Origin: Acinetobacter tjernbergiae DSM 14971 = CIP 107465
GTDB lineage: Bacteria; Pseudomonadota; Gammaproteobacteria; Pseudomonadales; Moraxellaceae
Assembly (NCBI RefSeq): GCF_000374425.1
Contig: NZ_KB894356.1
Location: forward strand, 1-64,000
Direction of reading: 5' to 3'
DNA length: 64,000 nucleotides
The notes below the pieces were generated by a model that was given only the letters and a program-made list of their open reading frames with translations, had not been told where the DNA came from and ran no database searches. The translations under genes were made by a program, and so were the position numbers. Within the stretch, counting starts at the first letter, position 1; each line of letters starts with the position of its first letter. Positions 1 through 64,000 of the stretch are shown here, in pieces.

Positions 1-90
1 TTTTCGATCGATCAATCAGTAAAAATCCACACAAGTTGTTCTTCTATTCTCTTAATGATCTTCTCGATGATTCGTCATCATCAAGCTAGG
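1..90 (-). promoter_or_regulatory. Candidate rRNA leader with boxB/boxA/boxC-like antitermination elements
   Basis: Downstream of P2 on the minus strand are, in order, a 6-bp hairpin GATGAT/ATCATC with a 5-nt loop (66-82, boxB-like), an A/T-rich GATCATTAAGA (50-60, a weak boxA candidate) and TGTGTGG (27-33, boxC-like). The order boxB-boxA-boxC matches the E. coli rrn leader. The boxA match is poor; the boxC match and the tandem promoters carry the call. Confidence 0.5.
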
Positions 91-96
91 TCGGCT

Positions 97-124
97 ATGT
101 TACTCTAATTTCAACTAAAGTCAA
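97..124 (-). promoter_or_regulatory. Candidate rRNA operon promoter P2, leftward
   Basis: A second minus-strand promoter, TTGACT (119-124), 16 nt, TAACAT (97-102), lies about 140 nt downstream of P1. Tandem P1/P2 promoters at roughly this spacing are the known arrangement of gammaproteobacterial rrn operons. The 16S gene itself is not in the window. Confidence 0.6.
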
Positions 125-235
125 CAGGTAATTTAGATATTTTCAAAACCTACCAATCTTTCCAAGAATCCAACCTTTAAGCCAAATCCTTGTTTCTCAA
201 CAAGTTTTTATCTGCATCACCGCCGATGGATGTGC

Positions 236-263
236 ATTCTACAGCATTCCTAACCCAATACAA
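236..263 (-). promoter_or_regulatory. Candidate rRNA operon promoter P1, leftward
   Basis: On the minus strand a -35 TTGTAT (258-263) and a -10 TAGAAT (236-241) are separated by 16 nt, the short spacer typical of rrn P1 promoters. The -10 is followed by GCACATCC, and an A-rich tract lies upstream of the -35, like an UP element. No leftward coding sequence follows inside the window, so the transcript would run off the left edge. Calling it rrn is inference from the combined architecture with P2 and the boxC-like motif. Confidence 0.6.
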
Positions 264-456
264 CCCCCTTTCTTATTATTTCTTTTTAACTGGTCGTTTT
301 TAGAGCAAATTCACAATTTTTCTTATATTTTTCGACCAAATTTGTTTTAATAATAAGAGAACAATTAAACTGTATTTCTCATATCTATATTTTGCGTTGA
401 GCTGCACAATCATTTTAATGAATGTATTTTCGCTCTAACAGCAATAAGGACTTAGT

Positions 457-1335
457 ATGCATTACTCTAATTTTATCTTGCTCAGCCTGCTAACAACAGG
501 AGCATGTACATCAGTATTGGCACAAGAAGTTCCGAATGGATCAGCAGCCCAAACAAATACCCCACTAACGGCTGAACAAAAGATTTCAACTATTCAAGCA
601 ATTAAAGATTTAAAACATCTAACGAAGAACGATTTAAAAGTAAATGCTAATGCAGCTCAACCCGATGCAGTTAAAGATCCTTTACAACCATTAAATCGCC
701 AAATATTTGTTCTTAATGATGCTTTAGATCGTAATCTACTAAAACCTGTAGCAATACAATATGTTACCAAAGTGCCTGTAGAAGTGCGTAGTCCATATCG
801 CCAATTTCGCAAAAACCTAGGTGAACCCTGGAATGCAGTAAATCAGCTAATCCAAGGTCGCCCAAGCCGCGCTGCTAAAACATTGGGTCGTTTTTCAATC
901 AATACACTAACAACTTTAGGTTTTGCAGACCCTGCTCGTCGATTAGGACTATCCACCGAAGAAGAAAGTTTCGGAGTAACTTTAGGATATTATGGAGTTC
1001 CATCTGGACCATATGTGATGTTGCCTTTTTTTGGTCCAAGTACTTTCCGTGATGGTTTTGGCTTAGCAGCAGATAGTTTTGGTCGCCCACAGAAATATTT
1101 ATTAGATGATCAAAAAGGCATATATTGGTCAACTAACTTATTACAAGCGGTCGATGCTCGCTCTCAAATATTAGATATTGAGGAAAGTTTAAAAGGTGAT
1201 AAATATTCAATGATTCGCGACTTCTATTTGCAACGTAAAGCATTTCAAATTGCAGAAAAACGTGGCGACTCAAATGACGTCTCTTTTGTAAGTGATGAAA
1301 ATGATGCCAATGATTCATCTGTTGAAGAAAAATGA
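457..1335 (+). CDS. mlaA: MlaA/VacJ-family outer membrane lipid asymmetry protein
   Basis: The 292-residue protein has an N-terminal export signal (about residues 1-22) followed by a low-complexity linker and the MlaA (VacJ) domain, which opens at DPLQPLNRQIF near residue 73. MlaA sits in the outer membrane with a porin and passes mislocalised phospholipids to MlaC for return to the inner membrane. Cys17 could be a lipoprotein cysteine, but the residue at -3 is Thr, so cleavage after VLA near residue 22 is an alternative. The tail is acidic and Ser/Asn-rich. An AAGGA ribosome site lies 6 nt before the ATG. No other mla gene is near. Confidence 0.9.
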   Translation: MHYSNFILLSLLTTGACTSVLAQEVPNGSAAQTNTPLTAEQKISTIQAIKDLKHLTKNDLKVNANAAQPDAVKDPLQPLNRQIFVLNDALDRNLLKPVAIQYVTKVPVEVRSPYRQFRKNLGEPWNAVNQLIQGRPSRAAKTLGRFSINTLTTLGFADPARRLGLSTEEESFGVTLGYYGVPSGPYVMLPFFGPSTFRDGFGLAADSFGRPQKYLLDDQKGIYWSTNLLQAVDARSQILDIEESLKGDKYSMIRDFYLQRKAFQIAEKRGDSNDVSFVSDENDANDSSVEEK

Positions 1336-1433
1336 TTAAATTTAAATAATATTTTCAAAATATAGAATTGTCAGTAAATTTAACGCTGGCAATACTATGT
1401 TTTAGATCATCTTTCATCTATGATGAATGAATA

Positions 1434-2432
1434 ATGATCATACAAAGGATTGGTTATTCATCTATGTATTTCATTCAACCGACACGCTCAATACCTTATT
1501 TAGATCAAGCTTTAATTGAGTTACCGAGTTTGCAGATCATTCACATCGATGATTTAGATTTGTATGATCAAACGATTATTGCGATTGCAGATGTACAAGA
1601 TTTTTTAAAACATCAGTGGAAACTACCTACTATTGTTCTAGCTTTCGAACATGAAGGAAATGCTTTAGCTGAAGCTTGGGAAATGGGTGCACTCGCAGGT
1701 TGGATTTGGAATAGTTTACCTAAAAATCCTGTACATTCATTATTTAAAATTGATGCACAGTATAAGCGCAATCAAGATAGTAGAGATTTACCATCCGCAG
1801 CTGAATTACAAAAGCGCCTGTTACCCAACCCAATTGAGTTACCCAACTATCAATTTGAATCTTTTTTTCAACCATCTGCTTATTTATCTGGAGATTGGTA
1901 TGATTACTGGAGATTAAATGATGACGAAGTTCTCTTTTATCTTGCTGATGTTTCTGGGCATGGGGTAACTAGTAGCTTACTTACCTCATGGATGGCTGCA
2001 TTTCATGGGCGCTCAAAGACTCCTGGTCAATTGATCCAAAAACTAAATGCCATGCTCGTACAAGAAAATATTGAAAAACATATTACCATGGTCGCAGGAA
2101 TACTAAATCTAGTTACCCATGAAGTACGTTGGTCTAGCGCTGGACATTATCCTCCTCCGATTATCTTTGAACCTAATCAGCCACCACAAATCCTGACGAC
2201 AAGTAGCTTTCCATTAGGGCTCACAGAAGAACTTGAAGTTGAAGAACATCGTTGTGTATTAAGTCGTCATGCACGATTTATTTTATGTTCAGATGGTGCT
2301 CTTGAACCTTTTGATGGTGGTTTGAATGATCAATTCAATCAATTGGTCGAACATCTGCAAAATGATTCATTCAAAGCACCAGATCATGTCGCAGATGACA
2401 TCGCAATTCTCAGCTTATGTCGAATGAATTAA
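1434..2432 (+). CDS. gigA: GigA-like PP2C/SpoIIE-type serine phosphatase
   Basis: The 332-residue protein has an N-terminal receiver-like region (to about residue 125) and a C-terminal RsbU/SpoIIE-type PP2C domain with SGDWYDYW, DVSGHG and CSDGALE metal-binding motifs. Such phosphatases dephosphorylate STAS-domain anti-anti-sigma factors, and a STAS gene follows about 100 nt downstream. In A. baumannii the equivalent GigA/GigB pair controls stress and antibiotic tolerance (known); orthology here rests on domain order and synteny. The start is uncertain: an in-frame ATG at 1464 is equally possible, and neither has a well-spaced Shine-Dalgarno. I see no obvious phospho-acceptor Asp in the N-terminal part. 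Confidence 0.82.
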   Translation: MIIQRIGYSSMYFIQPTRSIPYLDQALIELPSLQIIHIDDLDLYDQTIIAIADVQDFLKHQWKLPTIVLAFEHEGNALAEAWEMGALAGWIWNSLPKNPVHSLFKIDAQYKRNQDSRDLPSAAELQKRLLPNPIELPNYQFESFFQPSAYLSGDWYDYWRLNDDEVLFYLADVSGHGVTSSLLTSWMAAFHGRSKTPGQLIQKLNAMLVQENIEKHITMVAGILNLVTHEVRWSSAGHYPPPIIFEPNQPPQILTTSSFPLGLTEELEVEEHRCVLSRHARFILCSDGALEPFDGGLNDQFNQLVEHLQNDSFKAPDHVADDIAILSLCRMN

Positions 2433-2534
2433 TTTTAAAATCAATATTTTAATTAGATCACAGCATCCAACCACTTGTGTCTAGAATATCACTATGGGAT
2501 AATTTTATATCCTTTCTCTGAAAATGGCATTTAT

Positions 2535-3056
2535 ATGTCAACAGGTCATGTTGAATATGCAAGTTTAAATGGAACGCATATTTTCAAACTTATAGGCGAA
2601 GTGCGTGCTCACTCTTGCATAAGTTTAGACAAACTACTCAACAGAATTGAACAGCAACAAAATGTTGTCGGTGCAATCGTTGATTTAAGTGAAACCACGT
2701 TTATTGACAGCACTGTTTTAGGTGTGTTGGCAAAATTAGGTCTCAAGCTAAAACAAATTCATCACATACAAGCTGTAATGCTTTCAACAAATCCAGATAT
2801 TACTACCTTAGCCAATAGTATGGGGCTAGGTCAGGTATTTGTAATTTTAAATTACTGCGGTGATCCCAATGTATTCACTTTAGAACTGACTGAAGAGCAT
2901 GTAACACATAGTGCAATGCTCAATACTGTACTTGATGCACACAAAACATTGATGCGTTTAAATGAAAATAACCAAAATATGTTTGAGCCTCTTGTGAAGC
3001 AATTGCAAAAAGAACAAGAGTGCTTATCTCTTGATTCACAAAAACAAAATGCATAA
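2535..3056 (+). CDS. gigB: GigB-like STAS anti-anti-sigma factor
   Basis: Starting at the ATG at 2535, this is a 173-residue cytoplasmic protein with a STAS domain over roughly residues 8-110. The signature VDLSETTFIDST places the candidate phosphorylated Ser at residue 59. The partner kinase or anti-sigma factor is not in the window. It is probably the substrate of the phosphatase encoded just upstream. The frame stays open back to a TTG at 2475, but the extra residues are unlike STAS proteins. The C-terminal 60 residues are Gln/Glu/Asn-rich and may extend the fold. In A. baumannii GigB links to the nitrogen PTS (known literature), and ptsO occurs elsewhere in this window. Confidence 0.82.
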   Translation: MSTGHVEYASLNGTHIFKLIGEVRAHSCISLDKLLNRIEQQQNVVGAIVDLSETTFIDSTVLGVLAKLGLKLKQIHHIQAVMLSTNPDITTLANSMGLGQVFVILNYCGDPNVFTLELTEEHVTHSAMLNTVLDAHKTLMRLNENNQNMFEPLVKQLQKEQECLSLDSQKQNA

Positions 3057-3084
3057 TTGTTGAAAACCTAATCTTGATGCCGAT

Positions 3085-3909
3085 ATGACTTTACTTTCTG
3101 TTGTACAAATGAATTCTCAAAATGACATTGAAGCAAATTTCCTTGTCATTGAATCATTGATTCAACAAAGTAAGGCTCAAGCGGCAGAGTTGATTGTTTT
3201 CCCTGAAAATTTCGTCTGTTTTGCAGCTGGAAAACAGCGTGAAACTGCTGCGCAATTCGAGAGCATTCAACAGCGTTTAGAACAACTTGCTTATCGTTAT
3301 CAAATCTGGATTATCGCGGGCACACTCCCTTGCCCTTTTCGTCCAGATGGTTCAATTATTAATGATGGTCGAGTTCGAACGGTCAGCTTATGCATTAGCC
3401 CTGAAAGAACTGAAGCACGTTACGACAAAATCCATTTGTTTGATGTACAAGTCGGTGATGCGGTTGGTGGGTATCAAGAGTCAAAGTTCTTTGAAGCAGG
3501 TGATAACGTCGTTGTTGCAAAAACACCTTATGGCAATATTGGTTTAATGGTGTGTTATGACTTGCGCTTCCCTGAACTTGCTCTAATGTTACGTCAGCAA
3601 GGGGCAAATATTTTAACTGCGCCTGCTGCATTTACTTACACAACAGGTCAGCTTCATTGGCAATTACTATTACAAGCACGAGCAATGGACAGCCAATGTT
3701 ATGTTCTAGGTGCAGCCCAACAAGGTTGGCATGGTGAACAACGCCAAACTTGGGGACATGCAGGAATTACCAATAGCCGAGGGCAACTGTTAGAAATAAT
3801 CAATACGGAAGGACACGGTTTAATGACCTGTTCATTTGATCTAGCCGAGCAAAATGAGATCCGACTTGCAATGCCACTGATGGAGCATCGTAAGCTCATC
3901 AATTATTAA
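3085..3909 (+). CDS. Carbon-nitrogen hydrolase (nitrilase superfamily, Nit1/omega-amidase type)
   Basis: The 274-residue single-domain amidohydrolase carries the family Glu-Lys-Cys triad: Glu41 in FPENF, Lys115 in YDKIHLFD and Cys157 in MVCYDLRFPEL. The LRFPEL context and the length fit the Nit1/YbeM branch, whose members hydrolyse deaminated glutathione; plain omega-amidases and other amidases look similar, so the substrate is inferred. The gene starts 28 nt after gigB and may be cotranscribed with it. It is predicted to be cytoplasmic. Confidence 0.88.
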   Translation: MTLLSVVQMNSQNDIEANFLVIESLIQQSKAQAAELIVFPENFVCFAAGKQRETAAQFESIQQRLEQLAYRYQIWIIAGTLPCPFRPDGSIINDGRVRTVSLCISPERTEARYDKIHLFDVQVGDAVGGYQESKFFEAGDNVVVAKTPYGNIGLMVCYDLRFPELALMLRQQGANILTAPAAFTYTTGQLHWQLLLQARAMDSQCYVLGAAQQGWHGEQRQTWGHAGITNSRGQLLEIINTEGHGLMTCSFDLAEQNEIRLAMPLMEHRKLINY

Positions 3910-3971
3910 AAATGAGACACTCCACGTATTTAAGTCACCCTTTGTACAAATTATCCTCATCTGACAACACT

Positions 3972-4000
3972 TTGACTGCAATAGTCAGCTTTCATAAATG
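3972..4000 (+). promoter_or_regulatory. Candidate sigma-70 promoter for the small exported protein
   Basis: TTGACT (3972-3977) and TAAATG (3995-4000) are spaced by 17 nt in the gap after the amidase gene, about 115 nt before the next start codon. Part of the spacer forms a short inverted repeat GACT/AGTC. Confidence 0.35.
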
Positions 4001-4116
4001 TATGTTTTCCAGGATCATGATTTAATAGACTTTATTCATCATGGTAGAACAGGATCAAACGATCAAATTCCATGTCTGATGTAATATCTTCAATTAATTC
4101 GTATTAAGTTTGATTT

Positions 4117-4464
4117 ATGTTTAAAGTAATTTTTTTATTTTTTATAGGGGCAATTGCACAACTCCATGCAGCAGTGGTTGATACGAATACGAGTCCACAA
4201 AATACCTTGTCCACGCCACAAAATTTATCACTAAACTCTTTTGGGCAATGGGTGATTGGTTGGGGAACAGGAGCTGAAGGTGCAAGACAACGATTAGATA
4301 ATATCCAGCGAGAGGATGTCATTATTATCAAACAAAAAGGTGCAACCTTAGACATGATTGTTGCTTGGCAACAATATTATGAGCAAGAAGCCCAAAATAA
4401 TCTTAACAATCCAACGGCACGTTATAGAGCACGTTTGATGAAAAAGATTGCTGAACTCTGGTAA
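4117..4464 (+). CDS. Small exported protein of unknown function
   Basis: I do not recognise this 115-residue protein. A hydrophobic N-terminus of about 19 residues ending in LHA looks like a signal peptide, so the mature protein of about 96 residues is probably periplasmic. The mature part has a Thr/Ser/Gln/Asn-rich start, then GQWVIGWGTGAEGARQRL and an amphipathic Gln/Glu/Arg-rich C-terminus (AWQQYYEQEAQ) likely to be helical. It contains no Cys. The gene stands alone between the amidase and ohrR, and its ribosome site is weak. Confidence 0.65.
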   Translation: MFKVIFLFFIGAIAQLHAAVVDTNTSPQNTLSTPQNLSLNSFGQWVIGWGTGAEGARQRLDNIQREDVIIIKQKGATLDMIVAWQQYYEQEAQNNLNNPTARYRARLMKKIAELW

Positions 4465-4544
4465 TGATTGAAATAGAATCGGTTTAGGTAATCACCAATA
4501 GATCACGATATACTCATTATATTAGTACAACGTTTGAGAACCAC

Positions 4545-4982
4545 ATGGGCGATGAGCATCAGCAATTGTTATTAGATAATCAGTTATGTTTTCTGATTTA
4601 TTCGACCAACCTTGCCTTAAATCAAGTCTATCGTCAATTGCTTGCCCCTCTTGGATTAACCTATCCTCAATATCTTGTGATGTTAGTGCTTTGGGAAAAG
4701 GATCAATTAAGCGTTTCTGAAATTGGAGAACGGCTGTTCTTAGAATCCTCCACACTCACTCCGTTGTTAAAAAAATTGGAAATATCACAACTGATTACGC
4801 GCAAGCGCTCAGCCAAAGATGAAAGACAAGTTATTATTTCGCTGACACAACAAGGGCACAATTTAAAACTCAAAGCGGTTGATATTCCCAATCAAATTTC
4901 TCAAGCGGCATCATGTACACCATCAACGCTGAACAATTTAAAAGATCAAATTTCAACACTACGTGACAACCTACTTAAATAA
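4545..4982 (+). CDS. ohrR: OhrR, MarR-family organic hydroperoxide sensor repressor
   Basis: The 145-residue winged-helix MarR protein begins with LDNQLCFLIYS, placing the peroxide-sensing Cys at residue 15, as in OhrR. A second Cys at residue 124 makes it a candidate 2-Cys OhrR, in which oxidation links the two cysteines between subunits. The DNA-binding segment is around LSVSEIGERLFLESSTLTPLLKKLE, with a wing at RKRSAKDERQ. It lies directly upstream of ohr, the classical target, on the same strand with an 87-nt gap that contains palindromes. Confidence 0.93.
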   Translation: MGDEHQQLLLDNQLCFLIYSTNLALNQVYRQLLAPLGLTYPQYLVMLVLWEKDQLSVSEIGERLFLESSTLTPLLKKLEISQLITRKRSAKDERQVIISLTQQGHNLKLKAVDIPNQISQAASCTPSTLNNLKDQISTLRDNLLK

Positions 4983-5022
4983 TATTTAAATTTAGAGAGG
5001 AAAGACTTGTTTTTTTATTTAT

Positions 5023-5049
5023 ATCGTATACGATTTAATTGTACACAAT
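5023..5049 (+). promoter_or_regulatory. Candidate OhrR operator region upstream of ohr
   Basis: Two palindromes lie 20-47 nt before the ohr start: the perfect 12-mer ATCGTATACGAT (5023-5034) and ATTGTACACAAT (5038-5049), with 5-nt arms and a 2-nt centre. OhrR operators are A/T-rich inverted repeats, so these are reasonable binding-site candidates. Assignment is by position and symmetry only. Confidence 0.4.
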
Positions 5050-5069
5050 ATTATTTTGGAATAAAAACC

Positions 5070-5504
5070 ATGTCTCTAGAACAAGTTGTTTATCGTGCAA
5101 AAGCCAAAGCTACAGGCGGTCGTGATGGTCGTGCAACATCATCAGATGGTGTATTAGATGTAAAACTCGGTGTACCTAAAGAAATGGGCGGTGCTGGTGG
5201 TGAAGTCACCAATCCTGAACAGCTTTTTGCTGCGGGTTATTCGGCATGTTTCTTAGGAGCGATGAAATTTGTTGCAAATCGCGACAAACTCAAAATTACA
5301 AAAGATGCTTATGTTGAGGGTGAAGTTGGAATTGGTCCAATTCCAAATGGCTTTGGTATTGAAGTCACTTTAAATGTTTATCTGATTGGTATAGAACAAG
5401 CTGAAGCTGAACAATTGGTTGCCGCAGCGCACATTGTTTGCCCATACTCAAATGCGACTCGTGGCAACATTGATGTGAATTTTAATATCGTGACCACAGA
5501 ATAA
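5070..5504 (+). CDS. ohr: Organic hydroperoxide resistance protein Ohr
   Basis: Starting at the ATG at 5070 ([10 protein letters not shown]), the protein is 144 residues, the usual Ohr length. It has the two redox cysteines: Cys60 (peroxidatic, AAGYSACF) and Cys124 (resolving, [11 protein letters not shown]). Ohr is a cytoplasmic lipoyl-dependent thiol peroxidase that reduces fatty-acid and other organic hydroperoxides. The TTG at 5007, which would add 21 residues, is rejected because the added segment lies over the palindromes and has no family resemblance. It is probably derepressed when OhrR is oxidised. Confidence 0.95.
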
Positions 5505-5516
5505 GCATTTCGCAAA

Positions 5517-5549
5517 GAAAAACAGCATGGATCACCATGCTGTTTTTTT
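5517..5549 (+). terminator. Rho-independent terminator after ohr
   Basis: AACAGCATGG and CCATGCTGTT form a perfect 10-bp stem with an ATCA loop, extended by A/T pairs and followed by a T run. It lies between the convergent ohr and gspE genes and may serve both strands. Confidence 0.85.
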
Positions 5550-5568
5550 ATTTAAGGGCTTAACTTAA

Positions 5569-7059
5569 TTATTCTTCAGCCGCTTCATTGGTCACACGCA
5601 ATACTTCTTCTAATGTGGTTTTACCTGCTAGAACCTTGAGCAAACCATCATCACGAATCGAAGCTGCATGACGACGCGCATGATTTTCCAACTCAAATTC
5701 AGCTGCATTGCCATGAATCAAACGGCGCATCGGCTCATCAATTGGGGCAATTTCATAGATGGCGGTTCGCCCACTGAAACCAACATGTGAACATTTCTCA
5801 CAACCATTCGGTTGAGGTAACTGCATATGTTGATCCACTTTGAGATGTTGGAACACTTGTCGCTCAAAATCATCCGCTTTACGCCAAGTCACACAATGTG
5901 GACATAAGGTACGAACAAGACGTTGCGCAATAACTCCAATCAAGGAACTCGCCAGTAGGAAAGGCTCGATTCCCATATCTTTTAAACGAGTTACCGCACC
6001 AATTGCCGTATTGGTATGCAGTGTTGATAGCACTAAATGACCCGTTAAAGAGGCTTGTACCGCAATCTCAGCAGTCTCAAGATCACGAATCTCGCCCACC
6101 ATGACCACATCTGGGTCTTGGCGCAACATCGCTTTCAAAGCACGAGCAAAAGTCATATCCACTTTGGTGTTGACTTGTGTTTGACCAATCCCTTCAATTT
6201 GATATTCAATCGGATCTTCAGCAGTCAAAATATTACGGGTGTTGTCATTCAAATCAGATAATGCTGCATACAAGGTCGTGGTTTTTCCCGAACCTGTTGG
6301 TCCAGTCACCAAAATAATGCCATGTGGTCGATGTACCAATTGCGTTAAACGCTCATAGTCATTTTTCATCAACCCGAGATGGGTCATATTCAGACGACCT
6401 GCTTGCTTATCCAACAAACGCATCACCACACGTTCACCGTGAGATGAAGGTAATGTCGAAACACGCACATCCACTTCTCGCCCAGCCAACCGTAATGAAA
6501 TACGCCCATCTTGAGGGACGCGCTTTTCAGCAATATCTAGTTTCGCCATAACTTTAATACGTGAAACTAAAAGCGGTGCAAGTTCACGGCGTGGCTGAAC
6601 GATTTCACGCAACTGTCCATCGACACGTAACCGTACTGAGAGTTTTTTCTCAAAGGCTTCGATATGGATATCAGAGGCACTGACACGAATGGCTTCAGAC
6701 AACAAGGCATTAATCAGACGAACAATTGGAGCATCATCTTCTTGATCCATCAAGTCTTCAGCTTCAGGCACTTGATCTGCCAAACTTAATAAATCGGGAT
6801 GATCTTCTAGACCCGCTGCAACTTGTTGAGATTCGCCTGTATCACCTGCATAACTGGAACTGAGTAAGGCATGAAACTCTTGATCAGTACACAATTGATC
6901 ATGAGCTACCCTCCCCAAAACTCGACGTGCTTCCTGCAAAGCAATACGCGCGGTGTCCTTCCGTCGCACAATAAAAATTTGATCGCCTTCATAACGTAAT
7001 AACACGCCATGTCGTTTCGCAAAACTATAAGGAATTTGTATTTGTTTAAGTATTTGCAT
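5569..7059 (-). CDS. gspE: Type II secretion system ATPase GspE
   Basis: With the start at 7059 (MQILKQIQIPYSF) the protein is 496 residues, the usual GspE size. An N-terminal domain to about residue 100 is followed by the secretion ATPase domain: Walker A GPTGSGKTTT at about 253-262, the Asp box near RNILTAEDPIEY, Walker B VMVGEIRD near 319-325 and a His box. A zinc module has Cys386, 389, 420 and 423, typical of GspE/PilB. It powers pseudopilus assembly at the inner membrane. GspE rather than PilB is favoured by size and the first domain. No other gsp gene is nearby. The frame stays open upstream into DUF432 but that extension is unlikely to be real. Confidence 0.88.
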   Translation of the reverse strand: MQILKQIQIPYSFAKRHGVLLRYEGDQIFIVRRKDTARIALQEARRVLGRVAHDQLCTDQEFHALLSSSYAGDTGESQQVAAGLEDHPDLLSLADQVPEAEDLMDQEDDAPIVRLINALLSEAIRVSASDIHIEAFEKKLSVRLRVDGQLREIVQPRRELAPLLVSRIKVMAKLDIAEKRVPQDGRISLRLAGREVDVRVSTLPSSHGERVVMRLLDKQAGRLNMTHLGLMKNDYERLTQLVHRPHGIILVTGPTGSGKTTTLYAALSDLNDNTRNILTAEDPIEYQIEGIGQTQVNTKVDMTFARALKAMLRQDPDVVMVGEIRDLETAEIAVQASLTGHLVLSTLHTNTAIGAVTRLKDMGIEPFLLASSLIGVIAQRLVRTLCPHCVTWRKADDFERQVFQHLKVDQHMQLPQPNGCEKCSHVGFSGRTAIYEIAPIDEPMRRLIHGNAAEFELENHARRHAASIRDDGLLKVLAGKTTLEEVLRVTNEAAEE

Positions 7060-7152
7060 CACACAAATAATGATAAGAGAAAGTATTGAGTGTACTCTAA
7101 GCAGATTACAGCGTGAAGTCTGTTTAGCATACTCACACAGGAATTTTGCATC

Positions 7153-7974
7153 TTGTCTCAAAATAATCAACATCAAACGCCACATTCCAACACATTGAAA
7201 TGGTGGGGCGAACAACAATTTGAAATTCAGCAAGCCAAAGCTTGGCAATTTGGTTCATTACTGTTCCGCCTGACACGTGGTCTTAAAGAGTGGCGATTGG
7301 AATATCATCGCCCCCAGTCCCAGCATGATTATGAACAACAATGGCAAGTTCTAAATGACACGATTTTTGCAATGCCACAACCTGCAAAAATCGAACGCTA
7401 TATGTTTCATAACACCCAAAGTACATTCCATTTAATGCCGCGTTTAGCAGATCGTTCTGTCGTGATTAAGCCTGTTGACCCAATCTATATTCCCGCAGGA
7501 CAACGAGGGACTTTATATATCAGCACACCATTATGGATTGCAGGTTTAGTCGATGGACTCACTGAACCGCTATTTGATATTCCTGTGATTCAGCCGAAAG
7601 ACACATGGTTTGGTAAAGATCCTCAAAATGGTGAAATTTGCTATGCCACGTCTGTCGATGGTCGTACTGATTTAAATCTGTTAAAACCGCGTGCTTTCCG
7701 TGCAGTCACTCCAATTGAATTTCACAATACCAGCCCACATCAGTTACGTTTTGATCGTATGAATGTACCTGTTCCTGCTCTGCCCCTGTTTTATAGTGAA
7801 AGTACAGGGCGTTTATGGACTTCACAAATCAAAGTCTATTACGAAGGGACAGATCATCCTGCACGTATTCGGATTGAAAATAAAACACCTGCCCAAGCAG
7901 GTGAGGTGATTTATGTTCATCCTCCTCGTGCGCCTGGCAGTACCTTATTCAATATGTTTGATTCATTCTTTTAA
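7153..7974 (+). CDS. DUF432 family protein
   Basis: The 273-residue protein resembles the DUF432 family, whose function is unknown and which often neighbours mechanosensitive channel genes. No signal peptide or membrane segment is evident. The interior has beta-rich stretches such as KPVDPIYIPAGQRGTLYI and QIKVYYEGTDHPARIRIEN. The start is a TTG with AGGA 10 nt upstream; I find no better in-frame ATG before the conserved part. The gene ends 9 nt before mscS, so the two are almost certainly one operon and probably one functional unit. Confidence 0.75.
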   Translation: MSQNNQHQTPHSNTLKWWGEQQFEIQQAKAWQFGSLLFRLTRGLKEWRLEYHRPQSQHDYEQQWQVLNDTIFAMPQPAKIERYMFHNTQSTFHLMPRLADRSVVIKPVDPIYIPAGQRGTLYISTPLWIAGLVDGLTEPLFDIPVIQPKDTWFGKDPQNGEICYATSVDGRTDLNLLKPRAFRAVTPIEFHNTSPHQLRFDRMNVPVPALPLFYSESTGRLWTSQIKVYYEGTDHPARIRIENKTPAQAGEVIYVHPPRAPGSTLFNMFDSFF

Positions 7975-7983
7975 GAGGTTGCT

Positions 7984-8901
7984 ATGCCCGACTCAAATAT
8001 TCCCAAGGATGTTGCTAGTAGCCTCACCAGTATTTTTACCAATATTAACTTCGAACGCTTAAGTGAAATCGTTGTTGCACTTATTCTCGCATTTATCGGT
8101 TTTGTCATCGCTCGACTGGTATCCAATGCCTTCATTCGCACCATTGGCAACGGTTTTAATGCCCACCAACGCCTGCTATGGCGTCGAGGTATTTTTTATT
8201 TTATTTTCCTGCTGTTTATTATGACCAGTTTAAGAGAGGCTGGATTTAAACTCAGCGTCTTCTTAGGTGCGGCAGGGATTCTAACCGTTGCTTTGGGTTT
8301 TGCATCACAAACCTCAGCAACCAATTTGATCAGTGGCTTGTTCTTGATTGGTGAGGGTTCTTTTGAGGTTGGCGATACAATTCAAATCACCTTGATTCGA
8401 GGGCAAACGATAGAAGGACAAGTGATTTCAATTGACTTGCTCTCAGTCAAATTACTTACTCTGGATAATGTCTATATTCGCCTGCCCAATGAGCAACTGA
8501 TTCGAACACCCGTCATGAATTTATCAAAATATCCAATACGGCGTATTCCAATTACATTGGCGATCAATTTCCATGAAGACATTATCAAAGTTCGACAAGT
8601 ATTATTAGATGTTGCTGCCAAATATCCATTGGTGATGGATGATCCGAAAGCAACCGTTACCGTCACAGCATTTCGGGAATCTTCGATTGAACTCCTATTT
8701 GCGGTTTGGTGTCGACAGGAAAATGCATTGAAAGTTCGTGATGAAATGCAAGAACGTGTCCGTAATGGATTCTTGGAAAATCAAATTGAAATTCCTGTAC
8801 CTAAAATGGGCTTAATTGATCGCCCTTTACCATTAGAAGATGACGAGGTTGATCAATATACCCATCAAAAAGAACTGAAAAAAGCGGAGAAAGAGCGATA
8901 A
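7984..8901 (+). CDS. MscS-family mechanosensitive ion channel
   Basis: The 305-residue protein has three transmembrane helices (about residues 22-42, 60-82 and 88-112). The third is the Gly/Ala-rich pore helix, which reads LGAAGILTVALGFASQ. It is followed by the MscS beta domain (GDTIQI, LLTLDNVYIRLPNEQLI) and a charged C-terminal tail. MscS channels open under membrane tension to release solutes during hypo-osmotic shock. The stop codon abuts the stop of the convergent DUF2339 gene with no space. It pairs with the preceding DUF432 gene. Confidence 0.9.
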   Translation: MPDSNIPKDVASSLTSIFTNINFERLSEIVVALILAFIGFVIARLVSNAFIRTIGNGFNAHQRLLWRRGIFYFIFLLFIMTSLREAGFKLSVFLGAAGILTVALGFASQTSATNLISGLFLIGEGSFEVGDTIQITLIRGQTIEGQVISIDLLSVKLLTLDNVYIRLPNEQLIRTPVMNLSKYPIRRIPITLAINFHEDIIKVRQVLLDVAAKYPLVMDDPKATVTVTAFRESSIELLFAVWCRQENALKVRDEMQERVRNGFLENQIEIPVPKMGLIDRPLPLEDDEVDQYTHQKELKKAEKER

Positions 8902-11775
8902 TCAACTCTCTTTCTCAGATTCCTCAAGTGTTGGTGGTAACGGTGCAAGATAAGCAATCACAAGCATGATTGCACCTGAACCAATGAATGAAATTACCCG
9001 AGTTAATGTGCCACTTTGCGATAGATCAAGCAGCAATAATTTAACAACCACAATACCTAACAAGGCAGCCCCGACAAACCAGATTTGTCGAATATGACGG
9101 CGACTTGAAAATGTCATCAGAACAAAAGCCAAAATCACCCACAACAAAGTCAAACTCAGCTGCACATCGCCATTCGACCAAATCTCTATACTCCAGAGTG
9201 GTGTCCCAAGATAATGATGCATTGCCCGCACTACCACACTACTCAAGATCAAGAGACCAATTAAAATGGTTGCCACTTTAAAGCCCCATTCGATTGAATG
9301 CTCATCACTCAACTTATAATGGTAGATTGTCCAAATCAGCCCGATGAATACGACTAAAGAGAACAGGTCGGTCAAGTTTAACAGTGGCAAGACATAATAT
9401 TGTTCAGCAGAGTGTGTATCTAAACTAATCAGAATCAACCAAACTAGACTTAAACTAAGCACAGGTATTTGTTGTAAAACTTGTGTATTTTTATTGGCTA
9501 TTAAAAATATTCCATATAATGCTGGAATGAGGGCCAATCCAATCAGTGGCATAATTGGGGAAACCGCCAAACCAATGCTCGCCAAACTTAACCACAATAA
9601 AGTTGACCGTATAATAAGACCTTGTTTTGAAGAAGCAGTTTTTAAGGTGATTAGCATCAAAGCCAATACGACTGAAGCCATAGCAAAGGTCACTTGATTT
9701 AAGTGACTTGACCAATGCAACAGGAAATATACATTCTCTGCAAAACTTTCTCCATAAAGCAGAAATAATAAACTCCCCAATAGGATCAGTTGTACATTGT
9801 CCCACTGCAATTTTGATTTAAAGTGAACAGCAAGACGAAACAAAGCCAACAATAAAACTGCAATCACTAAATATGGACTGAGTCCATGTTGTTGCCATTG
9901 CATAAACTCAACACCTGCAATCGCTCCTGCATACATCCCTAGCGCTAGAAAAATTCCACTCAACATTCGAGCGCTGAAATATTTTTCGACATTTTGGTAG
10001 TGCAACAAATAAAAAGCAGAAATAAATTGTGCTACGGCATAAATCACTGTACTTAGAATTGGAAAATGATCATTTGACCAAACTTGGAAAAGTAGAGCCA
10101 CTGAACTTAGCAATACCAGTGCGACACCGATATAGCGACTTAAACGATAACGTTCTGTTACCCCCCAGACAATCAATGCTGTTCCTTGAATCACCCAACC
10201 CGTCGATGTCCAATGCGCCCCTTTCGCCAATGGAAAAATTAATGCCGTAAAGACCACTGCCAGAATAAAAAAACTTTTTGCCAAGGTGGATAATTGTGGA
10301 TGCTGACGTTTAATCCATAGATTTAACGAGATATACACCACAGCTAATGCAACTGCTCCCCAAGTCAACGCTTGAGTCGAGTTATGCATTAAATATGCAT
10401 GTAGAGAGAACCCCAGTACAGGTACACTAAAGATCAATCCTACATCTAAAATTGGTTGTAAGCGTTGACTACTGTAATGAGCTTCCTGCGCTATATTTGA
10501 GTCTTGATGCTGTGTGCGTAACATCAATTGGCTATAACGAATACTCAGCCAGATAAATAAAGTAATGTGCAACCATAAGATAATATCTAAGGTGTCAAAC
10601 TGATATGTTTTTGCATAGATCCCAATCGTTGCACCACCAATAAACATGGTGGCGAAAAATGCGATTTGATGCAGAATTTTCCACGGCTGAATAAAATTAA
10701 CCGCAGCAACAGCTAAATTAATTAAAAAATAATAGCCAAATAAGAAAATCACATCAGGATGATTTTGCGGAATCACCAATGGCGCAAGGTAAGCCATGCT
10801 CAAAGCCAGCATTGACAAATACAAGGTTTGCTGTTTTAGACTCAGATAAACCGTCGCCAACAATAAAATCACGAATAAAATACTGGCGGTAGTTAAACTG
10901 GCAATCACTGCAAAATGATGTGAAAAAATGAGCGTTAAAAATACAACTGCTAAACCCACGCCTTGTAAAGCTACAGCAAATAGCTGATTTTTCTTTTGAA
11001 GAAAATAGCCTGCAATGGTCGTAACAACCCCAGCAACAGCAATAAAACTGAGTTTTACACCTAGGCTTAACTGCCAATGCTCACTGGCAAAGCGTAATAA
11101 CAGCACCACACCGACCATCAATAGTACAACGGCAACACGTAAAATTGGATTGCCGTGTATCATCCAATCTAGGGCTGGTTGCCACCAAACTGGCGCTTTT
11201 GCTTGGGCTAAATTAGGTGGCTGAGTCGCTACATCAATTGCAGTTTGCGATGATTCAGGTTGAGCTTGCATCCAAGCAGGATACTGTTCAAAAGCTGGAG
11301 TCTGAGTTTCTGTCTGCTTAGCTTCATCAAAATGCAGTTCAATATTTTGGGCGTTGATCTTTTGCTGAACTAAAGCCTCTATTTCAGGCTCTACATTTGC
11401 ATATTGCTCTAAATGTAGCAAACGGGTCTGAAAAGCACTGATCGTTTGAATTAAACATAACATCAGCACCAACAATGCACCGCCAGCTAACCACATCCAT
11501 GTATTGGCATAAGCAAAAAGTGCCACCAATGCTGCACTATAAATGACAATTTTTTGTACATGAATATTGGCAGATTGTGCAAAAGCATTCGGCGCAACTT
11601 GTTCCAACTGACACAAACGCTGATGAATCTCTGAAAGAATGTGCACAATAACAACAGTTAATCCAACTGTTGCGGCAACAATCGCTCCATGCCATTGAAA
11701 TGCAATTGCGCAAGCAAGCAGCACAGTCAAAGCAACTAAAACGATAATAATTCCCTGTTTATTTTTTTTATACAT
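8902..11775 (-). CDS. DUF2339 giant polytopic membrane protein
   Basis: This 957-residue protein is almost entirely hydrophobic, with perhaps 25 or more membrane helices. Two N-terminal helices (about 7-45) precede a helical stretch, then a pair near 72-112, an acidic Gln/Glu-rich soluble segment (about 120-200), and a continuous run of helices to the end. This layout fits the DUF2339 family, whose function is unknown. Its stop touches the mscS stop. The upstream side faces polA divergently. No catalytic motif is visible to me. Confidence 0.8.
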   Translation of the reverse strand: MYKKNKQGIIIVLVALTVLLACAIAFQWHGAIVAATVGLTVVIVHILSEIHQRLCQLEQVAPNAFAQSANIHVQKIVIYSAALVALFAYANTWMWLAGGALLVLMLCLIQTISAFQTRLLHLEQYANVEPEIEALVQQKINAQNIELHFDEAKQTETQTPAFEQYPAWMQAQPESSQTAIDVATQPPNLAQAKAPVWWQPALDWMIHGNPILRVAVVLLMVGVVLLLRFASEHWQLSLGVKLSFIAVAGVVTTIAGYFLQKKNQLFAVALQGVGLAVVFLTLIFSHHFAVIASLTTASILFVILLLATVYLSLKQQTLYLSMLALSMAYLAPLVIPQNHPDVIFLFGYYFLINLAVAAVNFIQPWKILHQIAFFATMFIGGATIGIYAKTYQFDTLDIILWLHITLFIWLSIRYSQLMLRTQHQDSNIAQEAHYSSQRLQPILDVGLIFSVPVLGFSLHAYLMHNSTQALTWGAVALAVVYISLNLWIKRQHPQLSTLAKSFFILAVVFTALIFPLAKGAHWTSTGWVIQGTALIVWGVTERYRLSRYIGVALVLLSSVALLFQVWSNDHFPILSTVIYAVAQFISAFYLLHYQNVEKYFSARMLSGIFLALGMYAGAIAGVEFMQWQQHGLSPYLVIAVLLLALFRLAVHFKSKLQWDNVQLILLGSLLFLLYGESFAENVYFLLHWSSHLNQVTFAMASVVLALMLITLKTASSKQGLIIRSTLLWLSLASIGLAVSPIMPLIGLALIPALYGIFLIANKNTQVLQQIPVLSLSLVWLILISLDTHSAEQYYVLPLLNLTDLFSLVVFIGLIWTIYHYKLSDEHSIEWGFKVATILIGLLILSSVVVRAMHHYLGTPLWSIEIWSNGDVQLSLTLLWVILAFVLMTFSSRRHIRQIWFVGAALLGIVVVKLLLLDLSQSGTLTRVISFIGSGAIMLVIAYLAPLPPTLEESEKES

Positions 11776-11964
11776 AGACTTAGATCAATTATGACAGCTT
11801 CATTTAAGTTATCTTACTTGATCACTTGATAAGCAGCCATTTTTACATACAAAATACTGCAATTATTTAACACGACACAGTTTGCCACTGCTCTACAAGA
11901 CAACAAGGACAGCCACTACTTTTTCACGTAAAATGGCATTTAGTTCATCATAAGGATTTGCATA

Positions 11965-14730
11965 ATGCCACCTTTTGTCTTGGTTGACGGGTCTTATTTT
12001 TTATTTCGTGCTTTTCACGCCTTACCGCCATTAACAACCTCTACAGGTTTACATACCAATGCAATACGTGGTGCAATTTCAGCAATCCAAAAATTAATGC
12101 GTCGTACTCAGCCAACCCATATGGCTGTAATTTTTGATACACCAGAACCCACTTTCCGCCATAAATTATCACCCATTTATAAAGGCGATCGCCCAAGCAT
12201 GCCTGAGGAATTGTCTCAACAAATTCCTTATTTACATGCACTCATCAAAGCACAAGGCATTCCTTTATATAGCCTACCTGGTGCGGAAGCCGATGATATT
12301 ATTGGGACACTCACCAAACGCGCTTTGGCTGAAGGTCATCATGTCTTGATCTCGACAGGTGACAAAGACATGGCACAATTGGTCAACGAACATGTCAAAC
12401 TTGAAGATAGTTTTAAAGAACGTGTTTTGGATGAAGCGGGGGTGCTTGAGAAATTCGGTGTGCATCCACATCAAATTATTGATTATCTCACGCTGATGGG
12501 CGATGCTTCTGACGGCATTATGGGCGTCCCAGGCGTAGGTGCAAAAACTGCGGCTAAACTTCTAAATGAATATGGCTCATTGGATAACATCATTGCCAAT
12601 GCAGATCAGCTTAAAGGCAAAATTAGTCAAAATATTAAAGATAATTTAGATAACATCAAGATTGACCATCAACTTGCCAGTATTGTCTGTGATCTAGAAC
12701 TCAATTTAGATTGGCATGATCTTAAACTCTGTAACCCTAATACCGATCACCTACGCCATCTCTATACCGAATTAGAGTTTCGTAACCAACTACAGTCCTT
12801 AGATCATCCAAACAATCCGAATACATCCGCGTATCAACAAACCTCTCAAAATATTGTCAAAGCAGAACAAAAAACAGAACAAGTGCTTGCCGAAGATCAT
12901 GCCAGCCTGTCTAGCCAAGATGATCAACTCGGAACAGCGACCTATCATACCGTACTCACACAAGCAGCTTGGGATACGCTGTTGCAACGTATGCAACAAG
13001 CCGATCACTTTGCGATTGATACTGAAACCACCAACTTAGATTATCGTATCGCAGAGTTAGTTGGCTTTTCAGTGGCTTTCGATGCCAATGATGCCTATTA
13101 CGTTCCTGTCGCACATGATTATGAAGGTGCGCCTGAACAGTTGAATCGTGAACAGATTCTTGCACAGATCAAACCAATTCTTGAAAATGAACAAGTGCGA
13201 AAAATTGGTCATCATCTCAAATATGATGCGCATATCTTTGCCAATCATGGCATCACTATTCAAGGTTGGTATTTCGATACCATGTTGGCTTCTTATGTAC
13301 TCAATGCTGCGGCGACACGTCATGGCATGGATGATGTTGCACGACTTTATCTCAGCCATTTGACCACAACTTTTGAACAAATCGCAGGTAAAGGTGCTAA
13401 ACAGAAAACCTTTAACCAGATTGAACTGGAAGTGGCAGCGCATTATGCGGCTGAAGATGCCCATGTCACCTATCGTCTTTATGAAGTGTTAAAAGCAAAA
13501 CTGCACAGCCACCCTGAACTGGTCAATATTTTGCATAACATCGAAATGCCTGTTGCTCGTGTACTCACAGGTATGGAAGAAGATGGGATTAAACTCGATC
13601 ATCAATTTTTGGATCAGCTCAGTGTCGAGTTCTCTGAAACGATTCAAACGCTTGAAGCTCAAGCAGCCGAATTAGCAGGTGAAGCCTTTAATGTTGCATC
13701 GCCAAAACAAGTCGGTGAAGTTTTATTCGAAAAGCTTGGGCTTAAAGGGGGTAAAAAAACAGCAACGGGTCAATACAGTACCAGTGAAAGTATTTTAGAG
13801 AAAATTGAACATCCTTTAGCTGAAGTCATTTTAGAACATCGTGGATTAGCAAAACTCAAAAATACCTATACTGATCGCTTGGTCGAGCAATCTCACGATA
13901 CAACACATCGTGTGCATACCAGTTATCACCAAGCACTCACGGCAACAGGTCGCTTATCTTCCACTGATCCAAATTTGCAAAATATTCCAATTCGTACGCC
14001 AATTGGTCGTCAGATTCGTAAAGCCTTTATCGCCCCTGAAGGTCGTGTGTTACTCGCAGCCGATTATTCACAAATTGAACTGCGTTTGATGGCACATTTC
14101 TCTCAGGATGATGCCTTAGTCCACGCCTTCCAACAAGGTCAAGACGTACACCGTCGTACCGCATCAGAAGTATTGGGAATTGCAATTGAAGATGTCACCC
14201 ATGATCAACGCCGCCAAGCCAAAGCCGTTAACTTCGGCTTACTTTACGGAATGTCTGAGTTTGGTCTTACTCGGCAACTAGGTTTTACACGCGAAGAATC
14301 TCGTAGCTATATTGCACGTTATTTCCAACGTTATCCGGGCGTACTCGACTATATGGAACGCACCCGTCAAATTGCACGTGAACAAGGCTTTGTGGAAACC
14401 ATTTTAGGTCGTCGCCTGTACACACCTGACATTATGGCAACCAATAAAATGATTAAACAAGCGGCTGAGCGTGCTGCGATTAATGCACCTTTACAAGGAA
14501 GTGCGGCTGATATTATTAAACTTGCGATGATTGCAGTTGATAAAATCCTACCTAAAGATCAAACCAAGCTTTTATTACAAGTACACGATGAATTGGTATT
14601 TGAAGCAGATATTGCGATTGCAAATGAACTTTCAAAACAAATTGCTGACGTGATGCAATCGGTATTAGAAATTTCAGTGCCATTTGTGGTTGAAGTCGGA
14701 CAGGGGCAAAACTGGGATGCCGCTCACTAA
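11965..14730 (+). CDS. polA: DNA polymerase I
   Basis: The 921-residue protein has all three Pol I domains. The 5'-3' exonuclease (about 1-290) contains DGSYFLFRAFHALP and the helix-hairpin-helix MGVPGVGAKTAAKLL. The 3'-5' proofreading domain (about 330-520) keeps the acidic FAIDTETT motif near residue 350. The polymerase domain has motif A DYSQIELR near 700, motif B RRQAKAVNFGLLYG and motif C VHDEL near 873. It carries out repair synthesis and Okazaki primer removal. AAGGA lies about 10 nt upstream of the ATG. It is a single gene with its own terminator. Confidence 0.98.
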   Translation: MPPFVLVDGSYFLFRAFHALPPLTTSTGLHTNAIRGAISAIQKLMRRTQPTHMAVIFDTPEPTFRHKLSPIYKGDRPSMPEELSQQIPYLHALIKAQGIPLYSLPGAEADDIIGTLTKRALAEGHHVLISTGDKDMAQLVNEHVKLEDSFKERVLDEAGVLEKFGVHPHQIIDYLTLMGDASDGIMGVPGVGAKTAAKLLNEYGSLDNIIANADQLKGKISQNIKDNLDNIKIDHQLASIVCDLELNLDWHDLKLCNPNTDHLRHLYTELEFRNQLQSLDHPNNPNTSAYQQTSQNIVKAEQKTEQVLAEDHASLSSQDDQLGTATYHTVLTQAAWDTLLQRMQQADHFAIDTETTNLDYRIAELVGFSVAFDANDAYYVPVAHDYEGAPEQLNREQILAQIKPILENEQVRKIGHHLKYDAHIFANHGITIQGWYFDTMLASYVLNAAATRHGMDDVARLYLSHLTTTFEQIAGKGAKQKTFNQIELEVAAHYAAEDAHVTYRLYEVLKAKLHSHPELVNILHNIEMPVARVLTGMEEDGIKLDHQFLDQLSVEFSETIQTLEAQAAELAGEAFNVASPKQVGEVLFEKLGLKGGKKTATGQYSTSESILEKIEHPLAEVILEHRGLAKLKNTYTDRLVEQSHDTTHRVHTSYHQALTATGRLSSTDPNLQNIPIRTPIGRQIRKAFIAPEGRVLLAADYSQIELRLMAHFSQDDALVHAFQQGQDVHRRTASEVLGIAIEDVTHDQRRQAKAVNFGLLYGMSEFGLTRQLGFTREESRSYIARYFQRYPGVLDYMERTRQIAREQGFVETILGRRLYTPDIMATNKMIKQAAERAAINAPLQGSAADIIKLAMIAVDKILPKDQTKLLLQVHDELVFEADIAIANELSKQIADVMQSVLEISVPFVVEVGQGQNWDAAH

Positions 14731-14742
14731 AATAATGTAAAT

Positions 14743-14780
14743 AAAAAAGGGACTGTAATTGATACAGTCCCTTTTGTTTT
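14743..14780. terminator. Bidirectional terminator between polA and yggT
   Basis: A 13-bp perfect stem (14745-14757 and 14763-14775, core AAAGGGACTGTA) with a 5-nt loop has A-runs on the left and T-runs on the right. It can therefore terminate polA on the plus strand and the accA-tilS-proC-yggT run on the minus strand. Confidence 0.88.
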
Positions 14781-14788
14781 GAAGCAGA

Positions 14789-15358
14789 TTAAAGACCTGT
14801 TAAAAGGACTTTGGCGGCTTCATTCATCAAAATTTCAGCAACATATAATGCCAAATATGCCAAGATTGGAGATAAGTCAATCATTCCAAGATTAGGCAAT
14901 AGGCGGCGAAAAGGTGCAAGTAAAGGCTCTGCAAGTTCTTGTATGACTTCAATATATGGGGATCTAGACTGCGTAAACATCACCACCCAACTCAAAATAA
15001 TTGTAGCAAAAATCAAATACTTACAAAAACGAATTAAATCCTGAATCATGGTCACAAAAGTGGTAATCACCAAATAGACTGCACTATGTGGCATTTGCCC
15101 TGCTAAATACATCAAACCAAAAATTTTCAGTAAATAAAGTACAACTAATAAAACAATCGCTGCTAAATTAACACGTCCTTTCGCAATAGTAGGCAAACTA
15201 CGGCTAAAAAGATCCACAATCTTGGTGGCTTTCATGGTTGAAAGCACCACTGGATTGTATGGACTGACTGCCGCCAATTGCATTAAAAATCGAAAGAAGA
15301 CCAATAAAATTGCAACATTGATCAAAACACCAAAAATTAGCGCAGAACTTGCACCCAT
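14789..15358 (-). CDS. yggT: YggT family integral membrane protein
   Basis: The 189-residue protein has two tandem YggT repeats, each with paired hydrophobic helices (about residues 5-30, 60-85, 92-120 and 155-180) and the family's RxLPxLGxxDLSP-like signature (RRLLPNLGMIDLSPILA). YggT proteins are inner-membrane proteins of unsettled function, linked to osmotic or ion stress and to division-site organisation in some bacteria. It follows proC by 16 nt; the proC-yggT pairing is widely conserved. Confidence 0.88.
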   Translation of the reverse strand: MGASSALIFGVLINVAILLVFFRFLMQLAAVSPYNPVVLSTMKATKIVDLFSRSLPTIAKGRVNLAAIVLLVVLYLLKIFGLMYLAGQMPHSAVYLVITTFVTMIQDLIRFCKYLIFATIILSWVVMFTQSRSPYIEVIQELAEPLLAPFRRLLPNLGMIDLSPILAYLALYVAEILMNEAAKVLLTGL

Positions 15359-15374
15359 AATTGTTTTATCCTAA

Positions 15375-16214
15375 TTAAACTGATTTAGTCTTGTCATCCA
15401 ACTCTTGTGCAAGCTCTTGGCTACGCTTCTGAGCGGCTGCAAGCGCTGCTTGAATATTTTGTGAAATCTGCGCACGATCAAATACTTCTAGTGCTGCTTG
15501 TGTTGTACCGTTTGGAGAAGTCACATTTTTGCGTAACTCTGCTGGAGAATTTGAACTGGTAATTGCCATTTGTGCAGCACCTAATGCCGTTTGCAAGGTC
15601 AATGCAGTTGCAACTTTCTCATCTAAGCCCAAATTTTTACCCGCACGAATCATACTTTCCATTAAATAGAAAAAGTACGCAGGACCAGAACCTGATACCG
15701 CAGTGACCGCATCAATTTGAGCTTCATTATCCACCCAAATCGTTAAACCCGTAGTCGCAAGAATTTGAGTCGCTAATTCACGGTCTTGTGCATTGACTGC
15801 TGCTGAGGCATAAATACCATGTGCGCCAGTTTGAACCAATGCTGGTGTATTTGGCATGACACGTACAATACGCTCACTCCCACCAATCAACGCTGAAATC
15901 GTTTGAATCTCAGCACCCGCAATAATTGAGATCACCAGTTTATCTGACAATAAATCTTTTAATGGTTGTAAAACCGTTGCCAAAACTTGTGGTTTTACCG
16001 CTAAAACCACCACATCTGCATGTTGAATTGCATCAACATTATCTGTTGTGGTTTGAATCCCTTTTTCTTCTAATATATGACGAATCTGTTCTACAGGGTC
16101 AGAAACCGTAATACGGGTTGTGGGTAAACCACGAGAAAGCAAGCCACCAATCAAGGCTTGCGCCATATTACCGCCGCCAATAAAACAAATATTTTGATTC
16201 AATGCTGTCGCCAT
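15375..16214 (-). CDS. proC: Pyrroline-5-carboxylate reductase
   Basis: The 279-residue enzyme catalyses the last step of proline synthesis, NAD(P)H-dependent reduction of pyrroline-5-carboxylate. It has the Rossmann motif FIGGGNMAQALIGG at about 11-24 and the C-terminal dimerisation domain with the family signature around VSGSGPAYFFYLMESM and RKNVTSPNGTTQAAL. It is cytoplasmic. It lies 3 nt after tilS and 16 nt before yggT, in a leftward operon with accA. Confidence 0.97.
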   Translation of the reverse strand: MATALNQNICFIGGGNMAQALIGGLLSRGLPTTRITVSDPVEQIRHILEEKGIQTTTDNVDAIQHADVVVLAVKPQVLATVLQPLKDLLSDKLVISIIAGAEIQTISALIGGSERIVRVMPNTPALVQTGAHGIYASAAVNAQDRELATQILATTGLTIWVDNEAQIDAVTAVSGSGPAYFFYLMESMIRAGKNLGLDEKVATALTLQTALGAAQMAITSSNSPAELRKNVTSPNGTTQAALEVFDRAQISQNIQAALAAAQKRSQELAQELDDKTKSV

Positions 16215-16217
16215 GTC

Positions 16218-17609
16218 CTACTCATCACGTGAAAAAGACTGCTGAAAAAAGTCATTACAGTCAGAAATTAAACTTGGTTGCCAACCACCCTGCTCTAGAT
16301 ACTCAGATTGTGCCAACCAGAAACCTTTAGGGCTAAAAACCCCAAGCATAACATTATCCACGACTAATATTTGAATTGTATGACGTAACCAAGGCAAAAT
16401 CTGTGCATCTTGAATGGCTTTTTTGAGTGGCCAATGCCCAACTCGACCATAGAGATGAATTTTTTCACCCCCTTGCCGTTTCAGTAACATTAGCTCTCGC
16501 CCTAGAAGCTTTGGGGAAAACCCAAGAGTTTGAGATTCGATCTTAAATGTTCCAGCCGCAACTTTGATCGTTTCACCCATCTCATATCGCTCTAACAACA
16601 CAGATGGAATGGTAGATTGTTTTTCTGCATATAACTGGTCGTGAGTTAAACGATATAACTTCTTCTGATAGCGAACGAAATAATCTTGATTGATGTGTAA
16701 AGTCGCTTGAGCATCTGGTTTTGCCAGAATCACTTCTTGTTGTAAGCGTTTTACCATCTCGTAGCTTGGACGATATTGATCATCTCCTTTCATCCAAGCA
16801 GACAATAATTGACGTTGTCGAGCTGCGGAAAGTTGAGCAAATGTATTCAAGTCAAGCTCACGATGTGTGGCGCATTGCTTCCAATCGCCCTGTAACACAT
16901 CCGCTAAAATTTCAGCGGCATCCTGCATAAGATAACTGGTACGAGCGACAGCCGTTTGCATCTTCGGGAAGCGTTTTTGTAAAACGGCCCATAGTTCTTC
17001 TCGGCACCACGCCCGATCATAATGCGTATCATGATTGGTTGGATCGGTAACATAATCAAAACCAAATTGCTGCGACCATTGCTCAATTTGTTCTCGGCTT
17101 AAATCTAAAAATGGTCGCCAAATGGTCATCTCTTGACGGATATCAATTTGCTGCATCGCAGCCAAACCATTGACTCCTGCCCCAGAAAATAACCGTAATA
17201 ATAACGTTTCAGCTTGATCTTGCTGATGATGCGCCAAAACTAGAATTTCATTGGGTTTCAAATGTTGCTGATAGGCTTGATAACGTGCTTGGCGAGCTTG
17301 TTGCTCTAAATTCCCCGTCTCAACAGAGACTTTCTGAACCATACAAGGAATATTCAACACTTCAGATTGTTTTTGTACTTGCATTCCCCACGCAGCGCTC
17401 ATCGACTGTAATTGATGATCGATATAAATCGCACGGGTTTGTGTTGGAAAAATTTCAGCCATTAGATACAGCAACAGCATGGAATCCATGCCGCCGCTAC
17501 ACCCAATTAAAAATTGGGCGTGTTCAGGAAATTGTTGTGTTTGTGCTAAGACACGATGCCTAAATTGCTGCTGCCAAACTTCATTAAACGTTGATAACGT
17601 GCGTCGCAT
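16218..17609 (-). CDS. tilS: tRNA(Ile)-lysidine synthetase TilS
   Basis: The 463-residue protein has the ATP-pyrophosphatase PP-loop SGGMDS at residues 38-43, the TilS N-terminal domain with [19 protein letters not shown], and C-terminal TilS domains. It attaches lysine to C34 of tRNA-Ile(CAU), switching it to decode AUA, and is essential. The start at 17609 lies inside the 3' end of accA, giving a 64-nt overlap in another frame. The next Met is residue 41, within the PP-loop, so the overlapping start is required. Confidence 0.95.
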
Positions 17610-18370
17610 CGTGCTTGAGCATCCATCGGTTGCAATTCATCTAAAGCTTGTTTTAGTACATCTTTCAAATCATACATGACTTTTTCAGGTTGCAAATGCG
17701 CACCCTCACCTTCATCTACAACATACTCAACAATACCCAAAGCTTTAAGCTTATCTGCGGTTAAAGCAAGTGCCTCGCTCGCCTGAGCTGCTTTATCGGC
17801 TGTTTTCCATAAAATTGATGCACAACCTTCTGGAGAAATCACCGAATAAATACTATGTGACAGCATGATTACACGATCTGCAACACCAATACCCAATGCA
17901 CCGCCTGAACCGCCCTCACCCAATACTGTGGCAATGACAGGAACTTTCAAGCTTGAAAGTTGTGCCAGACTAGTTGCAATCGCTTCCGCTTGACCACGCT
18001 CTTCCGCGCCTACGCCTGGATATGCACCCATGGTATCAACAAAAGTAAAAACTGGAAGATTAAAACGCTCAGCCATATCCAATAAACGTTGCGATTTACG
18101 ATAACCTTCTGGATTACACATGCCGAAGTTATGCTGTAATTTTTCACGTGTGCTGCGACCACGATGTTGACCGACGACCATCACAGGTTGTCCGTCAAAA
18201 CGCGCCAAACCACCAATCATCGCACCATCATCACCAAATAAACGGTCACCATGAAGTGCATCAAATTCAGTAAAGATTTCACTGACATAATCTAGAAATT
18301 GCGGACGTTCAGGGTGTCGTGCAATTTGAACCGTAGCCCAAGCCTTGGACTGAATCGCTTTATTTTTCAT
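17546..18370 (-). CDS. accA: Acetyl-CoA carboxylase carboxyltransferase subunit alpha
   Basis: The 274-residue protein is shorter than the 319 residues of E. coli AccA because it lacks the N-terminal extension, as I recall is normal in Acinetobacter. Core motifs include [22 protein letters not shown] and the oxyanion-forming [12 protein letters not shown]. With AccD it transfers carboxyl from biotin to acetyl-CoA, the committed step of fatty acid synthesis. It heads the operon accA-tilS-proC-yggT, and its 3' end overlaps tilS. Confidence 0.96.
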
Positions 18371-18403
18371 AAGTCGTAGATAATCCCTAACAAGGATGTA
18401 TTG

Positions 18404-19924
18404 TTAATCAACAAATTTGTCTGACTGGATATGTAATCCAATGTCCCAATGCTTAAACTGAACTTGTTCATCATGCAGATCAGCAACCAATAGAGGCCAT
18501 TGTTTAGCATCGCCAGAAACGCTGAGTTGCCATTGTTGATCATTTACAACACTTAGTTCAATGGCAGGAAGCATCTGATCACTACGACTATGATTCAGCA
18601 AAATGGCTAAACGGAGTAACAAACAAAGGTAGACTAAATGACTACCACCCACCTTTAAAACGTCATTTTTTGCATCTGCACGTAACTTACGGCGATGATG
18701 TGAAACAAGATGTGAAAGGTGATTTTGATCAATTTGTGAGAAACCAGGAATATCGGAATGTTGCAGTAAATATGCGCCATGGCGATGATAACCACCATGA
18801 CTAATCGCTAAGCCAATTTCATGTAAATAGGCTGCACGACGTAATAAGTCACTGTCTTCTGTGGTTAAATGTAACGACTGAGCAACCCCATCAAACAACT
18901 GTTGTGCGGTATTGACCACTCGTTCGGCTTGCTTTGGATCTGCGTTATAACGCCCCATCAAAGCTTGTACACTGCGATCTCGAATATCCTCATGCTTGAA
19001 ACGACCAAGCAAGTCATACATCACACCTTCACGCAAGGCACCATCAGAATATGCCAATTTATCAATATCCAGCACTTCAAAAATTGCATATAAAATCGCA
19101 AGACCTGCTGGCAAAACTGCTCGGCGATCTTCACGCAGACCTTCAAAATCAATCTCTGAGGTATGTTTAAATTTGAGTAACCGATCTTTTAACTTATATA
19201 ATCCATCACGTGTTAAGTTTTCTTGTTCATCACTTAAGCCAAGATTCACTGCAATTTGGCGGCAAGCTTTAATGGTTCCACTTGACCCAACGACAGTATC
19301 CCAACCTTCAGCTTTATAAGTATTCGCAATCGCAGAAAGCTCTTTACGTGCAGCAACCACGGCTTTATCAAAAGCCTTACTTGAAATCTCACCATCAACA
19401 AAATAAGCTTTACTATAAGCGACACAGCCCATTTGTAATGATTCGGTATGAAGTGGCTCAAACTCCTCACCGATGATAAATTCGGTTGATCCCCCACCAA
19501 TATCAATGACTAGACGTCGTCCACCATTCGCCATGGTATGCGACACACCTAAATAAATTAGGCGTGCTTCTTCACGACCAGCAATAATTTCAATCGGTTT
19601 GGGTAAAATTTCAGCGGCTTTCTGAATAAATTCATGACCATTTTTTGCTTGTCTTAAAGCATTGGTCGCCACGATTCGCAAACGATTTGCCTGTACTGAA
19701 CTTAAACGCCCAACAAACCGTGCTAAACACGCTAGTCCACGTTGTTGCGCAGCTTCAGTTAAATTCTTATTTTCATCTAGCCCAGCGGCTAACTGTACTT
19801 TTTCTGACATTGAAGCAACTTTTTTCACTTCACCGTGATCAACACGAGCAATCGCAAGATGGAAACTATTTGATCCCATATCAATTGCAGCAAGTAATTC
19901 TTCATCAATCAGAAAATCAGACAT
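18404..19924 (-). CDS. ppx: Exopolyphosphatase Ppx (Ppx/GppA family)
   Basis: The 506-residue protein has the ASKHA-type ATPase fold at the N-terminus (AAIDMGSNSFHLAIA, then VIDIGGGSTEFIIG near 145) and a C-terminal HD-like helical domain (YLHEIGLAISHGGYHRHGAYLL). Family members remove terminal phosphate from polyphosphate or from pppGpp; the length of about 500 fits Ppx or GppA and the two are hard to separate by eye. relA is also in the window but not linked. It is divergent from trxA. Confidence 0.9.
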   Translation of the reverse strand: MSDFLIDEELLAAIDMGSNSFHLAIARVDHGEVKKVASMSEKVQLAAGLDENKNLTEAAQQRGLACLARFVGRLSSVQANRLRIVATNALRQAKNGHEFIQKAAEILPKPIEIIAGREEARLIYLGVSHTMANGGRRLVIDIGGGSTEFIIGEEFEPLHTESLQMGCVAYSKAYFVDGEISSKAFDKAVVAARKELSAIANTYKAEGWDTVVGSSGTIKACRQIAVNLGLSDEQENLTRDGLYKLKDRLLKFKHTSEIDFEGLREDRRAVLPAGLAILYAIFEVLDIDKLAYSDGALREGVMYDLLGRFKHEDIRDRSVQALMGRYNADPKQAERVVNTAQQLFDGVAQSLHLTTEDSDLLRRAAYLHEIGLAISHGGYHRHGAYLLQHSDIPGFSQIDQNHLSHLVSHHRRKLRADAKNDVLKVGGSHLVYLCLLLRLAILLNHSRSDQMLPAIELSVVNDQQWQLSVSGDAKQWPLLVADLHDEQVQFKHWDIGLHIQSDKFVD

Positions 19925-20114
19925 TATTCATATAAACCCATGCTCAATTCACGCATTAGAGTAATTCACATGCTTACAATTTTAAAGTCATTTTAAGCAA
20001 TAAAAGTCGCGTATTTTCGCTTTTATTCTATAAATCATTGTATAAGCCGATGATCAATATCGTGAGCATCCATTAGACTTTTCATTTTCAAACTTGAATA
20101 ATCGCAACAAACCC

Positions 20115-20143
20115 TTACATTGAATAAAGTAGCAATGTAATAT
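20115..20143 (+). promoter_or_regulatory. Candidate trxA promoter overlapped by an inverted repeat
   Basis: TTACAT (20115-20120) and TAATAT (20138-20143) are 17 nt apart, 55 nt before the trxA start. A perfect 8-bp inverted repeat TTACATTG/CAATGTAA (20115-20122 and 20133-20140, 10-nt centre) covers both promoter boxes, so a repressor or an RNA hairpin is possible. Confidence 0.4.
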
Positions 20144-20197
20144 TCATCGTGATGATGAACCAATTCGCACTTTATTTCTCAAATTTGGAGTAACCTC

Positions 20198-20524
20198 ATG
20201 TCTGCGACTATTGTTAATACCACTGATGAAAACTTCCAAGCAGATGTTTTGGATGCTGATACAGCTGTACTTGTTGATTTTTGGGCTGGTTGGTGTGCAC
20301 CGTGTAAAGCAATTGCACCTGTTCTTGAAGACCTGTCAAATGAATATGCAGGCAAAGTAAAAATCGTTAAAGTTGATGTGACGGCGTGTGAAGATACCGC
20401 TGTAAAATATAACATTCGTAATATTCCTGCGTTATTAATGTTTAAAAATGGCGAAGTTGTTGCTCAACAAGTCGGTGCTGCACCTCGCTCTAAACTTGCA
20501 GCATTTATTGATCAACATATCTAA
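20198..20524 (+). CDS. trxA: Thioredoxin 1
   Basis: The 108-residue thioredoxin-fold protein has the active site WCAPC at Cys33 and Cys36 and the cis-Pro segment NIRNIPALLMF. The usual active site is CGPC; here it is CAPC, a minor variant seen in Moraxellaceae-type thioredoxins. It is a cytoplasmic dithiol reductant for ribonucleotide reductase, PAPS reductase and methionine sulfoxide reductases. It sits upstream of rho, as in E. coli and many relatives, but with its own promoter candidate. Confidence 0.97.
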   Translation: MSATIVNTTDENFQADVLDADTAVLVDFWAGWCAPCKAIAPVLEDLSNEYAGKVKIVKVDVTACEDTAVKYNIRNIPALLMFKNGEVVAQQVGAAPRSKLAAFIDQHI

Positions 20525-20545
20525 TTAAATTTTGATTATGTGAAA

Positions 20546-20584
20546 TACTGAAATGCGCTATTAATTGAATGGTGCATTTCAGTA
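20546..20584. other. Hairpin downstream of trxA
   Basis: An 11-bp perfect inverted repeat (TACTGAAATGC, 20546-20556; GCATTTCAGTA, 20574-20584) encloses a 17-nt loop 22 nt after the trxA stop. There is no T run, so it is not a standard intrinsic terminator. It may protect the trxA 3' end. Confidence 0.5.
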
Positions 20585-20588
20585 AAAA

Positions 20589-20617
20589 TTGACAAATTCC
20601 TTAATTTCAACTATATT
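20589..20617 (+). promoter_or_regulatory. Promoter for rho
   Basis: TTGACA (20589-20594) and TATATT (20612-20617) at 17-nt spacing form one of the best sigma-70 matches in the window. Transcription would begin near 20624, giving a leader of about 225 nt before the rho start. Confidence 0.65.
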
Positions 20618-20637
20618 CTTTGATCAAGAAGCTTTGA

Positions 20638-20700
20638 ATGGAATCTACTTCATCGCACTTCTTACAAGATACAAAACATAAGATCGCCGCTCGGCAATAA
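20638..20700 (+). CDS. Possible 20-codon leader peptide of rho (rhoL-like)
   Basis: An ATG at 20638 opens a 20-codon frame ending in TAA at 20700, inside the presumed rho leader. It is preceded by a weak AAGAAG. E. coli has a leader peptide gene, rhoL, in the equivalent place, and rho is autoregulated there by Rho-dependent attenuation. I see no sequence match to rhoL; position is the only support. The 20525-20849 gap otherwise holds the trxA hairpin and the rho promoter. Confidence 0.2.
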   Translation: MESTSSHFLQDTKHKIAARQ

Positions 20701-20849
20701 CAATTGTTTTCACATTTCTCTCTGAAACAATGAACCAGACTACTGAACTGTGATTGTGTAAATACAATTACATCAGCATGTATGTATGCGGTCGATTTTT
20801 TATTCTTTTTCAACACCCCCTCAACTTATTCCATTCTGTCTGACCACTT

Positions 20850-22118
20850 ATGAACTTAACTGAACTCAAGAAAAAACCCATTGGCGAACTCATTAAAATT
20901 GCGGAGTTTATGGGCCTTGAAGGTATGGCACGTAACCGTAAACAAGATATTATTTTTGCCATTTTAAAACGCCACGCTATGAATGGCGAAGAAATTTTTG
21001 GTGATGGTGTTCTCGAAATTCTGTCTGATGGGTTTGGCTTCCTACGATCGGCTGCGGGTTCATATTTAGCAGGACCTGATGACATTTATGTCAGCCCATC
21101 ACAGATCCGTCGGTTTAATTTACGCACAGGTGACACCATTACTGGCACAATTCGTCCACCTAAAGAAGGTGAACGCTATTTTGCTTTATTAAAAGTCAAC
21201 CAGATTAATTACGACACGCCTGAAAACTCACGTAATAAAATTTTATTTGAAAACTTAACACCATTATTTCCAACCGAACAAATGGTAATGGAACTCGGGA
21301 ACGGCACTACAGAAGATTTAACATCGCGTGTTGTTGATCTGGTTGCACCAATTGGTAAAGGTCAACGTTCAATTATTGTTGCGCCGCCTAAAGCCGGTAA
21401 AACAATGTTATTACAAAACATTGCGCAGTCAATTGTCCGTAATAACCCTGAAGTCTTCTTAATCGTACTTTTAATTGACGAACGCCCAGAAGAAGTTACC
21501 GAAATGGAACGCACGGTCCGCGGTGAGGTTGTTGCTTCAACATTTGATGAAGCCCCTGCTCGCCACGTTCAAGTTGCCGAAATGGTCATCGAAAAAGCAA
21601 AACGTTTAGTTGAACATAAAAAAGATGTTGTTATTCTGCTCGACTCAATTACGCGTTTAGCACGTGCTTACAACACCGTGGTTCCATCATCAGGTAAGGT
21701 ACTTACAGGTGGTGTTGATGCCCATGCATTAGAACGCCCAAAACGTTTCTTTGGTGCTGCACGTAACATTGAAGAAGGCGGTTCACTCACGATTATCTCA
21801 ACTGCATTGATTGAAACAGGCAGTAAAATGGATGACGTGATCTACGAAGAATTCAAAGGTACAGGTAACCAAGAGATTACGCTTGATCGTCGTATTGCTG
21901 AGAAACGTGTATTCCCAGCAATGAACATTAAGAAATCTGGTACTCGTCGCGAAGAACGTCTCATGAGTGAAGAAAATTTGCGTAAGGTTTGGATCTTACG
22001 TAAATTATTACATCCTATGGACGAGCTTGCAGCAATGGAATTCCTGTTAGATCGTATGAAAGAAACCAAAACCAACGATGATTTCTTTGATCAAATGAAG
22101 CGTAAAGCCTCAACTTAA
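20850..22118 (+). CDS. rho: Transcription termination factor Rho
   Basis: The 422-residue protein matches standard Rho length. It has an N-terminal helical domain ([19 protein letters not shown]), a cold-shock RNA-binding domain (about 50-120, [17 protein letters not shown]), the Walker [15 protein letters not shown] near 180, Walker [17 protein letters not shown], and R- and Q-loop regions. The hexamer is an RNA helicase that ends transcription at rut sites. The start ATG follows a weak ribosome site. It is monocistronic with its own promoter and terminator. Confidence 0.98.
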
Positions 22119-22130
22119 ATCAAGACTATA

Positions 22131-22160
22131 AAAAAGCTACCTCCAATGGTAGCTTTTTTT
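22131..22160 (+). terminator. Rho-independent terminator after rho
   Basis: GCTACC and GGTAGC pair around a TCCAAT loop, flanked by five As on the left and a run of seven Ts on the right, 12 nt after the rho stop. Confidence 0.88.
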
Positions 22161-22427
22161 ATTTGGTTGACATGCTTACATAATATTTACAGAAAATTTT
22201 AAAATCACAATAATTTCACAAACAATTGTTTTATATAATTATTAGTAATTTCAAGATATCATTTTTAGCCATATACCGATTCAAAACTAATTTTCAATAG
22301 TTTTTTTCTATCAAAAAATAGCCAAATTCTGACCCTTTTTGTCGTTTTGTTGGACAGAACAGTAGTAATTCATGATTTGCTTTGATAGGATAGCGACAGA
22401 CCAGTTAGGCTGCTCCCTGCGTTGTTA

Positions 22428-22442
22428 CCTAAAGCGTTTAGG
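22428..22442 (+). other. Hairpin in the 391-nt region before the alanine-rich lipoprotein
   Basis: CCTAAA and TTTAGG form a perfect 6-bp stem around GCG, about 67 nt before the lipoprotein start. The rest of 22161-22509 is very A/T-rich to about 22330 and then changes to more balanced composition (22330-22500), compatible with a promoter and a structured 5' untranslated region. I could not place a convincing -10/-35 pair. No coding frame is supported here. Confidence 0.35.
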
Positions 22443-22509
22443 AATAATAAAAGCACAAACAGACTAACTCAGGTTTTTTTTAATCTCACAATTTTATGAG
22501 AGTGATGCC

Positions 22510-22755
22510 ATGTTATTCAAAAAATTTGCTGTTGCTGCTGCCGTTGCTACTACTTTAGCTTTCGTTGGCTGTGCTAAAAAAGAAGCTCCTGCTGCTGAAG
22601 GCGCTGCTTCTGAAGCTGTAGCTGCTTCTGAAGCTGTTGTTGCTGCTTCTGAAGCTGTTGTTGCTGCTTCTGAAGTTACTGTTGCTGCTTCTGAAGTTGC
22701 TGCTTCTGAAGCTGCTCCAGCTTCTGCTGCTGCTCCAGCTTCTGCTGCTCAATAA
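22510..22755 (+). CDS. Small alanine-rich repeat lipoprotein
   Basis: The 81-residue protein has a lipoprotein signal ending LAFVGC (Cys21), so the mature form is about 61 residues. After KKEAPAAEG it is built almost only of Ala, Ser, Glu and Val, with VAASEAV repeated at near-heptad spacing (Glu residues 5-7 apart), then a Pro/Ala tail. This suggests an alanine-rich coiled coil or rod anchored in a membrane leaflet, reminiscent of Lpp-type proteins but without visible homology. GAGAG lies upstream of the ATG. At DNA level the repeats are nearly identical. The function is unknown. Confidence 0.8.
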   Translation: MLFKKFAVAAAVATTLAFVGCAKKEAPAAEGAASEAVAASEAVVAASEAVVAASEVTVAASEVAASEAAPASAAAPASAAQ

Positions 22756-22773
22756 TCTAATTCTAGATTATAA

Positions 22774-22801
22774 AAAAGAGAACCTTTGGTTCTCTTTTTT
22801 T
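22774..22801. terminator. Terminator between the repeat lipoprotein and ihfA
   Basis: GAGAACC and GGTTCTC pair around TTT, with A-run and T-run flanks extending the stem. The strong T run on the plus strand ends the lipoprotein transcript. The A run would also give a T run for leftward ihfA transcription. Confidence 0.88.
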
Positions 22802-22857
22802 ATGCCCAAATTTTATTAAAGTTCATAAATATCGAAATAAAATATAAAAAAAGCAGA

Positions 22858-23154
22858 TCAATCGATCTGCTCATTTCCAACACGCTGTCTAAATTTCTGA
22901 CCCGCTCTAAACGTCACCACTCGGCGAGCAGAAATCGGAATTTCTTCGCCTGTTTTTGGATTGCGTCCCGGACGCTCTCGTTTATCTCGTAACTCAAAAT
23001 TACCGAACCCTGAAAGTTTGACTTGTTCACCCGCAATTAATGCTTGGCTAATTTCATCAAAAAATAGCTCGACCATCTGTTTTGCTTCACGGCGATTTAA
23101 GCTAGTAAGCTCACTTAAATGGTCCGCCATCTCTGCTTTTGTTAATGCTGTCAT
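22858..23154 (-). CDS. ihfA: Integration host factor subunit alpha
   Basis: The 98-residue HU/IHF-fold protein has the alpha-type sequence [15 protein letters not shown] and the DNA-bending arm motif [24 protein letters not shown] with the intercalating Pro. With IHF-beta it bends DNA sharply at specific sites. Its start overlaps the pheT stop by 4 nt (ATGA), indicating translational coupling. pheT-ihfA adjacency is conserved in gammaproteobacteria. Confidence 0.97.
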
Positions 23155-25532
23155 GAGGCCCTCAATGTCGCTTGGTAAGTGTCTTCCAACACTTGAATAA
23201 TGTTATCCATACCAGATTTAATTTCAGCATCTTCAAGCGTACGAGTTGGGTGTTGCCACAACAATGCAAAAGCTAAAGAGCGTTTACCTTGTTCAACCCC
23301 TTGTCCCGTATACACATCGAACAACCATGTAGAGTCGAGTAATTCTCCACCAGTTTGCTCAATCAATCGCTGAATATCTCTTACCTCAATCTTATCAGAG
23401 ATTAAAAGCGCAATATCACGTCTAACCGATGGAAAACGTGATAATTCTGTAAAATTAGATACATAAGATTGCAAAACCGCCTGTTGATCTAGCTCAGCAA
23501 CCCAAGTTATGCCTAAATCAAGTTCATTTTCCAAAGATGGATGTAAACGACCGAGATAACCAATCGATTGTCCATTGACTAAAATTTCTGCAGATTGACC
23601 TGGATGTAGCCACGCACGTTCAGTACGAACAAATTCAACATTCACACGACCCGCAGCTAAAACCTCCTCAATCTCACCTTTGAAATCAAAGAAATCCATT
23701 GCTTGAGGTTTCACATGCCAAGATTCTGGTGTACGAGAACCAACGGCAATCAGTGCCAAAGTTGGAATTTGCTGAAGATCATGAATACTTTGCGCATTCT
23801 GATAATCAAAACGCAAGCCCAACTCAAAGAAACGTACACGCTGCTGTTGACGATTGAGATTGTACTGCACACAAGGAATCAAACTCGATAACAAGGTACT
23901 ACGCATTGCTGCCAAATCACTTGAAATTGGATTGGCAAGCATTAATGGTTGTACATTTGGATTCAACTGCTTTTCAAGTTTTGCATCAGCAAAGCTAAAG
24001 CTGATTGCTTCTTGATAACCCAATGTCGCAACAGTTTGACGTAATTGTGCAATTTCAAAACGGTCTTGATACTTTTCTAATTGCACATCAATTTTTGGCA
24101 AACTAATTTGAATATTGTCATAGCCGTGAATACGTGCAACTTCTTCGATTAAATCTTGATAGATTGCCATATCATAGCGGTGTGATGGCGGAACGACACT
24201 CCACTCACCTTGCGCTTTGGTTTCAACGTCACAACCCAAACGCATCAAAGCATCAGCAATAAAATCACCAGCCACTTCATAACCCAATAACTGATCAACT
24301 TGCGCTTGTTGCAATGCAATCGCTTCACGCTTCGGCAATAAAGCTTCTTGCTCAGCAACCGTAATTGGACCAAATTCACCACCAGCAAAGGCTTGAATCA
24401 GTTCAGAAGCACGGTGCATCGCAATCATTGGCAATTCAAAATCAACGCCGCGTTCATAACGCTGTGAAGAATCAGTATGTAAACCAAAACGACGCGCACG
24501 ACCCGCAATCGCTAAAGGCGCAAAAAACGCACTTTCAAGGAAAATATCTTGCGTATCATCTGTTACAGATGAGTCTAAGCCACCCATAATCCCTGCAATT
24601 GCCAATGCTTTTTGATCATCAGCAATGACCATCATATCATCTTGCAATTCAACTTCCTGATCATTCAGCAAAGTCAGTTTTTCTTGTGGCTGAGCTTGGC
24701 GAACTTGAATCGAACCTTCGATTTTTGCTAGATCAAAAGCATGCATCGGTTGACCCAACTCAAGCAATACATAGTTGGTAATATCCACCAAAATACTATG
24801 CGTACGAAGACTTGAACGAGCAAGTGCTTGTACCATCCACTCAGGTGTTGCTGCTTTCACATTCACATTTTTGATAATACGACCTAAATAACGTGGCGTA
24901 CCTTCAGTTGTAATGGTGACTGCTTTTTCATCCGTAATCGTTGCCGAAATCGGTTGAATCTTAGGTTCATTTGCTTGTAGCTGATTGATCACTGCAATTT
25001 CACGGGCAATACCACGAATGCTAAAACAGTCACCACGGTTTGGCGTGATGCTAATATCAATCACATTGTCATCAAGTTTTAAATATTCACGAATATTCAT
25101 TCCAACTGGTGCATCAACAGGCAGTTCTAACAACCCATCAATTTTATCTTCTAAATCAATTTCAGAAGCACCACACAGCATCCCCTGTGATTCAACACCG
25201 CGCAGTTTGCCTTTTTTAATTTTAAAATCGCCTGGTAATACCGCACCAATCGTGGCAACAGGTGCTTTCATTCCTACACGAACATTTGGTGCACCACATA
25301 CAATTTGTAATGGCTCACCTGAACCAATATTAATCGTTGTCACACGTAAACGATCTGCATCTGGGTGTTGTTCAACCGTGAGAACCTCACCAACAACCAC
25401 ACCCGTAAACGGTTTTGCTACAGGTGCTAATTCATCAACTTCTAAACCAAGCATGGTCAATTGATTAGAAAGTGTTTCGCTATCAATCGCAGGGTTGACC
25501 CACGTGCGTAACCAATTTTCACTAATTTTCAT
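23151..25532 (-). CDS. pheT: Phenylalanyl-tRNA synthetase beta subunit
   Basis: The 793-residue protein has the N-terminal tRNA-binding OB fold ([22 protein letters not shown], about 45-150), the B3/B4 editing region, the B5 domain, the catalytic-like core and the C-terminal anticodon-binding domain ([17 protein letters not shown]). It forms an alpha2-beta2 enzyme with PheS and edits Tyr-tRNA(Phe). It lies 33 nt after pheS and overlaps ihfA. Confidence 0.98.
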
Positions 25533-25565
25533 TTGTAGAAACCTTCTTTAATCCTGAAAAACTGT

Positions 25566-26588
<1,023 letters not shown>

Positions 26589-26745
26589 CTATAGTTTATC
26601 AGCTTTTTACCTATTTTATGAAGATAAACCACTGTTTAAATAGCGTACTTTTTCAAACTTAGGTTTAACAACAAAATAAAGGAGTTTGCCAACCAATCAG
26701 TTAAATTTTCGTAAAAAATCATCAATAACTGAATAAAATGTATAA

Positions 26746-26757
26746 GATAGCGCTATC
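26746..26757. promoter_or_regulatory. Perfect 12-bp palindrome before the tail-anchored unknown
   Basis: GATAGCGCTATC is fully self-complementary and lies 20 nt before the ATG at 26778, between the divergent pheS and the unknown gene. It could be an operator or a hairpin near the ribosome site. There is no further support. Confidence 0.3.
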
Positions 26758-26777
26758 GTCCATGAGAAATAATAACG

Positions 26778-27776
26778 ATGGCGCTTGATCAAATTTGGAA
26801 ACAACAGCTTACACTTGTCACTTATGGCAATGAGTTTCTTGCAGGAAATCTTAATTTTAGTCGTTGGATTGAACACCCAATTTTCAACCAAAATAGACTG
26901 ATCTTTAGAGATTTACGCTCACAGCATCTCTTGGCTCAACATTTCCAAATTTGGCTTGACGGTTTAAAAAAGCAAGGCGTAAAAAAACTCAGCCTACATT
27001 TATCTAGCATCCTCAATGATGAGCAGAACCCAAATCCTAATGTCGAGCTACTTCCCTTTGCGCATTTTATTGTCAGCCATCAAGCCAATAAGAAAACTGC
27101 TTGGATTTGTGGACTTGAACTTGCAGAGTGGTACAACAGTGATAATGAGTTTGAAGCTCCACTTTCTCAATGCACAACGCTCCGCGAAGAAAGCTTTTGG
27201 CGCTATGAGTTGAATGATAAATTCGCAAAAAAAGTTGATGCAGACTTACAAAAATTAAATTGGAATGAGATTGCCGTTTTCTTAGAACGAGAGTTATTCA
27301 ATCATAAATATACTGAAGACTTTTTAGAACCTGAACAACAAGACTTTCCTTTTTACGGCTACGAGATTAATCCAACAGCTATTTCAAGCAAACAGCTTGC
27401 ACTCATTCCAACCGATTATCCTGCGGACTGTGCGCATCGTTTATTACATCGCACCCAAGCATTAACTGATTATTTAGAAGAAAAAAGACGACACCCTTAT
27501 CATGATTCAGGTGAATTGATTAGCCCAGAAGAACAAATCAATCTACGTAATTTTTCACAAAAAACGGATGATTTATTTGCAAAGCTTATCGTCAAAATAG
27601 CCAACCATTATCAAACAGCTCAGCTCACTGCCGAACCTGAAATCATTGACCGAACCATGGAAACCTCAGAACATTTTAATCAAGTACACCACCATAAAGT
27701 CGGAACAGCAGGTGTTATTAAATTGATTATCCTAACTGTGATCATTTGTATGGTTGCTTATTATTTTGGGCTATAA
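26778..27776 (+). CDS. Unknown protein with a C-terminal membrane anchor
   Basis: I do not recognise this 332-residue protein. The first 300 residues are soluble-looking and mixed in charge, with several Trp/Phe-rich stretches (LNFSRWIEHPIFNQNRL, EESFWRYELNDKF). A single hydrophobic helix near 312-330 (IKLIILTVIICMVAYYF) ends at the C-terminus with no positive tail, a tail-anchored layout with the bulk probably in the cytoplasm. HVHHH-like His clusters precede the helix (NQVHHHKVG). There is no signal peptide. It lies alone between pheS and the NADAR gene. Confidence 0.7.
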   Translation: MALDQIWKQQLTLVTYGNEFLAGNLNFSRWIEHPIFNQNRLIFRDLRSQHLLAQHFQIWLDGLKKQGVKKLSLHLSSILNDEQNPNPNVELLPFAHFIVSHQANKKTAWICGLELAEWYNSDNEFEAPLSQCTTLREESFWRYELNDKFAKKVDADLQKLNWNEIAVFLERELFNHKYTEDFLEPEQQDFPFYGYEINPTAISSKQLALIPTDYPADCAHRLLHRTQALTDYLEEKRRHPYHDSGELISPEEQINLRNFSQKTDDLFAKLIVKIANHYQTAQLTAEPEIIDRTMETSEHFNQVHHHKVGTAGVIKLIILTVIICMVAYYFGL

Positions 27777-27905
27777 CCCTCATTACGCTCCAAGTCATAT
27801 TCATACATGTTGATAAAATCAGATTCAGATGTTGGCTCAAATTGCACTGCTATAACATCATGATGTTTGAACAAACTTATAATCTGAGTATACCCCCTCA
27901 AAGGC

Positions 27906-28472
27906 TCAGTGTGACTGAGCCAGAAATTGAGACCGCACGTGCATGAGTGCAAAACCAAGTAGGTTTAAGCCTTTCCATTGTTTCGGATCTTGAATCTGTT
28001 CATGGTCTTGCGACATACCAATGCCCCAAATTTTATCAACGGGTGATGCCTCAACAAGAATACGATCCTTCGTCGTTATTAAGAAATCACTTAGTTCAGG
28101 ATGCTGTGAAAATTTAGCTAGATTGGCTTCCACCACAATATCAAAGCGTTTTTCTAGCCACACTTGTTCATCGTAGTTCTGCACTTTTCGACCAAGTTGC
28201 TTTGCCTCATTTGGATGTGTGACCTTCAAAATTTGATTAAATATCTCATCATCATGAAAGAGTTTCGCTTTTTGCGCCATCATATAATGTTCAGCCGTGA
28301 GATATTCAATTCCATCCTGTTTAAATGGCGATGGAAACCACTGACTCAAACAACTTTTATCAACAAGATTGGCTTGCTTTGGAGTATGTCCCCAAAAATA
28401 TAAATACTTGAACTGGTGACCTTGTTTAGTTTTTTCAATTAAATCATTTAAAAAAATTTCATCTTGCATCAT
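27906..28472 (-). CDS. NADAR family N-glycosidase (YbiA-like)
   Basis: The 188-residue protein fits the NADAR family: FKYLYFWGHTP at the start, CLSQWFPSPFKQDGIEYLTAEHYMMAQKAKLF, and WGIGM near the end with DPKQWKGLNLLG. Known members hydrolyse N-glycosidic bonds in early riboflavin intermediates (YbiA), or remove ADP-ribose from guanine bases, in some cases alongside toxins. No toxin partner is visible here, so the damage-control role is the simpler reading. The start could be either of two adjacent Met codons. Confidence 0.88.
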   Translation of the reverse strand: MMQDEIFLNDLIEKTKQGHQFKYLYFWGHTPKQANLVDKSCLSQWFPSPFKQDGIEYLTAEHYMMAQKAKLFHDDEIFNQILKVTHPNEAKQLGRKVQNYDEQVWLEKRFDIVVEANLAKFSQHPELSDFLITTKDRILVEASPVDKIWGIGMSQDHEQIQDPKQWKGLNLLGFALMHVRSQFLAQSH

Positions 28473-28514
28473 TTATCTCTGCTTATTATCTATTGTTTAA
28501 AATGAATGTTCTAA

Positions 28515-28545
28515 AAATAAAAAAGACCGCTAAAAAGCGGCCTTC
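28515..28545 (-). terminator. Rho-independent terminator after rplT
   Basis: On the minus strand GGCCGCT and AGCGGTC (one G-T pair) enclose a T-rich loop and are followed by a T run, 16-20 nt after the rplT stop. Confidence 0.8.
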
Positions 28546-28560
28546 TTTGAATCTCTAAGC

Positions 28561-28920
28561 TTATGCAGCTAATGCGCCTTTAGCTTTTTCAGCTAAAGCA
28601 GCAAATGCAACTGCATCATGCATAGCGATGTCAGCTAATACGCGACGGTCGATGATCACTTGAGCTTTTTTCAAGCCATCGATCATACGGCTGTAAGACA
28701 AACCGTTTAAACGAGCACCAGCATTGATACGCGCAATCCATAAAGCACGGAATTGACGTTTCTTTTGACGGCGGTCACGGTAAGCGTATTGACCAGCTTT
28801 GATTACCGCTTGGAACGCTACGCGGTAAACGCGTGAACGAGCACCATAGTAACCTTTAGCGCGAGCAAGAATTTTTTTGTGACGACGATGAGCCACTACA
28901 CCACGTTTTACACGAGCCAT
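28561..28920 (-). CDS. rplT: Large ribosomal subunit protein L20
   Basis: The 119-residue, very basic protein begins [25 protein letters not shown] and matches L20 throughout. L20 is an early-assembly 23S rRNA-binding protein, and in E. coli it represses its own operon by binding a pseudoknot in the leader. It follows rpmI by 11 nt. Confidence 0.98.
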
Positions 28921-28931
28921 TTATAATCTCC

Positions 28932-29126
28932 TTAGATGTATGGGCACATACGACGAACTGATGCAACGTCACTTACGTGAACCATTACACAGCCGCGCAA
29001 TTGACGGATACGCTTAGCAGATTTTTTGGTCAAAATGTGGCGTTTGAACGCTTGTTTACGCTTAAAACCGTTAGCAGTCGCTTTAAAGCGTTTAGCTGCA
29101 CCACGGCGAGTTTTCATCTTAGGCAT
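28932..29126 (-). CDS. rpmI: Large ribosomal subunit protein L35
   Basis: From the ATG at 29126 ([14 protein letters not shown]) this is the standard 64-residue L35. The frame extends another 30 codons upstream, but that part covers the promoter and an AGAGG ribosome site. rpmI-rplT form a two-gene operon here with their own promoter, detached from infC. Confidence 0.97.
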
Positions 29127-29199
29127 AACAACCTCTTTTGAACACCTGTTCGGAACGTTTGCACCATTGCAAAAACGACCTGCAGGTAAGGGAGCGAGT

Positions 29200-29228
29200 A
29201 TTCTAAAGCATAGCAAGCTAAAACAAAA
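29200..29228 (-). promoter_or_regulatory. Promoter for rpmI-rplT
   Basis: On the minus strand TTTTGT (29223-29228) and TAGAAT (29200-29205) are 17 nt apart, about 75 nt before the rpmI start. It serves the two ribosomal genes, which in enterics are read from infC/thrS promoters. Confidence 0.5.
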
Positions 29229-29363
29229 GTAAATTGCTCATTTTTTGATAGTAAATCATCTATTTTATATAAACGTTATTTTCTATCATCAATTCTCAAA
29301 TTACGAGAAACATCTACAAAATTAACACCTATAATAAGTACAAGCTTTTAAATTCAAAAGAAT

Positions 29364-30617
29364 ATGACTATACAAAATGATGCTTTCGCTGCATTGCGGT
29401 ATCGGGATTTCTCTATTGTCACCCTCAATCAATTCTGCTTAACACTGGCAATTTTGATTCAGGAAATTATCGTCGCCTATTCACTTTATCAAATCACCCG
29501 TGATCCACTCACCTTGGGTTTTATTGGTCTAGCCGAAGCGATTCCATTCATTACCCTATCCTTATGGGGTGGTTATTTTGCGGATAAGCTGAATAAACAA
29601 AGTATTATGAAAGTTTGTTTATTCTTTTCCATTCCTTTGCCTTTAGTGCTTTGGGGTTTGTTCCATTTACATGGCTTAGAAAAAATTGGCATTAGCACAC
29701 TGTCCTGGGGCATTTATGCCGTTATTTTTGCTTTAGGAACAATACGGGGCTTCTATAACCCATCAGCAACCTCGCTCAAACCCTTTTTGATTCCTCGCGA
29801 ACTGTATGCCAATGGTGCAACATGGACCACCATCGGTTGGCAAAGTGGTGTCATTATTGGGCCAATGTTAGGTGGTTTTATGTTGGCATTTCTTGGCCGA
29901 GAAACCAGTCTTTTTGCCGTGACCGCATTATTGGCAATCTGCTTTATTTTGATTAATTGCTTACAGAAACGCACCTTTCCAAAAATGGAAACTGAGAATG
30001 TACTACAAAGCCTGACTGATGGTTTCCGCTTTATCTGGAAAACCAAAATTGTTTTATGGGCAATCTCTCTAGATCTGGTATCGGTATTATTTGGTGGCGT
30101 GATTGCACTCTTGCCAATTTTTGCTGAGGAAATCTTAAACGTTGGTCCTGAAGGTTTAGGCTATTTACGTGCAGCTCCATCTATTGGCGCACTTATTACC
30201 ATGATTGTCCTGACCAAGTTCCCACCCATGCACCACGCTTGGCGAAATATGCTCTTGGCAGTGGCTGGTTTTGGTATTTTTACAATTTTATTCGCTTTTT
30301 CAAACAATATATGGCTGTCACTGTTTGCACTGATGATGACGGGTGCCTGCGATAGTATTTCCGTGGTAGTCCGCCAAACTGTATTGCAAATTTTTCCACC
30401 CGAGAATATGCGAGGTCGTGTTGCTGCGGTAAATGGCATGTTTGTTTCATCGAGCAATGAACTCGGTGCGTTTGAATCAGGTCTGGCAGCTAAATATCTT
30501 GGGACAATCACCGCAACTATTTTTGGCGGCTGTATGACGCTCGCGGTTGTAAGTTACTGTTGGTTTAAAACCAATGACTTATTCAAAGTCGATATTACCA
30601 AAGGGACTAATGATTAA
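29364..30617 (+). CDS. Major facilitator superfamily transporter (EntS/MFS_3 type)
   Basis: The 417-residue inner-membrane protein has about 12 hydrophobic helices. The loop after helix 2 reads GGYFADKLNKQ, the MFS motif A region. Sequence flavour (FAALRYRDFSIVTLNQF at the N-terminus, RGRVAAVNGMF in the second half) is that of the EntS-like MFS_3 group, which includes siderophore and drug exporters. The substrate cannot be inferred. It lies on the opposite strand to, and splits, the infC and rpmI-rplT pieces. Confidence 0.85.
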   Translation: MTIQNDAFAALRYRDFSIVTLNQFCLTLAILIQEIIVAYSLYQITRDPLTLGFIGLAEAIPFITLSLWGGYFADKLNKQSIMKVCLFFSIPLPLVLWGLFHLHGLEKIGISTLSWGIYAVIFALGTIRGFYNPSATSLKPFLIPRELYANGATWTTIGWQSGVIIGPMLGGFMLAFLGRETSLFAVTALLAICFILINCLQKRTFPKMETENVLQSLTDGFRFIWKTKIVLWAISLDLVSVLFGGVIALLPIFAEEILNVGPEGLGYLRAAPSIGALITMIVLTKFPPMHHAWRNMLLAVAGFGIFTILFAFSNNIWLSLFALMMTGACDSISVVVRQTVLQIFPPENMRGRVAAVNGMFVSSSNELGAFESGLAAKYLGTITATIFGGCMTLAVVSYCWFKTNDLFKVDITKGTND

Positions 30618-30624
30618 GTATTTT

Positions 30625-30655
30625 GGGAAAGGCTAAATCTTTCCCTTATTTTTAA
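30625..30655 (+). terminator. Terminator after the MFS gene
   Basis: GGGAAAG (30625-30631) and CTTTCCC (30639-30645) form a 7-bp stem with a 7-nt loop, followed by TTATTTTT, just after the stop codon. Confidence 0.75.
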
Positions 30656-31077
30656 AAAATTCCTAGATATAAAGCATATAAAGTGAGATAACGACCACCT
30701 TTGGCAATTGTCACAACCAATAAGAATCGCCAAAAATTTTCCTTCATCAAACCTGCGATCAAGGTAATTGGATCACCAATCACAGGTGTCCAACTCAGTA
30801 GAAGTGAATAAAAACCATATTTATGATAAATCTGTTGCGCCTGCTCTAAACGCTGTTCTGAAACAGGAAACCATTTTTTATCTTTAAAATGTTCAATTTT
30901 CAACCCTAACCACCAGTTCACACAAGAACCTAAGACATTACCAATAGTCGCAACCAAGATCAGATAAAGAGGATTGGAAAGCCCTTGTATCAATAAGGTT
31001 ATTAATACTGCTTCGGACTGTAACGGTAATAAGGTTGCAGCCCCAAAAGCAGATATAAACAATAACCAATAACTCAT
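30652..31077 (-). CDS. yqaA: YqaA family DedA-like membrane protein
   Basis: The 141-residue protein has four hydrophobic segments and the DedA/VTT-type motifs GNVLGSCVNWWLG and a proline-containing SWTPVIGDPITLIAGLM re-entrant segment. The short form fits YqaA rather than full-length DedA proteins. DedA relatives are implicated in lipid flipping and proton-dependent envelope homeostasis; the role of YqaA is not established. It lies 27 nt after the GST gene on the same strand. Confidence 0.85.
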   Translation of the reverse strand: MSYWLLFISAFGAATLLPLQSEAVLITLLIQGLSNPLYLILVATIGNVLGSCVNWWLGLKIEHFKDKKWFPVSEQRLEQAQQIYHKYGFYSLLLSWTPVIGDPITLIAGLMKENFWRFLLVVTIAKGGRYLTLYALYLGIF

Positions 31078-31104
31078 GAGGCAAACTTAAACACGATAGA
31101 AAAA

Positions 31105-31722
31105 TTAGACTTGGATCGACAAAGCTTTTTGTATTGCAGGGCGAGCCGTTAAACGTTCAATATAGTCTTGGACATAAGGATAATCTTCCAACTGAATCCC
31201 CTGCCATTCATAACGCAATGCCCATGGTAAGATTGCCATATCTGCAATTGAGTATTCACCCGCTACGAACTTCTGACCAATCAATTGCTTATTTAGTACA
31301 GTGTAAAGGCGTTTAGTTTCATTGATATAACGTTCAATTGCATACGGAATTCGTTCAGGTGCAAATTTATTAAAATGGTGATTCTGCCCTAGCATTGGAC
31401 CAAATCCACCCATTTGCCACATTAACCATTGTTCCACCTCAACCCGTTCTTGCTCATCAGCCGGATAGAACAAACCTGTTTTTCGACCCAAATATTGCAA
31501 AATCGCACCTGATTCAAATACAGAGATTGGTTCACCACGTGGACCAATTTGGTCAACAATCGCTGGAATCTTATTATTAGGAGAAATTCTTAGAAAATCA
31601 GGTTGAAATTGGTCATTTTCTAAAATATTGATTGGGAAAATCTGATATTCGAGCCCCATTTCTTCTAAGGCAATTGTTATTTTATGGCCGTTGGGTGTGC
31701 CCCAATAATATAAGTCAATCAT
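31105..31722 (-). CDS. Glutathione S-transferase family protein (YfcG-like)
   Basis: The 205-residue protein has an N-terminal thioredoxin-like GST domain (MIDLYYWGTPNGHKITIALEEMGL, NNKIPAIVD, VFESGAILQYLGR) and a C-terminal helical domain. The TPNGHK segment and FESGAIL motif are those of the Nu-class/YfcG group, which has disulfide-bond reductase activity with glutathione. The exact substrate is unknown. It probably forms a two-gene unit with yqaA. Confidence 0.85.
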   Translation of the reverse strand: MIDLYYWGTPNGHKITIALEEMGLEYQIFPINILENDQFQPDFLRISPNNKIPAIVDQIGPRGEPISVFESGAILQYLGRKTGLFYPADEQERVEVEQWLMWQMGGFGPMLGQNHHFNKFAPERIPYAIERYINETKRLYTVLNKQLIGQKFVAGEYSIADMAILPWALRYEWQGIQLEDYPYVQDYIERLTARPAIQKALSIQV

Positions 31723-31830
31723 TTATTACCCTATTCATCTTTCTCATGATGGTTGCCTCGTTATAGCATATTTATTCCTTACTAATCAGCAACCCAACAC
31801 AAAAACAAACAATAAAACTATGTTTTAAAA

Positions 31831-31860
31831 GAAAATATTGTGAAAATCACACTTATTTTC
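31831..31860. repeat. Imperfect inverted repeat in the 373-nt gap between the GST gene and infC
   Basis: GAAAATATTGTG and CACACTTATTTTC pair with one or two mismatches around AAAAT. The gap 31723-32095 otherwise holds only A/T-rich sequence and the infC terminator at its right end; I see no coding frame in it. Confidence 0.3.
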
Positions 31861-32053
31861 CTAAAAAATTCTTTCCGTTTTTATCCAAACAACCTATGTC
31901 CTATATATTATGACTAAATAAAACATGCTAACTACAAGCACAATTTACAGTTATGAATTCACTTCATTAGTCATGGTTTAACATGTTTTATTTTAAGTAG
32001 CTGTCGTTGAGACTTGTAAGCTTCTGAGTAGGTCAATCCATAATTTTTTGACA

Positions 32054-32087
32054 TAAAAAAGCACCGCTTGTTGCGGTGCTTTTTTTA
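32054..32087 (-). terminator. Rho-independent terminator after infC
   Basis: A perfect stem, GCACCGC/GCGGTGC extended by A/T pairs, encloses a 5-nt loop with long A and T runs on either side, directly after the infC stop. It separates infC from any downstream leftward gene. Confidence 0.88.
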
Positions 32088-32095
32088 AAGAAAAA

Positions 32096-32647
32096 TTACT
32101 TTTTCTTTTTCGGACCAATTAACATGCCCATTTGACGCCCTTCCATCTTCGGTGCTTGTTCAATCACGCCAAATTCAGCAACGTCAGCTTCAATCTTTTG
32201 CAATTGAACCAAACCAAGCTGCTGATGCGCCATTTCACGACCACGGAATCGTAGGGTAATTTTCACCTTATTTCCTTCTTCAAGGAAACGTAAAATTGCA
32301 CGCAATTTTATTTGGTAATCACCTACGTCCGTTGCAGGACGTAACTTGATTTCTTTCACTTGCACTTGATGCTGTTTTTTCTTCGCATCTTTTTGCTTTT
32401 GCTTTAAGTCAAATAAATGCTTGTTGTAGTCCATGATTTTACAAACAGGTGGCTCTGCATTTGCAACGATCTCAACCAAGTCAAGATGAGCTTCTTCAGC
32501 AGCACGCAACGCTTCAGTTAATGAAACGACACCTTTTTGTTCCCCATCTGCCGCAACGAGACGTACTTCTTTCGCACGAATCTCATCGTTAATCGCAGGA
32601 CGGTTACTTTTAGCACCTTGTTGTTGGTTACGGTCAGGCTGTTTAAT
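32096..32647 (-). CDS. infC: Translation initiation factor IF-3, ATT start
   Basis: The conserved frame extends upstream of any ATG, GTG or TTG that would give a full protein. From an ATT at 32647 it encodes 183 residues, with the IF-3 N-terminal domain ([21 protein letters not shown]) and C-terminal domain ([21 protein letters not shown]). ATT is the known autoregulatory start of infC: IF-3 rejects non-canonical starts and so limits its own synthesis. GGAG in the last codons of thrS lies 8 nt before the ATT, and the thrS stop is only 5 nt upstream, so the two are coupled. Confidence 0.95.
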
Positions 32648-32652
32648 CTTTA

Positions 32653-34575
32653 TTACTCCACAATGTACCGGCCGCGTTCGGCAACGGCAGATTTAACTAA
32701 GTCAATAAACGCATCTACCGACATAGTACCTAAATTTTTTCCTGAGCGAGTACGCACATTAACAGTACCTTCTTCCACTTCTCGATCACCAAGAACTAAA
32801 AGGTAAGGAATACGCTCTAGGGTACGCTCACGAATCTTAAATCCGATTTTTTCATTTCTCAAGTCAGAAATAGCACGAAGACCATTTTCCTTGAGTTTTG
32901 CGACTACTTGCTCACATGCTTCAGCTTGTGAATCAGTAATATTCATGACACATGCTTGAATAGGTGCAAGCCAAGGTGGCATGAAGCCCGCATAGTGTTC
33001 AATTAGTATACCAATAAAACGTTCAAAACTACCAAGAATTGCACGATGTAGCATGACTGGATGATCACGATCATTTTCTTCAGTCACAAAAGTAGCATCT
33101 AATCGTTCAGGCATATTTGGATCACATTGAATTGTACCGCATTGCCATACACGACCTAAGCAGTCTTTCAATGAGAATTCAATTTTTGGACCATAGAATG
33201 CACCTTCACCAGGTTGCAAATCCCACGGCAAACCAGCAGCATCTAAAGCATCAGCCAAGGCCTTCTCAGCAGTATCCCACATTTCTTCACTGCCGACACG
33301 CTTCTCTGGACGTGTTGACAATTTCATTTGCACTTCTTCAAAACCAAAATCTTTATAAACAGCTAGAGTCAATTTAATAAATTCAGAGACTTCTTGTGCA
33401 ATTTGGGCTTTAGTACAAAAAATATGTGCATCATCTTGAGTAAAACCACGGACACGCATAATACCATGTAAAGAACCTGATGGCTCATTACGGTGGCATG
33501 AACCAAATTCAGCTAAACGAATTGGTAATTCACGGTAAGATTTCAAGCCTTGGTTAAACACTTGTACATGACATGGGCAGTTCATTGGTTTTACTGCGTA
33601 ATGTCTATTTTCAGAATGCGTCGTAAACATATTGTCTGCATAGTTTGCAGCATGTCCCGATTTCTCCCATAGCACTAAGTCAACAATTTGTGGTGTCTTA
33701 ATTTCTTGATAACCATTGTCTTGTTGAACTTTACGCATGTATTGTTCAAGCACTTGGTAGATTGTCCAACCATTTGGATGCCAGAACACCATACCCGGTG
33801 CTTCTTCTTGCATATGGAACAAGTCTAATGCTTTACCAATTTTACGATGGTCACGCTTTTCAGCTTCTTCAATACGTTTGATATATGCAGCTAACTGTTT
33901 TTTATCAGCCCAAGCCGTGCCATAGATACGTTGAAGCTGTTCATTCTTCGCATCACCACGCCAGTAAGCACCAGAGATTTTTGTGAGCTTGAATGATTTT
34001 AAGAATTTAGTATTTGGTACGTGCGGACCACGGCACATATCCAAATAATCTTGATGGTAGTACAAGCCCATTTGTGTTTCATTCGGCATGTCTGCGATCA
34101 AGCGCAATTTGTATTCTTCGCCACGTGCTGTGAATTCTGCAATCACGTCATCACGTGGTGTCATTTTTTTAATGACATCGTAATCTTGATCAATAAGCGC
34201 TTTCATACGCTCTTCAATCGCTGCCATATCATCTAGAGTAAATGGGCGTGGCATCCAAATGTCATAGTAGAAACCTTCTTCAATGACTGGACCAATCACC
34301 ATTTTTGCTTCTGGGAACAATTGTTTAACCGCGTGACCAACTAAATGTGCGCAAGAGTGACGAATAATTTCTACGCCCTCTTCATCTTTAGGCGTGATAA
34401 TTTGTACAGTTGCATCTTCAGCAATCAAGTCTGAAGCGTCGACTAAACGATCATTGACACGACCTGCTACGGTATTTTTTGCAAGACCTGGACCAATGCT
34501 TAATGCAACGTCCATCACAGATACGGCTTGATCAAACTGTTTTTGATCGCCATTTGGCAAAGTGATAATTGGCAT
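32653..34575 (-). CDS. thrS: Threonyl-tRNA synthetase
   Basis: The 640-residue class II synthetase has an N-terminal TGS domain ([15 protein letters not shown], 1-62), the N2 editing domain with [17 protein letters not shown], the catalytic core with zinc ligands around [23 protein letters not shown] and [19 protein letters not shown], and a C-terminal anticodon domain. It charges tRNA-Thr and removes Ser-tRNA(Thr). It begins the thrS-infC unit. Its leader contains a UUCG hairpin. Confidence 0.98.
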
Positions 34576-34635
34576 AATAAAATCCTTAAGGAGTGATGCC
34601 CTATACGAAGGAGCATATCACCGCGAGATTATGTA

Positions 34636-34651
34636 TTGAGGCGAACCTCAA
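34636..34651 (-). promoter_or_regulatory. UUCG-capped hairpin in the thrS leader
   Basis: Read as minus-strand RNA this is UUGAGG-UUCG-CCUCAA, a 6-bp stem with the highly stable UUCG tetraloop, about 60 nt upstream of the thrS start. E. coli thrS has a structured operator to which ThrRS itself binds; whether this hairpin plays that part is inference. Confidence 0.4.
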
Positions 34652-34839
34652 AAGATAAAAAACGGCGGATAAAAAAGTATTCAAGATTTTACACAGGTTT
34701 AGTTGAGGATGAAACCTTTCAATCATAAAAACCTAGATTGATTAGGCACCATCTCCGACTAAAGCCTAAATGATTTAGACTGAATGACACACTATGTTGA
34801 TATAGATATAAATGAAAAAAACACAAATGGAGCAAACAC

Positions 34840-36483
34840 ATGGTTAGTGCATATGATGAATTACCGAGAACCCCTGCAAATTTCGTTGCCTTATCACCTT
34901 TACGTTATTTAGAACGTGCTGCTTATATTTATCCACACCAAGCCGCAATTATTCATGGGGAACGTCAAATCACATGGCAACAAAGCTATCAACGCTGCCG
35001 CCAGTTTGCACATCAGCTCACTCTGTTAGGTATTCAAAAGAATGATACCGTTTCGGTACTCTTGCCGAATGTACCTGCAATGATTGAAGCACATTTTGCT
35101 GTACCAATGGCAGGTGCGGTACTCAATACGCTGAATACTCGCCTCGATGCCAAAACCATTGCATTTATGTTGGCTCATGCCGAGTCCAAAGTCCTTTTGG
35201 TCGATCCTGAATTTCGACAACTTGCAGCAGAAGCCCTAACGCTGGTCTCTCAAGACATTATTGTGATTGATGTATTTGATCAGGAATATGAAGGTGAGCA
35301 AATTGCGCTTGGGCAATATGAATATGAATCGTGGTTGGCTGAAGGTGATTCTGAATTTGAATGGCTACTTCCACAAGATGAATGGGATGCGATTAGTTTA
35401 AATTACACCTCAGGCACAACAGGGAATCCGAAAGGTGTGGTTTATCACCATCGTGGTGCTTATCTGAATGCGGCCAGTAACATCTTGGCATGCGGTATGA
35501 AACCTCGTGCAGTTTATCTATGGACACTGCCGCTATTTCACTGTAATGGTTGGTGTTTTGCTTGGTCAATTGCAGCCAGTGGCGGCACCAATATTTGCTT
35601 ACGTCGAGTTGACCCCGTTCTCATCTTTCAATACATCGCTAAACACAAAGTCGATTATTTCTGTGGCGCACCAATTGTCTTATCCATGCTCATCAATACT
35701 CCAGCAGAACAAAAAACAGCTTTCAACCACCATGTTGAAGTCATGGTTGCTGGAGCTGCCCCGCCTGTTGCGATTATTGAAGGTATGCGTCATCTTGGAA
35801 TCAATGTTAACCATGTCTATGGTTTGACGGAAACCTATGGCCCATCGGCATTATGTGCTTCGCAAGCAGGCTGGAGTGATTTATCCATTCAAGAACAAGC
35901 TCAACTACACTCTCGTCAAGGTGTTCCTTATCCACTCCAAGACAGCATGCGAGTACTTGATCCTGAAACGATGCAGCCTGTACCGAATGATGGGCAAACA
36001 ATGGGCGAGATTATGTTCCGTGGTAATATCGTGATGAAAGGTTATCTCAAAAATCCACAAGCGACTGAAGAAGCCTTTAAAGGTGGTTGGTTTCATACAG
36101 GCGATCTAGCAGTTTGCCATCCTGATGGTTATGCCAAAATTACTGATCGCTCTAAAGACATTATTATTTCAGGTGGCGAAAATATTTCATCGCTCGAAGT
36201 CGAAGATGTGCTTTACCGTCACCCTGCTGTATTAACGGCTGCGGTTGTAGCAAAACCTGATGAACGCTGGCAAGAAGTGCCTTGTGCTTTTATTGAGTTG
36301 AAGCAAGGTGCATCTGCATCAGCCGAAGACATCATTGCACATTGCCAAAAAGAACTGGCTCGCTTTAAAGTTCCCAAAGATGTAATTATTACTGAGATTC
36401 CCAAAACATCGACAGGGAAATTACAAAAGTTTATTTTAAGAGAATGGGCAAAACAACGAGCAGATGGTTCATTTGAAAGTTAA
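34840..36483 (+). CDS. AMP-dependent acyl-CoA synthetase
   Basis: The 547-residue adenylate-forming enzyme has the P-loop motif LNYTSGTTGNPKG near residue 190, the GLTETYG motif near 330 and the C-terminal TDRSKDIIISGGENISSLEVED and KTSTGKLQK lysine. It joins a fatty or aromatic acid to CoA through an acyl-AMP. Resemblance is closest to the medium-chain/DmdB-like group, but the acid is not determined by sequence alone. GGAG lies before the ATG. It is divergent from thrS with a 264-nt gap. Confidence 0.9.
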   Translation: MVSAYDELPRTPANFVALSPLRYLERAAYIYPHQAAIIHGERQITWQQSYQRCRQFAHQLTLLGIQKNDTVSVLLPNVPAMIEAHFAVPMAGAVLNTLNTRLDAKTIAFMLAHAESKVLLVDPEFRQLAAEALTLVSQDIIVIDVFDQEYEGEQIALGQYEYESWLAEGDSEFEWLLPQDEWDAISLNYTSGTTGNPKGVVYHHRGAYLNAASNILACGMKPRAVYLWTLPLFHCNGWCFAWSIAASGGTNICLRRVDPVLIFQYIAKHKVDYFCGAPIVLSMLINTPAEQKTAFNHHVEVMVAGAAPPVAIIEGMRHLGINVNHVYGLTETYGPSALCASQAGWSDLSIQEQAQLHSRQGVPYPLQDSMRVLDPETMQPVPNDGQTMGEIMFRGNIVMKGYLKNPQATEEAFKGGWFHTGDLAVCHPDGYAKITDRSKDIIISGGENISSLEVEDVLYRHPAVLTAAVVAKPDERWQEVPCAFIELKQGASASAEDIIAHCQKELARFKVPKDVIITEIPKTSTGKLQKFILREWAKQRADGSFES

Positions 36484-36496
36484 TACCCCAAAATTA

Positions 36497-36526
36497 AAAG
36501 AAGTTTCCAAGGAAACTTCTTTTTAG
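36497..36526. terminator. Bidirectional terminator between the acyl-CoA synthetase and darP
   Basis: GAAGTTTCC and GGAAACTTC pair around AA, with A/T extension on both sides giving T runs on both strands. It closes two convergent transcripts. Confidence 0.85.
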
Positions 36527-36528
36527 CT

Positions 36529-37065
36529 TTAACCTTGATCAGATAACAAGGCGACTTGCTGCACATAGTTCACAAATTTAAGCTTGGATGCGACAAGTTG
36601 CTCTTCACTCACCTGCTGTTTGATATCCCGATGAATACGCAAAACGTGCTGACGTAATGTGTGACGTTCAGAAGCATTATAGATTTTGCTAAACTCATTA
36701 ATGATTGGATCACCTTGATCAATCATCCGATCCACCCAACGCATCAATTGCATTTGTTTTTTAGCACCTTGTTGCGGTGTTAAATAAGATAAAATCGTGG
36801 TTTCATCTTCATTTCGTAATAATTTACCAATACGTAAAAATTGACGACGACGTGCTTCATGAGCACTAATATTTTGTACTTCAAGTAAAGCATCTATTAA
36901 ACGCTCATCAACTGGAAGCTTCTGAATTTGCTTTGGATTGAGTTGAGCTAATTGCTCACCCAAAGCTGCCATTCGCTGTACAGCTTTTTTCTGCTCAGTT
37001 CTACTCGCACGCCCGTCTAATGACTCAAAATCTTCATCGGTAAAACGCTGGGTATTACGTGCCAC
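36529..37065 (-). CDS. darP: Ribosome biogenesis factor DarP/YjgA
   Basis: The 178-residue protein is of the DUF615/YjgA family: basic-acidic start (DEDFESLDGRASRTEQKKAVQ), then KLPVDERLIDALLEVQNISAHEARRRQFLRIGKLLR. YjgA (DarP) associates with late 50S precursors. It is the last gene of the pcnB-darP run, 2 nt after ptsO. In E. coli yjgA lies elsewhere, next to pmbA. Confidence 0.9.
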   Translation of the reverse strand: MARNTQRFTDEDFESLDGRASRTEQKKAVQRMAALGEQLAQLNPKQIQKLPVDERLIDALLEVQNISAHEARRRQFLRIGKLLRNEDETTILSYLTPQQGAKKQMQLMRWVDRMIDQGDPIINEFSKIYNASERHTLRQHVLRIHRDIKQQVSEEQLVASKLKFVNYVQQVALLSDQG

Positions 37066-37067
37066 TA

Positions 37068-37337
37068 TTACTCTGCCTCATAAAATTTTGCTGCGAACAG
37101 CATTTGAATTTCTTCCAGTGCCTTATCTTCATCAGCACCATCAATTACCAATCTTAATGTAATGCCCTTGCCAGCACCTAACATCAACAAAGACATAATA
37201 TTTTTCGCATCAACCAGTTTATCACCCTTACCGATTTGAATCGAAGCACTAAATTTTGTCGTCACTTCAATCAGCTTACCAGATGCACGCGCATGTAAGC
37301 CGAGTTTATTAATTACATCAATTGTTGTGTCTATCAT
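37068..37337 (-). CDS. ptsO: Nitrogen-PTS phosphocarrier NPr (HPr family)
   Basis: The 89-residue HPr-fold protein has the phosphorylated His15 in GLHARASG and the second helix [16 protein letters not shown]. It accepts phosphate from PtsP and passes it to PtsN, a regulatory rather than sugar-transport branch. Its start overlaps the rapZ stop by 4 nt, as in rapZ-npr of enterics. ptsN, hpf and rpoN are not in this window. Confidence 0.93.
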
Positions 37338-38185
37338 GACCAGTGCTTCATTTCTCTATGTAAGATTTGGACAGTCCATTTTGCCTTAAGAGCTTGTTTG
37401 AGTCTATCCACAATATAAACTGAACGATGTTGTCCACCCGTACATCCCACTGAAATAGTCATATAATGTCGATGTCCTTCTGCAAAAGCAGGCAACCATT
37501 TTTCCAAGAAAGCAAAAATATCAGCAAACATTTCATTGGTTTGTTGATTACTTTCTAAAAAACGACGCACAGGATCGTCCAATCCTGAAAGACGACGCAA
37601 CTCTAAGTCCCAATGAGGATTCGGTAAATGACGTACATCAAAAACATAATCCGCATCCAATGGAATGCCATGCTTATAACCAAAAGATTGCAAAATAACA
37701 ATCAACTTATCAGATTGTCCTAATCTAGACAGCAATATATGCTTAAGGTCATGGACACTTTTACCCGTTGTATCAATATGCACTGTTGCACGAAATTGGA
37801 TGGGGATTAATAGCTGTTTTTCTTCTTGTATACATTGCAACAGACTATTAAAACGATTTGCCAACGGGTGCGGTCTTCTCGAAGAGCTAAACCGTGCAAC
37901 TAAATCTTGATCTTGCGTGGTTAAATAAATGATATCGACCGTACCATGTTTTTTTAATTGCTCAAAAACATGGTCAAACTCCTGCATATCAGCACGAGTA
38001 CTCCGAATATCCACACCCAATGCCAACTGTTCTAAGTTATTCTCATGATCCAGTTTAGCCACAATTTCAGGCAACAATGCCAAAGGTAAGTTATCTATAC
38101 AATAATAGCCCAGATCTTCTAACACTTGTAATGCAGAGGATTTTCCTGAGCCTGATTGTCCTGTAACGATAAGAATACGCTTCAT
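37334..38185 (-). CDS. rapZ: RNase adapter protein RapZ
   Basis: The 283-residue protein has an N-terminal P-loop domain ([19 protein letters not shown] at 8-26, with the family [10 protein letters not shown]) and a C-terminal domain with [12 protein letters not shown], which binds the amino-sugar precursor GlcN6P and guides RNase E to GlmZ in E. coli. Here the sRNA partner is unknown. It follows panC by 20 nt and overlaps ptsO. Confidence 0.95.
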
Positions 38186-38205
38186 CGCATATTGCCCTTT
38201 ACTTT

Positions 38206-39051
38206 TTATATTTTAAAATCAATCTGCAAATTATCAATCAAACGAGTTGAGCCCAATTTAGCGGCAACAAACAGAACTAAATCACGATCAAATTGTTCAA
38301 TTGGTTGCAAATTAGGCTGGCGCGCTTCTACATAATCCACAACAAAGCCAACTTGTGTCAATTCAATTGAGATATTTGCTAACACTTGTGAAAGTGCCTG
38401 CCCTTCTCCCAATGCAGCTTCTGCTTGTTTTAATAATTGATAAATCGTTGGAGCAGCAATTCGCTCTTCCTCTGATAAATAACCATTACGTGAGCTTAAG
38501 GCTAAGCCATCTGCTGCTCGTACAATCGGCACACCAATCACTTCAAGCGGAATGTTTAAATCTTGTACCAACTGACGGATCACTGCCAATTGTTGATAAT
38601 CTTTCTGACCAAAAAAAGCATAGTCTGGTTGTACAATATTGAATAATTTGGTTACAACAACGGCAACACCATCAAAATGACCAGGTCGTGACTCACCACA
38701 TAAATCATTGGTAATTTGACTAACACTAATATTGGTTAAACGAGGATGTTTTCCATACATTTGTTCAACAGAAGGTGCAAAAATAATATCGCAACCCACA
38801 TCTGCCAATAAACGACTATCTTGTTCTAAAGTACGTGGATAACTATCAAAATCCTCGCCTGCACCAAACTGAATTGGGTTGACAAAAATACTCACCACAA
38901 CAACATCACAGATTTTTTTTGCAGCGCGCACTAAAGTCAAATGACCTTCATGCAAATTCCCCATAGTTGGTACAAAACCAATTAATTTTTTTGTTGTTCT
39001 TGCTGGTGCTAATGATGCAGTTAAACCTTGTATTGTTGTTTCTGTTTTCAT
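38206..39051 (-). CDS. panC: Pantothenate synthetase
   Basis: The 281-residue enzyme joins pantoate and beta-alanine with ATP. Motifs are [17 protein letters not shown] with the HxGH-type signature, [37 protein letters not shown] and [11 protein letters not shown]. It lies 3 nt after panB. Confidence 0.98.
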
Positions 39052-39054
39052 GAG

Positions 39055-39864
39055 TTAGAGCTCAACTTGAAAAGTATGTTCTTTCGCTGGAAATGACTGA
39101 TCTTGAACAGCAGCATGATACGATTTAAACGCATCTATAATTGCTGTTTCCCCTGCTTGTTCTTTCATAAAATTACGCACAAAACGCGCAACGCGACCAA
39201 AAGTTAAACCAAGCATGTCTTGTACAACCAAGACTTGCCCATCGGTTTGATTACCTGCTCCAATGCCAATCACAGGTGTATTTGGAAATAGTTCAGCAAT
39301 TTCCTGACCTAACTGTGCTGGCACACACTCAAGTAATAAAACAGCTGCCCCCGCATCAACCACAGCTTGGCAATCTGCAATCAACTGATCTGCTGCTTCG
39401 CGTGTGCGTGCTTGAAGTTTATAGCCACCAAATACATGTACCGATTGTGGTGTTAAACCTAAATGTACACACACAGGAATACCATTACGGGTCAAAACTT
39501 GTACCAATTCACCAAGCCACGCACCGCCTTCAATCTTGACCATTTGTGCGCCTACTTGCATCACGGCTTTGGCATTTTTTAGACCATCTTCAAGCGTCGC
39601 ATAACTCATAAATGGCAAATCAGTCATAATTAAAGCATGTGAATTGCCACGGCGCACAGCTGCCGTATGGTAAGCCATATCTTCAACTGTCACAGGCAGC
39701 GTAGAATCTCTGCCTTGAATTGCCATGCCTAGAGAATCACCGATTAAAATCGTATCAATTTCAGCCAACTCCATCGCTTTAGCCATACTTGCATCGTAAC
39801 AAGTGAGACATGAGAACTTACGTCCTTCGGCTTTAAATTTTCTTAAGTCACTTAGACTAATCAT
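39055..39864 (-). CDS. panB: Ketopantoate hydroxymethyltransferase
   Basis: From the ATG at 39864 (MISLSDLRKFKAEGRK), with GAGGAC 6 nt upstream, the protein is 269 residues, the usual size. Motifs are LTCYDASMAKAMELAEIDTILIGDSLGM and VCVHLGLTPQSVHVFGGYK. It makes ketopantoate from ketoisovalerate with methylene-THF, the first pantothenate step. The longer open frame to 39981 is rejected as it covers the folK end. Confidence 0.97.
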   Translation of the reverse strand: MISLSDLRKFKAEGRKFSCLTCYDASMAKAMELAEIDTILIGDSLGMAIQGRDSTLPVTVEDMAYHTAAVRRGNSHALIMTDLPFMSYATLEDGLKNAKAVMQVGAQMVKIEGGAWLGELVQVLTRNGIPVCVHLGLTPQSVHVFGGYKLQARTREAADQLIADCQAVVDAGAAVLLLECVPAQLGQEIAELFPNTPVIGIGAGNQTDGQVLVVQDMLGLTFGRVARFVRNFMKEQAGETAIIDAFKSYHAAVQDQSFPAKEHTFQVEL

Positions 39865-39902
39865 GATGATGTCCTCTACGGCGTTTCCAGAACAAAGCAA
39901 TC

Positions 39903-40391
39903 TTAAGCGGTTGCCCAAGACTGGTCTGCGATTACAGTTAAGTTTGCCTGCTGTACCAGTTCTAAATCTTTTAATGAACACCCATTCAACTGTAAATGAG
40001 CATCTAAATCCAATAAGGGAACAATCACAAAATCACGTTCTAAAAGACCAATATGCGGTACTGTCAAACGTTCATTTTGAATCTGCTCTTGACCATAGAT
40101 CAGCAAGTCAAGATCAAGCGTTCGTTCGCCCCAACGCCGCACACGGATACGCCCTGCATCTTGCTCAAATTGTTGTAATTGATCTAATAGGGCAAGCGGT
40201 GCAAGTGTGGTATCGAGTTGAACAACCGCATTTAAATAATTCGGCTGATCTTGCGGCCCCATTGGCGGACTTTGATAAAGTCGTGAAACCTGTACTAAAC
40301 CTAAGCTTGCTAGCTTCACAACAGCTTCACTCAGAATCTGTTGCGAATCACCTAAATTGCTACCTAGACCAATATAAGCACGAGTCGTCAT
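39903..40391 (-). CDS. folK: 2-amino-4-hydroxy-6-hydroxymethyldihydropteridine pyrophosphokinase
   Basis: The 162-residue HPPK has YIGLGSNLGDS at the N-terminus, then QPNYLNAVVQLDTTLAP and the ATP/metal motif RWGERTLDLDLLIYG. It activates pterin for dihydropteroate synthase in folate synthesis. Its start overlaps the pcnB stop by 4 nt. pcnB-folK-panB is a common gammaproteobacterial order. Confidence 0.97.
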   Translation of the reverse strand: MTTRAYIGLGSNLGDSQQILSEAVVKLASLGLVQVSRLYQSPPMGPQDQPNYLNAVVQLDTTLAPLALLDQLQQFEQDAGRIRVRRWGERTLDLDLLIYGQEQIQNERLTVPHIGLLERDFVIVPLLDLDAHLQLNGCSLKDLELVQQANLTVIADQSWATA

Positions 40392-41842
40392 TGTGTTGGT
40401 CCAAAAACAACTTGGGCTAAATCACGTTGTACCCGTTTACGCTTGAGAATCGGGTGATCCGTATGAATTTGACCAGAACCCATAGTCGCTTTTTCGATAA
40501 AACGACTCGCAGATTCATCAGCTCTCACACGTTCTTTTTTAGCACGACGACTTCTTGGCTCAGGCACATTTACTAAAGGCTCAATCTCTGTCACTTTCGC
40601 TTCATCGACTTCAACAGCCTTACGGCGTGTTTTACTCCGTTGACGATTGTATTGACGGATTGTTGCTTCTTTTTGGTCTGTTGACATTTCTTGGTAGGCT
40701 TCCCACCAAACACCCATACCGTCAGTACTACGATCACCTGATTTTTCACGCAACAATAAGAAGTCAAATCCTGCACGGAAACGTGCATGTCCAGCCAAAG
40801 CCTCGATTTGTTGTGGTTTCGGATTCAACAAACGGGTTTGCATTTCCCAAACTTCACGAATAAAGGTTTCTGCAAAACGCGGAATAATAGTTCGTGTCGC
40901 CTGACGTTTAAGCACATCAAGACCCGCTTGCGCACGCGCTTCAGCAGGCACAACACCTTTATTTAAATAAAAATCACAGCGTTCTAAAAATGGCTTCCAC
41001 AACAAGACCGCATAGAAAAATGCTGGATTAATGGTCTTGCCAATTTGAATTCGCTGATCGGTATTCTTGGCTGCACGTTCAATAAAAGTCGTGAGTTCTG
41101 GAGGAATTTCAGCAAATAACTGTTTCCAAACCCCAAACTCAATCAACATCGGCAAAACGCGCGCGAGATGCCCCATAGTAAAGAGCTTTTGAGACTCATC
41201 ATATAAACGATGCGGTGAGACATCACGTAACAGTTGCGTCAGCTCAACATTAAAAACATCAATAATCGATTGATCAATTTGAAAGTTAAGTTTCGCAGCA
41301 AAACGTAAAGCACGTAACATTCGCACAGGATCTTCTTCAAACCGCTGCGCAGGTTCACCCAAAAACCGTAAAGTACGGGTTTTAATATCATCAACCGCAT
41401 GGCAAAAATCAAGCACAATGGCTTGGCGCGGTTGATAATACAAGGTATTAATTGAGAAATCTCGACGTGCAAAGTCTTGCTCAATCGTTCCCCAATTATT
41501 ATCCCGCAGAATCATGCCAGACGCACTGGTCACTGCCTTTTTTGGGGGGGCGCGAAAGGTCGCAACTTCAATCAGTTCACGACCAGAATAAACATGTGCT
41601 AATTCGAAACGTCGCCCAATAATTCGGCAACGTCGACCAAAAACTTCTTTCACTTGAGCTGGTGTTGCATTGGTGACAGCATCAAAATCCTTTGGATTAA
41701 GACCTAACATCATATCGCGAACACCGCCGCCTACAATATATGCCTCATAGCCAGCTTTCGTCAGGCTATCAAGCACATCTAATATTGAAGAAGGGAGTTG
41801 GGTTGTGGACAGACCACATTTTGACGCACGCAAAGTTTGCAA
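40388..41842 (-). CDS. pcnB: Poly(A) polymerase PcnB
   Basis: The 484-residue nucleotidyltransferase has YIVGGGVRDMMLGLNPKDFDAVTNATP with the catalytic Asp pair, FARRDFSINTLYY and EDPVRMLRALRFAAKL, and ends with a Lys/Arg-rich tail (SRRAKKERVRADES, KRKRVQRD), typical of poly(A) polymerase rather than tRNA-CCA transferase. It adds 3' tails that mark RNA for decay. The start is a TTG with GGAG about 10 nt upstream. It heads a seven-gene run to darP. Confidence 0.93.
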   Translation of the reverse strand: MQTLRASKCGLSTTQLPSSILDVLDSLTKAGYEAYIVGGGVRDMMLGLNPKDFDAVTNATPAQVKEVFGRRCRIIGRRFELAHVYSGRELIEVATFRAPPKKAVTSASGMILRDNNWGTIEQDFARRDFSINTLYYQPRQAIVLDFCHAVDDIKTRTLRFLGEPAQRFEEDPVRMLRALRFAAKLNFQIDQSIIDVFNVELTQLLRDVSPHRLYDESQKLFTMGHLARVLPMLIEFGVWKQLFAEIPPELTTFIERAAKNTDQRIQIGKTINPAFFYAVLLWKPFLERCDFYLNKGVVPAEARAQAGLDVLKRQATRTIIPRFAETFIREVWEMQTRLLNPKPQQIEALAGHARFRAGFDFLLLREKSGDRSTDGMGVWWEAYQEMSTDQKEATIRQYNRQRSKTRRKAVEVDEAKVTEIEPLVNVPEPRSRRAKKERVRADESASRFIEKATMGSGQIHTDHPILKRKRVQRDLAQVVFGPTQ

Positions 41843-41888
41843 AAGACACTGTCTCCTACGTCAGGACGTAAATAACAATTTGTCGCTA

Positions 41889-41917
41889 ATCATAGCTGTA
41901 ACACACACAAAGGGCAA
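41889..41917 (-). promoter_or_regulatory. Promoter for pcnB and the downstream run
   Basis: On the minus strand TTGCCC (41912-41917) and TATGAT (41889-41894) are 17 nt apart, about 47 nt before the pcnB start. Confidence 0.5.
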
Positions 41918-41923
41918 TTTATT

Positions 41924-41941
41924 CTGTTGAAGTTTCAACAG
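41924..41941. promoter_or_regulatory. Palindrome upstream of the pcnB promoter
   Basis: CTGTTGAA and TTCAACAG form perfect 8-bp arms around a 2-nt centre, 7 nt upstream of the -35 box. The position suits a regulator contacting the promoter. It could also be the comEA 3' hairpin, though there is no T run. Confidence 0.35.
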
Positions 41942-41981
41942 ATCAGCCTGTTTAATTCGCAAATTCATTTCACTTTTCATC

Positions 41982-42410
41982 CTACAACACCAACCTTGCC
42001 TTATTTTTTTCGAGCAATTTGGGTCCAATTCCTTTGACATTCACCAACTCATCAACCGTTTTAAAACCACCATTCTTTTGGCGATATTCAATGATTGCCT
42101 GAGCTTTTTTCTCACCCACGCCATTCAACGTTTGTAGCTGCTGTAAATTTGCTTGGTTCAAACTAATTTTATCTCCTTGAATGTTTACAGAAGATGAAAC
42201 TTGCTTTGAACCTTGTTGTGGTGTAGGTCTTGATAAATAATAATTATTGTTTGGTTGCTTCGCCAATTGCTGATCACGTGCCTGTTGTTGCGCTTTCCAT
42301 TTTTCATAGGACTGATCAAAAGGCTGCGCATCTACATATGAAAAACACCCTAAATATAAAAAGATGAATAGAAAAAGATTATGTTTGCTGCGTAGCTGCG
42401 GCAAATTCAT
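41982..42410 (-). CDS. comEA: ComEA-type helix-hairpin-helix DNA-binding protein
   Basis: The 142-residue protein has a signal sequence (about 1-28, ending YVDAQ), a Gln/Lys-rich linker and a C-terminal helix-hairpin-helix repeat: ISLNQANLQQLQTLNGVGEKKAQAIIEYR and FKTVDELVNVKGIGPKLLEKN. This is the periplasmic ComEA architecture that ratchets transforming DNA inward in naturally competent bacteria such as Acinetobacter. It starts 32 nt inside the end of mazG. Other secreted HhH proteins look alike, so competence function is inference. Confidence 0.85.
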   Translation of the reverse strand: MNLPQLRSKHNLFLFIFLYLGCFSYVDAQPFDQSYEKWKAQQQARDQQLAKQPNNNYYLSRPTPQQGSKQVSSSVNIQGDKISLNQANLQQLQTLNGVGEKKAQAIIEYRQKNGGFKTVDELVNVKGIGPKLLEKNKARLVL

Positions 42411-43185
42411 TGGATTTCCCCTGAAGTTTTAAGTGTCTTTTTGCTTGCTCCCAAAGTTCGTCCATTTCTGCCAAACTCATTTCTTGCAAGTCTTTGTCTT
42501 GTCTTTGTGCTTGTTGTTCAATATATGCAAATCGGCTTCTAAATTTATAAATCGTTGCCAATAATGCGGTCTCACTCGACAGACCAAGTTTACGTCCTAC
42601 ATTGATTAAAGAAAATAGACAATCGCCAAACTCTTCTTGTATTTCATCACTTTTTTGATTTTTGATCGCTTGTTGTAACTCTTCTAGTTCTTCATCTAGT
42701 TTTGCATAAGCATCATCAACCGTTTCAAAATCAAAACCGAGCTGTGCGGCTTTTTTTTGAATTTCTTGTGCTTGTAGCAACGCAGGTGCATGCTTCACGT
42801 CATCTAAACGTGATTGGGCTTTGCCTTGTTTCTCTTGTTGTTTAATTTGCTTCCATAATTCACTAACTTGTTCCGAATCTAGGTGCTGATATTTCTCTGT
42901 CTGAAAGACATGCGGATGGCGACGAATTAATTTCTCACTAATTGCATCCACCACATCATGAAAGTTAAATGCGCCTTGTTCACTGTACATTTGGGATTGA
43001 AAAACCACTTGTAATAATAAATCACCTAACTCGTTGCGAATTTCATTAAGATCCCCTTCTCGAATTGCTGCTTCAACCTCATAAGCTTCTTCGATCGCAT
43101 AACGAGTCAAGCTATTGGGTGTTTGTTGTTGATCCCATGGGCATTTTTGTCGCAACTCTTGCATAATTTCTAATAACTTTTCCAT
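42379..43185 (-). CDS. mazG: Nucleoside triphosphate pyrophosphohydrolase MazG
   Basis: From the ATG at 43185 (MEKLLEIMQELR) this is 268 residues. It carries two MazG domains; the first has CPWDQQQTPNSLTRYAIEEAYEVEAAI and ELGDLLLQVVFQ, the second EEFGDCLFSLINVGRKLG. It degrades (d)NTPs, and in E. coli it lowers ppGpp under starvation. GGAGAGG immediately precedes the ATG; an upstream TTG would put the ribosome site inside the gene. relA lies 4.7 kb away on the same strand, as in the rlmD-relA-mazG order of relatives. Confidence 0.95.
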   Translation of the reverse strand: MEKLLEIMQELRQKCPWDQQQTPNSLTRYAIEEAYEVEAAIREGDLNEIRNELGDLLLQVVFQSQMYSEQGAFNFHDVVDAISEKLIRRHPHVFQTEKYQHLDSEQVSELWKQIKQQEKQGKAQSRLDDVKHAPALLQAQEIQKKAAQLGFDFETVDDAYAKLDEELEELQQAIKNQKSDEIQEEFGDCLFSLINVGRKLGLSSETALLATIYKFRSRFAYIEQQAQRQDKDLQEMSLAEMDELWEQAKRHLKLQGKSNEFAAATQQT

Positions 43186-43279
43186 GATCCTCTCCAAATA
43201 CAGCCAAATTGTTGCAGCTTGAAGCTGCTTATGCGTAATATACGCCGATTAAAGAAATATGATAAAGCAAGGGAAAGCA

Positions 43280-44053
43280 ATGCAACATAGCGTATTTATT
43301 AGCGGAGCGGCACAAGGAATTGGTGCTGAGATTGCGCGCATCTTTCATCGTCACGGTTATAAAGTCGGTATTTATGATATTAATGATGAGCAAGCGCTTC
43401 GTTTAGCCAACGAGCTTGGTGAAAATGCTAAAGCTGGTTATTTGGATGTTAGTAACTTTCGCCAGTGGAAAATGGCACTACAAGATTTTAAAAATTGGGC
43501 AGGCGAACTGAATATTTTAATTAATAACGCTGGAATTTTATACTCTGGCGCATTTGAAGATACATCGATTCAATCCCATCATCGCACTGTGGATATCAAT
43601 ATCAAAGGAGTTCTGAATGGTTGCCATGCTGGATTACCCCATCTAGAAAAAGCAAGTTTTGCCCGTGTGATTAATTTATCCTCCGCCTCAGCAATTTATG
43701 GACAAGCTGATTTAGCATCGTACTCTGCGAGTAAATTTGCGGTTCGAGGCTTAACAGAGGCCTTAGATGTAGAATGGCAAAAATATAATATTCGGGTACT
43801 CGATGTAATGCCTCTATTTGTACAAACCGATATGGTAAAGAATATGGATGCTGGCAGTATTCAAAATATTGGTGTGGATTTAACCCCTGCGGATGTTGCG
43901 AAACAAGTCTTACAGTTAGCCCAACAAAAAGATCATGCCCTGATCCCGACCCATACTCCTGTAGGTATCAAAACTAAGCTGATGTATCAATTGTCGAGTA
44001 TTAGCCCACAGTTTTTAAATCGGCTTACCAATATTTTTCTATCAAAAAGATAA
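43280..44053 (+). CDS. Short-chain dehydrogenase/reductase
   Basis: From the ATG at 43280, with AAGGGA 5 nt upstream, this is a 257-residue SDR with the cofactor motif SGAAQGIGAE, NNAGILYSG and the catalytic YSASK. The C-terminal part is typical of acting on alcohols or ketones, with no clear substrate. An earlier in-frame ATG at 43259 adds seven residues and lies before the ribosome site, so it is not preferred. It is divergent from mazG. Confidence 0.87.
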   Translation: MQHSVFISGAAQGIGAEIARIFHRHGYKVGIYDINDEQALRLANELGENAKAGYLDVSNFRQWKMALQDFKNWAGELNILINNAGILYSGAFEDTSIQSHHRTVDINIKGVLNGCHAGLPHLEKASFARVINLSSASAIYGQADLASYSASKFAVRGLTEALDVEWQKYNIRVLDVMPLFVQTDMVKNMDAGSIQNIGVDLTPADVAKQVLQLAQQKDHALIPTHTPVGIKTKLMYQLSSISPQFLNRLTNIFLSKR

Positions 44054-44252
44054 ATTAAAAGATTCATTCAAATAATATTTGAATGAATCAAAATAAATAT
44101 TATGTTTCAAAAACTTATACTAATAAAAAAATCTTTTACTTTATAAAATAAAAATATTTATTAAATATCTCCTTAAATCCCTGTTAATTATTTATAACTT
44201 TTTGTATATTTGCATAATTTTTGATACATTTTGTATTTTTACAGGGGTTTAT

Positions 44253-45623
44253 ATGTCATCTTTATTATTAAAACCAAAGCTTTCACTCTTATTCATCAGT
44301 TGCATAAGTTTATCGATTTCTGGTTTAACAACTCAAGCACATGCTGGTTTATTTGATAACTATACGGATACGGCTCAAAATTTTCGTTCATCATTGACTC
44401 AACCGATATCGGCACCAACGCAAGAATTATTTGAAAAAAAAGCTAAAAGTAATGATGCAGCGTTGTATCTATTAGAAAAGGCGCGTTTAGAACAAGCAAA
44501 CAAACAATATGAAGCCAGTAAGCAAACTTTTGAAAAAGCATTTGAACTATTAGATGCTCAAAATAATAAAGCAACAATTAGCGCCTCTAAATTAGGTTTT
44601 AAGGCACTTTCCCTCGTGAGTAATGATAGTGTAGCACCTTATAAGATTCCTGAATATGAACAGGTATTAGCACATGTTTACCAATCGATAAACTATCTAG
44701 CTTTAAATAATACTGAGGGCGCGGCTGTTGAAATGCGTGTAGCGCAACGTATTCAACGCGAAATTGAATTAGCTCATAGCAAAGAAGCAGAAAAAGCAGC
44801 AGCTAAAGGTCAAAATGTTAATTCTGCTCCAGCTGAATACGATGAAGCTTTAGCTGGACTAAATACAATTGCGGGTAAAGTAAAAAATACCTATCAAAAT
44901 GCGTATGCATTTTATATGGCGGCAACATTATGGGAAGCCTTGGGTGAAAAAAATGATGCTTTAGTTGATTATAAAAAAGCATATGAACTACAGCCAAATG
45001 ATTTTATTAAAAATGATGTAAAACGACTCGATAACGCCGCAAAGAAAGCAAATGGTCAATATCCAGTTGTTATTTTTCTGGAGCAAGGATTAGTTCCTCA
45101 AAAAATTTCTTCGACCTTAGCAATTCCAACACTAAATGGATTAGTGAATATCTCATTTGCAAGCTATGACCCTTCAACCTATGTTGCACCAAGTCAGGTT
45201 GATGTGGCTGTAAATGGGAAAACCGTTGCAAATACAGCATTACTTACTGATATTGGTGCGTTGGCTGTCAAAACACTAAAAGAAAAGATTGCCGCTAATC
45301 TCACAACTCAAATTGCACGTTCTACAGCGAAATACGCTGTACAAAAAGAACTGGGCAATCGTTTAGGCGTATTTGGACAACTTGCAGGCAATATCTATAA
45401 CACTGCCACAGAAAAAGCAGATGTTCGTGCATGGAATACCCTCCCAAGCAATGCACAAGTCACTCGCCTTTTACTCCCTGTTGGTAGTCATACCATCCAA
45501 CTTAAAAACAACTATGCAAATCAATCGATCAATATTGAAGTGAAAGCTAATCAGACGACCTTCATTCATGGTATCGAAACCAACCAACAAATTGTCGCTG
45601 ATAGCTTCAGTATCGCTAAATAA
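44253..45623 (+). CDS. COG3014-like exported TPR-type protein
   Basis: From the ATG at 44253, with AGGGG 5-6 nt upstream, the protein is 456 residues with a signal peptide ending near THAHA-like TTQAHAG (about residue 33). The N-terminal half has TPR-like helical repeats (DAALYLLEKARLEQANKQYEASKQTFEKAFELL, ENALVDYKKAYELQPND-type). The C-terminal half is beta-rich (VDVAVNGKTVANTALL, LPVGSHTIQLKNNYANQSINIEV). This fits the COG3014 family next to lpoB in other bacteria. Function is unknown. Its DNA is clearly A/T-richer than the next two genes. Confidence 0.75.
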   Translation: MSSLLLKPKLSLLFISCISLSISGLTTQAHAGLFDNYTDTAQNFRSSLTQPISAPTQELFEKKAKSNDAALYLLEKARLEQANKQYEASKQTFEKAFELLDAQNNKATISASKLGFKALSLVSNDSVAPYKIPEYEQVLAHVYQSINYLALNNTEGAAVEMRVAQRIQREIELAHSKEAEKAAAKGQNVNSAPAEYDEALAGLNTIAGKVKNTYQNAYAFYMAATLWEALGEKNDALVDYKKAYELQPNDFIKNDVKRLDNAAKKANGQYPVVIFLEQGLVPQKISSTLAIPTLNGLVNISFASYDPSTYVAPSQVDVAVNGKTVANTALLTDIGALAVKTLKEKIAANLTTQIARSTAKYAVQKELGNRLGVFGQLAGNIYNTATEKADVRAWNTLPSNAQVTRLLLPVGSHTIQLKNNYANQSINIEVKANQTTFIHGIETNQQIVADSFSIAK

Positions 45624-45641
45624 TAACTTGAGTAAAACATA

Positions 45642-46049
45642 ATGAAACAACGCCTTTTACCCATAATTCTGTGTAGCTTTAGCCTTGGCTTAACTGCATG
45701 TACAGCACCAAATGCGATGCGTACACAAACAGACCCAAATACTGGTGCAAGTAATGTCAGAACCATGACAGGCAATCCTATTCTCGCAACCCGTATTGGT
45801 GTCAATCGAATCAATATGGTCAGCCTTGGAGATATTAAAAAAGCGTCACTGGCCTTAAAGAATGGCTGGTTCTATGCACAGTCTTTTGAATACAAGATCG
45901 TTTGGTTTGATGCCGATGGCACTGAAATCAATCCAGAGGGGGCCACCTGGAAACCGATTACATTACAGGGACGTGAAGTTAAAACCGTTCAGTCGGTCGC
46001 ACCAAACCCACGTGGTGTAGACGTACTTATTTACATGAAAAAAGACTAA
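45642..46049 (+). CDS. ycfL: YcfL-like (DUF1425) lipoprotein
   Basis: The 135-residue protein has a lipoprotein signal with lipobox LTAC (Cys20) and a single beta-rich domain (WFYAQSFEYKIVWFDADGTEINPEGATWKPITLQGREVKTVQSVAPN) of the DUF1425/YcfL type. YcfL precedes lpoB in E. coli too. It lies 18 nt after the COG3014-like gene. Function is unknown; a role with LpoB at the outer membrane is inference. Confidence 0.85.
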   Translation: MKQRLLPIILCSFSLGLTACTAPNAMRTQTDPNTGASNVRTMTGNPILATRIGVNRINMVSLGDIKKASLALKNGWFYAQSFEYKIVWFDADGTEINPEGATWKPITLQGREVKTVQSVAPNPRGVDVLIYMKKD

Positions 46050-46077
46050 TCAACAGCTTATTTATAAGGGGTAAAAC

Positions 46078-46680
46078 ATGAAATTCCGTACTTTGGCTTT
46101 AGCAACCACAATTGGCAGCATGGCATTGTTCAGTGGCTGTGCCTCCCAGGCTGTATCTTATGGCGATGCACAGGCAACCGAGACCTTAACCAAAGATTTT
46201 GGTTCAACCGACCTGCAACAAATTGCAGCCAAGATGGTTGATGACATGCTGGCATTTCCACCCGTGATTGAAATGACTCAGGCTCGCCGTCCAGTACTGT
46301 TTGTTGACCGTATCAAAAACAAGACCCAAGAGCATATTGATACTGAATCTATCACTGACACCATCCAGAATAAACTGATTAATTCTGGAAAATTCCGTTT
46401 CGTTGACATGACTTCTGTGGGCGCAATGGCAGACCAGTTAGCTTATCAACAGCAAAGTGGCATGGTAGACAAACGTACAGCAGTGAAAACAGGCTCTCAA
46501 ATTGCCGCTGAATACATGCTGAATGGTAACTTATCCAGCATCGTCAAAAATTCAGGCGGTAAGAGTGATGTGTACTACAAGTTCACTTTCAAATTACAAA
46601 ACCTGAAAACAGGTATTGTTGAATGGACAGGCGAAAAAGAAATTCGTAAATCGGCTAAACGTGCTGCTTTTGGTCTATAA
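46078..46680 (+). CDS. lpoB: Penicillin-binding protein activator LpoB
   Basis: The 200-residue outer-membrane lipoprotein has lipobox FSGC (Cys21), a short linker and the LpoB domain (PVLFVDRIKNKTQEHIDTESITDTIQNKLINSGKFRFVD, then AAEYMLNGNLSSIVK). LpoB stimulates the PBP1b glycosyltransferase/transpeptidase across the periplasm. The linker is much shorter than in E. coli LpoB, so reach to PBP1b would need a thinner periplasm or another partner. It lies 28 nt after ycfL. Confidence 0.88.
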   Translation: MKFRTLALATTIGSMALFSGCASQAVSYGDAQATETLTKDFGSTDLQQIAAKMVDDMLAFPPVIEMTQARRPVLFVDRIKNKTQEHIDTESITDTIQNKLINSGKFRFVDMTSVGAMADQLAYQQQSGMVDKRTAVKTGSQIAAEYMLNGNLSSIVKNSGGKSDVYYKFTFKLQNLKTGIVEWTGEKEIRKSAKRAAFGL

Positions 46681-46700
46681 ACCATTCACAACAACAATAA

Positions 46701-46732
46701 ACCCGATGCTCAGCACCTGCTGAACATCGGGT
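46701..46732. other. Strong intergenic hairpin between lpoB and the CsgG-like gene
   Basis: ACCCGATG and CATCGGGT enclose a second inner stem CAGCA/TGCTG, together forming a long near-perfect hairpin 20 nt after the lpoB stop. No T run follows, so it more likely stabilises or attenuates the transcript than terminates it. Confidence 0.6.
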
Positions 46733-46750
46733 CATATAGAATGATAGAAA

Positions 46751-47755
46751 ATGATGAAATCCTTACTTTGTGCAGCCCTGTTCTGCTTAACAACAATTCA
46801 CTCAGCTAACGCCGCCCTACAAGAAGTCATGAAAGAAGCCACAGGTAGCGGCCCAACCCAACAACAGGCTATTGCAGAAGCCTTGCTGATTGCAGCCCAG
46901 TCTGTAAATGGCACCAGTGTCAGCTCACGCACTGACTTAGCGGAAGAAGTGAACATGGTGGTCAGCAACAACCATTGGAGCTACCAAGGAAAAACCTCGC
47001 CTGTGTTCAGTGTTGAAACACAGGGCACTAATGCGATTAATCGTTTTCAGGTGTTAAGCGTTTCGGGTTCGGGCAAGAACTACCGCGCCAAAGTGCGTGC
47101 TTATGTCAGCAAGTTTCAATCAAGTGTAGCGGATCAACACTTACGCCGTATTGCGGTTATGCCATTTCAATATAACTATTCAAAAACTCAACTCACAGAT
47201 GGCAGTGATGCTGATGACTTTGTGACAGAAGTTGCTGATTTGGTCGGCACTCAACTGGCAAACTCACGTCAGTTAAGTTTGGTGAGTCGTGACTATATTG
47301 AGGAAATGGCAAGTGAAAATGCCTTTCTTCGTTGGGATGGTGCACCAGCAGAAATGGCAAGACTTGGGCAAAAAGTGGGCGCTGACTATATTTTAGTTGG
47401 ACGTATCAATGAAGCAAAAACGACTCAAGGACGTTCATTTTATGGCGCTGTTCCAGCTGGGCAACAAGCAATCCGTCTAAATTGGCGAGTGATTGAAGTG
47501 AATACAGGAAAAGTTGCTGCTGCAGGAACTGTAAATCAACAGCAACGCCAATCTCTAGGAGAGCTTATTCATAATTCACAATCTACAACCTCATCAGACT
47601 TACTCGCACAACAAATAAGTAATGATGTCTTAAATGGCTTGTCTTTAATGCCGATCAGTTACTCTCGACAAAACTCGACACAAGTAGAGAGTTCAGAACC
47701 ACTCTCGGATGCTGAACTCACACCAGGTTCGAGTGAAAAACCGATTCGTTGGTGA
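46751..47755 (+). CDS. CsgG/LpoB-like exported protein
   Basis: The 334-residue protein has a Sec signal (about 1-21, ending ANA), a repeat-containing N-terminal domain (ATGSGPTQQQAIAEALLIAAQSVNG) and a CsgG/LpoB-type domain beginning RRIAVMPFQYNY near 132, with DYILVGRINEAKTTQG and NWRVIEVNTGKVAAAG. The double-domain layout recalls the FlgT/CsgG-family group. No flagellar or curli gene is near, so an envelope-assembly role beside LpoB is inferred. A Ser/Glu-rich tail follows. Start at the first of two ATGs. Confidence 0.75.
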   Translation: MMKSLLCAALFCLTTIHSANAALQEVMKEATGSGPTQQQAIAEALLIAAQSVNGTSVSSRTDLAEEVNMVVSNNHWSYQGKTSPVFSVETQGTNAINRFQVLSVSGSGKNYRAKVRAYVSKFQSSVADQHLRRIAVMPFQYNYSKTQLTDGSDADDFVTEVADLVGTQLANSRQLSLVSRDYIEEMASENAFLRWDGAPAEMARLGQKVGADYILVGRINEAKTTQGRSFYGAVPAGQQAIRLNWRVIEVNTGKVAAAGTVNQQQRQSLGELIHNSQSTTSSDLLAQQISNDVLNGLSLMPISYSRQNSTQVESSEPLSDAELTPGSSEKPIRW

Positions 47756-47799
47756 TCGAATAATCTGTGTATATTCAATTTATGATTTTTTGTTGATGC

Positions 47800-47842
47800 A
47801 AAAAAAGAACACTTTAAATTCATTTAAAGTGTTCTTTTTTAT
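47800..47842. terminator. Bidirectional terminator between the LpoB cluster and relA
   Basis: A perfect stem, GAACACTTTAAAT paired with ATTTAAAGTGTTC, has A and T runs on both flanks. It serves the convergent envelope cluster and relA. Confidence 0.88.
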
Positions 47843-47856
47843 AAATATAATGTCAA

Positions 47857-50163
47857 TCAACTACCCTGAACCAAACGTCTTGCACTAATAATGCCTGGTT
47901 GCTGCTCTAAACGAGCCAATAAACGAGACAGTTGTGCCAAACCTTTCACTTCAATCAACAACTTCATATTGGCAATCCCATCTGCCTCAGAAATGGTATT
48001 CACCTGACGAATATTGATTTGGTCTGAAAAAATCACTTGGGTGAGGTCTTTAAGTAGACCTCGGCGATCATAAGCCTCAACCACGATTTGCACGCTCTGA
48101 CCACGGGTCGGTTGCATTTCCCAATCCGCTTCAACAGCACGCTCAGGCTCTTGTGTCGTCATGCGTAAATAATCTGGACAAGCGATCTTATGGATACTGA
48201 CACCACGGTTTAAAGTGATATAACCACCAATCGACTCACCATGCACAGGTTGACAACATTGCGCAATATGCAGCTCAACATTATCCAAACCATCAATCAA
48301 AATCCCGTGTGCTGAGAGCGTATGGCTCGCACGAGGATTTAACGCAGGTTTTAAAACCAGTTCAGGCTCATCTTGATCCAAGTGCATCTGACGATTGACT
48401 TGATTCATCAAGGCATGAAGGCTGATATCACCACTCACCAAAGCCACTAAAATATCATCACCCGCTTTCAGGTTGAAATGAGATGAATAATCTTTTAAAT
48501 CAATACTTTTTGGATGAATAGCTAAACGAGACAATTCTTTATTCAGTAACTCACGTCCAACTTCAACGTTTTTGCTGCGATCTTGCTGTCTAAACCAATG
48601 GCGTAACTTGTCACGCGCACGCGCCGTTTTGATATAGCCTAAAGAATTGACTAACCAATCACGGTTAGGTTCGCGGTCTTTCTTGGTTAAGATTTCAACC
48701 TGCTCACCTGTTTTCAAGGTATAGGTTAATGGCACATAGCGCTGATTGACACGTGCTGCGTAGCACTTGTTTCCAACTTCAGTATGCACATGATAAGCGA
48801 AATCTAAAACGGTTGAACCTCGTGGTAATTCCTTAATATCACCATCACGACTAAATACATAAATCTTTTCAAAATTCTCAAAATCTTGAATTTGATCTAT
48901 GCCATTTGACTCTTCATCTTCGCCATGTGGCGTCGTTTCGGTACGCTCTTGATAATGCTCAAGTACGGCACGTAAAGAATGCAATCGATGGTTAAATGAA
49001 TGATCGGTATTTTTTGCACCTTCTTTATAATTGAAGTGCGAACAAACACCTAACTCTGCTTCATTGTGCATTTCAAAGGTACGAATTTGCACTTCTAAAG
49101 ATTTATTTTCTGCAATCACTGCAGTATGTAATGAGCGATAACCATTTGCCTTTGGATTGGTGACATAGTCATCAAACTGGTTGGGAATATGACGCCATAA
49201 TTGATGCACAATGCCTAAAGCGTGATAACAATCAGGTACACTTTTTACCAATACACGTACTGCACGAATATCGTAAAGCTGATCAAAACTCAGGTTTTTG
49301 CTTTTCATTTTTCGATAAATCGAATAAATGTGCTTCACTCGCCCAGTGATTTCAGCTTGGATATGATGCGTACCCAATTCCGTTTTCAACTTATCAATGA
49401 CAAATTGAATATATTGCTCACGCTCTAAACGTTTTTCGTTCAGTAACGATGCAATTTCTTTATAGCGTTCTGGTGCTAAATAACGGAAAGCAAGATCTTC
49501 TAGCTCCCATTTGAGCTGTGCTATGCCTAAGCGATGTGCAAGTGGCGAATAGATCGTTAAAATCTCACGTGCAACACGCTCTTGACGTTCTTTACTCGCC
49601 GTTGCCAATTCACGCAAGGCATAAGTACGTTCAGCCAGTTTGATTAAAACGACACGTACATCTTCTGTCACCGAAATCAGCATTTTATAAATGCCGTTTA
49701 AATGCTCACGTTGATTATTATTGAAATGGTCTTCTAAACGTTTATTTTTTTCAATCAACTCGGAGAGCTTACCCATTGCAAGCGTGCCTTGTACAAGACT
49801 CAGCACCTGTTCGCCAAATTGTTGTTGGATATCCTCTAAGGTAATTAAGCCTTCGCGCACACTTCGATACAACACTGCCGCTGACAATGTGTCTTCATCA
49901 ACATGTAAATGCGCTAAAATATCAGCCATACCAATACCTGTACTAAAGGTATTGCTACGACGAGTCACCGTAGTTTCTAATTCTTTTGCCAAGGTCAGCT
50001 CTGCAACTTGTTGAAGTTGCTTTAGCTGTGCCCCATCCAAAATATCACGCACTCGGTCTAGCCAAGATACCAGACCACTTTGCGCTTCAGCGGCATGTTC
50101 TACAGTCGTTTCCTCAGACAACTCATGGAGTCGTCCTGGTAACTGCTCACGTACTGTGACCAT
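47857..50163 (-). CDS. relA: GTP pyrophosphokinase RelA ((p)ppGpp synthetase I)
   Basis: The 768-residue protein has a degenerate HD domain (the usual HD box is replaced by LSAAVLYRSVREGL near residue 94-107, so no hydrolase), the synthetase domain with YDIRAVRV and NGYRSLHTAV, VEVQIRTFEMHNEAELG, a TGS domain and a C-terminal ACT domain. The charge motif reads QFDD, close to the EXDD signature of monofunctional RelA rather than the RXKD of SpoT. It senses uncharged tRNA on ribosomes. GGAG precedes the ATG. rlmD lies upstream as in E. coli. Confidence 0.95.
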   Translation of the reverse strand: MVTVREQLPGRLHELSEETTVEHAAEAQSGLVSWLDRVRDILDGAQLKQLQQVAELTLAKELETTVTRRSNTFSTGIGMADILAHLHVDEDTLSAAVLYRSVREGLITLEDIQQQFGEQVLSLVQGTLAMGKLSELIEKNKRLEDHFNNNQREHLNGIYKMLISVTEDVRVVLIKLAERTYALRELATASKERQERVAREILTIYSPLAHRLGIAQLKWELEDLAFRYLAPERYKEIASLLNEKRLEREQYIQFVIDKLKTELGTHHIQAEITGRVKHIYSIYRKMKSKNLSFDQLYDIRAVRVLVKSVPDCYHALGIVHQLWRHIPNQFDDYVTNPKANGYRSLHTAVIAENKSLEVQIRTFEMHNEAELGVCSHFNYKEGAKNTDHSFNHRLHSLRAVLEHYQERTETTPHGEDEESNGIDQIQDFENFEKIYVFSRDGDIKELPRGSTVLDFAYHVHTEVGNKCYAARVNQRYVPLTYTLKTGEQVEILTKKDREPNRDWLVNSLGYIKTARARDKLRHWFRQQDRSKNVEVGRELLNKELSRLAIHPKSIDLKDYSSHFNLKAGDDILVALVSGDISLHALMNQVNRQMHLDQDEPELVLKPALNPRASHTLSAHGILIDGLDNVELHIAQCCQPVHGESIGGYITLNRGVSIHKIACPDYLRMTTQEPERAVEADWEMQPTRGQSVQIVVEAYDRRGLLKDLTQVIFSDQINIRQVNTISEADGIANMKLLIEVKGLAQLSRLLARLEQQPGIISARRLVQGS

Positions 50164-50219
50164 ACCATTCTCCTCTGGATATGTAACTCATTCTCTAATC
50201 GTTTATCTCGTGGGGCTTG

Positions 50220-51608
50220 TCAAACTGCCTGCTCAGTTTTTTCAAATAGGGCAATCGATTCAACATGTTCAGTATGGGTAAACATATCCATCACTGCTGC
50301 TTTCTTGAGTCGATAGCCATATTGTGCCAGTACACCCGCATCCCTTGCTAGTGTTGATGGATTACATGAAACATAAACGATTCTTTTTGCTCCAAAATTA
50401 GGTACATATTGCATAACTTCAAACGCACCTGATCGTGGAGGATCAATTAATAATGCATCAAATCCTTGTTTTGCCCAAGAATGATGCGAAAAGTCTTTTG
50501 TTAAATCTTGTGAAAAGAACACAGCCTGAGACAATTGATTTGCTTTCGCATTGTCAGTTGCTCGCTGTACCATCTCATCACTTGCTTCAACACCTACCAC
50601 TTGACCCGTCTCACCCACACAACGTGCTAAAGGGAGAGAAAAATTGCCCAACCCACAAAATAGGTCAAGTACTCTTTCCCCATCCTGCAACTGTAGCAAT
50701 TCACATGCCAACTGAATCATTTTTGCATTTACACCACTGTTTACCTGAGTAAAATCTAATGGTGAAAATGCAAATTTGATCGCAAACTCGTCCAGACTGT
50801 AATGCAGACGCATTGGTGCATGAGCATCATCGACTCGGTATACACTATCTGCGCCTTTAGGTTGCAAATACAACTGCCAATCCTTTAGTAACGCAAATTG
50901 ACGCAATTGGTTGACATCCGACACATTTAATTCATCTAAGTGACGAATCAATAATGCAACCTCAGTGTCTCCCATTGCCAATTCTATATGACCAATGTGG
51001 GCTTTGCCTGTTAGACTTTCGAGTAGTTTTTTTAACTCAACTAAACTATCAGACAAGATTTGATCAAGAACACGACATTGCTGAATTGCGGTTAACTGAT
51101 TACTGTGATGTTCCCGAAATCCCATCACTAACCGATTTTGTTTAGCAAGATAGCGAACGCCTACTCGAGCGCGACGACGATAATCTATTTTTTCAGAACG
51201 GATCGGATCTAACCATTGTTCTGGTTGCAAACCAGCAAAATGCTGTAAATGGGATTGTAAAACATTTTGCTTAAGGCGAATCTGTTCGTCAGGATGAATG
51301 TGCTGCAAGCTACAACCGCCACACACACCAAAATGTGGGCAAATAGGCTCAACTCGCTCAAGAGCAGCATCACTTTCAAGCTTGACCATGTCTGCTTCTT
51401 CTAAACGCGAAGTTTGATTGGTGATCTTGGCTTGAACCGTCTCACCCACTAAGGCATAGCGGATGAACACTTTCTTACCATGCTTTTCTTTAGGATGATC
51501 TGGATGCGTTCCATAATGCGCAATTCCACGCCCCTCATGAGAAAAAGCTTCGATGTGAAAGGTATATGTTGGATATTGAGCTGGACGCTGTTTCGCTTTA
51601 TGTTTCAA
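50220..51608 (-). CDS. rlmD: 23S rRNA (uracil-1939-C5)-methyltransferase RlmD
   Basis: The 462-residue protein has an N-terminal TRAM domain, an iron-sulphur motif with Cys90, 96, 99 and 178 ([10 protein letters not shown] and IQQCRVL), and a SAM-dependent methyltransferase domain with [23 protein letters not shown] and [12 protein letters not shown]. It starts at a TTG, since no ATG in frame precedes the TRAM region. It lies upstream of relA, a conserved neighbour. Confidence 0.96.
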
Positions 51609-51617
51609 AAGATCAAC

Positions 51618-52439
51618 CTAATTTTTTGCTGCAAAAGTGTGTGCGGTGAATACAGTATATTGCGATGTTTGTCGCCATACCTGTAAGAATTCTGTTTGTT
51701 GCGTTTGAGTGTGCAAATAATCAATCGTTGCCTGAAGCCATTGCTGATGATCTTGTTGACTAAGTTGACCTTTCAACAATAACCAACGTAAATAAACCAA
51801 CCATGTATTCAAGACATCGCCCTCACAATAACTGGTCAATTTCAACCACTGCTGAGTCTGAACATACTTTGGTACGTGATAACCTGATTCACCACGTTTC
51901 CCAGGAAAGCCTAGAAAGCTCGCAATATCATCCAGTTTCTGAAAGTTTCGACCATTAAACATAGCCATCACATCCATCAAATCAACATGACGATGGTGAT
52001 AACGGTTTTGATAGTTATTAAAACGTTTTTGCTGATCAATCTCACCTTGATCAAATAAGCTTGGTGCAGACAGCCCATGATACATGGCACGAAGCAAAAT
52101 AACGGACAAATCAAACTGTGAACCATTCCAGCTCACTAAGGTCGGTTGCTTTTTCTCAAAGATCGAAAAGAATTTCGCCAACATTTCGGCTTCGGTATTT
52201 TGTTCACGGCTAAATGAAAATAAACGAAAACCTTTTTCATCAATCCACAAACCCGAAATACAAACGATTTCATGCAGTGGCAAACGTTGAAAATCACTAC
52301 CTGATTCTTGACGGCGAATCTTCGTTAATGCTTGTTCAACATCAGCCTCAGGTAAATCAAGATGATGAAGATGGGCACCAGCCTTTAAATCGGTCAGTGT
52401 TTCAATATCAAAAACTAAAGTCGGAAAGCGTAAACTCAT
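51618..52439 (-). CDS. DEDDy-type 3'-5' exonuclease (PolB exonuclease-like)
   Basis: The 273-residue protein has the DEDD exonuclease fold: FDIETLTD at about 10-17, LVSWNGSQFDLSVILLRA near 100-118, and YCEGDVLNTWLVYLRW near 208-222. It belongs to the PF10108-type group of predicted exonucleases related to the PolB proofreading domain. The in vivo substrate is unknown. It lies 9 nt upstream of rlmD on the same strand. Confidence 0.88.
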   Translation of the reverse strand: MSLRFPTLVFDIETLTDLKAGAHLHHLDLPEADVEQALTKIRRQESGSDFQRLPLHEIVCISGLWIDEKGFRLFSFSREQNTEAEMLAKFFSIFEKKQPTLVSWNGSQFDLSVILLRAMYHGLSAPSLFDQGEIDQQKRFNNYQNRYHHRHVDLMDVMAMFNGRNFQKLDDIASFLGFPGKRGESGYHVPKYVQTQQWLKLTSYCEGDVLNTWLVYLRWLLLKGQLSQQDHQQWLQATIDYLHTQTQQTEFLQVWRQTSQYTVFTAHTFAAKN

Positions 52440-52451
52440 CTTGAAATCTCT

Positions 52452-52530
52452 TCAAATCCCTCCCAACCTCCCTTTATAAAGGGAGGAGTTCCCCCTCTTT
52501 TAAACAGAGGTGAGGAGCGGTTAAGCTCCG
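52452..52530. repeat. REP-like compound palindromic element
   Basis: Between the exonuclease and cysM are a perfect 20-bp palindrome, CCTCCCTTTATAAAGGGAGG (52467-52486), a second inverted repeat CCTCT/AGAGG (52494-52510), and G/C-rich flanks. This structure is like dispersed intergenic palindromes that I recall from Acinetobacter genomes, but that memory is not verified and there is only this copy in the window. Confidence 0.55.
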
Positions 52531-52541
52531 TAAAGGAGATT

Positions 52542-53465
52542 TTAATCTTGAACCGAAAATAATCCAGTCGACAAGTAACGATCACCACGATCACAAATAA
52601 TACAAACAATCACAGCATCGGGATGTTCTTCAGCGATTTTAATCGACGCCCAAACTGCACCACCTGAAGAAGTTCCAGCACTAATACCTTCTGTGCGCGC
52701 CAACTTACGCATGGTTTTTTCTGCTTCAATCTGTGGAATATCAATAATACGATCGACACGACGACGATCAAAAATGGTTGGAAGATATTCTTCAGGCCAA
52801 CGACGAATCCCTGCAATACTTGAGCCATCAGAAGGTTGTAAACCCACAATTTGAATCTCTGGGTTTTGCTCTTTCAAATATTTAGAGACACCCATAATCG
52901 TTCCAGTCGTCCCCATTGAGCTGACAAAATGAGTAATTTTCCCACCTGTCTGCTTCCAGATTTCGGGTCCAGTTGTGAGGTAATGCGCCTCGACATTGTC
53001 TGGATTACCAAATTGATTGAGGACAAAACCTTTGCCTTCCGCCTGCATTTGCAAGGCTAAATCACGCGCGCCTTCCATACCTTGCTGTTGAGTCACTTCA
53101 ATCAACTCAGCACCATACGCCAACATTGCATCTTTACGTTCTTGGCTCATGTTATTTGGCATGATCAGCTTCATTTTATAACCACGCATGGCTGCAACCA
53201 TAGCTAAAGCAATGCCTGTATTACCACTGGTGGCTTCAATTAAAGTATCACCTGATTTAATTTGTCCACGCTTCTCTGCTTGAACAATCATATTATAAGC
53301 TGGACGATCTTTGACTGAACCCGCAGGGTTATTGCCTTCCAATTTCGCTAATACGGTAGCTTGAGTATGACTTGCTAAACGTTGCAAACGCACTAAAGGG
53401 CTTTTACCGACATAATAGTCTAGTAAAAATTCATCTGCTAAAAAATCAGTTTGCGTATTCGTCAT
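52542..53465 (-). CDS. cysM: Cysteine synthase B
   Basis: From the ATG at 53465 (MTNTQTDFLADEFL) the protein is 307 residues. PLP-dependent fold II signatures are present: NNPAGSVKDRPA with the Schiff-base Lys52, EATSGNTGIALA and VSSMGTTGTIMGVSKYLKEQN. It makes cysteine (or sulfocysteine) from O-acetylserine and sulfide or thiosulfate; the CysM over CysK assignment rests on sequence flavour and the classical cysM-gacS neighbourhood. Codons upstream to 53576 read as a chance extension. Confidence 0.92.
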   Translation of the reverse strand: MTNTQTDFLADEFLLDYYVGKSPLVRLQRLASHTQATVLAKLEGNNPAGSVKDRPAYNMIVQAEKRGQIKSGDTLIEATSGNTGIALAMVAAMRGYKMKLIMPNNMSQERKDAMLAYGAELIEVTQQQGMEGARDLALQMQAEGKGFVLNQFGNPDNVEAHYLTTGPEIWKQTGGKITHFVSSMGTTGTIMGVSKYLKEQNPEIQIVGLQPSDGSSIAGIRRWPEEYLPTIFDRRRVDRIIDIPQIEAEKTMRKLARTEGISAGTSSGGAVWASIKIAEEHPDAVIVCIICDRGDRYLSTGLFSVQD

Positions 53466-53614
53466 GATCGACACCGATATTAAGGTGGCGACTATTGTAT
53501 GGAAAAAACAGAAATACTGCACCTTTTCACTATGCTTTTTATTGGCTAGCCAATACCTCTGATTTCGGTAAAGCATGATAAGATGTTTCGCAGAATGATA
53601 AATCTGACCGCACT

Positions 53615-56425
53615 ATGTCAAATTTCAATAAGACCCTCTCTAAACGCTTACGGCTCAATCATGCCTATGGACAATTGATTGCGCTTATTTTAGTGCCGAT
53701 CGCCGTACTGACAGGTGTTGGAATTTTATGGGTTTTATCTGAAACCACCAGTGCAGCCAAACAACAACAGCATTCCGATGCTTCAGCGATCTTAGCTCGT
53801 TATCATCAAACAGCAGAAAAACTGCTCCAACTGGTGCAACAGCACCCAGATCAATATGATCGCGCTCAAAACATCATGCAAAAAATGTTTGATGAAAAAA
53901 ACTTACAACGTGCGGTCATTATTGATAATCAAGGGCAAACATACCTCAGTATTGGCTATCAAAATAATCGTTTTTGGCCAACTTTTCCGAATAACAGTAA
54001 TTTTTTTGGCCCGATTGCACACAACCATAACAGTATTTATGTTGAAAAATTAGCGAACAACAGTACAGGCTCTATTTGGTTAATGATTGAATTGGACAAT
54101 CAACCATTAGAATTAGCTCGCTATAAAATTCTATTGGCACTGGTCGTCACTGGGCTGATCACCTTGTTACTTTTATTGCTCTGCTTAAACGTCTTTTCAC
54201 GGATTTGGCTTGCACCACTCTATGAAATTCGGATGCAAATGCAACGACTCAATGCCGATACGCTTGATCAGCATATTGTAGTCAACAGTACAGGCGAGTT
54301 ACGTTTACTCCAGCGTGATATTGCCAACGTAGTCAAACGCTTGCACTTTAGTTTTTTAGAATTAAAAGAACATACCGAACAAACTGAAGAAGATTTACGT
54401 CGTACCTTAGACACACTCGAAGTTCAGAACATTACCTATCGTCAAGCACGTGACCAAGCGATTTCATCAAATCAATCTAAGTCGGTCTTTTTAGCCAATA
54501 TCAGCCATGAGCTAAGAACACCTCTCAACAGTATTGATGGTTTTATTCATTTATTGCTTCGTCAGCAGAACCTCAGCAATGAACAAAACCTATACCTCCA
54601 GACTATTCGTAAATCATCTGCTCACCTATTGGCACTGATTAATGATGTACTTGATTTCTCTAAAATTGATGCAGGTAAATTAGAGCTCGAAACTGCACCA
54701 TTTGATTTGGAAGAAGCTATTTTTGATGTGATGGATATGCTTTCCCCTCTCGCGGCACAAAAGTATATAAATATGGCATTTTACTATGCCGAGAATATTC
54801 CACAGCATGTGATTGGTGATGCCTTACGCTTTAAACAAATTCTCACTAATTTGATTTCCAATGCCATCAAATTTACTCCAGATGGTGAAATCATTGTTCG
54901 TGTACGTATGGAAGATGATGAAATTGGACAATGTCTCTTACATTTCAGTGTACAAGATAGTGGTATTGGTCTCAGTGGTACTGACCGTAAAAAGTTATTT
55001 GAATCATTCTCTCAAGGTGATGCTTCCGTTACCCGTCAATTTGGCGGCACTGGACTAGGTCTCGCAATTTCGAAACAACTGGTTCATTTGATGCATGGTC
55101 AAATTGGTTTTGAAGACAACCAAGAACGTGCGCCCACTGAAAAAGGTTCAACTTTTTGGTTTACGGCTTCATTCAAAGTAGATGAACAAGATGAATTTGT
55201 TGAGCACCCACATTTCGATCATTTACAAGTGGTGTCTTACCTCGCTCACCCTGCGACGGCAAGCGTACTTCGTTCATATTTAGAAAATTATCGTGTTTCA
55301 CATATTGAAACGCAGTCCATTTTGGACTTATTCAGTCGTTTAAATCATTTAAATCAACAAGAAAACACATGGCTTATTGTCGATCATAGTGGCGATACCG
55401 AAGCCTTACTCAAAGAAATTCGCCAACGTTATCAAGGAAATTTAGCCGTTTACGGTTATCAAATGAGCCTTGAACCAAACATGCTCAATGAATATCGTGC
55501 GCGTCCACTCTATCAACCATTGAGTCGCCGAGAACTGGTTCAACTGTTAGGAAATCAACCGATTTTTGAGCCAGAACCAGAAAACTTTAATGGTCAAGGA
55601 TTACATATACTGGCTGTGGATGACCACCTACCGAATTTAATCGTACTTGAAGCATTGCTGGGCGAATTAAATGTCACGACTACAAAAGCGTTAAGTGGAC
55701 AAAAAGCCATCGACATCATTCAAGCACGGATACAACAAAAATTACCACCATTTGATTTGGTCTTTATGGACATTCAAATGCCTGTGATGTCTGGAATCGA
55801 CACAACCCGAGCGATTCGCTCCTTAGAGTCAACCCTAGATACAGGCATGCAGCTTCCGATTATTGCCTTAACTGCGCATGCACTGGCGGATGAAAAGCAA
55901 AAACTGCTTAAAGTTGGTATGAATGATTACGTGACCAAGCCGATCCAAATGGAACAAATCATTCAGATCTTAACGCATTGGACGAAAAACAATTTCTCGG
56001 CTCAACCTGCAAATACGGAACAAAAGCGTTCGACTGAAACCATTGATCCTCAAATTTTAAATTGGCAGCAAAGCATTCAATTAGCAGCCAACAAAGAAGA
56101 TCTAGCACAAGATTTATTGGGTATGCTGGTGGATAGTTTTGATACTGAACTTACTGAAATGCAACAGCTCATTGAAATGGAAGACTTTCCTCAGCTTGAA
56201 CATGTGCTGCACCGCCTTTATGGAGCTACACGTTATGTCGGCGTACCTAATTTGCAGCAAGTCTCTGGCGAATTTGAACAATTTGTCTCAACCTTGCGTA
56301 AGGAACGACGCAAAGCGGATGATGGGTTTATTCGAGAAACCAATCATCGTTTTAATGAATTGAATATTGCGATCGAACAGGTTCGTCAAGCAGCAAACTT
56401 AGTCTTACATTCGCACGATAGTTAA
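53615..56425 (+). CDS. gacS: Hybrid sensor histidine kinase GacS/BarA
   Basis: The 936-residue inner-membrane kinase has two helices (about 22-42 and 174-195) flanking a periplasmic domain of about 130 residues, a HAMP region, HisKA with His298 in NISHELRTPLNSI, the ATPase domain (NLISNAIKFTPDGEI, GGTGLGLAI), a degraded receiver-like segment, a full receiver with Asp719 in VFMDIQMPVMSG, and an Hpt domain with His866 in HRLYGATRYVG. This is the four-module phosphorelay of GacS/BarA, which feeds GacA and Rsm/Csr control. It is divergent from cysM. Confidence 0.94.
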   Translation: MSNFNKTLSKRLRLNHAYGQLIALILVPIAVLTGVGILWVLSETTSAAKQQQHSDASAILARYHQTAEKLLQLVQQHPDQYDRAQNIMQKMFDEKNLQRAVIIDNQGQTYLSIGYQNNRFWPTFPNNSNFFGPIAHNHNSIYVEKLANNSTGSIWLMIELDNQPLELARYKILLALVVTGLITLLLLLLCLNVFSRIWLAPLYEIRMQMQRLNADTLDQHIVVNSTGELRLLQRDIANVVKRLHFSFLELKEHTEQTEEDLRRTLDTLEVQNITYRQARDQAISSNQSKSVFLANISHELRTPLNSIDGFIHLLLRQQNLSNEQNLYLQTIRKSSAHLLALINDVLDFSKIDAGKLELETAPFDLEEAIFDVMDMLSPLAAQKYINMAFYYAENIPQHVIGDALRFKQILTNLISNAIKFTPDGEIIVRVRMEDDEIGQCLLHFSVQDSGIGLSGTDRKKLFESFSQGDASVTRQFGGTGLGLAISKQLVHLMHGQIGFEDNQERAPTEKGSTFWFTASFKVDEQDEFVEHPHFDHLQVVSYLAHPATASVLRSYLENYRVSHIETQSILDLFSRLNHLNQQENTWLIVDHSGDTEALLKEIRQRYQGNLAVYGYQMSLEPNMLNEYRARPLYQPLSRRELVQLLGNQPIFEPEPENFNGQGLHILAVDDHLPNLIVLEALLGELNVTTTKALSGQKAIDIIQARIQQKLPPFDLVFMDIQMPVMSGIDTTRAIRSLESTLDTGMQLPIIALTAHALADEKQKLLKVGMNDYVTKPIQMEQIIQILTHWTKNNFSAQPANTEQKRSTETIDPQILNWQQSIQLAANKEDLAQDLLGMLVDSFDTELTEMQQLIEMEDFPQLEHVLHRLYGATRYVGVPNLQQVSGEFEQFVSTLRKERRKADDGFIRETNHRFNELNIAIEQVRQAANLVLHSHDS

Positions 56426-56501
56426 TGTGACTGCCGTGTCATGTTTCGGGTGAAAGACTCATGCTATGCTGCCCCAATCAAACACAATAAGAGTAAGGCA
56501 A

Positions 56502-57290
56502 ATGGCACTTTTACGCGTTGAAAAGAACAATGGAATCGCAATCGTTTCTTTAAACCGACCAGATAAACGCAATGCAATGAGCTTTGCTTTATTAAAAGAA
56601 CTGGTTGCAACTGCCAAAAAAATTGAGAAAGATCGTTCGATTCGTTGTGTCATCCTCACAGGTGAAGCACAAGTGTTTAGTGCAGGCATCGACTTATCAG
56701 ATTTGAATAATCCTAAAAATACGGCATTTGCAGCATGGGAACTGATTAAGCCAGGACAAAGCTTATTTCAAAAAGCTTTCTTAATTTGGCAAAATTTACC
56801 AATTCCAGTTATTGCAGCAATCGAAGGTTTTTGTTTTGGTGCAGGTATGCAACTTGCGCTAGCAGCAGACATTCGTATTGCAACACCAAACACTCAAATG
56901 TCAATTATGGAAAGCCGTTGGGGCTTAGTTCCCGATATGGGCTTGACTCGTTCATTAAAAGGACTCATCGGTGTTGATTTAGCCAAAGAATTGACACTGA
57001 CTGCACGTATCTTTGATGCAGGATATGCCAAAGAAATTGGTCTGGTGACACACTTAGACAATGATCCTTTAGCCAAAGCCAATATGATTGCTCAAGAAAT
57101 CTTACAACGCTCACCTGATGCGATTATGGCAGCGAAACGGGTGTTGGATGCAATGGAGCATCAACCAGAAAAGGCGTTACGTTTAGAAAAACTTTGGCAG
57201 CTTAAATTACTCTTGGGTAAAAACAGTAGCCTTGCACGTAAAAAAGACAAGAATCCAGACATTCAATTCTTGCCACGTCAATACAAATAA
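56502..57290 (+). CDS. Enoyl-CoA hydratase/isomerase family protein (crotonase)
   Basis: From the ATG at 56502, with AAGG just upstream, this is a 262-residue crotonase: RPDKRNAMSFALL, VFSAGIDLSDL and the oxyanion loop EGFCFGAGMQLALAADIRIA. The two acid residues of typical hydratases are hard to place, so the reaction (hydration, isomerisation or other) is open. It is followed at 22 nt by the dehydrogenase gene. Confidence 0.88.
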   Translation: MALLRVEKNNGIAIVSLNRPDKRNAMSFALLKELVATAKKIEKDRSIRCVILTGEAQVFSAGIDLSDLNNPKNTAFAAWELIKPGQSLFQKAFLIWQNLPIPVIAAIEGFCFGAGMQLALAADIRIATPNTQMSIMESRWGLVPDMGLTRSLKGLIGVDLAKELTLTARIFDAGYAKEIGLVTHLDNDPLAKANMIAQEILQRSPDAIMAAKRVLDAMEHQPEKALRLEKLWQLKLLLGKNSSLARKKDKNPDIQFLPRQYK

Positions 57291-57312
57291 TCATTCACTG
57301 AGTACATTTCAC

Positions 57313-58179
57313 ATGCATGTTAATCAACAAACACCAATCGCTTTCTTAGGCATGGGGTTAATGGGTACACGTATGGTAACCCGACTGCTTCAAGCAGGTT
57401 ATGCTGTAGCCGTCTGGAATCGCACTCCCCATGCATGTGAAGCACTGATTCAACAAGGTGCAACCGCCTTAGAATTGGAAAAAATTAGCAATTACCCTGT
57501 CATTTTGACCTGTTTAGCCGATGATCAGGCTGTCCACAGTGTTTTTGCTCAGATTCAAGCATATTTAAAAACAGAGCAAATCATTGTTGATTTCTCTAGC
57601 TTGTCGGTAGCAGCCACACAACAACTGGCACAATTCGCTCAACAGCAACACGTCACTTGGATTGACTCGCCTGTTTCAGGTGGAACGATGGGGGCTGAGC
57701 AAGGCACATTAGTCATTTTTGCAGGCGGTGATGCGCAAACAATTGAAGCGCTTAAACCTATTTATGAGGTCTTATCACAACGTGTCACCCGTATGGGTGA
57801 AACAGGTACGGGACAAGCCACCAAGATTTGTAATCAATTGATTGTTGCAGCAAATAGTACACTGATTGCTGAAGCCGTTGCACTAGCAGACCAAGCTGGT
57901 GTAGATACCCGCTTACTTGCCCCTGCACTCGCAGGTGGCTTTGCAGACTCTAAACCCTTCCAAATTCTTGCTCCCCGTATGGCAACACACACTTTTGAGC
58001 CAGTACAATGGAAAGTGCAAACCTTATCAAAAGACCTTAATAATGCATTAAAACTTGCACAGAGTTTTGATTTAAAGATACCTGTTGCACAAAAAGCCTT
58101 ACTACAGTTACAAGCTCACCAAGAAAATGGCTTTGCTGAGAATGATTTAGCGACTATCATTCAATATATAGAGCAATAA
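57313..58179 (+). CDS. NAD-dependent beta-hydroxyacid dehydrogenase (tartronate semialdehyde reductase / HIBADH type)
   Basis: From the ATG at 57313 the protein is 288 residues: Rossmann motif AFLGMGLMGTRM, the SDSPVSGGTMGAEQGTL substrate loop and the catalytic Lys in GTGQATKICNQL. It belongs to the family containing GarR/GlxR (tartronate semialdehyde reductase) and 3-hydroxyisobutyrate dehydrogenase. The next gene is hydroxypyruvate isomerase-like, favouring the tartronate semialdehyde reading. The longer open frame into the crotonase gene is rejected. Confidence 0.87.
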   Translation: MHVNQQTPIAFLGMGLMGTRMVTRLLQAGYAVAVWNRTPHACEALIQQGATALELEKISNYPVILTCLADDQAVHSVFAQIQAYLKTEQIIVDFSSLSVAATQQLAQFAQQQHVTWIDSPVSGGTMGAEQGTLVIFAGGDAQTIEALKPIYEVLSQRVTRMGETGTGQATKICNQLIVAANSTLIAEAVALADQAGVDTRLLAPALAGGFADSKPFQILAPRMATHTFEPVQWKVQTLSKDLNNALKLAQSFDLKIPVAQKALLQLQAHQENGFAENDLATIIQYIEQ

Positions 58180-58202
58180 TAATTGATTCAAGGAGATTGA
58201 AT

Positions 58203-58997
58203 ATGAGCCATCTTGCAGTCAATTTGTCGATGATTTTTACGGAAGTTCCTTTAATTGAACGTTTTGCTTTAGCTCATGCACATGGTTTCCAACATATTGA
58301 AATTCAGTTTCCATATGAATTAGATGTTATCGATATTCAAACTCAACTTGAACAATATGATCTTTCCCTTTGCCTCATTAATGTCCCTGCTGGAGATTTA
58401 ATGCAAGGTGGTAATGGACTTGCGGGTATCCCAGGCAAAGAAATCGAATTTCATCATGCGCTCATGTTAGCCATCACCTATGCAAATGCACTCAATGTTC
58501 CTCGTGTCAATATTCTGGCAGGCAAACAACCCCTAGATGCTGATCTACTGCCTTGTCTAAATACCCTTGCAAGCAATCTAAAACTCGCTTGTCACATGCT
58601 GACCGAGCAAGGTATCGAGCCTGTTTTTGAAATGATTAATGGCACAGATATGCCACGCTTTCTCATTCAGAATATCGCTCAAGCACAGGAAATGCTTGAA
58701 GTGATTCATCATCCTGCTCTAAAAATGCAATATGACTGTTACCATATGGCAATGATGGGTGAAGAAGTTTTAGCAGGATTACAAGAGAATCTGCATCAAA
58801 TTGGACATATTCAGTTTGCCGATTACCCAAACCGCCACGAACCTGACACAGGAAATGTCCCATTTAAGCAAATTTTTGATTGGTTACGTCAAAGTGACTA
58901 TCAAGGTTATATTGGTGCAGAATACAGACCAAAAAATCAATCAGATCAATCTTTTGCATGGAAAGATAAATATTTTTCCAATGATGTCAATACATAA
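58203..58997 (+). CDS. hyi: Hydroxypyruvate isomerase-like TIM-barrel protein
   Basis: From the ATG at 58203, with AAGGAG at 7 nt, the protein is 264 residues. It is an AP-endonuclease-2-type TIM barrel: MNMSHLAVNLSMIFTE start, DYPNRHEPDTGNVPF and YIGAEYRP near the end, matching the Hyi family that interconverts hydroxypyruvate and tartronate semialdehyde. It follows the reductase by 23 nt. Glyoxylate carboligase, the usual third enzyme, is absent from the window. Confidence 0.87.
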   Translation: MSHLAVNLSMIFTEVPLIERFALAHAHGFQHIEIQFPYELDVIDIQTQLEQYDLSLCLINVPAGDLMQGGNGLAGIPGKEIEFHHALMLAITYANALNVPRVNILAGKQPLDADLLPCLNTLASNLKLACHMLTEQGIEPVFEMINGTDMPRFLIQNIAQAQEMLEVIHHPALKMQYDCYHMAMMGEEVLAGLQENLHQIGHIQFADYPNRHEPDTGNVPFKQIFDWLRQSDYQGYIGAEYRPKNQSDQSFAWKDKYFSNDVNT

Positions 58998-59048
58998 ACT
59001 GTTACTGCTAAAATTTGAATTTTCTAGAGAAAAACGGTATATTTGACG

Positions 59049-59477
59049 ATGAGTAATTGTCAGGAAAATATACCCTCTATGAATTTAGAACCATCGCCCA
59101 GCGCTTCTAATTCTCACGACCTAAAAATCAAAACAGCTAACAAAGATGTACATGCTTGCCTAAGAGTTGTACATGAAGCCCTTACTGATGTAAAAGCCAA
59201 AGATATTCTAGAACTTGATGTGAGTTCTATTAGCAATGTTGCCGATGCGATTGTGATTGCAAGCGGCACATCGACTCGCCATGTCAAAGCGCTTGCTGAT
59301 AATGTTGCTGATGAAGCACGTAAAGCAGGCTTTCGACCAATTGGTGTCGAGGGTGAACGAGACGCTGAATGGATCTTAATTGACCTAGGTTTCGTTGTTG
59401 TACACGTTATGTTACCTACTGCTCGTAAGTTCTATGACTTAGAAAGCTTATGGCGTGCGCCCGAATCTGTAGCTTAA
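59049..59477 (+). CDS. rsfS: Ribosomal silencing factor RsfS
   Basis: The conserved part starts near KDVHACLRVVHEAL and includes DILELDVSSISNVADAIVIASGTSTRHVKALADNV and GEGERD-like VEGERDAEWILIDLGFVVVHVM, the RsfS/YbeB fold that binds L14 and blocks subunit joining in starvation. From ATG 59049 it is 142 residues with a non-conserved Ser/Asn-rich N-tail. ATG 59079 is an alternative; neither has a good ribosome site. Not linked here to nadD, its usual partner. Confidence 0.9.
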   Translation: MSNCQENIPSMNLEPSPSASNSHDLKIKTANKDVHACLRVVHEALTDVKAKDILELDVSSISNVADAIVIASGTSTRHVKALADNVADEARKAGFRPIGVEGERDAEWILIDLGFVVVHVMLPTARKFYDLESLWRAPESVA

Positions 59478-59484
59478 AGCTCTC

Positions 59485-59514
59485 AAAAAAAGCGACCGAA
59501 TAGGTCGCTTTTTT
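59485..59514 (+). terminator. Rho-independent terminator after rsfS
   Basis: GCGACC and GGTCGC pair around GAATA, with six As before and a run of Ts after, 7 nt past the rsfS stop. Confidence 0.88.
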
Positions 59515-59566
59515 AATTTCTTAGATTTTCATTTACAGATCTAATCTTCTTTTTAAATCTCGATTT

Positions 59567-59698
59567 TTATTGTGTAATTGCACCGTTTCGCTCTGCTCGA
59601 ATAAGTTTAAGCATTGTTTCGGAAATCTCTTTCCTCATTGTTTCTACTATACCCTTGATCATCTGATCAAACAGCTTTTGTCGTACCTCACTTATAAT
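59567..59698 (-). other. Short open frame or gene remnant in the 640-nt gap after rsfS
   Basis: On the minus strand codons from an ATT at 59698 to a TAA at 59567 form a 43-residue open frame rich in Lys, Glu, Ile and Met, with an amphipathic-helix pattern (VRQKLFDQMIKGIVETMRKE). There is no ATG near its start; the first ATG (59662) leaves 31 residues and lacks a ribosome site. It could be a fragment of a lost gene or chance. The remaining gap 59515-60030 is A/T-rich with no supported feature. Confidence 0.2.
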
Positions 59699-60033
59699 TT
59701 TTTACCTTCGATTTTTTATATCAGAAGCTCGCATCAAAGAGAAAACTAGCAAATGAGATTGTGAAAAATATTTTTTAGATTCCCTAATACTTTAAAATGA
59801 TTTCAATATCTCAATAGAATATGACTACTTTGAGCATCTCATTAGAATAAAAACCACTTATCACAACGACCGTCATGCCATCTAAGAATAGGCTTATTAA
59901 TTTTTCGAATCACTATAAAGATTCCAACAAAAATACTTATGACTTTGACTAGCATCTAATCTAGAGGCATATGGAAAAATACAGTTCTCCCTTGAATGCA
60001 TTATCAAATACCAATCATCTACCACCTTTAAAT

Positions 60034-60052
60034 TTGACATGACAAATTGTCA
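60034..60052. promoter_or_regulatory. Nested palindromes before the SDR gene
   Basis: TGACAAATTGTCA (60040-60052) is a perfect 13-bp palindrome with a single central base, nested within TTGACA...TGTCAA arms (60034-60053). It lies 65 nt before the GTG start at 60117. Symmetric TTGACA-type sites are common TetR-family operators, but no TetR gene is adjacent. Confidence 0.4.
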
Positions 60053-60116
60053 AAATTGCAGCACTATACAGATTCTTGAAATCTCACTAAGAAATAGCAT
60101 AACTGGAGTACAGGAA

Positions 60117-60938
60117 GTGAAAATACTGATCACAGGTGCCAATACAGGCATTGGTTTTGCCACGGCAGAGCAGCTAGTTAAACAAGGGCAACACGTGATT
60201 CTGGCGTGCCGAAATCCGCAAAAAGCACAAGACGCACAAAACAAATTACGTGCACTTAATCAAGGACAAGTTGATCTTATCTCCCTCGACCTCAACAGCC
60301 TTGAACTCACCCAAAAAGCAGCTGATGAAATTGCAGATCGTTATGGCAATCTAGATGTGTTGATCAACAATGCAGGCTTATTTGCCAAAACAAAACAACT
60401 CACTACTGATGGTTTTGAGCAACAGTTTGGTGTCAACTATTTAGGTCATTTTCTACTGACTCAAAAACTACTTCCTGTTTTACAAAAAGCGCCTAAGGCT
60501 CGTATTGTACATCTTGCCTCTATTGCACATTGGGCAGGCTCAATCAAACCCAATAAATTCCGTGCAGAAGGTTTTTATAATCCGCTATTTTATTATGGAC
60601 AATCTAAACTCGCGAATTTACTGCTCAGCAATGCATTGGCAGAACAGCTGGCGGATAGCTCTATTACCAATAATGCGCTACACCCAGGGGGCGTCGCTTC
60701 AGATATTTATCGCGATCTACCAAAACCTGTCTACGCTGCCATGAAATTAGGTTTAGTACCCACTTCCGTCCCTGCAAAGTTGATTACACAAATGGCAACT
60801 GGAGATGAATGGTCAAAGCGCAATGGTGAATATGTCAGTGCGCACATGCCAGACTGGAAATCACCTCATGCTAAAAATCAGCAACTTGCCCGTGATCTTT
60901 ATGCACAGTCTATGGATCTGGTAGAAAAATATCTTTAA
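60117..60938 (+). CDS. Short-chain dehydrogenase (retinol dehydrogenase-like)
   Basis: From the GTG at 60117, with GGAG 8 nt upstream, this is a 273-residue SDR: KILITGANTGIGFATAEQL at the start, NNAGLFAK, then IVHLASIAHWAG and a YGQSKLAN active-site Tyr/Lys. The wider resemblance is to RDH/WWOX-type SDRs, which act on hydrophobic alcohols or aldehydes; the substrate is unknown. A longer frame to 60039 exists but starts inside the palindromic region. Confidence 0.87.
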   Translation: MKILITGANTGIGFATAEQLVKQGQHVILACRNPQKAQDAQNKLRALNQGQVDLISLDLNSLELTQKAADEIADRYGNLDVLINNAGLFAKTKQLTTDGFEQQFGVNYLGHFLLTQKLLPVLQKAPKARIVHLASIAHWAGSIKPNKFRAEGFYNPLFYYGQSKLANLLLSNALAEQLADSSITNNALHPGGVASDIYRDLPKPVYAAMKLGLVPTSVPAKLITQMATGDEWSKRNGEYVSAHMPDWKSPHAKNQQLARDLYAQSMDLVEKYL

Positions 60939-60952
60939 CTAAATAGACACCA

Positions 60953-60983
60953 ATAAAAAAAGCCACCCAAGGGTGGCTTCTTC
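60953..60983. terminator. Bidirectional terminator between the SDR and pntB
   Basis: GCCACCC and GGGTGGC pair around AA, with an A run to the left giving a T run on the minus strand for pntB. On the plus side only CTTCTT follows, so it is strongest for leftward transcription. Confidence 0.78.
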
Positions 60984-61001
60984 AATCCTAATGGGGTCAG
61001 C

Positions 61002-62456
61002 TTAGTGACCACCACCATTGATTGCTTTAGTCATATCTTCAACAACTTTCTTGGCATCACCGAAGATCATCATTGTTTTTTCATTGTAGAACAAATCGTT
61101 GTCTAAGCCAGCATAACCTGTTGCCATAGAACGCTTGATCACCATGATGGTACGTGCTTTGTGTGCTTCAAGAATCGGCATACCATAGATTGGTGATGTC
61201 GGATCGTCTTTCGCCGCAGGGTTAACCACGTCGTTTGCACCAATTACCAGTACGACATCCGTTGCAGGGAAGTCTGAGTTGATCTCATCCATCTCTAAGA
61301 TGTCTTCATAAGCAACATCTGCTTCTGCAAGTAATACGTTCATGTGACCAGGCATACGACCTGCAACTGGGTGAATCGCGAAGCGAACTTTTACGCCCTG
61401 CTCTTTCAAGATTTCACACAATTCTTTAACCGCATTCTGTGCACGACCTTGCGCCATACCATAACCCGGTACAATCACAACGCTGTCCGCATTTGACATC
61501 AAGAAACCTGCGTCATCTGCTGAACCAGAACGGTGGTTACGTTGAACTTGTTCACCTTTATTTGCTGAAGCAACTGCTGTACCGCCCATCGCACCACCAA
61601 ACAATACGTTGATGATCGAACGGTTCATTGCCTTACACATGATGTAAGAAAGAATCGCACCAGAAGAACCTACAAGTGAACCTGCAACGATCAACATATT
61701 GTTTTCAAGTGTGAAACCAATACCTGCTGCAGCCCAACCAGAGAATGAGTTCAAAAGTGACACCACTACAGGCATATCACCGCCACCAACAGGTGCAATC
61801 CATACCCAACCAAGAACTAAAGCAAGTGCAGTCATTGCCCAGAACGCAGTCATATTACCTGTGGTAAAGAACGTGAAACCACATGCAAGCATTGCAATAA
61901 AGATCGTTGCTTGAACTGGTTTAACCCATGCGCCAGAGATTGTTTTCGCCCATTTCTTTGCAGCCAATTTACCGTAAGCGAATACAGAAGCTGTAAATGT
62001 GATTGCACCAACGAAACAACCCACAAACAATTCAAATAAATGAACTGAACTCATATGCGCATGTTGAACACCAGCCGCAGTTAAAGCAGCTTCGTTTTGT
62101 TCAAATAACACAGTAAGTTGGTTATTATGTAGAATCGCAGCAATTGCAATCAGTACCGCAGCCAAACCTACCAAAGAGTGCATTAAAGCAACAGTTTCAG
62201 GCATTTGAGTCATTGGTACTGTTTTCGCACGAGCGATACCAACAACTGCACCCAGTACCATCGCACCACCAATCATCCAAATGACTGGATGTTCAGCAAC
62301 AAAGAACGTTGTCACTACAGCAATTGCCATAGCAATCATACCGTAACGGTTACCAGAAATTGCCGTCTTAGGACCTGACAAACCACGTAACGTTAAGATA
62401 AAAAGGACGGCACCAATGAGGTAGAACCAATCCGCATAGTCTCGAATAAATTCCAT
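61002..62456 (-). CDS. pntB: Proton-translocating NAD(P) transhydrogenase subunit beta
   Basis: The 484-residue subunit has about nine membrane helices in its first 280 residues (with GWVWIAPVGGGDMPVVVSLLNSFSGWAA) and the C-terminal NADP-binding domain III, marked by VVIVPGYGMAQGRAQ and PVAGRMPGHMNVLLAEADV. It couples hydride transfer from NADH to NADP+ with proton flow. It follows pntA2 by 3 nt. Confidence 0.97.
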   Translation of the reverse strand: MEFIRDYADWFYLIGAVLFILTLRGLSGPKTAISGNRYGMIAMAIAVVTTFFVAEHPVIWMIGGAMVLGAVVGIARAKTVPMTQMPETVALMHSLVGLAAVLIAIAAILHNNQLTVLFEQNEAALTAAGVQHAHMSSVHLFELFVGCFVGAITFTASVFAYGKLAAKKWAKTISGAWVKPVQATIFIAMLACGFTFFTTGNMTAFWAMTALALVLGWVWIAPVGGGDMPVVVSLLNSFSGWAAAGIGFTLENNMLIVAGSLVGSSGAILSYIMCKAMNRSIINVLFGGAMGGTAVASANKGEQVQRNHRSGSADDAGFLMSNADSVVIVPGYGMAQGRAQNAVKELCEILKEQGVKVRFAIHPVAGRMPGHMNVLLAEADVAYEDILEMDEINSDFPATDVVLVIGANDVVNPAAKDDPTSPIYGMPILEAHKARTIMVIKRSMATGYAGLDNDLFYNEKTMMIFGDAKKVVEDMTKAINGGGH

Positions 62457-62459
62457 CGA

Positions 62460-62783
62460 TTAGCCCTCTTTTTTCTTTTGCTTCGGTTTGAACATTTCAA
62501 GCATACGAGCCGTTACAGCAAAGCCACCAAAAATATTGATACTTGCCAAGAACACAGCAACAGCACCAAGGATACTGACAACGTTTACGCTTTGAAATGC
62601 AACATTGGCATCGACACCAATCGCTGGCATACCAACTGTTTGGATCATTGCTCCAACCACAATAATTGAAGACAACGCATTCGTTACCGCCATAAGTGGT
62701 GTATGTAACGCAGGCGTTACACCCCAAACCACGTAATAACCTACGAAGATGGCAAGGACGAAAATTGTAATCGTTTCAACCAT
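62460..62783 (-). CDS. NAD(P) transhydrogenase alpha subunit, membrane part (PntA2)
   Basis: The 107-residue protein consists of about four hydrophobic helices and a Lys-rich C-terminus. It corresponds to the membrane portion that is fused to the C-terminus of PntA in E. coli. Here it is a separate polypeptide, the form known in Acinetobacter, Rhodospirillum and others. It lies 11 nt after pntA1. Confidence 0.92.
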
Positions 62784-62794
62784 GAGAACTCTCC

Positions 62795-63922
62795 TTAACC
62801 GCGCTTGAGCAGTACTTGACCGCCATGAGTCACGAGTAACGCTTTTTGGATTTCTTCTTCTGGATTAATCGCAAAAGCTTTGTCTTTGTCGAATAATGTT
62901 TCAAGGAAGTTAAAAACGTTACGTGCATACAATGCAGATGCTTCAGTTGCAACTGTGCCTGGAATATTTGGGATACCCAAAATTTTCACGCCATTTTCAG
63001 TTGTCACTGTTTCGCCTTCTTTAGAACCTTCAACGTTACCGCCAGTTTCAACCGCCATATCTAAAATGACAGAACCTGGTTTCATTTTGGCAACGGTTTC
63101 AGCTTTGATCAGACGTGGTGCATTACGACCAGGGATCAATGCTGTCGTAATGACGATGTCAGCATTTGATACAGCTTTATCTACAATCGCAGCTTGGTCT
63201 TTAATATATTGCTCACCAGGCTGCCAGCCATAACCGCTTTTCGCAGCTTCAGCAGCACGTTGTTTTTCTTCATCTGACATTGGAACGTCTAACCATTTAC
63301 CACCTAAAGACTCAACTTGTTCTTTAGCAGTTGGACGTAAGTCAGTTGCTTCTACAACTGCACCCAAACGTTTTGCAGTTGCAATCGCTTGAAGACCAGC
63401 AACACCAACCCCCATAATCACAATACGTGCAGGTTTTACTGTACCCGCAGCTGTCATTAACATTGGGAACATACGTTGATATTCAGCCGCAGCTAACAAT
63501 ACAGACTTATAACCTGCCAAGTTTGCTTGAGACGAAAGTACATCCATATTTTGTGCACGTGAAAGTGTACGTGGAAGTAACTCAAGCGCAAAAGCAGACA
63601 CTTGCTGAGTAGCAAACTGGTCTAATTCTGTATTGCGGTAAGGGTCAAACATTGCCACTACAGTCGTATTCGCCGCAAGTTTTTGAATTTCGTCACCACT
63701 TGGGGCACGTACTTTCAAAATAATTTGGCTGCCTGTATAAGCATCATCTGTAATGGTTGCGCCAACTTGTTCATAAGCACTGTCAATATAGGCTGCTTTA
63801 ACACCAGCGCCACGTTGAATGACAATACGATGACCTGCGTTAATCAACTTCTTCACTGTTTCTGGTGTTGCCGCTACACGACTTTCACCTGCAACAGTTT
63901 CGGTTGGGATTCCGATCTGCAT
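62795..63922 (-). CDS. pntA: NAD(P) transhydrogenase alpha subunit, soluble part (PntA1)
   Basis: The 375-residue protein is the NAD(H)-binding domain [27 protein letters not shown] start, [44 protein letters not shown] and [10 protein letters not shown]. It works with PntA2 and PntB to supply NADPH. AGGA lies just before the ATG. It heads the operon; its promoter is probably in or beyond the last 78 bases of the window. Confidence 0.96.
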
Positions 63923-64000
63923 GAGCGTTCCTCAAGCTAGTTTTTCTTAAGTAAACATCGCGAGTAGCAATGTTTCCCCCAGGAGTATTCTTTGTTGAAT

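Follow-up and report, generated by a model that had tools for sequence, protein, structure and literature searches.

The probable lirL locus and its product

The window, that is, the whole stretch of 64,000 nucleotides of Acinetobacter DNA that was analysed, carries a small lipoprotein gene which is very probably lirL, together with the following neighbours and associated elements.

20850-22118, plus strand: upstream neighbour, which from its protein we take to be rho, with its own terminator at 22130-22159
22510-22755, plus strand: ORF of the very probable lirL ortholog, 81 amino acids, comprising a signal peptide (residues 1-20), the lipidated Cys21, then AKKE, and a tail rich in alanine that carries repeats of the AASEAVV type
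22603-22696, plus strand: 21-nt tandem array of 4.6 copies with 90% matches (Tandem Repeats Finder), encoding AASEAVV heptads
22777-22801, plus strand: intrinsic terminator of the gene (AGAGAACC TTT GGTTCTCT and a T run), read from the sequence, with its hairpin at 22777-22795
22858-23154, minus strand: downstream, convergent ORF of 98 amino acids, presumably the IHF alpha gene ihfA (himA)

The locus was compared across 144 non-identical records, obtained by merging those with identical leader and ORF. The rho gene lies upstream in 142 of them, and ihfA or pheT lies downstream and convergent in 121, some of the fetched stretches being short. A terminator of its own had been attributed to the gene by the first-pass annotation, and this attribution stands: in 144 of the 144 records the 110 nt beyond the stop codon contain a hairpin under -7 kcal/mol with T5 behind it, while a simple terminator scan of the window did not list the site at 22777-22801.

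The translated ORF begins with MLFKKFAVAAAVATTLAFVGC, reaches a lipobox (...LAFVGC) at Cys21 and continues as CAKKEA into the alanine-rich tail, so that the small, alanine-rich lipoprotein with a tandem DNA repeat that had been proposed is indeed encoded here. Throughout the family the lipobox reads FVGC in 141 of the 144 records, with near variants in the remaining 3, and the proteins measure 65 to 119 amino acids, with a median of 84; the variation in length announced by the first-pass annotation is thus real between species. An AlphaFold2 prediction from 28 sequences places a helix at residues 32-66 with low confidence (mean pLDDT 61), and the tail is probably helical according to this model. 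Of the lipid-anchored rod that had been imagined, the small lipid-anchored protein and this predicted helix are retained, and the Lpp-like rod is not, the protein having no LPP match.

A protein search found matches in 146 of 149 Acinetobacter genomes. Some weak matches among these 146 are other proteins, the low-scoring second matches of several genomes (G131 and G101, for example) sit within longer ORFs, and one genome scored as a miss (G014) carries a lirL ORF (L221). Of the 52 loci whose records carry an organism title, 50 are from Acinetobacter and 2 from a "Moraxellaceae bacterium"; these named loci (L061-L112) overlap the unnamed set and were left uncounted, and L113-L117, L226 and L227 are control loci for the CSKKEE motif. 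A sample of the bacterial family gave protein matches in 82 genomes out of 199, distributed over 6 of its 16 genera. In 17 of these genomes, which lie outside Acinetobacter, the match is weak (E of 2e-8 at best and mostly around 5e-4).

Related lipoproteins were noticed along the way. A second alanine-rich type, MNKLLIALGLA...VAFVGCAKKEE, of 84 to about 128 amino acids, occurs at L100, L101, L103 and L215, and genome G031 carries both this type (L215) and the MLLKK type (L216); L215 was left out of the 144-record set on account of its different N-terminus. At a locus of a Moraxellaceae metagenome-assembled genome (L097:3001-3204), a closely similar signal peptide and CAKKEE precede a tail rich in Glu and Val (EAVEAVEEAEVE) and not in Ala and Ser.

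The assignment of ORF 22510-22755 to lirL, a named Acinetobacter lipoprotein gene, is very probable; it is based on the sorting residues quoted in a later paper and on the alanine-rich composition attributed to LirL. The primary paper on LirL (Huang 2022, PNAS) is said to describe an abundant, alanine-rich lipoprotein, and, going by its title, cells from which lirL has been deleted resist an inhibitor of signal peptidase II. A 2026 PNAS paper (PMC12846801) gives the A. baumannii LirL residues +2 to +6 as SKKEE and describes a mainly inner-membrane protein, and an mBio paper (PMC12802150) uses LirL, an inner-membrane lipoprotein, as a non-surface control. According to a paper citing the primary study (PMC12919932), a lipoprotein of this sort can have an influence on cell morphology and on resistance to serum. 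The passages on LirL in these sources do not mention a leader RNA.

The window protein resembles LirL in being a lipobox lipoprotein of Acinetobacter with an alanine-rich sequence, the latter a trait also attributed to LirL; unlike LirL, it has AKKEA after the cysteine. CSKKEE is present in 35 of the 144 family proteins, and in 14 of the 15 that have an AAVAATLAF-type signal peptide, which we take to mark the A. baumannii group. DNA encoding CSKKEE was scanned in 8 genomes of this AAVAATLAF/SKKEE type and in the window's own genome. The 8 genomes yielded 6 further matches, one each in 6 of them, none of which follows a lipoprotein signal peptide; the lirL identity is favoured because the ortholog is the sole lipoprotein start with SKKEE in these 8 genomes. 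In the window's own genome the one match lies in a larger, different lipoprotein (L117), which counts against the identity.

Repeat, codon usage and the resemblance to Lpp

The first-pass annotation had counted about three copies of a 21-nt unit at 22621-22691. The repeat is real and its extent is wider, namely the 4.6 copies listed above, and overlapping Tandem Repeats Finder rows with periods of 15, 18 and 42 stretch the repetitive region to 22749. At an offset of 21 nt the base identity is 0.796. None of 2000 same-codon reshuffles reaches this value, their mean being 0.611 and their maximum 0.753. Back-translation of the protein with codon usage averaged over the window yields 0.581 on average (0 of 2000 reaching 0.796). 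The mean rises to 0.727 when the codon frequencies of the gene itself are used (48 of 2000), and to 0.755 with those of the family across the genus (182 of 2000). Because back-translation with the gene's own or the family codons comes near the observed identity, the DNA repeat is mostly a consequence of the protein repeat and the codon bias.

This bias is pronounced. Alanine is encoded by GCT in 33 of 34 cases, compared with a background of 28% in 37 ORFs of the window, serine by TCT in 8 of 8 and glutamate by GAA in 8 of 8. Such a codon bias is usual for the most highly expressed genes, and on this ground we infer that lirL would be very highly expressed; the high expression suggested by the first-pass annotation agrees with these signs in the sequence.

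The same annotation expected the repeats to slip in replication, changing the length of the protein by whole heptads. Close pairs, defined by at least 95% identity over the 120 nt before the ATG, were compared for the size of their gaps. Among 259 such pairs, 623 of the 728 gaps measure 3, 6, 9 or 12 nt and 13 measure 21 nt, in counts that compare species rather than strains (one genome per species) and are pairwise, hence not independent; a further 46 of the 728, with sizes of 1, 2, 4, 5, 8, 10 and 13 nt, are artefacts of the alignment. Since gaps of 3 to 12 nt dominate and those of 21 nt are few, the length of the repeat region drifts, as far as aligned sequences tell, by codons and not by heptads. 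A slip-strand heptad switch finds no support in the scarcity of 21-nt gaps between close relatives, and the coding repeats of lirL look ordinary.

The heptad-like repeats also invite a comparison with the Braun lipoprotein, Lpp. The product would then be an outer-membrane, peptidoglycan-linked rod, a heptad coiled coil whose length varies by slip-strand events, and the small size and apparent abundance of the protein, its repeats and the low-confidence helix at residues 32-66 all go in this direction; it may indeed work like an abundant envelope lipoprotein. Such a rod is nonetheless very unlikely. A Pfam search with the window protein returned neither LPP nor any other family at E<=1, and the single match of an NCBIfam search, at 12.1 bits against a cut-off of 374, was disregarded. 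The window protein ends in Gln, and the family shows no conserved C-terminal lysine, the last residue being Q in 69, H in 46, K in 27, E in 1 and N in 1 of the 144 proteins. The passages cited above for the cellular location of LirL (PMC12846801, PMC12802150) place it at the inner membrane, and the few 21-nt gaps speak against the slippage that this reading entails. The Lpp-like association with peptidoglycan evoked by the first-pass annotation is not borne out by these observations.

A conserved folded RNA upstream of lirL

The long 5' region of the gene had already attracted attention, and the predicted transcript start does lie about 112 nt before the ATG. What had escaped notice is that, from comparison between species, this region is a conserved folded RNA. 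Its elements, and those of the putative promoter that precedes it, are as follows.

22362-22371, plus strand: conserved GTAGTAATTC block in the -35 region, recognised from conservation of the leader across the genus
22383-22391, plus strand: predicted extended -10 (TG-A-TAGGAT) with a putative promoter role; a -10-like motif is present in 141 of 144 records and TGATACGAT in the other 3
22397-22481, plus strand: structured leader RNA (covariance-model match 22397-22480)
22400-22412, plus strand: 5' strand of stem P1 (ACC-AGTTAG-G-CTG), with 22409 unpaired in the window
22418-22455, plus strand: inner hairpin P2 (TGC/GCA, TTGTT/AATAA region, CCTAAA-GCG-TTTAGG), from the single-sequence fold and the covariance model
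22460-22474, plus strand: 3' strand of P1 (CAG-A-CTAACT-CA-GGT), which contains a 2-nt bulge and passes directly into the U tract
22474-22481, plus strand: U8 tract directly after P1, from the aligned leaders
22484-22501, plus strand: hairpin P3, UCUCA...UGAGA, over the ribosome-binding site GAGAG (22498-22502), from the window fold

Conservation runs from the GTAGTAATTC block and the extended -10 through the leader to the GAGAG, which is present in 144 of 144 records, with UCUC upstream of it in 142. The GTAGTAATTC block is strongly conserved in the genus, yet makes a poor -35 hexamer, and it may be a regulator site. A SigAb promoter was rejected, the elements published for it (GTCAAC, CGTT; PMC12153292) being unlike the lirL promoter.

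In the fold of the window leader, P1 encloses P2 within a single long, imperfect stem, and the U8 tract comes next; the three relatives that were folded adopt the same structure. The stability of the window fold is modest: z is -2.0 over 88 nt, a stability equalled by 11 of 200 shuffled sequences, and -1.2 over 126 nt. It is the comparison between species that carries the case for the structure. Among leaders with a U run (100 of the 103 distinct strings), 93 fold so that the 5' end meets the base of the U tract, as against 87 of 500 base-shuffled leaders. An earlier count had given 130 of 137 leaders closing onto the U run, the 144 being reduced by 3 without the motif as first written and 4 without a U run; of the 7 leaders that do not close, six show P1, a second U run having been chosen, and one (L221) is without P1. 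Position 22409 faces 22463 in P1; the relatives usually have two mismatched purines there (65 of 97), G.A and A.G swapping between species. As regards a possible leader peptide, which was not retained, frames of at least 8 codons starting with TTG, ATG and GTG are found in 101, 45 and 11 of the 144 leaders, respectively.

The structure was derived from single-sequence folds, an alignment of 16 sequences and a covariance model. In the plain mafft alignment of 16 leaders, which was not fitted to any model, 7 of the 26 pairs have changed on both sides (mean of 2.5 after shuffling), in 12 cells (3.6), and 93.8% of the cells are paired, a share that falls to 48.9% or less once the partner strand is shifted. 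In 97 model-aligned leaders (77 distinct), an alignment which by construction favours the structure, these values rise to 10 of 26 pairs (3.4 shuffled) and 39 cells (5.5), neither of which is reached in any of 500 shuffles, and P1 carries 6 of the 10 covarying pairs. RNAalifold, applied to the first mafft alignment of all leaders, a poor one misaligned around P2, found no structure in the leader region and a weak start-codon hairpin alone (-4.1 kcal/mol), a result that counts against the proposed fold.

At E<=0.01 the covariance model has exactly one match per genome in 139 of the 149 Acinetobacter genomes and none in the other 10. In the search of 100 loci all 97 matches end 25-31 nt before the lirL ATG, and no match was obtained in L192, L218 and L220; opposite-strand and secondary matches (25 of 122, E 0.015 or worse) were removed there by a stricter cut-off. 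In the sample of the bacterial family the model matches 64 of 199 genomes, all of them Acinetobacter (1 of 16 genera), in a search whose strict filters lose some weak matches. The DNA upstream of lirL matches in 145 of the 149 genomes, 17 of these matches beginning at query position 138 or later and so spanning just the end of the leader and the first part of the gene.

When 21800-23400 was compared with Rfam 15, E values as high as 5 being allowed, 31 matches came out, all under their gathering scores; these sub-threshold matches, such as isrG over the repeat, were judged to be due to chance or low complexity. The searched literature, including PMC11472050, PMC12646401, PMC5094136 and PMC12153292, contains no description of a lirL leader RNA, and it may have been listed earlier in Huang 2022, in the Kroger 2018 transcriptome or in supplements. 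Judged by the alignments, the leader is a well-supported RNA element, supported by covariation, and appears to be uncatalogued. A leader that is conserved and folded, and whose ribosome-binding site sits in a hairpin, could be the aptamer of a metabolite riboswitch controlling lirL. We regard this as extremely unlikely: besides the failure of any Rfam family to reach its cut-off, 11 of the 144 leaders are short (72-75 nt) and have no room for P2, the two of them that were folded keeping P1, and 11 genomes match the whole model across merely 56-57 nt.

Proposed control of lirL expression

The model we propose builds on what was obtained by comparing sequences, namely the gene family, its presence throughout the genus, the fold and covariation of the leader, the link between its single copy and lirL, and the codon bias; from these we infer high expression (from the codon bias), the transcription start and function. 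Transcription would start at the predicted extended -10 promoter, placing the 5' end of the mRNA 2-4 nt ahead of P1. The 5'-terminal stem formed by P1 and P2 would protect the lirL mRNA from decay that depends on the 5' end, and the U tract and the P3 hairpin over the ribosome-binding site would set its translation. The product would be a lipid-anchored, alanine-rich tether whose repeat length drifts codon by codon under strong codon bias, and the parts of the leader would together adjust how much is made of an abundant lipoprotein, one that places a load on the lipoprotein-processing pathway. We put forward tentatively, giving it close to an even chance, this combination of a highly expressed lirL tether, a 5' stem that mainly shields the mRNA, and a U tract and P3 that set translation.

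A precedent for such a layout is the leader of the E. coli ompA mRNA, in which a 5' stem shields the transcript against 5'-end-dependent decay. The predicted lirL mRNA shares this plan: a transcript for an abundant protein of the envelope opens with a stem, after which come an unpaired stretch and then the ribosome-binding site. The likeness drawn here is one of layout, and in lirL, unlike ompA, a U8 tract follows the stem at once.

This U tract is the principal argument for another reading, in which P1 and U8 form a leaky, possibly regulated intrinsic terminator, so that some or most transcripts would stop at about 22481 and the lirL mRNA would result from read-through. As in known attenuator leaders, a stem is followed directly by a U tract upstream of the gene. 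P1 is joined directly to at least 6 uninterrupted U, starting at its last bases, in 84 of the 97 model-aligned leaders (exactly 8 in 66 of 97), 93 of the 100 distinct leaders close onto the tract, and merely 25-31 nt separate the end of the model from the ATG, which leaves little space for a separate promoter. Unlike in intrinsic terminators, the stem is long-range and carries a 2-nt bulge near its base, which together with the internal mismatch weakens it; no conserved anti-terminator pairing was seen by eye; the U tract is absent in 4 divergent relatives and short or interrupted in 13 of 97 leaders; and the codon bias, a sign of very high expression, is hard to reconcile with a strong terminator. 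We consider attenuation the main rival, somewhat less likely than the protective stem.

The protective stem is preferred to the terminator because the bulge lies 3 bp from the U tract and a purine-purine mismatch is kept in 65 of 97 leaders, because the 4 divergent relatives (L218-L221) still fold a stem near the 5' end without any U tract, and because 11 leaders have no room for P2. Against protection, the U8 that directly follows the stem in most species is a hallmark of terminators which a pure stabiliser does not need, and the stem of the 4 divergent relatives starts about 8 nt in.

A terminated leader of 85 nt might in addition act in trans as a small RNA, its unpaired CUCC loop pairing with other ribosome-binding sites in the manner of Aar, an A. 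baumannii small RNA for which CUCC is a tested seed (PMC11472050). GCUCC is present within the first 30 nt of 95 of the 144 leaders, the window fold placing it in the internal loop on the 5' side, and a stem with a U tail resembles the ends of small RNAs. The motif is, however, missing from 49 of the 144 leaders, and the words "lipoprotein" and "leader" are absent from the main text of PMC11472050; we hold this reading to be rather unlikely. Also unlikely is a leader of dual function, in which a regulated terminator would release, in abundance, a small RNA of 85 nt whose CUCC seed is accessible. If it were true, one promoter would balance the major small lipoprotein of the genus against the repression of other envelope mRNAs.

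In conclusion, the LirL lipoprotein was already known, and what appears to be new is the lirL leader RNA element, which has no match in Rfam 15. A leader conserved throughout the genus in front of lirL would offer a handle on how the cell sets its level of LirL.
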